Below, one piece after another: positions 1-36,101 of a stretch of DNA of 36,101 nucleotides. Every line of letters starts with the position of its first letter. Position 1 is the first letter of the stretch. The notes under the pieces were generated by a model. That model was not told the DNA's origin. It did not search any database and saw nothing but the letters and a program-made list of their open reading frames with translations. The translations under genes were made by a program, and so were the position numbers. The stretch is from NCBI GenBank assembly GCA_022770365.1, contig JALEHU010000116.1:1-36101 (forward strand), given 5' to 3'. Origin of the DNA: Blautia sp. (GTDB lineage Bacteria; Bacillota; Clostridia; Lachnospirales; Lachnospiraceae).

Positions 1-1317
1 TACTTCCGGATCACCGATATATTTTTCACGGTTGTTGGGATCCCATTTGGAAAGATGGTAGGTTACATCTTCTTCCACACCCAGTACCTGCAGACAGTAC
101 TGTGCAAGAGCTATACAGTCTTTAAATTCTTTTACCATCTGATCCGGTCTTACAATCAGATGTCCTTCGGAGATGGTAAACTGACGAACCCGTGTCAGAC
201 CATGCATTTCGCCGGAATCCTCGTTACGGAACAGTGTGGAGGTTTCGCCATAACGAAGAGGCAGGTCACGGTAGCTGTGCTGTTCTGCTTTGTATACATA
301 ATACTGGAATGGGCAGGTCATCGGGCGAAGGGCATATACTTCTTTATCTTTTTCTTCATCTCCGAGGACGAACATTCCTTCTTTGTAATGATCCCAGTGT
401 CCGGATATCTTGTACAGATCACTCTTAGCCATCAGCGGGGTCTTAGTTCTGATGTATCCGCGTTTTGCTTCCTCATCTTCGATCCAGCGCTGCATTTCCT
501 GCATCATGATCACACCGTTGGGCATGATCAGCGGAAGTCCCTGTCCGATCACATCTACAGTAGTAAAGAGCTTCATTTCGCGGCCAAGTTTATTGTGGTC
601 ACGTTTCTTAGCTTCTTCCATCTGCTCCAGGTGCTCTTTGAGCTCATCCTTGGACGCATATGCAGTTCCGTAGACACGGGTCAGCATCTGATTCTTCTCG
701 CTTCCTCTCCAGTATGCACCGGAAGAAGAAAGAAGTTTGAATGCTTTGACACCCTTGGTGCTCATCAGGTGAGGACCTGCGCACAGATCAACCCAGTCCC
801 CCTGGGAATAGAAGGAAATCTCCGCATCCTGCGGAAGATCCTCGATCAGTTCCACTTTATACGGTTCATTTTTTTCTTTAAAAAATGCGATCGCTTCTTC
901 TCTTGATTTAGTGTAACGCTCGATTTTTGCACCTTTTTTGATGATCTTTTTCATTTCTTTTTCGATTTCATCCAGGTCCTCACGGGAAAACGGCGGGCAC
1001 TGGAAATCATAATAAAATCCGGTATCAATGGACGGTCCGATTGCAACCTTCGCATCCGGATATAAATGCTGTACAGCCTCTGCAAGAACGTGGGAAGCCG
1101 TGTGGCGAAGCGCTGCAAGACCTTTTTCGTCTTTTGCGGTAAGAATGTTTACTTCGCAGTCGCTGTCCACAACTGTCCGAAGATCTACCACTTCTCCATT
1201 AACCTCACCTGCACATGCAGCGCGTGCAAGTCCTTCGCTGATATCATAAGCAATATCAATCACAGATTTTGCTTCAGAGTATTCTTTTTTTGATCCATCT
1301 TTGAGTGTGATAATCAT
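1..1317 (-). CDS. thrS: Threonine--tRNA ligase, 3' end outside the window
   Basis: Charges tRNA-Thr with threonine in the cytoplasm. About 439 N-terminal residues are visible. The protein opens with a TGS domain (MIITLKDGSKKEYSEAKSV), followed by the second additional/editing domain with the RHTASHVLAEAV zinc-site motif and GPSIDTGFYYDF. The class II catalytic core follows, with motif 2-like segments such as LRPMTCPFQYYVYK and LPLRYGETSTLFRNEDSG. The reading frame is open at the window edge, so the anticodon-binding domain is missing only because the window stops. The ATG at 1317 overlaps the stop of the small upstream gene as ATGA, so translation is probably coupled. Expression is probably set by the T-box further upstream. 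No other family fits; the identity is clear. Confidence 0.97.
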   Translation of the reverse strand, partial: MIITLKDGSKKEYSEAKSVIDIAYDISEGLARAACAGEVNGEVVDLRTVVDSDCEVNILTAKDEKGLAALRHTASHVLAEAVQHLYPDAKVAIGPSIDTGFYYDFQCPPFSREDLDEIEKEMKKIIKKGAKIERYTKSREEAIAFFKEKNEPYKVELIEDLPQDAEISFYSQGDWVDLCAGPHLMSTKGVKAFKLLSSSGAYWRGSEKNQMLTRVYGTAYASKDELKEHLEQMEEAKKRDHNKLGREMKLFTTVDVIGQGLPLIMPNGVIMMQEMQRWIEDEEAKRGYIRTKTPLMAKSDLYKISGHWDHYKEGMFVLGDEEKDKEVYALRPMTCPFQYYVYKAEQHSYRDLPLRYGETSTLFRNEDSGEMHGLTRVRQFTISEGHLIVRPDQMVKEFKDCIALAQYCLQVLGVEEDVTYHLSKWDPNNREKYIGDPEV

Positions 1318-1508
1318 GATTCTTCTTCCTCCTCATTATTTGGTGTATTAATATCCCATGTATTATCGCTGAATAAATGAAGTCCCTTTTTCAAAGGTGA
1401 TGTCAGCCATCCAAGCAGTATCCCGGTCAGAAGAATATCTGCAGCAAGAAGGCATTTCTCAGTTATAGTCCAGTCCGACAGAAAAAATTCTTTTACTCTT
1501 TCTTTCAT
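1314..1508 (-). CDS. Small single-pass membrane protein between T-box and thrS
   Basis: A 64-residue protein of unknown function. A basic N-terminus (MKERVKEFF) precedes one hydrophobic helix at about residues 19-37 (LLAADILLTGILLGWLTSP). A short soluble tail ends in an acidic run (NNEEEEES). It sits directly downstream of the T-box terminator and its TGA overlaps the thrS ATG by 4 nt, so it should share threonine-dependent control and be translationally coupled to thrS. A ribosome site (GGAGAGGAAAG) stands before its ATG. No domain is recognised. It could be a genuine microprotein or a translated leader that keeps ribosomes on the thrS start. The overlap and ribosome site make a real gene likely. 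Confidence 0.75.
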   Translation of the reverse strand: MKERVKEFFLSDWTITEKCLLAADILLTGILLGWLTSPLKKGLHLFSDNTWDINTPNNEEEEES

Positions 1509-1608
1509 GCTTTCCTCTCCTTTTCATCTATCATTGATTTTGCCAGGTGCGCTCTTATCAAAGATTTTTCATGTTTTTATATTACAGGAACGTGTTTCGC
1601 ATTTTCCT

Positions 1609-1868
1609 GTATCAAAAAAAATCCCTTACAATGCGCACTGCACTGTAAGGGACGAGTTATCTTATGCTCGCGGTTCCACCCTGCTTGCTGAATCATTCTT
1701 CATCGAAACAACTCAGCCACTTCATTTGATGATAACGGAATCACCGGACCGGATTGGGGTCACTCAGAGGTAGTTTTCAACTGTTTCCCGATAAGGCACT
1801 TCCAGCATCTGTGCCTCTCTCTGAAACGTTCCGCAGTTTACTCGTCTCGTCAACGTGTTTTTTATTAT
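1609..1868 (-). promoter_or_regulatory. T-box riboswitch upstream of thrS
   Basis: The conserved T-box AGGGTGGAACCGCG is read on the minus strand from 1682 to 1669. Its 5' side contains a stem I region with GACGAGACGAGTA and an AG-rich internal loop, and AACTACCTCTGAGTG on the returning strand offers threonine codons ACU and ACC. The 3' side has the terminator. T-boxes bind uncharged tRNA and switch to an antiterminator; threonine specificity is inferred mainly from thrS downstream. Confidence 0.95.
1614..1652 (-). terminator. T-box regulated intrinsic terminator
   Basis: On the minus strand CCCTTACA (1651-1644) pairs with TGTAAGGG (1630-1623) and is followed by a run of T residues (opposite A's 1614-1620). 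It lies just downstream of the T-box sequence, so it is the alternative fold to the antiterminator. Confidence 0.93.
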
Positions 1869-1875
1869 GCACCTC

Positions 1876-1904
1876 ATTATATATTTATAAAACTGGTTTG
1901 TCAA
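1876..1904 (-). promoter_or_regulatory. Sigma-A promoter of the T-box/thrS transcript
   Basis: Perfect consensus elements on the minus strand: TTGACA at 1904-1899, a 17-nt spacer, and TATAAT at 1881-1876. Transcription should start near 1869, immediately before the T-box stem I. Confidence 0.92.
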
Positions 1905-1981
1905 TGAAAAGAAAAAAAGAATTTCGTGAAAAAATCCCATTCACAGCAATTATACATTCCTGAAATCACAGAATAATCTGC

Positions 1982-2728
1982 TCAGATATGGCCTTTTATT
2001 TTCTCTTTTACCAGTGCAAAGACTTCACGTACTACATAGTGTACCTGCATGAGCGGGTCTGAAGGTGCAGCAATTCCCTCTGCATACCGGTAGTTCAGCT
2101 TTTCTGCCAGTTTTACTGCACGATAGACATGAAAATTATTGGAAAGCACACCTGTCCGGGCATCTGCACATCCGGTCAGCCTGTCGGAAAACTCCAGATT
2201 TTCTTTTGTATTTGTAGACCGGTCTTCCAGTATCAGCCGTTCTTCCTTTATCCCGTGACTGACAAGATACTGTCTCATGCATTCCGCTTCCGTGATTTCT
2301 TCGCCGGAACCCCGACCGCCTGATAGGATCAGAATGGTATACTCATTCTGCTCAGCGTATTCCAGAGCCTTCTTCAGTCGTTTATTCAGCGCTCTGGACG
2401 GAACAGTGCCTTTCACCTGAGCACCAAGGACTACCACATAATCCAGATTTCTGCTTCCATTCCATGTCATACCTCGGATAATCTGTGTACATAGGCCTAG
2501 AAATATGGCACATCCCACAGCCAGCACAACAAATACCACATAGTGTATCCAGTCAGGAAAAAAGCCGGGATGGTTTCTGCCATAACTAATGAGAGCTCCT
2601 CCGCCCCCGGAAAACACTGCCGCCAGAAGCCAGATCCATGCAAAGTCTACGGTAATCCCCGCATAAAGAATCAGCACAAGGTAGTATATCAGGCATATAA
2701 TACTCAATACGATGCAAACTACCGGCAT
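1982..2728 (-). CDS. YdcF/SanA-like DUF218 membrane protein
   Basis: A 248-residue membrane protein of the YdcF/SanA/ElyC group, whose members are tied to cell-envelope maintenance; the exact reaction is not established. Hydrophobic segments near residues 2-24, 30-45 and 62-85 precede a soluble alpha/beta domain that begins DYVVVLGAQVKG and continues with SRALNKRLKKALEYAEQ and the glycine-rich LILSGGRGSGEEITEAE. The end of the core has the family's STNTKENLEFS. The chosen start (MPVVCIV) follows AGGAGG at 7-nt spacing. A longer reading frame upstream would translate the terminator hairpin of the preceding gene and is rejected. Confidence 0.85.
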   Translation of the reverse strand: MPVVCIVLSIICLIYYLVLILYAGITVDFAWIWLLAAVFSGGGGALISYGRNHPGFFPDWIHYVVFVVLAVGCAIFLGLCTQIIRGMTWNGSRNLDYVVVLGAQVKGTVPSRALNKRLKKALEYAEQNEYTILILSGGRGSGEEITEAECMRQYLVSHGIKEERLILEDRSTNTKENLEFSDRLTGCADARTGVLSNNFHVYRAVKLAEKLNYRYAEGIAAPSDPLMQVHYVVREVFALVKEKIKGHI

Positions 2729-2755
2729 CCGCACTCCTCCTCTTAATGTAAAGAA

Positions 2756-2786
2756 AGCGGACTGCCGCAAACGCAGACAGTCCGCT
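2756..2786 (-). terminator. Intrinsic terminator after the SEC-C gene
   Basis: On the minus strand AGCGGACTG pairs with CAGTCCGCT across a 13-nt loop, followed by TTCTTTAC. It lies 20 nt after the SEC-C gene stop and before the YdcF-like gene, separating the two transcripts at least partly. Confidence 0.8.
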
Positions 2787-2805
2787 GTACCCGTCAGATA
2801 TTAGT

Positions 2806-3318
2806 TTAGTTTCTTCCGCAGCAGAATTTATATTTTTTGCCGCTTCCACATGGGCATGGATCGTTACGGCCGATTTTCTTAGCCTTAACGACAGTGCCGG
2901 ATTTCTTCTGCTCAAGATAAAGCTCTTTACGTTTTTCTTCGGAGAAGATCGCATCCCACTGCGGCAGTTCATACAGCCAGTCAGCTCTGGCATCCACCAT
3001 ATTCTTGTAAAGAAGCTCTTTGTCAAATCCGAGATTTACAACGGTATTCTCATCCATGGTCTCGATCGGGTTCGGCATCTTCAGACTGTCATTGATACCA
3101 TCCAGGAAACCAACCATTGTCAGAACTTCCTGTCCGTATTTCTCAGCCAGTTCCTTAACCGTTCCGGTCACTACTTCATCCGGATTGGTAAGAAGCTGTT
3201 CGTAAATCCCTTTCTCGATATTAAAATAATTAGCCCAGAACTGCTGGAGTTTATTGCGGTCAGCCTGCTGATCGTAGGCGATGGAACGCCACTGCTCTAA
3301 GATAGTTTTATCACTCAT
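2806..3318 (-). CDS. SEC-C motif protein
   Basis: A 170-residue soluble protein. The C-terminus carries a SEC-C zinc-binding motif, [19 protein letters not shown], with the CxCx8CC ligand pattern also found at the end of SecA. The first 145 residues are helical and acidic, including [27 protein letters not shown], and contain no catalytic motif I recognise. SEC-C modules usually mediate binding to ribosomes, SecB or other partners, so an adaptor role is plausible but unproven. The start MSDKTILEQ was chosen because GAGGAAG lies at normal spacing; a longer frame starting at 3387 has no comparable site. The gene is probably monocistronic, with a promoter at 3408-3436 and its own terminator. Confidence 0.88.
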
Positions 3319-3407
3319 CTGTTTCTTCCTCTTTTCCAAAATTCGTTTCTGTCCGGCGTTTCCTGCCGGATAATACCGGAAACACACTGTTTCCGCAGTT
3401 CTGCACC

Positions 3408-3436
3408 ATTATAACATCTTTTTCTTTAAAACACAA
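3408..3436 (-). promoter_or_regulatory. Promoter of the SEC-C gene
   Basis: On the minus strand TTGTGT (3436-3431), a 17-nt spacer and TATAAT (3413-3408). The predicted start near 3400 leaves a leader of about 80 nt. Confidence 0.75.
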
Positions 3437-3816
3437 ATCTTATTCAAAGAATTTTCAGTGAAATTATAAGCAAATATTCTGAGAATTTTCATCAGATTAT
3501 TTTTTCTGTGTAAAATGTATAAATGAATACTCTGCCGGACATACTATAATTGTTCATTGGAACCCCCCTTCAATCGAACAGTTACAAAAGATAAATGTAG
3601 AAATACTTATATCCTCCCCTTATGACCTCCGCAGATGTACAAAGGTGTATACCTGCGGAGGATCTTGTTAATAGCAATAAAATCCTGGCAGCGATTCGAT
3701 TACTCAGTTTTATCGTAGAATGCAGAATGCATCTGCCATACTTTATTTTATTCGGGATTATTTGGTGACAGTCAGCCGCTGTTCTGCGGCTGACTAAAGA
3801 TTTTCATAGATAATTG
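3437..3816. other. Gene-free spacer with three inverted repeats
   Basis: I see no convincing gene here. The stretch holds a perfect 9-bp inverted repeat CCTCCGCAG/CTGCGGAGG (3626-3634/3653-3661, loop 18 nt). It also holds a short quasi-palindrome GCAGAATGCATCTGC near 3722, and a perfect 10-bp hairpin AGTCAGCCGC/GCGGCTGACT (3770-3779/3786-3795) just after the kinase gene. A TATAAT at 3545-3550 on the plus strand lacks a good -35. None of the hairpins has a clear T-tract, so terminators or a small structured RNA are both possible. Confidence 0.5.
3770..3795 (-). terminator. Hairpin downstream of the hybrid kinase gene
   Basis: A perfect 10-bp stem with a 6-nt loop, 22 nt after the kinase stop codon. 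It lacks a T-run on the minus strand, so it may be a weak terminator or an RNA 3'-end stabiliser. Confidence 0.5.
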
Positions 3817-6459
3817 TCAATAGACTTCAGATTTGAATATCTTCTTTAATTCTTCCACAACCTCACCAATAACAATTGGTTTGGAAATAAATCCATTCAT
3901 TCCACTATCCAATGCAGCTTTCCTATCTTCATCGAAAGCATTTGCTGTCATCGCTATAATCGGGACTGCGGCATGTGCCGGATGATTCAGCTGCCGTATA
4001 CGCTTCGTTGCCTCCAGTCCATTCATTACCGGCATCTGAATATCCATGAATACCAGATCATAAGTTCCCGGCTGAGAATCTGCTATTTTTTCCACACTCT
4101 GCGCGCCATTTTCTGCTGTATCGATAGTAAAACCATATGCGCTTAACATTTCTATCGCGATTTCCCGATTCAGTTCATTGTCTTCTACCAGCAGCAGGTG
4201 TCTTCCCTTAAAGCCATTTTTATCCTCCGCAGCAGGCAGAACAGATTCCTCCAGGTTCCTCTGCTGTCCAAGAGCGGTCAGGAGAGATTCCCTCAGGTCA
4301 GACATAAACATAGGCTTGGAACAGAAGGCTGTGACACCGGCAGCCCTTGCCTCTGCTTCAATACTATCCCAGTCATAGGCTGTCAGGATGATGATCGGCG
4401 TTTCATCGCCAAGGCTCCTGATCTGCCTTGTTACTTCGATGCCATTCATATCTGGCAGTCTCCAGTCGATGATATACGCGTGGAACCCGTCATTCATTTC
4501 AAGGGACTGTTTTGCCCTAAGCACAGCCTCTCTGCCGGAAAGCGTCCATTCGGAACGCATTCCGGTCTTTGCGAGCATCTTTGTCACACTGTCGCAGGTG
4601 TTGAAATCATCGTCAACAACAAGAACCTTGAGCCCTTCCAGCTCTTTGATCACACCGGGAGCTTCTCTTCTGGATTGAAGCTTCAGCGGAAAGCCAATGA
4701 TAAACTCCGTGCCCTTTCCCTGTTCTGTCTTAACCTCGATGGTTCCGCCCATCATGTCAATAATATTCCTGGTTATGGACATTCCAAGACCCGTCCCCTG
4801 CGTCCTGCTTACCGTTGAAGTTCTCTCTCTTTCAAAAGGTTCAAATATCTTTTGGGCAAATTCTTTACTCATGCCGATTCCCGTATCCTTCACCCTTATC
4901 TCATAGCTGCCGTAACCGTCTGCACTGCTCCCAACCTGAGCAATGCGCACAGAAATGATACCGCCTGCAGGCGTAAACTTGATCGCGTTTGATACAAGGT
5001 TTAAAAGGACCTGATTAAGCTTTGTCCTGTCACAGTATACATCTTCATCCGTAACATCCATGACATCCATAAAAAGTTCCAGCTGCTTTGCATGAATCTG
5101 TCCGCCCACAATCGTCTTCAGATCATGCAGAACATCCGGAAGATTCACTTCGGTTTCTTCCAGGATAATCTTTCCGCTCTCTATCCTGCTCATATCAAGA
5201 ATATCATTTATAAGACTGAGAAGATGATTACTCGATGACAGAATCTTAGAAAAATAATCCCTTACTTTTTCTGCATTATCCGCACTTCTCATTCCCAGAG
5301 CTGCAAACCCTATCACCGCATTCATGGGCGTTCGGATGTCATGGGACATGTTGGAAAGGAATGTGCTCTTTGCTTTATTCGCCTCCTCAGCCACATGGAA
5401 TGACTGCTCAGCCAGATGCTTTGCCTCTTCCAGGGATGCGTTGTTTTCACGAAGCTGCTCATTGAGCTTTTCAAGTTTCCTGTTCTGCGTATTTGTCTTC
5501 TTCTGAGACAGATATACAACAAAGGAAATTGTGATCAAAGAAAACAATACAATAAACATAACTGCCAACAGTGACGTTTTGCCTATCTTCTCCACACTTA
5601 AAAGTCTTGTTCCCATGACCAGGGACTGGTCTATGGAAATTACGATGTGCCAATCCGTATCGGGAATCTTTGAAAAACTGACGATTTTGTGTTCTCCTGA
5701 AGACAGCACAACATGAATTGCATCACTCTTTCCCGAAAGCACGTATTTTCTGAAGGAATCACTGTCCTTTACAACTTCATGGTGAAGAAACTCTGCATCC
5801 TTGAATGTGCCAACGAACAGATGCCTGTTTTCAGTATCCGGAAGGTTATCAGAATGGAGCAGGGTCGTGCCTCTGCTGTCGATGATTCTGATTTGACCGT
5901 TCCCCCCAAAGGATTCCATCTTCAGAAGACCCAGATAGGAATCCAGTTTGTAGTACACGAACAGATATTCCATCTTCTCTTCTTCCACATACAAAGGCTT
6001 TATCCTTATTCCAAACATCAGCATATCCGTATCCTTATCCTGACGCAGAAGAAGAATTCTTTCTTCCCCCTTCATCAAAGGCAGAAGGTCCCTGGAAATC
6101 TGCTTCGATCCCCGATCGCCGGATCTGTCCAGATAACTGCCATCATTAGAAAGCAGCAGCATATCATATGAGTCGGTTGACGCATTCTGCAAAAAGGAAG
6201 CAACCATATCTGCCGAATGATCCTCCATATTCTCAAGAGCCACGCATATGATATCTATCTGTTTCCAGTTGTTGGTCAGCTGATTTTCTATAATATTGTC
6301 CATCTGCATCGCATTTTCTGTCAGAAGAGCAAGGGCCTCCTGTTCGCTGGCATCGTTTATGGAATGCATGGAGCCTGACATAAGAAAATATGTCAGCAGC
6401 GAAGACATTAAGAAAACCGCCACAACGATAGTCACTATTTTAAACTGATTCTTCCTCAT
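3817..6459 (-). CDS. Hybrid sensor histidine kinase with two receiver domains
   Basis: An 880-residue membrane signal transducer. Transmembrane segments at about 8-27 and 294-317 flank a ~265-residue extracytoplasmic sensor that looks like a double-Cache fold ([40 protein letters not shown]). A coiled coil (325-365) leads to the HisKA domain with H373 in [14 protein letters not shown]. The ATPase domain follows with N491 (LVSNAIKF), DTGIGM (525-530) and GTGLGM (555-560). Two receivers follow: REC1 with D665 ([11 protein letters not shown]) and REC2 with D806 ([11 protein letters not shown]). There is no HPt or DNA-binding domain, so the phosphate acceptor lies elsewhere or the receivers only gate activity. 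The solute-binding lipoprotein gene ends 27 bp upstream, which suggests one operon and a joint sensing function. Confidence 0.92.
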
Positions 6460-6486
6460 TGTAAGATTTTCCTCTGAAATACTCTT

Positions 6487-8418
6487 CTATTTCACGATTT
6501 TCAGGCTTTTCGGTGGTCCGGAGATCTCTTTGCCATTGCTGTCAAGGTAGCTGATGAACATATCGCCAAATACAAGTTCATCGTATGACTTTACGACAGG
6601 AAGACTCTTAACAGCACCCTTTACAGAAGCTGCGGTAAATTCATCATCAGGTGCGATTTCCTTACCATGGTACCTGATGGAAAGGTATCTTTCACCTTCC
6701 GGCTTCGAAGGATCATACTCAACATCAAGACCTGCAAGACCGACAAATGTGTCCTTGTTTTTTTCAAGAAGATCCATGAGCTGCTGTCCCGTGATCCTCA
6801 CAGTAACGATATTCACATGATTCGGATCCTCTACAATGATACCCGCACTCATTCTCGTGGTAGATATGGTGTCTATCGCCTTATCGGTAACAGGACCTTC
6901 AAACAGCCGGTTTTTCATACCGAAGCTGGCTCTGCACGGTACAATTCCGATATCCGCGCCTGTCGCATGAAGATACGCCTCTCCGACAACAACAGCTGTT
7001 TCCTCCATGGTAAGCATTTCTTTGACCGTACCGTAGGATTCCTCTTCCACCGGTTTGTTTTCCAGTGCTTCGTCCCTTACGCGGTCAGCTTCTTTTAACC
7101 AATCTTCTACGGATATTTTTCCGTCTGCAAGGTCAAGCGTTGTGGAATGCATATAGGATTCCACCGCACCGGACTTACCAGCATAATTGAAACGGGATAT
7201 GATTCTTCCCTGGTTGAAGGTGTCTCTTACTTCATCATAGAACGGCTCATCCGTGAGATTGCTCTCTTTCAGAAGATTAATCTCTCCTCCACCCCCCTCG
7301 ATCATAAGATCCTGACCTTCCTGGGTGCTGAGAAAATTGAAGATCTCAAGAATCGCTTCCTTCTTAGCTTCATCCTGTGCAGCCTTCTTAGTCATGCCGA
7401 AATAACATCTTGGCATGGAGAACAGATAATCAGAACCTTCCTCGTCACTCGTGTAAAAGGGCATCATGCCGATTTCATGAATACTATCCGGAGTCTCGAC
7501 GTTTTCCCACTCATTGAAACCCAGCGCTGACTGACATTCGATGGTCATAAGGGATGTGTGGTAACGGTAAAGCTTCGCCGTACGCACAGGCGCTCTCATT
7601 TCCCAGAAAGCCGGTGATAATATCCCGTCATCAAACAGCCTGATAAGTTTCTTAGCGGCTCCTTCCATATGGCCGATCATGCTTTCATTTCCCTGCTGAT
7701 ATTTGTCCAGCCACAACGCGTTGTCAACACCCTTAAGGTAATCGTCATAGATGTATGAATCAAAGATAAATGTCCACATATCCGCCCACTTAACCGTAGG
7801 AACAAACGGCTCAACATCAACCGTTACCTCCGCGTCAGGGTCGTTTTCATCAGGCTCAGTTCCTCTAAGGTTCATCGCCTTAACTTCATTAAGAAGATTC
7901 ACAAACTCTGTGTAGCTGTGGGGGACTTCAAGACCAAGCTCCTGAAACGCTGTTTTATCGTACACAATGCCATAAACATATACCGGCCCCGGAAGGTAAT
8001 ACAATCCCCCATCCTCATTGACACATTCCGACACTGCCGAAAGATAGAAGTTGTTGGTGAATTCCTCCTGGGACAGATCATAGAATTTATCTGCGATGAC
8101 TTTATCATCCATCTGATACAGGCCCTCATAAAGATATATGTCAGGCTCAATATTATGTTCCATTTCTTTTGCAATGATATAGTCCGGGTCGCCAACAAGC
8201 TCGTCTGTCACAATGTCAACATTTGGAAACTTATTTTCCAGTACCGATTCCAGATCCAGATTCATTCTGCCGCACAAATACTGGACCTTAATCTGAATCT
8301 TTTCGTCCGCTTCCTTGTTTTCAGGACTTGAACCGCATCCGCTCAGGGAAGCTGCTGCCATAAAAGTTGTCAGCATTGCAGCAGCACGTTTCAGCTGTTT
8401 TTCACTGCGTTTCTTCAT
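6487..8418 (-). CDS. Lipoprotein: solute-binding domain fused to 5'-nucleotidase C-terminal-like domain
   Basis: A 643-residue extracellular lipoprotein. A signal peptide with lipobox LSGC is followed by an extracellular solute-binding type 1 fold over roughly residues 45-430 (QVEIDV-like start KIQIKVQYLCGRMN, GIVYDKTAFQELGLEVPHSYTE, STQEGQDLMIEGG). From about 470 to the end the sequence resembles the C-terminal domain of 5'-nucleotidases: VVVGEAYLHATGADIGIVPC, EGPVTDKAIDTIST, VTVRITGQQLMDLLEKN, GLAGLDVEYDPSKPEG and FTAASVKGAVKSLP. The metallophosphatase catalytic half is absent and the usual NGGGIR substrate loop is replaced by PCRASFG, so catalysis is unlikely. No permease or ATPase gene is adjacent. 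The two-component partner downstream argues for ligand presentation to the kinase. ATGs at 8421 and 8418 are adjacent; the second has better spacing to AAGGAG. Confidence 0.82.
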   Translation of the reverse strand: MKKRSEKQLKRAAAMLTTFMAAASLSGCGSSPENKEADEKIQIKVQYLCGRMNLDLESVLENKFPNVDIVTDELVGDPDYIIAKEMEHNIEPDIYLYEGLYQMDDKVIADKFYDLSQEEFTNNFYLSAVSECVNEDGGLYYLPGPVYVYGIVYDKTAFQELGLEVPHSYTEFVNLLNEVKAMNLRGTEPDENDPDAEVTVDVEPFVPTVKWADMWTFIFDSYIYDDYLKGVDNALWLDKYQQGNESMIGHMEGAAKKLIRLFDDGILSPAFWEMRAPVRTAKLYRYHTSLMTIECQSALGFNEWENVETPDSIHEIGMMPFYTSDEEGSDYLFSMPRCYFGMTKKAAQDEAKKEAILEIFNFLSTQEGQDLMIEGGGGEINLLKESNLTDEPFYDEVRDTFNQGRIISRFNYAGKSGAVESYMHSTTLDLADGKISVEDWLKEADRVRDEALENKPVEEESYGTVKEMLTMEETAVVVGEAYLHATGADIGIVPCRASFGMKNRLFEGPVTDKAIDTISTTRMSAGIIVEDPNHVNIVTVRITGQQLMDLLEKNKDTFVGLAGLDVEYDPSKPEGERYLSIRYHGKEIAPDDEFTAASVKGAVKSLPVVKSYDELVFGDMFISYLDSNGKEISGPPKSLKIVK

Positions 8419-8475
8419 CATACTCTCCTTCTTATCCCTGTTGTTTACAGTTTTTCCGTGATTCGTGATCCGATT

Positions 8476-9312
8476 TTATTTCACACCCATCTTCTCCAGG
8501 TCCGCTGCCGCCTGCTTAAAGTTCTTAAACTGAATCGCATGAATCCCCACAGCTTCCGCTCCTTTACAGTTCTCCTGGCGGTCGTCCAGAAATACGGACT
8601 TATTCGGATCCAGGTGATACATATCCAGAAGCTTCCGGAACATAGCAGGTTCCGGTTTCATTTCCTTCACCTCGCAGGAGAACACCACTCCGTCCATATA
8701 TTTCAGGAATGGCATCTCCTTATCCCGGTTGCGATCCAGCATATACTGGCTGTAATTAGATAAGATATACAGATGATAACCCTGTTTTTTCAGGTATTTC
8801 ACCCAGGTTTCCGAATAGTCGAAATTATGGATGGTCTCCGGACTTCTGCACATGATCTCCCGGATATCTTCCGCATATTCCGGTGCCCTGGCAATAAACT
8901 GACGAATGTATTCCTCCTCATCATAAAGGCCTCTGTCTCTCTCGTTCCAGACCTGGCTTCTGAAAACAGAATCTGCGATCTTTTCGTATTTTTCTTCCGG
9001 GAAACCATAGCTTTTCAAATAGGTCTGCCAGTCAAAATCCACCAATACATTTCCCACGTCAAAAATAATATTCTCAATCATTTTTTTCTTCTCCTTATTT
9101 TCGCCTGTGTCCATGTTCTTTTTCCCAAAGAAACGCAATCCAAGTACAAACATATATGCCAGTATCGGTACCATGATCGCAGCTGCAAGTGAAGCTCGAA
9201 ATGCTGCCTGAGAACCCTCACTGTCCCCAAAAGCAAAGACCATCGGGAGACAGAATACTAAAATCAGTGCTGCCACTGCAGCAAGAGCTGCAATTCTTTT
9301 CCAATTTTTCAT
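8476..9312 (-). CDS. HAD-IA family phosphatase with hydrophobic N-terminal extension
   Basis: A 278-residue open frame starting with ATG behind GAGGAAAATT. Residues 1-77 carry two membrane segments (IAALAAVAALILVFCLPMVFA and SLAAAIMVPILAYMFVLGL) and a charged linker. Then comes a complete HAD subfamily IA phosphatase: motif I NIIFDVGNVLVDFDW with both aspartates, motif II YILSNYS, motif III lysine in EVKEMKPEPAMF, and motif IV FLDDRQENCKGAE. Substrate is unknown; relatives act on sugar phosphates or similar. A second ATG at 9081, preceded by AAGGAG at good spacing, would give a 201-residue soluble HAD enzyme exactly at the domain boundary. The frame may therefore encode a membrane-tethered and a free form. 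It may alternatively be two fused genes. It ends about 58 bp before the lipoprotein gene. Confidence 0.85.
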   Translation of the reverse strand: MKNWKRIAALAAVAALILVFCLPMVFAFGDSEGSQAAFRASLAAAIMVPILAYMFVLGLRFFGKKNMDTGENKEKKKMIENIIFDVGNVLVDFDWQTYLKSYGFPEEKYEKIADSVFRSQVWNERDRGLYDEEEYIRQFIARAPEYAEDIREIMCRSPETIHNFDYSETWVKYLKKQGYHLYILSNYSQYMLDRNRDKEMPFLKYMDGVVFSCEVKEMKPEPAMFRKLLDMYHLDPNKSVFLDDRQENCKGAEAVGIHAIQFKNFKQAAADLEKMGVK

Positions 9313-9344
9313 AATTTTCCTCAAATATCCTCTCTGCTACAAAA

Positions 9345-9372
9345 TCACGCCGGAGAAAAATCCCCGGCGTGA
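9345..9372 (-). terminator. Intrinsic terminator after purA
   Basis: On the minus strand TCACGCCGG and CCGGCGTGA form a GC-rich stem around a T-rich loop, followed by TTTTG. It lies about 63 nt after the purA stop and ends the purine transcript. Confidence 0.88.
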
Positions 9373-9434
9373 ACATTCTTTCTTCAGATGCTCTGCCGCT
9401 TATATGAAACTCTTATGATACTGCAGACAGCATC

Positions 9435-10715
9435 TTATTTATTTCTGTAAATGATGTCATTTCTTCCAGGTCCGTTGGAAATCATCGTGATCGGGAAGCC
9501 GATCTTTTCTTCCACAAATTCGATGTATTTGCGGCAGTTCTCCGGAAGATCTTCGTAGTTCTTGATTCCGCGGATATCGGTCTTCCAGCCAGGGAGTACT
9601 TCCAGAACCGGTTTTGCTTTTTCCAGAAGGCCGGTGGTCGGGAAATCTGTGGTCACTTTGCCGTCGATCTCGTATCCTGTACAAACAGGGATCTCATCCA
9701 GATATCCCAGTACATCCAGCACTGTGAAAGCAACATCTGTGGTTCCCTGCATACGGCAGCCATACTTGGAAGCAACACAATCGAACCATCCCATACGTCT
9801 CGGGCGTCCTGTGGTTGCACCGTATTCTCCGCCGTCTCCGCCTCTTCTGCGAAGCTCATCTGCTTCCTCGCCAAAGATTTCGGAAACAAAAGCACCTGCT
9901 CCGACTGCACTGGAGTAAGCCTTGCATACAGTAACAATTTTCTTAATCTCGTATGGAGGCACGCCTGCACCGATAGCACCATAAGCAGCCAGTGTAGAAG
10001 AAGAAGTAACCATCGGATAAATTCCGTGGTCCGGATCCTTCAGTGAACCAAGCTGTCCCTCAAGAAGAATCTGCTTGCCTTCTTTCAGCGCGTTCCACAG
10101 ATAAAGAGATACATCTCCTACATATGGCTCAACCATTTTCTTATATTCCATAAGTTCTTTCATCAGTTCATCCGGATCCAGAAGAGGTTTGTGATACAGA
10201 TGCTCCAGAAGAATATTCTTGGTCTCACATACGCGGCCGAGTTTCTCCCGGAGAGCTTCCTCATCAAAGAGTTCGCTTACCTGGAAGCCAATCTTGGCAT
10301 ATTTGTCAGAATAGAACGGGGCAATACCGGATTTGGTAGAACCAAAGGACTTGCCGGCCAAACGTTCTTCCTCATACTGGTCAAACAGAATGTGGTACGG
10401 CATTACCATCTGCGCTCTGTCAGAGATCATAATCTTCGGAGCCGGCACGCCTCTGCTGACAACTTCATTATATTCCTTGAAAAACACCGGGATATTCAGT
10501 GCCACGCCATTTCCGATGATACTTGTGGTGTGATCATAGAACACACCGGACGGGAGTGTATGAAGGGCAAATTTGCCATAATCATTGACAATGGTATGGC
10601 CTGCATTGGCACCTCCCTGAAATCTTACGATAATATCTGCTTCCTCGGCGAGCATATCGGTAATCTTGCCTTTTCCCTCGTCTCCCCAGTTTGCTCCAAC
10701 TACTGCTGTGATCAT
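9435..10715 (-). CDS. purA: Adenylosuccinate synthase
   Basis: Joins IMP and aspartate with GTP hydrolysis to make adenylosuccinate, the first step of the AMP branch. At 426 residues it is full length for the family. Visible signatures: GANWGDEGKGKITD near the N-terminus with the catalytic aspartate, QGGANAGHTIV with the catalytic histidine, GSTKSGIAPFYSDK in place of the more usual GTTxxGIGPxYxDK, GQLGSLKDPDHGIYPMVTSS, GATTGRPRRMGWFD and the C-terminal NGPGRNDIIY. The start MITAVV follows GAGGAGGAAAG; an in-frame longer version reads back through that ribosome site and is rejected. It lies 106 nt downstream of purB with no terminator between them, so the two genes are likely co-transcribed. 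Confidence 0.97.
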   Translation of the reverse strand: MITAVVGANWGDEGKGKITDMLAEEADIIVRFQGGANAGHTIVNDYGKFALHTLPSGVFYDHTTSIIGNGVALNIPVFFKEYNEVVSRGVPAPKIMISDRAQMVMPYHILFDQYEEERLAGKSFGSTKSGIAPFYSDKYAKIGFQVSELFDEEALREKLGRVCETKNILLEHLYHKPLLDPDELMKELMEYKKMVEPYVGDVSLYLWNALKEGKQILLEGQLGSLKDPDHGIYPMVTSSSTLAAYGAIGAGVPPYEIKKIVTVCKAYSSAVGAGAFVSEIFGEEADELRRRGGDGGEYGATTGRPRRMGWFDCVASKYGCRMQGTTDVAFTVLDVLGYLDEIPVCTGYEIDGKVTTDFPTTGLLEKAKPVLEVLPGWKTDIRGIKNYEDLPENCRKYIEFVEEKIGFPITMISNGPGRNDIIYRNK

Positions 10716-10799
10716 AACACTTTCTTCCTCCTCGTGTGTCAATTACTGTTTTTACAGATATACAAATATTTCTGCTGGACTGCTTTGATTTCAATGACC

Positions 10800-10836
10800 T
10801 ATACGTTGATTTCCGTATTTATTATACGTTGATTTC
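10800..10836. repeat. Direct repeat across the purB stop codon
   Basis: TATACGTTGATTTC occurs at 10800-10813 and again at 10823-10836, a 23-bp period. The second copy contains the last purB codons and stop; the first lies just past the gene. It looks like a short tandem duplication of the 3' end, out of frame. Confidence 0.85.
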
Positions 10837-12255
10837 TGCCTTCACACCAAGCATATCTTTATGTGCTTCAAGCACAGGTCCCACAACTTTGTTAAGAAAT
10901 GCCTCTGTCTGTTCTTTGGCGCGTCCTACATATTTAGTCGGATCCATAGTCTTCTGCAGTTCTTCCAGAGTCAGATTGAATGCAGGGTCTGCAGCGATCA
11001 GTTCCAGAAGGTTATTGTCCTTACCTTCCACCTTCACATTGCGTCCTGCTTCCATGGAAAGCTCACGGATGCGCTCATGCAGTTCCTGACGGTCACCGCC
11101 TGCTTTTACTGCATCCATCATGATGTTCTCGGTAGCCATAAACGGCAGTTCGGACATCAGGCGTTTCTCAATAACCTTCGGATATACTACCAGACCGTCT
11201 ACCACATTCAGGCAGAGATCCAGAATACCGTCAATGGCAAGGAAGCCCTCCGGAATGCTCAGGCGCTTGTTGGCAGAATCATCCAGTGTTCTCTCAAACC
11301 ACTGTGTGGCAGATGTGATCGCCGGATTCAATGCGTCGATCATCACATATCTGGAAAGGGAAGCAATACGCTCGCTTCTCATTGGATTTCTCTTATATGC
11401 CATTGCAGAGGAACCGATCTGTGATTTTTCAAACGGTTCTTCCACTTCCTTCAGATGCTGAAGAAGGCGGATGTCATTGGACATTTTATGTGCGCTTGCG
11501 GCAATACCTGCAAGCACGTTCAGCACACGGGTATCCACCTTGCGGGAATAGGTCTGACCGGATACCGGATAGCACTCCTTGAATCCCATCTTCTCTGCGA
11601 TCATCGGATCGATCTTGTCGATGGTCTCCTGGTCACCGTCAAACAGTTCCAGGAAGCTTGCCTGTGTACCTGTGGTTCCCTTGGAACCGAGAAGCTTCAT
11701 TGTGCTGAGCACATATTCAAGGTCTTCCAGATCCAGAAGGAATTCCTGAGTCCAGAGTGTGGCACGCTTGCCTACGGTCGTCGGCTGTGCCGGCTGGAAA
11801 TGGGTAAATGCCAGTGTTGGCTGTGCTTTGTATTTATCAGCAAACTGAGACAGCTCTGCAATAACGTTCACCAGTTTCTTGCGGACCAGTTTCAGCGCCT
11901 CTGTCATTACGATAATATCAGTATTGTCTCCTACATAGCAGGAGGTTGCTCCCAGATGGATGATTCCTTTGGCTTTTGGGCACTGTACGCCGTATGCGTA
12001 CACATGAGACATTACATCATGGCGTACCTGACGTTCGCGTTCTTTGGCTACGTCATAGTTAATGTCATCTGCGTGTGCTTTCAGTTCATCAATCTGCTCC
12101 TGGGTAATATTAAGGCCCAGTTCTTTTTCTGTTTCTGCAAGGGCGATCCATAATTTCCTCCAGGTACGGAATTTCATATCCGGGGAAAAGATGTACTGCA
12201 TTTCCCTGCTTGCATAACGTTCTGATAAAGGACTTACATATCTGTCTGTACTCAT
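10822..12255 (-). CDS. purB: Adenylosuccinate lyase
   Basis: A homotetrameric fumarase-superfamily enzyme that removes fumarate from SAICAR and from adenylosuccinate in purine synthesis. The 477-residue protein has the superfamily signature as GSSAMAYKRNPMRSE, with the flexible catalytic loop serines. The first conserved region is LGATSCYVGDNTD, and the second histidine region is LAFTHFQPAQPTTVGKRA. The start MSTDRYVSPL follows AGGAG at 7-nt spacing; a GTG two codons earlier is less likely. A promoter lies at 12302-12330. The gene heads a purB-purA unit, which supplies both AMP-branch steps together. The last codons and stop are part of a 14-nt direct repeat. Confidence 0.97.
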   Translation of the reverse strand: MSTDRYVSPLSERYASREMQYIFSPDMKFRTWRKLWIALAETEKELGLNITQEQIDELKAHADDINYDVAKERERQVRHDVMSHVYAYGVQCPKAKGIIHLGATSCYVGDNTDIIVMTEALKLVRKKLVNVIAELSQFADKYKAQPTLAFTHFQPAQPTTVGKRATLWTQEFLLDLEDLEYVLSTMKLLGSKGTTGTQASFLELFDGDQETIDKIDPMIAEKMGFKECYPVSGQTYSRKVDTRVLNVLAGIAASAHKMSNDIRLLQHLKEVEEPFEKSQIGSSAMAYKRNPMRSERIASLSRYVMIDALNPAITSATQWFERTLDDSANKRLSIPEGFLAIDGILDLCLNVVDGLVVYPKVIEKRLMSELPFMATENIMMDAVKAGGDRQELHERIRELSMEAGRNVKVEGKDNNLLELIAADPAFNLTLEELQKTMDPTKYVGRAKEQTEAFLNKVVGPVLEAHKDMLGVKAEINV

Positions 12256-12301
12256 CTTCACTCTCCTGATCTCATGTAGTATAATGCTTAATTACGTAGA
12301 A

Positions 12302-12330
12302 ATTATATAACAACCTACCTTCAAAAGCAA
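12302..12330 (-). promoter_or_regulatory. Promoter of purB-purA
   Basis: On the minus strand TTGCTT (12330-12325), a 17-nt spacer and TATAAT (12307-12302). The start would be near 12295, giving a short leader with no room for a purine riboswitch. Confidence 0.85.
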
Positions 12331-12363
12331 CCTTAAAATGCCCGCATCAAAACCAGATCCGGC

Positions 12364-13149
12364 TCATCCCTTCGTAAACCGGGACAGGAACTGTTTTGTA
12401 CGTTCTTCCTTCGGATGCTCGAACACCTGCATTGGATCGCCCTGCTCCAGAATATAGCCGTCATCCATAAAGATCACCTGATTTGCCACATCCCTGGCAA
12501 AGGCCATCTCATGTGTCACGATGATCATGGTTGTTTTCTGATCTGCAAGCTCTTTGATAACCTTCAGTACTTCTCCTGTAAGCTCCGGATCAAGAGCAGA
12601 TGTAGGCTCATCAAAACAGAGAATATCCGGCTGGAGCGCCAGTGCACGGGCGATTGCCACCCTCTGGCACTGTCCGCCTGAAAGCTGATGGGGATAATTG
12701 TTCATCCGGTTCTCCAGTCCCATCTGCTTCAGAAGTCCCTCAGCCTGTATGCGGATTTCTGCATGGATTTCTTTTTTGCGGCTCTTGTAATCAGGCTGTT
12801 CTCTGGCAAGCAGTTCTTTGGCAAGCATGACATTTTCAAGAGCTGTATACTGCGGAAAAAGATTAAACGACTGGAATACCAGCCCGAAATGCAGTCTTTT
12901 TTTGCGGATAGCGGATTCTCTCTGTGTGGTTGGATCATCAGAATCAAAAAGCCTCTCGCCATTGATACGGATCACGCCTCTGTCGGGCTTTTCCAGAAAG
13001 TTCAGGCACCGCAAAAGTGTGGTCTTACCGCTTCCGGAAGAACCGATAATGGAAACAACCTGCCCTTTCTCCAGGGAAAAACTGATATCCTTCAGTATCT
13101 CCGTACGGTTAAAAGATTTGCATATATGTTCTACTTCTAAAATCGCCAT
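12364..13149 (-). CDS. Polar amino acid ABC transporter, ATP-binding protein
   Basis: A 261-residue cytoplasmic ATPase of the GlnQ/HisP class that powers amino acid import. Walker A is GSSGSGKTTLL, the Q-loop region is FGLVFQSFNLFPQYTALENV, the signature is LSGGQCQRVAIARAL, Walker B is DILCFDEPTSALD and the switch histidine is in IIVTHEMAFARDVA. The EQGDPMQVFEHPKEERTKQFLSRF ending is typical for the PAAT family. An insertion around KELLAREQPDYKSRKKEIHAE makes it slightly longer than the common 240-250 residues. It starts 11 nt after the permease stop with GAGGAG before the ATG, so the two genes are one unit. The substrate cannot be read from the ATPase. Confidence 0.95.
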   Translation of the reverse strand: MAILEVEHICKSFNRTEILKDISFSLEKGQVVSIIGSSGSGKTTLLRCLNFLEKPDRGVIRINGERLFDSDDPTTQRESAIRKKRLHFGLVFQSFNLFPQYTALENVMLAKELLAREQPDYKSRKKEIHAEIRIQAEGLLKQMGLENRMNNYPHQLSGGQCQRVAIARALALQPDILCFDEPTSALDPELTGEVLKVIKELADQKTTMIIVTHEMAFARDVANQVIFMDDGYILEQGDPMQVFEHPKEERTKQFLSRFTKG

Positions 13150-13160
13150 GTTCGCTCCTC

Positions 13161-13847
13161 CTACCTGAAATAATCCAGTTTTTTCTCCAGGGTTCCCAGA
13201 AGAATGGTCAGGATTCCATTAAATATAAGATAGTAAACGGCTGTAAAAAACAGCGGCCAGATTGCTCCGGAAATTCCCTGTGATCCTTTCATAAATGCCT
13301 GACCTGCCCAGATGATCTCCTGAAGAGCGATGATGCGCGCCAGTGAAGTATCTTTTACCAGAGTAATGATCTCATTGGACATAGGCGGCACGATTCGCTT
13401 GATCACCTGAAGTAGCTTGATCTTAAAGAAAATCTGGGTTTTGGTCATACCAAGCACAAGACCTGCCTCTTCCTGTCCCACCGGAACTCCCTGAATTCCT
13501 CCGCGGTAGATTTCCGAAAAATAACAGGAATAATTCAAAATAAACGAAACGGATGCAGCCAGGAAACGTCCGCTTTCTCCGCCTCCCCAGATAGGATTAT
13601 GCAGTACCAGTCCGGGGAAATAGTAAATGATCAGAAGCTGGATCATCAGTGGTGTTCCCCTGATGATCCAGATAAGAAGCTTGATAAACCAGCTCAGTGG
13701 TTTGAACCGTGACGTAGAGCCAAAGGACATGATCAGTCCCAGCGGAAAAGCTCCGATCAGGGTCACAAAGAAAAGTTTTAATGTCTGAATGAAACCGATG
13801 TTCAGCGAGTGGATAACAATCGGCATCTGTTCCATAATCTGTTCCAT
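13161..13847 (-). CDS. Polar amino acid ABC transporter, permease
   Basis: A 228-residue inner-membrane permease of the HisM/GlnP type. Hydrophobic segments lie near residues 18-40, 52-75, 88-108 and 197-220. The EAA loop that docks the ATPase is visible as EAGLVLGMTKTQIFFKIKLLQVIKRIVPPM. The RGTPLMIQLLIIYY segment is highly typical of this family. Only one permease gene is present, so the channel is probably a homodimer. It lies between the substrate-binding protein gene (upstream, separated by terminator-like hairpins) and the ATPase gene (downstream). Confidence 0.94.
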   Translation of the reverse strand: MEQIMEQMPIVIHSLNIGFIQTLKLFFVTLIGAFPLGLIMSFGSTSRFKPLSWFIKLLIWIIRGTPLMIQLLIIYYFPGLVLHNPIWGGGESGRFLAASVSFILNYSCYFSEIYRGGIQGVPVGQEEAGLVLGMTKTQIFFKIKLLQVIKRIVPPMSNEIITLVKDTSLARIIALQEIIWAGQAFMKGSQGISGAIWPLFFTAVYYLIFNGILTILLGTLEKKLDYFR

Positions 13848-13887
13848 AAAAATATCCTGCTTTCTTTATGCTTTGTAGGAAAACGCA

Positions 13888-13912
13888 GAAAAAGCTCCTG
13901 TGGAGCTTTTCT
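13888..13912 (-). terminator. Second hairpin between binding-protein and permease genes
   Basis: On the minus strand AAAAGCTCC-ACA-GGAGCTTTTT forms a perfect stem with a T-tract. Positioned after the binding-protein gene, it should let only part of the transcripts reach the permease and ATPase genes. Confidence 0.85.
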
Positions 13913-13925
13913 CTGCATACGGTCA

Positions 13926-13951
13926 AAAAGAGCGGTAAAAACCGCCCTCTC
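13926..13951 (-). terminator. First hairpin between binding-protein and permease genes
   Basis: On the minus strand a GAGGGCGGT/ACCGCTCTT stem with a T-rich loop, followed by TTTTTG. It stands in tandem with the hairpin at 13888-13912 and likely lowers read-through into the transporter genes. Confidence 0.75.
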
Positions 13952-13987
13952 TGACTATGCTGTAGTTATATTATGCCACGGCAAATA

Positions 13988-14779
13988 TTATTTCTGTTCA
14001 ATCACTGCGTCCTGTACGCCGTATTTCTCAGCGCACTCTGTCATGCTGCCGTCTTCATAGCTTGCAGCAAAGAATTCGTTGAGAGCTTCTGCAAGATCAG
14101 AACCTTTACGGAAACCAACTCCATACTCTTCACTGTTCAGTTCTACTGTATGGGTCAGGTTCTCGTATCCAGTTCCCTCACCGATCATGGCAGCTGCCAT
14201 CAGAAGATCGATTACGGCTGCATCAGAAGTTCCTGCGGATACTTCCATCAGAGCGTCAGACTGCGCTTTTACCGCAGTGTAGTTCAGACCGAGATTACTG
14301 ATTTCCGCCTCTCCTGCACTTCCTGCTTCTACTGCAAAGTTCAGATCTGCAAGACTGTCAACATCCTGATACTGATCTGCCTTATCTTCCGGTACGACAA
14401 CAACCTGTGCGTTATTACAGTATGCATTGGAGCATTCCATGGAACTGGTAACTTCATCAGTAAGTGTCATTCCATTCCATACACAATCAATCGTCTTGCC
14501 TTCAAGTTCCAAGATCTTGTTATCCCAGTCGATTTCTACAAATTCTACTTCTACACCAAGGCTCTCAGCAAAAGCAACGGCCATGTCAGCATCAAATCCG
14601 ACCCAGTCTTCGCTTCCTTCTTCCTTGTAATCCATCGGTGCAAAATCAGTAATACCCACTACCAGAGTTCCTTTTTCTTTTACATAAGCTGCATCGCTCT
14701 CATCTGAAGATGCGAAAGCTGTGGCAGTCATGGAAAAAATCATGGATGATGTCAATAACATTGCAATTAATTTTTTCAT
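13988..14779 (-). CDS. Polar amino acid ABC transporter, substrate-binding protein
   Basis: A 263-residue exported receptor of the family 3 solute-binding type (GlnH/HisJ/FliY-like). A classical signal peptide ends AFA before SSDES. The mature part starts GTLVVGITDFAPMDYKEEG and has the family's WVGFDADMAVAFAESLGVEVEFVEIDWD and DCVWNGMTLTDE. No lipobox cysteine is present, which is unusual for a Gram-positive binding protein. The ligand is probably a polar or acidic amino acid but cannot be fixed by eye. It is the promoter-proximal gene of the transporter, with a promoter at 14828-14856 and AGGAG before the ATG. The hairpins downstream should make it the most abundant component. Confidence 0.94.
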   Translation of the reverse strand: MKKLIAMLLTSSMIFSMTATAFASSDESDAAYVKEKGTLVVGITDFAPMDYKEEGSEDWVGFDADMAVAFAESLGVEVEFVEIDWDNKILELEGKTIDCVWNGMTLTDEVTSSMECSNAYCNNAQVVVVPEDKADQYQDVDSLADLNFAVEAGSAGEAEISNLGLNYTAVKAQSDALMEVSAGTSDAAVIDLLMAAAMIGEGTGYENLTHTVELNSEEYGVGFRKGSDLAEALNEFFAASYEDGSMTECAEKYGVQDAVIEQK

Positions 14780-14827
14780 ATCGGTTGATCTCCTCGCTTA
14801 ATATTTGTTTTAGGTGATTACGGTACA

Positions 14828-14856
14828 ATATTATCAATTTACCACATGAAAGTCAA
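14828..14856 (-). promoter_or_regulatory. Promoter of the amino acid ABC transporter operon
   Basis: On the minus strand TTGACT (14856-14851), a 17-nt spacer and TAATAT (14833-14828). It gives a leader of about 40 nt before the binding-protein gene. Confidence 0.85.
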
Positions 14857-14931
14857 CCATAAAAATAGATTTCTTTGAACTTTTTACAAATTTTCTCAGA
14901 ATGCATGAAAGCAATTGTTCACATTTCTCCA

Positions 14932-15714
14932 TCATGATCCTGTACTTCGATGGTATTCTCTGGTAAATTTTTCCAGAAGTTCATCGATATGCTGGGAATA
15001 CACCTGCTTCTCAGGTTTTTTCGCAAAATGATCCAGCGTATCCTTCACTTCCCGGCGTATATCCTCTCCCGCATTCAGTTCTGTCAGCCTGCTCTCATAT
15101 TCAATAGGCGTACGGATACTGCGGAAAGCGAGAAGATAACACTTCAGTGCAGACCGGTCATGTCCCTGTTCATATGCCTTCCAGAAACTCTCTACTGCTT
15201 TTTCCATCTGAAACAGATAGCTGTAGGCACAGCCCAGATTATGGTAAATGCTTTCCGTCAGACCTTCTCTGGCTGTTTCCAGTTCTTCCCGTTCCAGAAG
15301 CTTCTGATAAACGCGGATGGCATTGACAAACATCCCGTTTTCCACCAGGGCATCCCCTTTCTCTTTTTCACGGACTGCAGACGGCTGTGCATTCAGCTTC
15401 TGAAGCTGGCTGTTCAGGACACGAAGTTCTTCATAACTCAGATAATTGATTTCCTTGAAAATCGGATACAGAATATCTTCCGCAGCCGCAAACTTGCCCA
15501 GATTCGGGCGGATCTTCGCAGCCAGTTTCGGAAGATCCAGTTCCTCCGAAATCCAGCTGCACAGTCCTTCATTGACAATCGTATCATCCACCAGATATAG
15601 ATTATGATAAAGATAGTAACATAATTCCTCAATGCTGTAGATGTTTGTGCTGATATTTTCGATATAATATGGTGTTTCTGCCTTTTTTGTCTGGCATAAA
15701 ATAAATCCGCTCAT
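14932..15714 (-). CDS. TPR-like helical protein, third gene of the DUF5717/DUF5716 operon
   Basis: A 260-residue soluble protein with no known function. The N-terminal third begins MSGFILCQTKKAETPYYIE and contains ISTNIYSIEELCYYLYHNLYLVDD, a pattern I associate with proteins found next to DUF5716/DUF5717 genes. Residues from about 150 to 215 look like tetratricopeptide helices (GDALVENGMFVNAIRVYQKLL, IYHNLGCAYSYLFQMEKAVESFWKAYEQG), followed by a helical tail. No catalytic motif is visible. The start was placed after GAGGGGGAC; it begins 13 nt beyond the stop of the ATPase-fold gene, so the three genes are one operon. A scaffold or adaptor role is an inference from the helical repeats. Confidence 0.85.
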   Translation of the reverse strand: MSGFILCQTKKAETPYYIENISTNIYSIEELCYYLYHNLYLVDDTIVNEGLCSWISEELDLPKLAAKIRPNLGKFAAAEDILYPIFKEINYLSYEELRVLNSQLQKLNAQPSAVREKEKGDALVENGMFVNAIRVYQKLLEREELETAREGLTESIYHNLGCAYSYLFQMEKAVESFWKAYEQGHDRSALKCYLLAFRSIRTPIEYESRLTELNAGEDIRREVKDTLDHFAKKPEKQVYSQHIDELLEKFTREYHRSTGS

Positions 15715-15727
15715 TTTCGTCCCCCTC

Positions 15728-16975
15728 TTACCATGCGGCTGTTTCTTTCCAGACTTTGCCGCTGCTCGGGAACATATCGCCAAAGCCCATGTCTCTCACC
15801 GTGATCTCACATTCTTTCGGAGAAACATATTTCAGCTCCAAATGAAGTCTGGTAGTCTTATTCGGTCTTTTGGGAATACCGGGAAGGCTCATGGACACAC
15901 GGCGTTTTTCCGATTTATCCATGGTTGCTACTGTAAATACAAGTTCTTCCATATCATCCAGGATCAGCTCACACTGAGCTTTGCAGTCATACCAGTTATT
16001 GCCGGCCTCAATGAGAGAGTAATATGCAGGAGACCCCATCACTCTCATTTCCATGCCCACATCTGCCAGTACCAGTGCCTCGCTCATGTAGCGGTAACTC
16101 TTCAGGTTCTTTTTCTCCAGACGTTCCACTGCTGCCGCGCAGGCCCCTTTTGCAAAAAGATTATTTCCGTAAAACACTTTGCGTTTCTGATAACACAGAG
16201 CTTTTACAGACTGTTTCGCCCATTCTGTGTCAAATCCATTGCCGGTGATCTGGATACTGGAGTAAAGTTCTGTACCAAGAGTCTTCTGAATAAACTGACT
16301 GAAATCTGAATCTCTTGCCTCCTTCTCCTCACTGAGACTGGATTCCCGGGGTTCTTCCAGCCTGACCAGAACCGGTCTGGTGCCAGAAGTCATGGACATT
16401 CTGCGGAAAACAACCTTCTCCGGAGCAAATTCATACCACGCCACGCTCCTGTTCCATGTATCTCTCTTCTGGGAAAGCATGTAATAATAAAAGCTTTCGC
16501 CATAATCCATCAGCATGAATTTTTCCTCCGGAAATCCCAGATGGGCACATGCCTTCTGGAAATTCTTCACTCTCCCGGGTGTAAGGGCGCGTGTTGTAAT
16601 GACCATGCATTTGGTATTTTTTACAATATCCAGAATACCCAGGAATTTCAGTATTCCCTTCAGGAAGATTGACAGAAATTCCCATGGTTCATGCTCTTCT
16701 CCCGCCATCTGAACAGGGTCCGTACTGTCGGACAATTCATAGAGATTATCCAGCATGATCCCGCCCTTTTCTCTGGCAAAATACTCTGCCTCCAGACCGA
16801 TGCAGTAATCTTCCTGTTCGATTCTCCGGCAAATACAGCTCGGGGCCTCATACTGGCTGCTCCCCACCTTCATACTGATGGATCTCGCTTCATCCGCCTT
16901 CCGGTCGTAATAACAAATCTGGGAAACCTTTTCCCCAAAATCAATTCCAATCATCAAGTCACGAATTTCGTTCAT
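15728..16975 (-). CDS. Actin/Hsp70-like ATPase-fold protein, DUF5716 family
   Basis: A 415-residue protein I recognise as a DUF5716-type family member; no function is established. The N-terminus reads LMIGIDFGEKVSQICYYD, which matches the first phosphate-binding loop of the actin/Hsp70/sugar-kinase superfamily. CMVITTRALTPGRVKNF and LADVGMEMRVMGSP may be later strand-loop elements of that fold. There is no signal peptide or membrane segment. The C-terminal ~100 residues (LVFTVATMDKSEKRRVSMSLPGIP, TTRLHLELKYVSPKECEITVRDMGFG) look like a beta-rich domain. Its ATG lies 17 nt inside the end of the upstream large gene, so the two are translationally coupled and probably act together, perhaps as ATPase and scaffold. 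Confidence 0.82.
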   Translation of the reverse strand: MNEIRDLMIGIDFGEKVSQICYYDRKADEARSISMKVGSSQYEAPSCICRRIEQEDYCIGLEAEYFAREKGGIMLDNLYELSDSTDPVQMAGEEHEPWEFLSIFLKGILKFLGILDIVKNTKCMVITTRALTPGRVKNFQKACAHLGFPEEKFMLMDYGESFYYYMLSQKRDTWNRSVAWYEFAPEKVVFRRMSMTSGTRPVLVRLEEPRESSLSEEKEARDSDFSQFIQKTLGTELYSSIQITGNGFDTEWAKQSVKALCYQKRKVFYGNNLFAKGACAAAVERLEKKNLKSYRYMSEALVLADVGMEMRVMGSPAYYSLIEAGNNWYDCKAQCELILDDMEELVFTVATMDKSEKRRVSMSLPGIPKRPNKTTRLHLELKYVSPKECEITVRDMGFGDMFPSSGKVWKETAAW

Positions 16976-19900
16976 CTTCCGTTTCCTTTTCTATGGTAAA
17001 CATTTCTTTTACGTATTGTTCCTGACGGAGATACTGCTTCATTCTTCTGGAAACTTCCTGCTCTTTGTCCAGTTTTCTTGCAGACAGCATCTGGTTCAGG
17101 AGCTGATATTTGCTCATGGGAGTTCCGTCCACGCGGTTCATTGCAAGAACCCGCTCTGTGGTCTTATGGACTTTTCCGCCCTGCTCAATGCGGAAATAAT
17201 AATGCAGAGTTTCTCCATAAAACAAAGTAAAAGTCTTGGTAAAGATTCCCTCATAAACATTTTTCAGCGGTTCACTCTTATATTCTTTCCCGATTCCAAG
17301 TCCTGTATCCAGCGCATAAAATAAAGTCACCTTCGCCTCCGGGCTGGTATGATATTCCACATACGTCTTGTCATCCAGCTGATACGGGCTCAGAAGCTCC
17401 GGAGAAAGCTTCCTGTAAAAGGCAAATGCCCTGCCTTCTTTTACACATTCCTTAAGAAGTACTTTTTCCATTTCCACATGTCTGCTGTCTGTGACTTTTT
17501 CTTTTGCAAGTGCTTTGAGAAGAGCCATTCGGCAGACTTCATTCACAGGCCATTTCCGCTCATATGCATTTTCCAGGCATTCCCTGACAAACGGGCTCAT
17601 GGGATATTCCCTGACAAACACACCATAGGAGAGCTGCGTCAGATATGCTCCGATGATTCGTTCCTTGCCTGCCTGCTTCACATAAGAGCGCAGGATGTCT
17701 TCTCCTTCTTTGCGGTAATCTGACGTAAACATCAGAATGCCCAGAATCTTTTCTTCCAGATCATAGGTATCCATATCAAAGCCTCTTGCGCTTTTCCAGA
17801 TGGCAATCAGTTCATCTGCGGGTCCAAATCGGTACTGCATCAGATAATGGAGGATCACTTCATCGTATTTGCCTGCACGGTATACTTCACTGGAAAGTGC
17901 CAGAAGCTCCTCGTCTTCTGCCATTTCACTGCGCAGGATCATCCGGCTGGTGAGTTTCAGAAGACTGCCCCAGTCCACGCCTTCGTATCCGAATTCCTGA
18001 ATCACATACATTGCTTTTGCAAACATCCGTCTGGAAACCAGAACTTCCAGAAGTGTCCTGCGGTCCACGATGGTGTATTCCCGCAGATCCAGCGCCTGAA
18101 GATAATCATCCAGGTTTTCTTCCTGTGCATGAGCCGCGAAATAATCCAGAATCTTTCTGCGGGTATGCTTCCTGTAAGTGCCTGTATAAACATCAGACTC
18201 TGTCAGATACTGGAAAAGCTCAAGATTTTCACGGTTCAGTTCTGCATTTTCACAATAATGAAGAAGGACGCCCGGCTCTCTCACGCCTTTATCAAGGACG
18301 CGGGAAAGAAGTTCCCGTTCATCGATCATCTTTGTAACATTATAATCTACGGTAGATGCATAGCGGCGCTGCTTCTCATCCTGGAACAGGATCACGGCAT
18401 CTTCTGTATAGATTTTCGGATATGCCACACCCTGTACACAGGGATAAGCTTCCTCTCTTGCCATCTGGCTGTGGCGGACAATCACCTGCCGAACCTTTTT
18501 ATCGTCGCAGTATAACCGGCAGGTAAACATGAGACGGGCTGCCGCCTGGGCTTCCTTCGCATCTGACGGATCCATGCAGAATTCCTGATAGAGAGCCGCA
18601 TAGTTCTCATTGATCCTGCCTTCTGCCAGTTTCCGGAGAGCAAATTTACGGATATTTTCACGATAGCTCTCATACACACCCGGTTCTTTATCTCTGTACG
18701 CAATGACATTGGCGTAGAGATAAGCTTTTCTGGAATCTCCAAGTGTATTATCATTATATGTAAAATACATCAGGAGTGTCTTGGGCAGTTCTCTCTGATA
18801 GGAAGTGTCCATGGTCTCCACATAGTATTCATAAAGTCTGGTAAGTCTCAGTCCACGCTCCACTGCAAGGGAAAACCAGCGGAAATACTCCGGTTTTCTG
18901 GGATTCTCGATCATGATATATCTGCAGATGGCTTCCAGAGTGTCATCTGTGGGAAATGCCTCATATCCCATGGCAAGGGCTCTGTAAAGGCTTCTGTTGA
19001 AGGTCTTCTCATATCCGGACAGATAGGAAAGGCGCATCACAAGCTCCTCTGTGAGGAGGCCATTTTTGCCTGCAAAAAGAAATACCTGCACCCAGAATCT
19101 GCTGATCCGGTGAAGAAGAGACATATCCGAACTGATATAATTCCATGCTTCCAGATAAAGCAGCGGGCTTCTGCATCCCCGGTCAAACAGCTCTTCCATG
19201 AGAAAAACTGCTTTGGACGGTGTACGGCGATAAGCGCTGTCCATCTGAAGCTGCACCCACATCAGGATCAAACTGTCTTCTTTTTGCATATAGAAATTCT
19301 GAATCTTTCGCAGAGCCTGTACGCTGTCGCGATATATTCCCGTGAGACTGCAAAGATACAGATAAACACCGGCAAATTCCAGATCATCTCTGGAATAGGA
19401 TTTGTCACGGAACTGTTTCAGAATCCCGGCAGCTACCGGATCATTCCCTTCTTTGTGCAAAAGGTATGCCTCCAGCATCTGATATTCCGGATAACAGCAG
19501 CCGGCTTCACGAAGCTGGTTCAGTTCAAAGCGGGCACTTCCTGCCCAGGTCTTAAAATCCATGCTGCCGCAGCGGTATTCCATGTAATCACGCATCAGAG
19601 AAAGTTTATGTTTTTTCTCCACTGCACTGATATCAACGTTTGCTTTGACTTCTCTGGAAGCGATAACAGGATAAATCAGCTCCTGATAAGGGCTTTTGAT
19701 CACGATCTGCCCAAATTGTCTGCCTTTTCCCAGTTTCTCTTTGTGAATCACATATTCTGCCTGATAACTGCTTCCGATAAAATCTTCATCCGTCACCACA
19801 TGATGTTCCACTTCCAGGAAATCTCCTCTTGCTTCAATATCAAGACGAAGATGTCCCCATCCTGTCTTTTGAATATCAAACGATTCCTGAACGGATTCGC

Positions 19901-20516
19901 TGACTTCATAAAATTCTCCGCCGCTCTGTTTCAGAGAAATGGAAACCGGTTCCTTGTATCCCATGCTGATAAGGAATTCCTCCAGATGCTGGTAAGTCAC
20001 AGGCTGGACGGAAAGTCCCGCATACAGAGCTTTTTCTTTCAGGCTTCGGTTCTCCATGATTCCGGAAAAGGATTTATCTTTAAACAGACGGTATGCTTCG
20101 CGGAAATCCTTACGGGCGATCAGCTGGAACGCTTCCGGGTCATGAAGTTCTCCTGCAGAGCTTCTGATTTCTTCTTTTTCTGTTTCAATGGAAAATGGAA
20201 GCCTGTACTCTCCGATGTTCGTTGTAAAACACAGCCAGCCGCTTAAGGATTCTCCAGGCTTCATGCCTGTGGCATCTACACCGTAAGGCAGACAGATGGT
20301 TGTTCCTGAAAACCTGCCGAGCCCGGATACCAGTCTCCTGCTGGAAGAGGTCACGTATCCGCGGATGCGCTCGTTATTCTCTGTTCCGAAATAAAGATCG
20401 CCCCGTATGGTCTCTCCTGCTTTCAGTGTGACGGAAATCCTGTCCTGTGAAAACAGAAGTGCAGGATTTTCATATTCAAATTTTCCACTTAACAATTGTT
20501 CTATCTTTTTCTTCAA
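16959..20516 (-). CDS. Large multidomain repeat protein, DUF5717 family
   Basis: An 1185-residue protein I recognise as DUF5717-type, with no assigned function. It starts with TTG, 7 nt after AAGGGG, and no nearby ATG offers an alternative. Residues 1-115 and about 195-300 look beta-rich (SVTLKAGETIRGDLYFGTE, GFITSSSRRL-like turns; HLRLDIEARGDFLEVEHHVV). From about 300 to 1020 the chain is helical with TPR/HEAT-like character (DDLEFAGVYLYLCSLTGIYRDS, AIWKSARGFDMDTYDLEEK). A last beta-rich segment (VEYHTSPEAKVTLFYALDTG, TFTLFYGETLHYYFRIE) precedes a basic tail. No signal peptide or membrane helix is present, so it is probably cytoplasmic. It heads the operon and overlaps the ATPase-fold gene. 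It may be a large scaffold; that is inference. Confidence 0.85.
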   Translation of the reverse strand: MKKKIEQLLSGKFEYENPALLFSQDRISVTLKAGETIRGDLYFGTENNERIRGYVTSSSRRLVSGLGRFSGTTICLPYGVDATGMKPGESLSGWLCFTTNIGEYRLPFSIETEKEEIRSSAGELHDPEAFQLIARKDFREAYRLFKDKSFSGIMENRSLKEKALYAGLSVQPVTYQHLEEFLISMGYKEPVSISLKQSGGEFYEVSESVQESFDIQKTGWGHLRLDIEARGDFLEVEHHVVTDEDFIGSSYQAEYVIHKEKLGKGRQFGQIVIKSPYQELIYPVIASREVKANVDISAVEKKHKLSLMRDYMEYRCGSMDFKTWAGSARFELNQLREAGCCYPEYQMLEAYLLHKEGNDPVAAGILKQFRDKSYSRDDLEFAGVYLYLCSLTGIYRDSVQALRKIQNFYMQKEDSLILMWVQLQMDSAYRRTPSKAVFLMEELFDRGCRSPLLYLEAWNYISSDMSLLHRISRFWVQVFLFAGKNGLLTEELVMRLSYLSGYEKTFNRSLYRALAMGYEAFPTDDTLEAICRYIMIENPRKPEYFRWFSLAVERGLRLTRLYEYYVETMDTSYQRELPKTLLMYFTYNDNTLGDSRKAYLYANVIAYRDKEPGVYESYRENIRKFALRKLAEGRINENYAALYQEFCMDPSDAKEAQAAARLMFTCRLYCDDKKVRQVIVRHSQMAREEAYPCVQGVAYPKIYTEDAVILFQDEKQRRYASTVDYNVTKMIDERELLSRVLDKGVREPGVLLHYCENAELNRENLELFQYLTESDVYTGTYRKHTRRKILDYFAAHAQEENLDDYLQALDLREYTIVDRRTLLEVLVSRRMFAKAMYVIQEFGYEGVDWGSLLKLTSRMILRSEMAEDEELLALSSEVYRAGKYDEVILHYLMQYRFGPADELIAIWKSARGFDMDTYDLEEKILGILMFTSDYRKEGEDILRSYVKQAGKERIIGAYLTQLSYGVFVREYPMSPFVRECLENAYERKWPVNEVCRMALLKALAKEKVTDSRHVEMEKVLLKECVKEGRAFAFYRKLSPELLSPYQLDDKTYVEYHTSPEAKVTLFYALDTGLGIGKEYKSEPLKNVYEGIFTKTFTLFYGETLHYYFRIEQGGKVHKTTERVLAMNRVDGTPMSKYQLLNQMLSARKLDKEQEVSRRMKQYLRQEQYVKEMFTIEKETEDERNS

Positions 20517-20634
20517 AGTAGTTCCCCTTATCGTTCTGAAATGTGACGGTCAGTGTTCCCTGAAAAGAAAATGTTTCAACTTATTAATCCGGCTTTCCGA
20601 CACATTCCGCTAATATTCTTTGCTAATAGCAACA

Positions 20635-20663
20635 ATTATACATCACAACTTCCGCCAGTGCAA
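20635..20663 (-). promoter_or_regulatory. Promoter of the DUF5717/DUF5716 operon
   Basis: On the minus strand TTGCAC (20663-20658), a 17-nt spacer and TATAAT (20640-20635). The leader before the TTG start is about 110 nt. With the terminator at 20708-20739 this separates the operon from the sugar-kinase unit upstream. Confidence 0.85.
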
Positions 20664-20707
20664 GGAGACGATTGACAAGCTTTTTCCTGATTTCGCAGAA
20701 AACAAAA

Positions 20708-20739
20708 TGCCGTATGGAGAAAACAACTCTATACGGCAC
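20708..20739 (-). terminator. Intrinsic terminator after the ribokinase-like gene
   Basis: On the minus strand TGCCGTATAGAG pairs with CTCCATACGGCA (one mismatch) and is followed by TTTTGTTTT. It ends the epimerase/EAL/kinase transcript; the plus strand also has a T-run, so it may work both ways. Confidence 0.9.
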
Positions 20740-20787
20740 TTTTTAAATCAGCCTGATAATATGTCAGAAGCTGAATTTCCATTCAAT

Positions 20788-21681
20788 TTACATATCCTTT
20801 GCTGTCCAGTGAAGTACTTCTTCCCTCCCGGGAATGGATGCAGTGGCACCAGGGCGGGAAACAGCGATGGCGGAAGCTTTTGCCGCCAGATCAAGCCCCT
20901 CCTGAACCGGCATTCCGTCCAGAATGGAGGAAATAAAATATCCTGTAAAGGTATCCCCGGCGGCAGTGGTATCCACGGCTTTTACTCTATAGATTCCCTG
21001 TCGGCAGATGCCGTTCTCATCCTGATAGAGAGAGCCTTCACCGCCCAGGGTGAGAACAATTTTGGCATGCGGATAAAGTTCTCGGATCCTGCTGAGGATT
21101 TTATCCGGTTCTTTTTCCCCTGTGATCTGATATCCCTCAATCTCGTTTACAAGAAAGAGACTGATTTTTGAGAGATCACATGCTTCCAGCGCACTGTCGT
21201 ACGGTGAAGGATTAAGAATGATCATCATTCCTTTTGCATATGCGGCATCAATGATGTAATCAAGCTCATTCACTTCATTCTGGAGAAGGAGTATATCACC
21301 CTTCTCAAAAGAAGCGAGCACCTCATCCACAAATTCTCTGGTAATACTCCTGTTAGCGCCCCCGAAAAGCAGTATGCAGTTCTGTCCGTTTTTGTCCACC
21401 TGAATAACAGTATGTCCGCAGGGACCGGGAATTTTACGGATAAATTCTGTATTGACTCCATTTTCTGCACATGCCTGCAGGAGGATTTCTCCGCCATCTC
21501 CGATCATTCCCGCATGATACACAGGAATACCGGCTTTCGCCAGAGCAATCGACTGGTTCAGGCCTTTACCGCCGCAGAACGTATTTCTGTCCCTGGCAGC
21601 CCGGGTTTCCCCCGGCACAAGGATACTCTCAACCTGATATACATAATCCAGATTCAATGACCCAAAATTCAAAACTTTCAT
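20788..21681 (-). CDS. Ribokinase-like PfkB family sugar kinase
   Basis: A 297-residue cytoplasmic kinase that phosphorylates a sugar with ATP. The N-terminus has NFGSLNLDYVYQV and the PfkB signature 1 region FCGGKGLNQSIALAKAG. The anion hole/catalytic motif is VDTTAAGDTFTGYFI with the catalytic aspartate in AAGD. LTLGGEGSLYQ fits the nucleotide-binding strand of ribokinases. Ribose is the most likely substrate by similarity, but related pentoses or nucleosides cannot be excluded. It starts 7 nt after the EAL-protein stop, so it is co-transcribed with that gene and with the aldose epimerase, pointing to uptake and use of one sugar. The ribosome site (AGGTGA) is weak, consistent with coupling. 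Confidence 0.88.
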   Translation of the reverse strand: MKVLNFGSLNLDYVYQVESILVPGETRAARDRNTFCGGKGLNQSIALAKAGIPVYHAGMIGDGGEILLQACAENGVNTEFIRKIPGPCGHTVIQVDKNGQNCILLFGGANRSITREFVDEVLASFEKGDILLLQNEVNELDYIIDAAYAKGMMIILNPSPYDSALEACDLSKISLFLVNEIEGYQITGEKEPDKILSRIRELYPHAKIVLTLGGEGSLYQDENGICRQGIYRVKAVDTTAAGDTFTGYFISSILDGMPVQEGLDLAAKASAIAVSRPGATASIPGREEVLHWTAKDM

Positions 21682-21688
21682 AATTATA

Positions 21689-23611
21689 TCACCTGCTGTC
21701 TGTTTTCATAAACTCAATATATTGATCTTCCGGAAGCGGTTTTGAATAATAATATCCCTGAATGCGGTCAACATGAAGACGCTTCAGTTCTTCCACTATT
21801 TCTTCTGTTTCCGCGCCCTCTGCCACAATGCTGTAACGGGCTTTCAGGAACATTTCCACCAGAGAATGGAAAATCTGGCGTTCCTTCGGTGTCCCGAGTG
21901 CCTTGTCTGTCAGAGATTTATCAAGCTTGATCGTGTCAAACGGAAGAGAAAGGACACTGGCGAAATTAGAATACCCCATGCCAAAATCATCCAGATAGAA
22001 ACGAACGCCTTCCTCTGTAAGTGACTCCATAATCGCCCTGGCCTTCACCGGATTTTCGGAAATGACTCTCTCCGTAATCTCAATCTTGAGAATATCGTGG
22101 CTGACCCCGTATTTATTCAGGATTGTATCCAGCTTGTCCTTCATTCCTTTTTCCATAAACTGACGAATGGACATGTTAATGGTGATTCCTTTCAGCCCCA
22201 GCTCCGGATGTTTTCCTATAAATGCACATACTTTTTCCACGATGATCCAGTTAAGCTCACCTATCATTCCCGTAGATTCTGCCAGAGCAATGAATTCTGA
22301 CGGAGGTATCTGTGTTCCATCTTTGTCTGACATACGTGCAAGGGCTTCTGCAGAGCAGAACAGTCCGTCTTTCCAGCAATAGATCGGCTGGTAATAGACA
22401 GAAAAACTTTTATCCGCAATGGCCTCTCTCATTTGTTCAATAATGGATTTCTGCCGTTCCATCATCTTTCTGACCCGTCTGTCAAAATGAACCCAGCCAT
22501 TCTCGCCTTCTGTCTTTGCAAGACACATTGCATATTCCAGACGTTCAATGATCTGAGTATTGTCACTTTCATCTCCGTCCCAGTAAAGATCAGACACTGA
22601 TGCAGAAAGAGTGGATTTCATACCACCGATCTCCCAGGGTTTCATAAACCGCTCTCTGATATCAGCAACAGTACACAAATAAGAAGCTTCCGCATCCTCC
22701 TGGCAGATGATTGCAAATTCCAGACTTCCCACCCGGTAAGCTCTCGCTGCCGGAGAAATATTGTCCAGATATCGTGCTGCTGCATACAGAAATTCATCTC
22801 CATTCTTCTGTCCGAATTCTCTGTTCACGCGGCCGAATTTATTCAGACAGAGCATGATCACATGCAGCCTCTTCTCTGATTCACACAAAACTGCCAGATC
22901 CTCTACAAACGCTCCCCTGTTTCCCAGGTTCGTAAGATAATCCACATTATTGCGCCTGCTCTGAAAACTGATAAACAGTATCAGATCCACCATTGCAGCG
23001 ATCAGTCCGTTCATCATGATATCACGGCACACAAGCTGCCAGATAAGGATTCCACACACTACATAAGGAATGGAACGCATCGCCTTACGCATGGATCTGC
23101 TGGCAATCTCACTGTTTTTCAGATAACACAGTCCTACCATCAGCACCTCACATATCAGGACAAGATATCCCAGGAGATTCAGCGGTCCCCTGTAATATTC
23201 ATTATTCTGAAAGCTGAACAGGCAGTTGTTGAACAGATTTACTACTACAGCAGCAACTACGATTCCGTATAATGAATAGATCATAATTGATATTTTTTTT
23301 CTGCAAAAATGCTTCGGAAAATGCTCAAAAATCTGAAATGAAAGATAACTGGCAATTACTACCGAATTAAGGCTGGCCAAAAGATAGTTCAAACTGGAAA
23401 TAAGCATATTCAGCCAGACCGGGATCTCGTCAATACTGCGGATACCATATACGGACAGAACATCCATAGTAATAGCCGATAATGTCACATACAGACAGAA
23501 TCGAAATCTCTGATTCCCGGTATTGGCCGTGCTTCCTTCATCGAAACTATACAGCAGCAGCAAAACAACAATCAGCGCCGCCTCGATTTCCAACGTCAAC
23601 GAGAAATCCAT
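21689..23611 (-). CDS. Membrane EAL-domain phosphodiesterase with degenerate GGDEF
   Basis: A 640-residue membrane protein. About six to seven hydrophobic segments fill residues 8-215. The GGDEF domain (222-375) is degenerate: the signature is GSLEF (295-299) in AYRVGSLEFAII and the first metal aspartate region reads LCLNKFG, so cyclase activity is unlikely. The EAL domain (about 395-635) keeps SAEALARM, ITINMS, KIEITE, FYLDDFGMGYSN, IKLDKSL, VAEGAETEE and QGYYYSKP, which are the metal and catalytic positions, so it should hydrolyse c-di-GMP. The ATG chosen follows GAGGAAC; a GTG overlapping the previous gene's stop is less likely. It lies between an aldose epimerase and a sugar kinase, suggesting the membrane part senses a sugar or envelope cue. 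Confidence 0.9.
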   Translation of the reverse strand: MDFSLTLEIEAALIVVLLLLYSFDEGSTANTGNQRFRFCLYVTLSAITMDVLSVYGIRSIDEIPVWLNMLISSLNYLLASLNSVVIASYLSFQIFEHFPKHFCRKKISIMIYSLYGIVVAAVVVNLFNNCLFSFQNNEYYRGPLNLLGYLVLICEVLMVGLCYLKNSEIASRSMRKAMRSIPYVVCGILIWQLVCRDIMMNGLIAAMVDLILFISFQSRRNNVDYLTNLGNRGAFVEDLAVLCESEKRLHVIMLCLNKFGRVNREFGQKNGDEFLYAAARYLDNISPAARAYRVGSLEFAIICQEDAEASYLCTVADIRERFMKPWEIGGMKSTLSASVSDLYWDGDESDNTQIIERLEYAMCLAKTEGENGWVHFDRRVRKMMERQKSIIEQMREAIADKSFSVYYQPIYCWKDGLFCSAEALARMSDKDGTQIPPSEFIALAESTGMIGELNWIIVEKVCAFIGKHPELGLKGITINMSIRQFMEKGMKDKLDTILNKYGVSHDILKIEITERVISENPVKARAIMESLTEEGVRFYLDDFGMGYSNFASVLSLPFDTIKLDKSLTDKALGTPKERQIFHSLVEMFLKARYSIVAEGAETEEIVEELKRLHVDRIQGYYYSKPLPEDQYIEFMKTDSR

Positions 23612-23658
23612 ATTTGTTCCTCTTTGTATCGTAAAAATTTTTATGTAATTTGATACTA

Positions 23659-24555
23659 TCACACATCCATTTGTAAAGCAATCCTGAATGTATTTTTATA
23701 GATTTCTCCAGGCAGAAGGCTGTTTAAGTCTTCCTGCTTCTCCAGATCTTCCGTCACTCCTTTGCGGGACGGAAGAGAAGACCATGGCTCAATACATACA
23801 TATGGAGCCTCTGTACGCGGACAATGCCAGAATCCCACGTATCTCATGTCTTCGTATCTCACGGAAATGGATGTACCGGATTTCCTGCATTTCAGCACCA
23901 CATGTCCCCCTGTATTTTCCAGTACAATGGCATCCTCATCAAAAAGACTGTGTTTCAGGGAAAGCTTTCCTTCGGTAAGCCCGTGGTATTCCTCTTTTCC
24001 CAGTACAAAACAGTCATCGGAAAATTTTACTTTCAGCGGTTTTGCATTTTCTGCAAATTCCAGATAGTAATCCTCAAATTCTGTTCCATTTACAAAGGGC
24101 ACCTGAAATCCCGGATGTCCGCCAATACCAAAATACATCGTCTTCGTATCCCGGTTTTCCACTTCATAGGCAACATTTAATTCTGATCCGTCCAGCTGAT
24201 ATTTTACTCTGTAAACAAAGTCAAAGGGATATTCGGATCTCGTATTCTCATCAGACTTCAGTTCAAAACACAGTCCCTCTTCTGATTCCGCGCATGTCAG
24301 AACGGAATACATTACAAAACCGTGTATCTTCATCTGATAGCTCTTTCCCTGATAAGTATATTTTCCTTCTGTTAGTCTGGCAATATACGGGAAAAGATTC
24401 GGGGCGCTGTCTGCCCAGTATCTGTCATCTCCCTGCCAGAGGAGCTCCCGCTGTGCCTTTTTGTCATATACGGACTTCAGTTCTCCGCCTTTTTCGGAAG
24501 CGGTAATTCTCAGATAATCATTTTCAATTGTATGTACTGTGTATTTATTTTCCAT
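23659..24555 (-). CDS. Aldose 1-epimerase family protein
   Basis: A 298-residue soluble protein of the galactose mutarotase superfamily, closest in look to the LacX/YihR-like subgroup. Such enzymes interconvert alpha and beta anomers of free or phosphorylated sugars. Signatures: substrate loop FPYIARLTEGKYTYQGKSY, first histidine in MKIHGFVM, second in FGIGGHPGFQVPF, and the C-terminal catalytic glutamate in VCIEPWSSLPSR. All active-site residues appear present. It has no signal peptide, so it is cytoplasmic. It is the first gene of a three-gene unit with the EAL protein (gap 47 nt) and the ribokinase-like gene, matching a sugar-use role. The ribosome site is AAGGAACAGG. Confidence 0.9.
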   Translation of the reverse strand: MENKYTVHTIENDYLRITASEKGGELKSVYDKKAQRELLWQGDDRYWADSAPNLFPYIARLTEGKYTYQGKSYQMKIHGFVMYSVLTCAESEEGLCFELKSDENTRSEYPFDFVYRVKYQLDGSELNVAYEVENRDTKTMYFGIGGHPGFQVPFVNGTEFEDYYLEFAENAKPLKVKFSDDCFVLGKEEYHGLTEGKLSLKHSLFDEDAIVLENTGGHVVLKCRKSGTSISVRYEDMRYVGFWHCPRTEAPYVCIEPWSSLPSRKGVTEDLEKQEDLNSLLPGEIYKNTFRIALQMDV

Positions 24556-24607
24556 AATTTTTTCCTGTTCCTTTCCTGTATAAACGTAAATGTCTGCTTA
24601 TGCAGCG

Positions 24608-24638
24608 GATGCTGTCAGCAGGTGTTCCTGACAGCATC
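24608..24638 (-). terminator. Strong hairpin between the activator and epimerase genes
   Basis: A perfect 11-bp stem GATGCTGTCAG/CTGACAGCATC with a 9-nt loop, 14 nt after the ASKHA activator stop. No T-tract follows on the minus strand, so termination is likely but may be incomplete. Confidence 0.6.
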
Positions 24639-24652
24639 GGATATATGTATTC

Positions 24653-26902
24653 TCAGTCAAACATCATATAATCCATATAAAATTCATTAAAATCCTTATC
24701 CGTTGAAAGACTTACTTCCTCAGATATTTCAACCAGATGTTTCAGTTTGCTTTCTCCCTCAGGGTCTCTTAAATACCCGGCGGCTCCGGCAAGAGAACTG
24801 TTTCCCACTGCCTCGATCCGGTCACCCAGTTCCGGAGGAAGCAGACCGATGGCAATGGCTTTGTTTTTGTTAAGCTTATAGCCAAATCCTCCAGCCAGAT
24901 ATACTTTTGCAATCTGGTCCTTACTGATTCCGTAACGAAGGATCAGAGTTTCCGCTCCTGCCCGGACTGCAGCCTTTGCAAGCTGAATCTCACGGACATC
25001 TTTTCTGGTAAATGCAATTGTTCTTCCGTCCTCAGTTTCTGCCAGAGGGAATCCATCGTCAAAGTAATCTTCATCCAGCAGTCCTGAATCTTCCACCAGC
25101 TCGTTTTTTACCAGTTCCATAACCGTCTCCACCACACCGGTTCCGCAGATGCCAACCGGGGGCTGATTCAGAATGGTTTTTACCGAAGCTTTTTTATCAT
25201 GGATTTCCACAGAGCAGATTGCTCCTGCCACGCTTCCGGTTCCCCAGGTGATATTACCGCCCTCAAAAGCCGGTCCTGCCGCTGTGGAGGTTACCAAGAT
25301 CCTGTCTTTATTCCCGATGGCCATTTCTCCGTTGGTGCCAAGATCCACCAGAAGACAGACTTCTTCACTCCTGTCAAATCCGCAGGCATATAATCCGGAC
25401 ACAATATCACCGCCCACATAGGTGGAAATTCCCGGAAGAAGATTTACTTCTGCACTGCAGTCTGTATGATCTGGATCTGTACTGTCTGAGTATGTAACAT
25501 GCTCTTCTGTTCCCGGTTCTGTGCCGCCCAGTATTTCTTCATAGCTGCCTTTTATCAGATCGATGTTCACTGGAGTAAACGGGTAAACGCCCAGCGTATC
25601 GCAGTCGTATCCCATAAGCAGGTGTCCCATGGTAGTATTTCCTGCTATGGAGATTCTTTTAATTTTTTCCATTGGGATTTGTGCTTCTATTGCGAGCTGA
25701 CGGATTCCCCTTCTCAGGATCTGACGGATACAGTTTTTCAGTTCTTCTTTTTTGCCGTCCACAGATGCCTGGATTCGTGAAATCACATCGGCGCCATATG
25801 CACGCTGTTCATTAATAAAGGTCACGGTGTGCAGTCTTTTCCCGCTGTCGCAGCCAAGAAGCTCCATGGCAATGGTAGTTGTTCCGATATCTGTCGCAAT
25901 CTCATAACCACTGTCGGTCTCCGATGATCGATTTTCCTCCTCATCGTCAGTATCGCCCAGGATTTCAAATTCTGATTCATCATTCAGTGTAAACGCAACT
26001 TTCAGATCCTCCGTCGGATACAGTCTGCAGGATAATCTCCAGCCGGCTTCCAGCTGTTCCCTGGAAAAAGCCTTTTTGTCTTCCTGAGTGATAAATGCAT
26101 CTCCTTCCAGAACCTGCACACCACATTTGCCGCACCTGCCTTTGCCTCCGCAGGGTGCGCTGAGATAGAATCCTTCTCTGACCAGCGCATCCATCAGAAA
26201 TTCGCCCTCTTTCATCACAATGCGGCGCTTTTTTGTTCCCCGGATGACTTCCACTTCTGTCTTTGGAATGTTACGCATTTTGCAGTGGATGTTCGGACAT
26301 TTTCTGCAGTCATGATGAGCCTTAAATACATTCTCATCCTCCGTCAGTATGAATACCTGACAGGATGTTTTTACCGGATCAAACATAAAGCCGCTGCTGA
26401 TCCCGATCCCGAATCTCTTCTCAAGTTCCAGATGCTTCCAGGCAATATGCTGTGATTCCATGGAAATATCATGAGGTGCCTCCAGGCGCTGCAGAATGCC
26501 CATTTTATGCTCTGCGCATACCTCCTTCAATTTTTCCATCATGCGTCCTTCCAGGGAAAATAAGATATCATCTGCAATCGCGTCGCAGAGCATTCCTTTG
26601 ACATAATCCCCTTCATGAAATGCATTGGTGCTGCACTTTCTGATTCCGTCACCGATGCTTAGTACCGCATAGATCACAGGCGTACCTGCCTTATATTTTT
26701 TTGTCTCAATGGATTTCGGCAATATGCCGAATCCCAGAATTCCCACCGGCTCTGCCAGCCCCAGCATATCATCACGGATTTCCTCGTATTCATCTGCAAC
26801 TTCCTCATACACAGGACTGTCTTCATAGCAGTCCATGGCTTTCAGTACGGCAGCTTTGTCAAGCTTCGGCACAAGATGATCTATTTCATAAAAGTTCTCC
26901 AT
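24653..26902 (-). CDS. RACo-like ferredoxin/ASKHA corrinoid-protein activator
   Basis: A 749-residue protein of the reductive activator of corrinoid proteins type, which uses ATP to drive low-potential electron transfer to an inactive Co(II) corrinoid. Residues 1-195 resemble the methionine-synthase activation region (YAVLSIGDGIRKCSTNAFHEGDY, KGMLCDAIADDILFSLEGR). A cysteine cluster follows (C199, C202, C207 in HDCRKCPNIHC). Next is a plant-type [2Fe-2S] ferredoxin domain with C251, C257, C260 and C292 (APCGGKGRCGKCGV). From about 335 comes the ASKHA ATPase with YEIATDIGTTTIAMEL, ISIAGNTTMGHLLMG, LLVDLGTNGEMAIGN and VYLAGGFGYKLN. No corrinoid protein gene is in the window, so its target is elsewhere. 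An acidic linker (DTDDEEENRSSETD) joins the ferredoxin and ATPase parts. AGGAGG precedes the ATG. Confidence 0.88.
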   Translation of the reverse strand: MENFYEIDHLVPKLDKAAVLKAMDCYEDSPVYEEVADEYEEIRDDMLGLAEPVGILGFGILPKSIETKKYKAGTPVIYAVLSIGDGIRKCSTNAFHEGDYVKGMLCDAIADDILFSLEGRMMEKLKEVCAEHKMGILQRLEAPHDISMESQHIAWKHLELEKRFGIGISSGFMFDPVKTSCQVFILTEDENVFKAHHDCRKCPNIHCKMRNIPKTEVEVIRGTKKRRIVMKEGEFLMDALVREGFYLSAPCGGKGRCGKCGVQVLEGDAFITQEDKKAFSREQLEAGWRLSCRLYPTEDLKVAFTLNDESEFEILGDTDDEEENRSSETDSGYEIATDIGTTTIAMELLGCDSGKRLHTVTFINEQRAYGADVISRIQASVDGKKEELKNCIRQILRRGIRQLAIEAQIPMEKIKRISIAGNTTMGHLLMGYDCDTLGVYPFTPVNIDLIKGSYEEILGGTEPGTEEHVTYSDSTDPDHTDCSAEVNLLPGISTYVGGDIVSGLYACGFDRSEEVCLLVDLGTNGEMAIGNKDRILVTSTAAGPAFEGGNITWGTGSVAGAICSVEIHDKKASVKTILNQPPVGICGTGVVETVMELVKNELVEDSGLLDEDYFDDGFPLAETEDGRTIAFTRKDVREIQLAKAAVRAGAETLILRYGISKDQIAKVYLAGGFGYKLNKNKAIAIGLLPPELGDRIEAVGNSSLAGAAGYLRDPEGESKLKHLVEISEEVSLSTDKDFNEFYMDYMMFD

Positions 26903-26935
26903 ACTTTTCCTCCTGTTGTTCCCAATCTATCTACT

Positions 26936-26941
26936 ATTATA
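26936..26941 (-). promoter_or_regulatory. -10 element of the ASKHA activator promoter
   Basis: TATAAT on the minus strand, about 34 nt upstream of the ATG. There is no recognisable -35 at 16-18 nt, which suggests an activator-dependent promoter; direct repeats lie further upstream at 27055-27092. Confidence 0.55.
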
Positions 26942-27054
26942 TAATTTTTTACAGAATAAGTCCGTCTTTTTTTTGGATAATCTGTGTATTTTTTATATAT
27001 TTTCCATAACACAACGTAAAATCCGGGGATATTAGAATTTTTTTCAGTTAAATT

Positions 27055-27092
27055 GAGATTATTTTATACAGCTTGCCGAGATTATTTTACAC
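27055..27092. repeat. Two direct repeats upstream of the activator gene
   Basis: On the minus strand GTGTAAAATAATCTC and GTATAAAATAATCTC, 15 nt each with one difference, at a 23-bp period (27055-27069 and 27078-27092). They sit between the terminator of the broken methyltransferase and the activator promoter. Spacing near two helical turns fits AraC-type binding, but this is inference. Confidence 0.8.
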
Positions 27093-27100
27093 CTTTACAA

Positions 27101-27157
27101 TACAAAAAACGGATAAAGACAGAATTTTTAGAAATCCTTCCCTTATCCGTTTTTGTA
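27101..27157 (-). terminator. Bidirectional-looking terminator after the broken methyltransferase gene
   Basis: TACAAAAAACGGATAA (27101 on) pairs with TTATCCGTTTTTGTA, with T-runs on both strands. It starts just past the stop of the UroD-type pseudogene. Confidence 0.88.
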
Positions 27158-27163
27158 TCTTCT

Positions 27164-27999
27164 CTACCTCTTCTCGTTAAAATCCTTAATCGCCCGGAAC
27201 ATTGCCATCATATTTTCTGCTGACGTCTGTCCCTGGATATTATGTACGGTGTTGAATACGAAACCGCCGCCTTTATTAAAGAGCTCAAGACGTTCTGTAA
27301 CTTCTGCATATACTTCTTCCGGAGTTCCGAACGGCAGTGTCTTCTGCGTATCCACGCCTCCGCCCCAGAAAGTAAATTTGTCTCCCCACTGTTCCTTCAG
27401 CATATGGCCGTCCATTCCATATGCTGAAAGCTGAACAGGATTCAGGATATCCACTCCCATTTCATAGAAGTCCTGAAGGAATGTGGTTACTGCTCCGCAA
27501 CTATGATAGAATGTTTTCCAGTTCGTATTTTCGTGTACCCAGTCATTGATTTTCTTATAATACGGTTTATAAAATTCACGGAAACTGTCAAGTGACATAA
27601 ACGGGCCATTCTGTGTGCCGAAATCAGTTCCGGATATGATAATTGCCTGAATCTTATCGCCGCATGCCTGTTTAAAGAGTTTTGCATTTTCAAGAGCGAT
27701 TTCTGTCTGATATTCATAAATTTCATGAATATAGTCCGGACAGATCTTATGAGCCATCATGAAATCCGGAATATCACGGATCCCCTTTGGTTCTTTTACG
27801 TTCGGTCCCGGAATCAGTGCAAAATCACCCAGTCCTGCAAGCGCGCCTTGATTTTTCTTTCTTCCAGTCCAAGGGCTGTCCTCAGTTTTGCCAGTGCATT
27901 GGCATTAATGCCGGTAATGGCTGTGGAACCCATATCTACAACTACTTTTTCAGGTTCCCGATGATTCAGGGTTTCAATTAATCTTTCTCTTGATGTCAA
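27164..27999 (-). pseudogene. Broken UroD-family (MtaA/HemE-like) methyltransferase
   Basis: The N-terminal piece (TTG at 27999 behind AAGGAGG) reads TSRERLIETLNHREPEKV and STAITGINANALAKLRTALGL, then ends early at 27814. The C-terminal piece continues in another frame from about 27835, reading AGLGDFALIPGPNVKEPKGI, then KIQAIIISGTDFGTQNGPF, WKTFYHSCGAV and FWGGGVDTQKTLPFGTPEEV, and stops at 27164. Intact relatives are about 350-390 residues; here only about 275 codons remain, so roughly 100 residues between the pieces are missing as well as the frame. The family moves methyl groups between corrinoid proteins and substrates; the HxC ligand pair (HSC) is kept. A palindromic operator and a LacI-type regulator gene remain upstream. 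An assembly error is possible but would have to remove about 300 bp. Confidence 0.85.
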
Positions 28000-28023
28000 A
28001 GTTTTTTCCTCCTTTTCTAATTC

Positions 28024-28037
28024 CGTGTTCGGACACG
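28024..28037. promoter_or_regulatory. Predicted LacI-type operator in front of the broken methyltransferase
   Basis: CGTGTTCGGACACG, an almost perfect palindrome with a central CG, 25 nt upstream of the TTG start. It matches CGTGTGCGCACACG before the LacI-type gene at 12 of 14 positions. Confidence 0.7.
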
Positions 28038-28049
28038 GTTTTGTCAAAT

Positions 28050-28091
28050 GAATTACTCCTTATTATTTTTTGATTTTTTAAGGAGTAATTC
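28050..28091. repeat. Perfect 13-bp inverted repeat after the LacI-type gene
   Basis: GAATTACTCCTTA (28050-28062) and TAAGGAGTAATTC (28079-28091) with a 16-nt A/T spacer. It lies between the regulator and the broken methyltransferase. No T-run follows on either strand, so it may be a weak terminator, an RNA stabiliser or a protein site. Confidence 0.8.
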
Positions 28092-28103
28092 TGGTATCAT
28101 CAA

Positions 28104-28155
28104 ATACTGTATTTCATTACATTAGTATTTCAGATACTGTATTTCGTTACAATAG
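28104..28155. repeat. Tandem duplication of the LacI-type gene 3' end
   Basis: ATACTGTATTTCATTACATTAG (28104-28125) recurs as a 22-nt copy at 28134-28155 with two differences, period 30 bp. The second copy contains the final codons; the first lies past the stop in the same frame and encodes a near-identical ending plus a second stop. Confidence 0.85.
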
Positions 28156-29155
28156 AAAGCTCTGTGTGATTCAGTTCATTTTTTGGTTTTTCATTCCATA
28201 ACAGATATTTTACCAGAATTTCTGTGCCTTCAAAGCCCTGTTTGTAGGGCTCCTGGCAGACAGCGGCTACCACTGTCCCGTCTTTAAGACCTCTTCTGAT
28301 CACTTCTGTCAGGTCAAAAGCAACTATTTTCAGTTTCTTTCCGCTCTCCAGAACAGCCTTCATACCACCTTCATTTCCGGCCCCGGCAAAACAGATCCCG
28401 TCAAGATCTTGTTTACTATCAAGCAGTTCTTTTACAAGTGTATAGGAAATCGTGTCACTGTCTTCGTTCTGAATAATATCCGTAATCTCGATCCAGGGAA
28501 AATCCTGGTGAATTGTCTCGGTAATCCCCTGAATTCTTCGTTCCACTGCAAGATTCTTCTCTGAACTGCCAATCACTGCATAACGTTCATTTGAGCCGCT
28601 GCTGATCATTCCCATCAGACCTGCGGCGACAGTCCCGCTTTTTTTATAGCGGCATCCCACATAAGCCAACCGGGCTGAATCCAGTACATCCGAATTGATC
28701 GTAACAACTTCAATCTTCTGATTTTTTAACTCGTTGATCTTGTTTACAACTTCCGGGGTATTGATCGGAGTAATGACAATCCCTTTCACTTTTTCTGATA
28801 CAAGCTGATCGATCAGCTTAATCTGAAGATCCGCATCGTATCCTTTCATAGTCTTAATGGAACTTTTCAGCCCAAACTCTGCAAAAGTATTCAACGCTGC
28901 TCTGACACCATGCAAAACCTCTTCATAAAACGGGTTGCCGTCCGAATTCAGTATAACTCCAATCTTTTTGGTGTTATAACGGTTATCAGCCAGCGCTTTG
29001 GCTGCGGGATTCGGTTTATAACCCAGATCAGATGCTATTTTTTTGATTCTGTCCTGAACTTCTGCTTTGACTCCGGGACGATTATTCAGTGCCCTGTCAA
29101 CAGTCCCTCTGGAAACACCTGCAAGTTCAGCTATCTGTTTAATCGTAACTTTCAT
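28130..29155 (-). CDS. LacI-family transcriptional regulator
   Basis: A 341-residue DNA-binding regulator. The N-terminal helix-turn-helix and hinge read TIKQIAELAGVSRGTVDRALNNRPGVKAEV and LGYKPNPAAKAL. The rest is a periplasmic-binding type I sensor domain similar to ribose-type receptors (KIGVILNSDGNPFYEEVLHGV, KGIVITPINTPEVVNKINEL, DGICFAGAGNEGGMKAVLES, GTVVAAVCQEPYKQG). The ligand is probably a sugar or small polyol, but the context suggests a methylated compound; this is open. The ATG follows GGAGGGG. A palindrome overlaps the leader, so it likely represses itself, and a sister site precedes the methyltransferase pseudogene. Its 3' end is tandemly duplicated. Confidence 0.92.
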   Translation of the reverse strand: MKVTIKQIAELAGVSRGTVDRALNNRPGVKAEVQDRIKKIASDLGYKPNPAAKALADNRYNTKKIGVILNSDGNPFYEEVLHGVRAALNTFAEFGLKSSIKTMKGYDADLQIKLIDQLVSEKVKGIVITPINTPEVVNKINELKNQKIEVVTINSDVLDSARLAYVGCRYKKSGTVAAGLMGMISSGSNERYAVIGSSEKNLAVERRIQGITETIHQDFPWIEITDIIQNEDSDTISYTLVKELLDSKQDLDGICFAGAGNEGGMKAVLESGKKLKIVAFDLTEVIRRGLKDGTVVAAVCQEPYKQGFEGTEILVKYLLWNEKPKNELNHTELSIVTKYSI

Positions 29156-29166
29156 TCTTTCCCCTC

Positions 29167-29180
29167 CGTGTGCGCACACG
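29167..29180. promoter_or_regulatory. Predicted autoregulatory operator of the LacI-type gene
   Basis: CGTGTGCGCACACG is a perfect 14-bp palindrome with a central CG, the hallmark of LacI-family sites. It ends next to the ribosome site of the regulator gene, so binding would block transcription or elongation into it. Confidence 0.75.
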
Positions 29181-29256
29181 AATTCAGTAAAAAAAATTAA
29201 TTTCTGACTTTATATTTCAAAATATAACAGGTAAAAGAATCATCTGTTGTTTTCAC

Positions 29257-29273
29257 TGGTTATATTATAACCA
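29257..29273. promoter_or_regulatory. 17-bp palindrome between divergent regulator genes
   Basis: TGGTTATATTATAACCA is a perfect inverted repeat about 120 bp from each of the two divergent regulator genes. It contains TATAAT-like cores on both strands, so it may be overlapping promoters or an operator. The rest of 29181-29394 is very AT-rich with no other clear signal. Confidence 0.5.
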
Positions 29274-29313
29274 ATTTCGGAAATATTTTTGTGCATTTTT
29301 TTAGAAAAACCAT

Positions 29314-29342
29314 TTGATTTTTTTATTTTTTGTGTATTATTA
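29314..29342 (+). promoter_or_regulatory. Possible promoter of the PocR-AraC gene
   Basis: TTGATT (29314-29319), 17-nt spacer, TTATTA (29337-29342). A leader of about 45 nt would follow. The -10 is poor, so this is tentative. Confidence 0.4.
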
Positions 29343-29394
29343 AGATATAAAAATCATCATTTGGTAATTTTTTTAGAAACAAGGAGATAATTAT

Positions 29395-30645
29395 ATGGAA
29401 CCGCTTTTATATTCCATTATCAAAAAACAATCTCTCCATGAACTTCTGGAGACGTTTTATAAATGCATCGGACTGCCTGTTCAGGTTCTGGATGAAAACG
29501 GGGAAATCCTGGATCAGTTCGGTGAAGCACACAGCTATTGTAAGATTTTCAAGCGCTTTGTCCCCAAATCCGATTCCTGTACCAAAATGCATTCCAATGC
29601 CAGCAAACTTGCTATGAGCCTTGGCGAAACGTACATATTTTCCTGCCATTCCAATCTGAATCATATTGTTTTTCCGCTGGCCAACAATAATATTCTTCTC
29701 GGATCCATCCTTGCAGGTCCCTTCATCATGGATGCGCCGGATTCGTTGCTGCTTTCGGATATTTCCAAGAAATATAACATACCGACCGTCAGCATCCTGG
29801 AAATGTATGAGGAAGCCGGAACGCTTCCTGTTTTTGAACCGTCCAAGGTTACATACATCAGCAGAATGCTGTACTATATGTGCTCCGGTCTCGTTACGGA
29901 CAGTAAGAATCAGTTTGTCATGAATCACAATAAGCTTTACCAGCAGTCCAAGATTAACGAATCGATCCAGATGTACAAGGCTTCTCCTCACGTCAATGCC
30001 GCGTCCTATCCCTATGAGAAAGAAAAAGCACTGATCACCAAGCTGAAAACCGGTGATACCGAAAAGTCAAAGGCGCTTCTGAATGATCTTCTGGGATACG
30101 TTTTTTTTGCGGAAGGCAACAATCTGGAAGTGGTAAAATCCCGTGCCCTGGAGCTTTCCGCCCTGCTTTCCCGTGCAGCAATTGAAGGCGGTGCTACAAG
30201 CGACAGTATCCTGAGGATCAACAATCAGTTTCTGATGGATCTGCAAAATGTCAAGACTCTGGATGATTTATGCTATAAACTTCAGGAAACGATTGATGTA
30301 TTTACAGAGTGTATGTTCAACTACATTCCGACCAAGAGCAATGAAATTACCAAAAAGGCAATCCGTTACATTTCCAAGAATTTTTCACATCCATTGTCTC
30401 TGGAGGAAGTTGCCAACCATGTACATCTTAACCCGGCTTATTTTTCCACCCTCTTCAAGCAGTCCACAGGGTCTTCCTTTAAGGAATATCTCAATATGGT
30501 GCGTATAGAAGAGAGTAAGCGTCTTCTTGCCAATACGGATCATTCCATTATTGATATTGCTCTTGCGACTGGCTTTGAAGACCAGAGTTATTTCTCTAAG
30601 GTATTTAAGAAATATACCGGGCTTACGCCGAAGCAATACCGGTAA
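29395..30645 (+). CDS. PocR-sensor AraC-family transcriptional regulator
   Basis: A 416-residue regulator. Residues about 8-170 match the PocR sensory domain (LQTVIGLPVQ-like start HELLETFYKCIGLPVQVLDENG, C49 and C62 in SYCKIFKRFVPKSDSC, C84 in IFSCHSNLNHIVFPL, LLGSILAGPFI). A helical linker follows. The C-terminal AraC double helix-turn-helix spans about 318-416 (PLSLEEVANHVHLNPAYFSTLFKQSTGSSFKEYLNMVRIEESKRLL, IDIALATGFEDQSYFSKVFKKYTGLTPKQYR). PocR domains are known from 1,2-propanediol and methanol-type gene control, which fits the corrinoid neighbourhood. It is one of only a few plus-strand genes, divergent from the LacI-type gene. AAGGAG precedes the ATG, and a terminator lies 30 nt after the stop. 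Confidence 0.92.
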   Translation: MEPLLYSIIKKQSLHELLETFYKCIGLPVQVLDENGEILDQFGEAHSYCKIFKRFVPKSDSCTKMHSNASKLAMSLGETYIFSCHSNLNHIVFPLANNNILLGSILAGPFIMDAPDSLLLSDISKKYNIPTVSILEMYEEAGTLPVFEPSKVTYISRMLYYMCSGLVTDSKNQFVMNHNKLYQQSKINESIQMYKASPHVNAASYPYEKEKALITKLKTGDTEKSKALLNDLLGYVFFAEGNNLEVVKSRALELSALLSRAAIEGGATSDSILRINNQFLMDLQNVKTLDDLCYKLQETIDVFTECMFNYIPTKSNEITKKAIRYISKNFSHPLSLEEVANHVHLNPAYFSTLFKQSTGSSFKEYLNMVRIEESKRLLANTDHSIIDIALATGFEDQSYFSKVFKKYTGLTPKQYR

Positions 30646-30675
30646 TTTTCTCTCGGAAATAAAATACAGATAACA

Positions 30676-30704
30676 AAATGCGACACATACAAAGTGCCGC
30701 ATTT
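30676..30704 (+). terminator. Terminator between convergent AraC-type and PadR-like genes
   Basis: AAATGCGACAC pairs with GTGCCGCATTT (one mismatch), followed by CGTATTTTTATG on the plus strand and TTTTG on the minus strand. It probably serves both converging transcripts. Confidence 0.82.
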
Positions 30705-30788
30705 CGTATTTTTATGATTGCCTGCCATTTTTCTGTTAATAACTGCTTTTCTTTTAAAAGTTTTCTTTTGTTAAAGATTACCTTTTAC

Positions 30789-31156
30789 TTACAGACCGTT
30801 TTTCTCCATATATGCAACCAGTTCCAGAATTGACTCTGCGTATCCTGAAAGTGTCTTTTTCCAGTTCCCAAGGCACTGCTTCCCGTCTTCTGTGATCCGA
30901 TTTTCATCTTATATTTATTTTCCGCCTCTCTGCATTCATACTGTTCCAGAAGCCCCCGTTTTTCCATAAGTCTGAGGTAACGGTAGACACCTGTGGCATC
31001 CGGTTTTTCTTCCCTGAACATGGAAAAGCCGCCCGCCTTTTTCAAAATCGCATATCCGGTATCCGGACCATCCGTCAGGATCAGCAGGATCATAGGCTGT
31101 ATAAACCGATCCAGATTGGCGCCTTTACAGGCACATTTTTTACCTTCTGTTTCCAT
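30789..31156 (-). pseudogene. PadR-like regulator with a frameshift
   Basis: The start (METEGKKCACKGANLD) follows AGAGG and leads into a PadR-type winged helix: RFIQPMILLILTDGPDTGYAILKKAG, DATGVYRYLRLMEKRGLLEQYE. After ENKYKMK the frame runs into nonsense to a stop at 30785. The expected PadR ending RITEDGKQCLGNWKKTL and ESILELVAYMEKNGL is present in the neighbouring frame, ending at 30789. The switch falls at a run of four A's near 30903-30906, so loss of one A explains it. This could be a real mutation, phase variation or a sequencing error. PadR proteins act as dimeric repressors of linked genes; the CxC motif near the N-terminus may bind metal. It is the last gene after CobW and the DUF5714-like gene, 22 nt downstream. 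Confidence 0.8.
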
Positions 31157-31178
31157 GAAATGAAACCTCTTTTCTTTG

Positions 31179-31757
31179 TTACTCTTCCACTGCTGCAGGA
31201 TAAAAAGGACATTTTTCTTTTTTGCATTCTTTGTTATTCCGGAAATAATGACAGGTAACTTCTGCCGGTCTTTCCAGTTCCAGTCCCAGTCGCTCCTTAA
31301 TAATTTCCACTGCCGCATCAAATGCCAGAAACGTGTTTCTTTTGCAGCAGCGAGGTCCTTCCATGGATGCAATCTTCATCAGAGAGCGGCCTGTTGCTTC
31401 ATTCACCCACTGCCAGGTCACGTCGGATAACGGCGTTGTTTTTGTGTAGACACTCAGAAAAATCCCCACGCCGACACCTGCTCCGCAGCTCCCGTAATTG
31501 CCGCAGAAACCGCCAAGAACTTTTTTGGAACGTTTATCTGTTTCTGTGAGCATTTTTTCAAGTTCCTCTTCTGTTTTGCCTTCCTTACGGGCACATGTGG
31601 TCAGAAGTACTGCCGGTACCAGCAGATGGTGTGGCGGACAATGCATGGGAAGTCCTTCCAGATCCATGCATTCCATTGCCATTTCCCAGATGTTTTTTTC
31701 TTCTTTCTCCCGGAAAAATGCAAGACATTTTTCGCGGATCGCTTCATAATAATCCAT
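31179..31757 (-). CDS. Cysteine-rich DUF5714-like protein
   Basis: A 192-residue soluble protein that I recognise as DUF5714-like; the function is not established. Conserved-looking segments: MHCPPHHLLVPAVLLTTC, LGGFCGNYGSCGAGVGVGIFLS, TTPLSDVTWQWVNEATGRSL, EGPRCCKRNTFLAFDAAVE and the C-terminal cysteine set CHYFRNNKECKKEKCPFYP. The paired and spaced cysteines and histidines suggest metal or iron-sulfur binding, or a methyl/sulfur-transfer site. The ATG follows GGAGGG; a longer frame starting at 31805 has no such site. It lies 66 nt after the CobW-type GTPase gene and 22 nt before the PadR-like gene, so all three are probably one operon. A link to the UroD-type protein upstream is inferred from neighbourhood. 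Confidence 0.82.
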   Translation of the reverse strand: MDYYEAIREKCLAFFREKEEKNIWEMAMECMDLEGLPMHCPPHHLLVPAVLLTTCARKEGKTEEELEKMLTETDKRSKKVLGGFCGNYGSCGAGVGVGIFLSVYTKTTPLSDVTWQWVNEATGRSLMKIASMEGPRCCKRNTFLAFDAAVEIIKERLGLELERPAEVTCHYFRNNKECKKEKCPFYPAAVEE

Positions 31758-31823
31758 TTTTCCCTCCGATATTATCTTTTTTTTCTTATTTTTAGTCCAA
31801 AACATGAAAAATTTATCTGTAAA

Positions 31824-32750
31824 TTATTTCGCCATTTCAAAACCTGCAATCTTGTCCGGATACCATTTTGTTGCCTCTTTGATACTTTTCGCGGCAGGAA
31901 GTCCGTTTCCCGCAAGAACTACGATTTCATTCAGGGCAGATACTTCATTTTCGTATGGAGTCAGTTTGAATAAATTTCCCACACAGTCCAGAAGCCAGTT
32001 TCTTCCTTCCAAACGCACAAAGCCTTTCACACGATAGGTATCCTCCAGAAACATTTCCACAAATTTCTCCAGTTCATATACCGTGAATGTATCTTTTATC
32101 TTCAAAATATAGCTTCTCAGAGTGATGTCCCGCGTCTGCATTTCAGGTTTCTCTGCTGACAGCATGGGCTTTTTCATTTCCTCCAGCCACTGGTCACGGA
32201 TCTCTCCGAAGCTTGTCTCAAAAACAGGGATATCCGGCCGGTGATCGTGAACGGTTTCCCGGACAGATTTCAGTTCTTCCTCCGTTGCCAGATCCGTTTT
32301 GTTGATCAGGATTATATCGCTGATGCTGATCTGTTTTTTGACAACTGTGGCTGTTTTATATACTTTATGGAATCGCCTGGCATCCAGAAGACAGATGCTT
32401 CCCATATATTCCAGCCCGGGGAATTTTTCCTCCTGCGCCATGATTTTACGCACATTGGTGGGATTTGACAGGCCGGATGCTTCGATGATGATGACATCAG
32501 GCTTCGTAATAAGAGCCTTCTGAAGCACTTCCTCAAATTTGTCCAGTCTGCAGGAACAGAAAATTGAACCGTTATTGATCTCATCCAGCACGGTACCAAG
32601 CTCTTTCAGAAGCTGTCCGTCGATACCTTCTTTGCCGTATTCATTCACGATAATATGCATCCTCTGCCCTTCAAAAAGCCGGATGAAATTTTTAAGAAAA
32701 GTTGTTTTTCCCGCTCCCAGAAAACCGGTAACCAGATATAATTTTGACAT
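31824..32750 (-). CDS. CobW/COG0523-type GTP-binding metallochaperone
   Basis: A 308-residue GTPase of the CobW/YjiA/ZNG group, which delivers zinc or cobalt to client proteins. Walker A is TGFLGAGKTTF (G9-T16), switch region IIVNEYGKEGIDGQ, Walker B region VIIIEASGLSNP, and NKxD is INKTDL (150-153). The usual metal motif GCxCC is altered here to GSIFCSC (61-67), so only C65 and C67 remain as thiols. The C-terminal domain is short (FVRLEGRNWLLDCVGNLFKLTPYE). The promoter at 32866-32894 overlaps a TTAGACnnnGTCTAA palindrome. The following DUF5714-like and PadR-like genes and the upstream UroD-thioredoxin gene suggest it loads metal onto one of them. Confidence 0.9.
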   Translation of the reverse strand: MSKLYLVTGFLGAGKTTFLKNFIRLFEGQRMHIIVNEYGKEGIDGQLLKELGTVLDEINNGSIFCSCRLDKFEEVLQKALITKPDVIIIEASGLSNPTNVRKIMAQEEKFPGLEYMGSICLLDARRFHKVYKTATVVKKQISISDIILINKTDLATEEELKSVRETVHDHRPDIPVFETSFGEIRDQWLEEMKKPMLSAEKPEMQTRDITLRSYILKIKDTFTVYELEKFVEMFLEDTYRVKGFVRLEGRNWLLDCVGNLFKLTPYENEVSALNEIVVLAGNGLPAAKSIKEATKWYPDKIAGFEMAK

Positions 32751-32815
32751 AGTTTACCTCCTCGTCGTTCTCTTCTGTATTCTAAACATATTATTTCTGA
32801 ATTCTTACATCAAAC

Positions 32816-32882
32816 AAAATGCTTCCCATATGGACTTATTAGACGTTGTCTAATAGATTGAATCCATTATAGGAAGCATTTT
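32816..32882. other. Nested inverted repeat between UroD-thioredoxin and CobW-type genes
   Basis: Outer arms AAAATGCTTCC/GGAAGCATTTT (32816-32826/32872-32882) enclose ATGGA/TCCAT and the inner ATTAGAC/GTCTAAT palindrome. T-residues follow the outer arms on both strands. It may terminate the upstream transcript while holding the next promoter and operator. Confidence 0.75.
32838..32854. promoter_or_regulatory. Palindromic operator TTAGACnnnGTCTAA, copy 1
   Basis: ATTAGACGTTGTCTAAT is a 17-bp palindrome just downstream of the -10 of the CobW-type gene, a classic repressor position. A second copy is at 34447-34461. Confidence 0.75.
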
Positions 32883-32894
32883 ATCATTTTTCTA
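32866..32894 (-). promoter_or_regulatory. Promoter of the CobW/DUF5714/PadR unit
   Basis: On the minus strand TAGAAA, a 17-nt spacer and TATAAT (32871-32866). The start near 32859 is followed at once by the palindrome at 32838-32854. Confidence 0.65.
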
Positions 32895-32941
32895 TAAATA
32901 TCTATTTATTATTTGTACTTTTTTTGTAATATGCAAAAGTA

Positions 32942-34303
32942 TTACAATACTTCGTTGATTGCAGCCTCAAGTTCCTCTTTTGCCGGAACGATGGAGCTGA
33001 ATTTCAGTTTGCCGTTGATGTAGATAGACGGAAGATTCTTAACCCCCATCTTCTTGCATCTTGCAATGTTTTCTTTCTGAGTGAATTTGTACTCGATCAT
33101 ATCGATCTTATCCCCGAAGGTTGCCTTTGCTTCGTTAGCTGCACCCATCATGTAAGTACATGCTGCACAGGTAGCGGAATCCAGGGTAAATACTTCTACG
33201 AAAGGCTTGGTCAGATGTTCATAATCCGGAAGTTCAACCTCAATATCATCATCTGCAGCCACATAATTCTTCACCATTTCTCTTACTTCATCCGGCTGAG
33301 TTACTGCCTGAACCGCACCGATGGTATTCTCAACAGGAACTGCATAAGGCATATCGCATCCCGGGGAAAGGATAAAGTTTCTCTTATCTTCCATGCTGTC
33401 CAGAAGATCGATTACATACTTCATGTTATCCTGCTGTGTTCCGTGAAGCATAATGGTTGTCAGAGGAATATTTCCGCCGATACAAACGTTATATTTGTCT
33501 GTAATCTTCTTTGCAGCAAGAAGGTTGACATTTTCATCTACAGAAATAGCATCCGGTTTTGCCTGACACATCACTTCGATATTTCTGGTCGCATCGCCGC
33601 ATACAAAGAAGGAAGAATATGCTCCTTTTTCACGGATATGAGCAAACAGTTCCGTAAACGGTTTCATCATGAATTCTTCGAAATGACTGGAGGAGATCTG
33701 GGAAATCAGCGGGTCAACAACCGCGATCACATCCATACCTGCTTCAATATAATAATCTGCCATAGCCTTTGAAACCTTGCAGCAATAATCCAGGAAATCT
33801 TCTACTGCTTCCGGATCATCAAACATATCCATGAAGATATTATTTCCGCGAAGATGTGCTGAAAGAGTGAACGGTCCGCAGATCAGTCCATACAATGCAG
33901 TTTCATCACCGATAGACGCCTTTACTCTCTTCATTACATCCAGGATCATTGGAATACGTCCGTCTTCTTTTGTAGGAATGGTGCATTCACACGGTGTCAC
34001 CAGATCTTCATCATCTTCCATCGGATGTGCAGATACAGATGGCGGAGCATCATCAGCCCAGGTCAGCTCGCATCCCAGACATTCTGCTTCCACCTGCAGG
34101 TCAAAGATGACCGGAAGACCGGACGGCTTGTACATTTTATGTACTTCCATCAGTGCGTTGTAAAGATTATCGCCGTTGGAAAGTACGTCTTTTGCATTGC
34201 ATCCGATCAGCTGTCCTGCATGCACTCCTGCAAATGGTACCCATGCAACCTGCGGTGTTTCCTCGTGTCTTAATGTTGCTAAAATCAGTTCTTTTGGTGT
34301 CAT
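32942..34303 (-). CDS. UroD-family methyltransferase fused to a thioredoxin-like domain
   Basis: A 453-residue soluble protein. Residues 1-345 belong to the uroporphyrinogen decarboxylase superfamily branch of MtaA/CmuA-type methylcobamide methyltransferases (TPKELILATLRHEETPQVAW, ALYGLICGPFTLSAHLRG, YYIEAGMDVIAVVDPLIS, NFILSPGCDMPYAVPVENTIGAV). Methyltransferases of this group bind zinc through HxC...C; here C235 and C316 are in place but the His position is F233 (SFFVCGDAT). Residues 365-453 form a thioredoxin/glutaredoxin-like domain with a CxxC (C379, C382 in SATCAACTYM) and the cis-proline segment VKNLPSIYINGK. The fused domain may supply a thiol acceptor or redox control; that is inference. 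GAAAGGA precedes the ATG. A palindrome flanks each side of the gene. Confidence 0.87.
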   Translation of the reverse strand: MTPKELILATLRHEETPQVAWVPFAGVHAGQLIGCNAKDVLSNGDNLYNALMEVHKMYKPSGLPVIFDLQVEAECLGCELTWADDAPPSVSAHPMEDDEDLVTPCECTIPTKEDGRIPMILDVMKRVKASIGDETALYGLICGPFTLSAHLRGNNIFMDMFDDPEAVEDFLDYCCKVSKAMADYYIEAGMDVIAVVDPLISQISSSHFEEFMMKPFTELFAHIREKGAYSSFFVCGDATRNIEVMCQAKPDAISVDENVNLLAAKKITDKYNVCIGGNIPLTTIMLHGTQQDNMKYVIDLLDSMEDKRNFILSPGCDMPYAVPVENTIGAVQAVTQPDEVREMVKNYVAADDDIEVELPDYEHLTKPFVEVFTLDSATCAACTYMMGAANEAKATFGDKIDMIEYKFTQKENIARCKKMGVKNLPSIYINGKLKFSSIVPAKEELEAAINEVL

Positions 34304-34353
34304 TTTTTTATATCCTTTCTTTTGGAATTTTTCTCGATTTATTTGATAATTCT

Positions 34354-34381
34354 ATTATAATTTTTATTTTTTAATCGTCAA
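34354..34381 (-). promoter_or_regulatory. Promoter of the UroD-thioredoxin gene
   Basis: On the minus strand TTGACG (34381-34376), a 16-nt spacer and TATAAT (34359-34354). The leader is about 45 nt. Confidence 0.82.
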
Positions 34382-34446
34382 TAGGATTCGCCCAAGTAAC
34401 AAATCCCGTCGCAAAATTCAATAAATACTTCCAAAATCAGGAATTC

Positions 34447-34461
34447 TTAGACAATGTCTAA
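34447..34461. promoter_or_regulatory. Palindromic operator TTAGACnnnGTCTAA, copy 2
   Basis: TTAGACAATGTCTAA is a perfect 15-bp palindrome 66 bp upstream of the -35 of the UroD-thioredoxin gene and matches copy 1 in all twelve arm positions. The distance suits an activator or a distal repressor site. Confidence 0.75.
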
Positions 34462-34576
34462 TACCATCCAGCTGAACTGCATCTTTGTTTTTGTATTTAT
34501 TTTAGGTGAATATAATTTTTATTGGATTCGCTGTTAGTTTTAACATTAATAATCCTAAAAACACCTGTACATAGAG

Positions 34577-34605
34577 TTGTTTGAGTAATTAAACTGTGAT
34601 AGAAT
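34577..34605 (+). promoter_or_regulatory. Promoter of the AAA-ATPase-family gene
   Basis: TTGTTT (34577-34582), a 17-nt spacer and TAGAAT (34600-34605), about 40 nt before the GTG start. Confidence 0.7.
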
Positions 34606-34647
34606 ATGTTCATTACAATTCCGTAAAAACAGACTGGAGGTATTCTT

Positions 34648-35799
34648 GTGGGAATTTATCTGAATCCTGGTAATGAAGGATTTAAAAGAGCATTACGCTC
34701 AAAAATATACGTAGATAAAACAGGACTTCTGGAATATACAAATTCTATACTGGAAACTGAACAGTGCTGTATCTGTGTCAGCCGTCCGAGACGATTTGGC
34801 AAATCAATCACTGCAGAAATGCTGGTCTCATACTATGACAGAAGCTGTGACTCACGAGAAATGTTCTGCGGCTTGGAAATAGGCAGTTTCCCTGATTTCG
34901 AAAAATACCTGAATCATTATGATGTCATACACATCGATATGAACACTTTCCGTCATAAGAGAAATCCTGCAACCGGAGAAGAGGTTTCCGCACTGGAATC
35001 TGTAGGACTTTTTCATTCTGAAATAATAAAAGAACTCAAAGAAGCATACGGAAATATTGTTCAGGAAAATGATGTTGATCTTCCCGGTGTTCTGACAAAA
35101 ATCGGAAAAACTGCCGGAACAAAATTTATCATTGTCATTGATGAATGGGATACGATTTTCAGAGAAGATAAACATGATGAAAGGGCTCAGAAGGCGTATA
35201 TCAATCTATTGCGTGGTCTGTTCAAGGATTCTACATCCAAATTTTTTATTGCACTCGGATATCTTACCGGTATTCTCCCGATAAAAAAATACGGGACTGA
35301 ATCTGCATTGAATAATTTTGATGAGTTCACCATGATTCATGCAGAACCTTTGATGGAATATGTCGGTTTTACAGAAAACGAAGTAAAAGATTTGTATCAG
35401 GAATATCATATGGATTTTGATGAAGCCCAAAAGTGGTATGATGGTTATACATTTTCCGAAGGAATTCATATATACAATCCGAAATCTGTCGTTGATTCCA
35501 TCCGTCGAAAGAAGATCACCAGCTACTGGAGCCGTACTGAAACATATGAATCATTGAAATCCTATATCAATATGAATTTTGATGGTCTGAGAGATTCTAT
35601 TGTTCAAATGCTTGCAGGTGCAAGATGCAAGGTAAACACAGAAACATTTGAAAATGATATGACAAGCTTTTCCAGCAGAGATGATATTCTGACCGTCCTG
35701 ATTCATCTGGGTTATCTTGCCTATGACAGTACTGTAGAAGAGGTCTATATCCCTAACCCGGATAAACCGGAAAAGTTTTGCATTCCCTCCACGTTTTGA
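34648..35799 (+). pseudogene. Truncated AAA-ATPase-like/PD-(D/E)XK nuclease-family gene
   Basis: A 383-residue reading frame starting with GTG after CTGGAGG. It is the AAA-ATPase-like part of a family common in many copies in gut anaerobes: NEGFKRALRSKIYVDKTGLLEY, Walker A-like SRPRRFGKSITAEML, Walker B KFIIVIDEWDTIF, and IYNPKSVVDSI with LIHLGYLAYDSTVEEVYIPN. Family members normally continue after YIPN for another 130-200 residues with a PD-(D/E)XK nuclease domain. Here the frame turns into unrelated residues (PDKPEKFCIPSTF) and stops. The likely cause is insertion of the element whose first gene starts at 35835. Function is unknown. The remaining ATPase domain is intact, so a shortened protein may still be made. 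Confidence 0.82.
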
Positions 35800-35834
35800 G
35801 TACAATTAAAGAAAAAACATTGGAGGATGTGTCT

Positions 35835-36101
35835 ATGTTACTTACGGATAAATATGCTGATAAAATCTATGGTACGATTACCTGTTATGACCGTATGATT
35901 ATCCAGGGATATATTCCTGGATGGAGCCATGCAGAAGGTATGACCAGTTATCTGAAAGCAAATTCTATCCGTATTTTTGATTTTTCAAATTTTTCTCAGC
36001 CTCTTACGGAACAGGTTCGACAGAATGCTCAGCGCATTGCTGATGAAAATGGTATTGAAATTGAATTCATCCGTAAACTCCGTGCTTTCCGTAAAGATGA
36101 C
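35835..36101 (+). CDS. Start of a protein from a widespread multi-copy family, possibly mobile
   Basis: The first 89 residues of an open frame that runs off the window. GGAGG lies 9 nt before the ATG. The N-terminus (LLTDKYADKIYGTITCYDRM, QGYIPGWSHAEGMTSYL, SIRIFDFSNFSQPLTEQVR, NGIEIEFIRKLRAFRKDD) resembles a family of uncharacterised proteins that I recall as occurring in several copies per genome, which would fit a transposable gene. That recollection is not proof. Its position directly after the break in the ATPase gene supports insertion. Terminal repeats cannot be judged because the right end is outside the window. Confidence 0.6.
   Translation, partial: MLLTDKYADKIYGTITCYDRMIIQGYIPGWSHAEGMTSYLKANSIRIFDFSNFSQPLTEQVRQNAQRIADENGIEIEFIRKLRAFRKDD

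Follow-up and report, generated by a model that had tools for sequence, protein, structure and literature searches.

How would a giant repeat protein, a protein of the actin/Hsp70 fold and a TPR protein encoded side by side work together, and does the central member of this group still run on ATP? The question is raised by a locus of Blautia (family Lachnospiraceae, order Lachnospirales) in a window of 36,101 nucleotides (the whole stretch of DNA that was analyzed), in which three intact genes lie on the minus strand, as do all trio features described below, at unchanged coordinates: gene A (16959..20516), with a TTG start and 1185 amino acids; gene B (15728..16975), with 415 amino acids; and gene C (14932..15714), with 260 amino acids from an ATG at 15714 to its end at 14932. 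The 17-nt overlap of A and B (16959..16975) and the 13-nt gap between B and C (15715..15727), both described in an earlier note on this DNA, were confirmed by coordinates. Comparison with the nearest relative (locus L031) gave dN/dS values of 0.05-0.09 for the trio, indicating purifying selection and thus that A, B and C are all maintained as proteins. The two larger products belong, as the earlier note had suspected, to Pfam families of unstated function: A, annotated as DUF5717_N plus DUF5717, matches PF18984 (E 2.5e-261) and PF18983 (E 1e-99), and B matches DUF5716 (PF18980, E 4e-105), all over the cut-offs. Nothing relevant on DUF5717, DUF5716 or an operon of this kind was found in the literature searched, which lay mostly outside subscription journals and preprints.

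The trio is inherited together as one unit. In a survey of 150 genomes tallied as 150 genera of Lachnospiraceae (the family as grouped in the survey), A, B and C were each matched in 148, and none of the three was matched in the two remaining genomes (G441 and G445, 98-99% complete). The genes form an A-B-C tandem, on one contig and one strand within 1,500 bases, in 144 of the 148 genomes, so the constant linkage proposed earlier held and frequent separation was not observed. The exceptions are G385, G401 and G411, with A on a different contig than B, and G435, with C on a different contig than B; those in G385 and G411 are contig ends, while those in G401 (contamination 5%) and G435 look like genuine separations, as further genes come after A and B there. 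In six genomes (L073-L078), B and C are fused into a single reading frame of 684-723 amino acids, indicating that the two belong together. Many of the loci lie near purB/purA or valS. Beyond the family, A was found in 16 of 343 genomes in a class-level survey, all of them Lachnospiraceae, and in 108 of 216 genomes in an order-level survey; the class-level survey matched B in those 16 as well, with one further match below the cut-off; at the sensitivity used, strong A and B matches are confined to the order Lachnospirales.

The actin/Hsp70-type fold predicted earlier for B was borne out by a structure model (pLDDT 71.9, pTM 0.66, from an alignment of seven sequences only), which places B in the ASKHA fold and specifically in its Hsp70 type, with a nucleotide domain and a beta substrate domain and with the lid absent. 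The 50 best Foldseek matches listed for this model are all Hsp70-type proteins, in a re-inspection of the best matches that was narrower than a full search. At the sequence level, B from the window does not match Pfam HSP70 (PF00012) at E 0.1, a profile of Lachnospiraceae-type B by itself gives a weak DnaK match (E 9.8e-5, first third), and the B orthologue of locus L056, from another family of the order, passes PF00012 with 59.9 bits versus a cut-off of 20.6. Residues 300-415 (15731..16078) are assigned to a sandwich resembling the Hsp70 substrate-binding SBD-beta on the model, the alignment and, in part, the order-level relatives of B; the C-terminus carries a DxGFG motif that aligns with the end of DnaK SBD-beta. 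SBD-beta columns are 94% filled in the B alignment, lid (SBD-alpha) columns 9%, with a median of 13 residues beyond SBD-beta, and nucleotide-domain columns only 72% in Lachnospiraceae-type B. A hydrophobic segment at residues 100-118 (mean 1.93) overlaps a model helix at 97-111. B is thus predicted to be an Hsp70 with a nucleotide domain and SBD-beta and without a lid, a narrower description than the generic ASKHA ATPase of the earlier note, of which the fold is retained.

Whether B could hydrolyze ATP was judged by comparing four residues with Hsp70: the phosphate-1 Thr, Lys70, Glu171 and the phosphate-2 Thr. None of the four is present in 49 of 55 B proteins (21/23 in one set and 28/32 in the Lachnospiraceae-type set, which also includes the named records L031, L032, L033, L035 and L036 as presumed family members), and the other six retain one each. 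A Glu two columns off the Glu171 column is frequent (17/23 and 26/32), so a shifted alignment could conceal one catalytic residue. The phosphate loop claimed earlier is present by position at residues 10-19 (16919..16948), where Asp and Gly are retained; its sequence is degenerate, both Thr having been lost. At the adenosine-binding loop site (residues 245-252, GNGFDTEW, 16220..16243) the first Gly is invariant. Among Lachnospiraceae-type B proteins, the phosphate-1 Asp is kept in 29/32 and the adenosine-loop Gly in 32/32. As most B proteins have none of the four residues, B is filed here as a pseudo-Hsp70 rather than a working ATPase; it seems to be a degenerate one, its catalytic residues lost almost throughout, which predicts loss of hydrolysis and makes an ATP-driven machine unlikely. 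The polymer-forming or cytoskeletal ASKHA machine, one of several options suggested earlier, could appeal to the fold itself and to MreB_Mbl as a secondary Pfam match of active Hsp70 paralogues that adjoin B in related families. With an Hsp70-type SBD-beta in B, exclusively Hsp70-type proteins among its 50 best listed structural matches and its ATPase motifs lost, that idea is left without support, and we regard it as barely credible.

The two repeat-protein partners of the earlier picture were confirmed, but the ATPase that they were proposed to clamp is, judged by motifs, better described as a pseudo-ATPase Hsp70 that they would hold. An AlphaFold2 model of A (mean pLDDT 79.7, pTM 0.42) consists of two PapD/ASH-like beta-sandwiches, the first, Ig/PapD-like, at residues 20-112 (20181..20459) and the second at 192-286 (19659..19943), a long alpha-solenoid at 296-1026 (17439..19631) with a beta insert at 665-729, and a C-terminal beta-sandwich at 1051-1125 (17142..17366). 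The counterpart of the solenoid is a separate gene, A2, in most of the related families read. C has a conserved N-terminal segment followed by TPR matches slightly below the Pfam cut-off (best 24.9 versus 25.7 bits); it is called a TPR protein because of its orthologues, that in L056 being a clear one (TPR_2, 2.2e-21). No hydrophobic segments were found in A or C, in agreement with the earlier description of both as repeat proteins without membrane segments.

In order to place the trio, 27 loci were read from other families of Lachnospirales, comprising seven matching loci among 16 order-mates and 20, chosen for diversity, of 77 matching order-mates. In 17 of these, A is followed in fixed order by Hsp70a, GrpE, B, Hsp70b, Hsp70vWA and C; in four of them (L053, L098, L115 and L116) the series is interrupted by a gene that is split or by a further short frame. 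In L105 the arrangement agrees by position, A2, B and C of this locus being too diverged for single-sequence search, and L054, L055, L057 and L058 are interrupted by contig ends. The remaining five loci are reduced: L059 (A1-A2-B), L097 (A-B-C), L100 (without Hsp70b, vWA and C), L111 (without vWA and C) and L114 (A1-A2 only). Outside Lachnospiraceae A is mostly split into A1 and A2, and intergenic gaps in the larger operon are mostly below 50 nt. A profile of C made without order-level rows recovered C in 18 of the 27 loci (E 1.3e-55 to 9.9e-23). In L056, Hsp70a, Hsp70b and Hsp70vWA all belong to Pfam HSP70, and in Hsp70vWA a vWA domain follows SBD-beta; by alignment, Hsp70a and Hsp70b stop shortly past SBD-beta. 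The three paralogues beside B are motif-intact and, like B, lidless. The GrpE proteins are 279-645 amino acids long, with the GrpE domain C-terminal in all eight scanned and preceded by about 440-510 amino acids in six of these.

These components recall DnaK-GrpE in the fold of B and in the presence of active paralogues together with GrpE. Unlike DnaK, which has a lid, the operon paralogues have none, three of four ending after SBD-beta and the fourth carrying vWA there; moreover, GrpE is N-terminally extended, B is inactive by sequence and DnaJ is absent. Pfam detected no J-domain in the window trio or the L056 operon, and the HPD string is absent from A, B and C of the window and from A1, A2, Hsp70a, GrpE, B, Hsp70vWA, C and the membrane protein D of L056, as well as from the membrane protein E of L055; L056 Hsp70b has an HPD string but no J-domain match. 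Alternatively, B might act on the housekeeping DnaK in the manner of Hsp110/Sse1, as an exchange factor or co-chaperone for which A and C choose clients. Sse1, however, retains ATP binding and a helical part, whereas B is without most phosphate-loop residues and without a lid; in addition, GrpE adjoins B in the larger operon, which would make B redundant as an exchange factor. We consider this role rather unlikely.

These arrangements suggest that Lachnospiraceae gave up the engines of the machine and retained its inactive core. Preferring reduction over expansion is a matter of parsimony, since the B tree, a quick one with long branches and deviating compositions, has an arbitrary root, and since the five reduced loci listed above fit either direction alike. 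L097, from a genome listed in another family (G628, 86% complete, contamination 5%), may be a binning error, as its B falls inside Lachnospiraceae B in the tree.

A comparable parts list is known from the GAP1-N2 / HSP70 / GrpE systems (Kaur et al. 2020). Their neighborhoods are reported to combine an Hsp70, GrpE, an Hsp70 without SBD and a fusion of FNIII with DnaJ or TPR (PMC7159879), a likeness that extends to an Hsp70 with GrpE, an incomplete Hsp70 and a beta-sandwich/TPR protein in one neighborhood. This HSP70/GrpE theme is the nearest published arrangement that we found (PMC7159879), and it would allow the trio to be the remnant of such a conflict (defence) system. The systems as presented there have GTPases, a J-domain and a patchy spread, whereas the trio is near-universal, B keeps SBD-beta and Pfam found no TRAFAC GTPase or GAP1 domain in the operon genes scanned. 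GTPase, GAP1, DnaJ and effector domains are absent from the nine L056 operon genes and the scanned D, E and GrpE proteins, and PADLOC gave no convincing match. Near-universal presence in the family, purifying selection and neighbors such as purB/purA or valS also contrast with defence islands, which are patchy, and we judge a conflict origin very unlikely.

Two membrane proteins accompany the trio in part of its range. D has about 400 amino acids, including one or two hydrophobic segments flanked by long parts that look helical, and its gene is the next one after C in 14 of the 37 loci fetched. A D profile without order-level rows found five D genes in order-level loci (E 1.4e-41 to 1.4e-35). 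The family survey gave D matches in 64 of 150 genera, or 62 clear ones after removal of two weak partial matches (G276 and G392); the window's own genome (85% complete) gave no match. E is a second membrane protein, 5' of A1 in eight order-level loci. A complex serving at the membrane as a sensor or assembly switch, in which B binds nucleotide without hydrolyzing it, would draw on D, with its hydrophobic hairpin, on E in the larger operons and on the phosphate-1 Asp and adenosine-loop Gly that Lachnospiraceae-type B retains. Most phosphate contacts are gone, however, and D is clear in only 62 of the 150 genera, leaving such a switch distinctly unlikely in our estimation.

On the whole, we lean slightly towards a reading in which Lachnospirales have a dedicated Hsp70 machine of several subunits and the trio is its core in reduced form. 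Its composition can be put with a little more assurance: it is fairly probable that this chaperone machine comprises four lidless Hsp70 paralogues, three motif-intact and one an ATPase-dead organizing subunit, together with a GrpE of its own, the Ig/solenoid protein as scaffold, the TPR protein and proteins that anchor it in the membrane, and that Lachnospiraceae dropped every engine while retaining, in nearly all genera, a core complex of the dead subunit and the two proteins that hold it. In the ancestral form, B was probably among active Hsp70s served by GrpE. In Lachnospiraceae, any ATP-driven step would have been lost or be provided by the housekeeping DnaK/GrpE; elsewhere in this genome, which is 85% complete, there are one full-length match to DnaK and a partial one to HSP70. 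B would stay in one conformation without cycling, as a client-binding or scaffold subunit in the manner of Ssz1, while A, through its solenoid and Ig domains, and C, through its TPRs, may hold it and recruit a client or partner. Direct contact of C with B is suggested by the natural B-C fusions. Where present, D, a predicted two-helix coiled-coil protein, could tether the complex to the membrane; its absence from most genera was counted against this part of the proposal.

In the human colon, Lachnospiraceae rank with the most abundant bacteria. A complex found in 148 of 150 sampled genera, strong only in the order Lachnospirales and with no described function found, may well serve a basic function of the cell that is specific to this lineage. 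Ssz1, the known protein closest to B in design, binds ATP without hydrolysis, has no lid and is part of a fixed complex (PMC7083937). Like Ssz1 of the ribosome-associated complex (RAC), B is a lidless Hsp70 that, judging by its residues, would not hydrolyze ATP. The partner of Ssz1 is the J-protein zuotin, and Ssz1 retains ATP binding, whereas B has lost most phosphate loops and is accompanied by solenoid and TPR proteins instead of a J-protein; RAC occurs in eukaryotes and is bound to the ribosome, whereas the trio is not known to have a ribosome link. The trio may offer a bacterial parallel, in which an Hsp70 line without an ATP cycle became a part almost never lost, with the larger operon of the sister families as a comparison for what an inactive Hsp70 does.

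The single promoter claimed earlier was not borne out. A promoter scan returned seven promoter-like sites versus 9.1 +/- 3.0 in shuffled sequences, none of them upstream of A. A perfect TATAAT hexamer, seen by eye at 20635..20640 (read from 20640 to 20635 on the minus strand) and absent from the scan sites, is a possible -10 box with a poor -35, suggestive only as a candidate promoter for A. The gene upstream of A is pfkB, and the intergenic region between them contains a terminator-like hairpin (20708..20738), reported by the scan on the plus strand, with a T-rich stretch also on the minus-strand side.

In the window, purA and purB (9435-12261) lie past the amino-acid ABC transporter that comes after the trio. 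Among 37 loci, genes named by eye were found near the trio as purB-like in 14, purA-like in 11 and valS-like in 13. In L118, L120 and L122 (genomes G385, G401 and G411), the TPR protein gene C is followed by D, which encodes a membrane protein of about 400 residues, and then by a valS-like gene; the likeness to valS was checked in L056, L104 and L105 only. As this order matches that of L056, a locus from another family of the order, the position of the trio seems to be old.

Genes B (the DUF5716 pseudo-Hsp70) and C appear to be separated in genome G435, where B is followed on one contig by genes unrelated to the trio and a second contig carries C next to a purB-like gene (L123 and L124), possibly through insertion or rearrangement.

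Elsewhere in the order, L056 encodes an unusual fusion of Hsp70 to a vWA domain, which stands where the lid would be (L056:12595-14673). In one further order-mate, genes resembling grpE and hrcA by eye lie near the larger operon (L054:233-2089), hinting at a heat-shock context in that genome. The profile of A2, the alpha-solenoid part of the DUF5717 protein A, was partially matched in two genomes of another family of the class (G171:C99:62357-62842, E 2.3e-11; G205:C1:2865104-2865550, E 3.4e-8), reflecting either solenoid likeness or distant kinship.

Separately, the window contains what looks like a corrinoid methyltransferase locus, with genes for a RACo-like activator of corrinoid proteins that carries a 2Fe-2S domain (24653-26902), two URO-D-type proteins (27164-27760 and 31824-32750) and a CobW-type protein (32942-34303). 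The first URO-D-type gene may be a fragment, as its match covers profile positions 175-345 alone. A T-box leader (RF00230) was detected on the minus strand at 1645-1862; its score of 100.8 bits exceeds the cut-off, which is 93.
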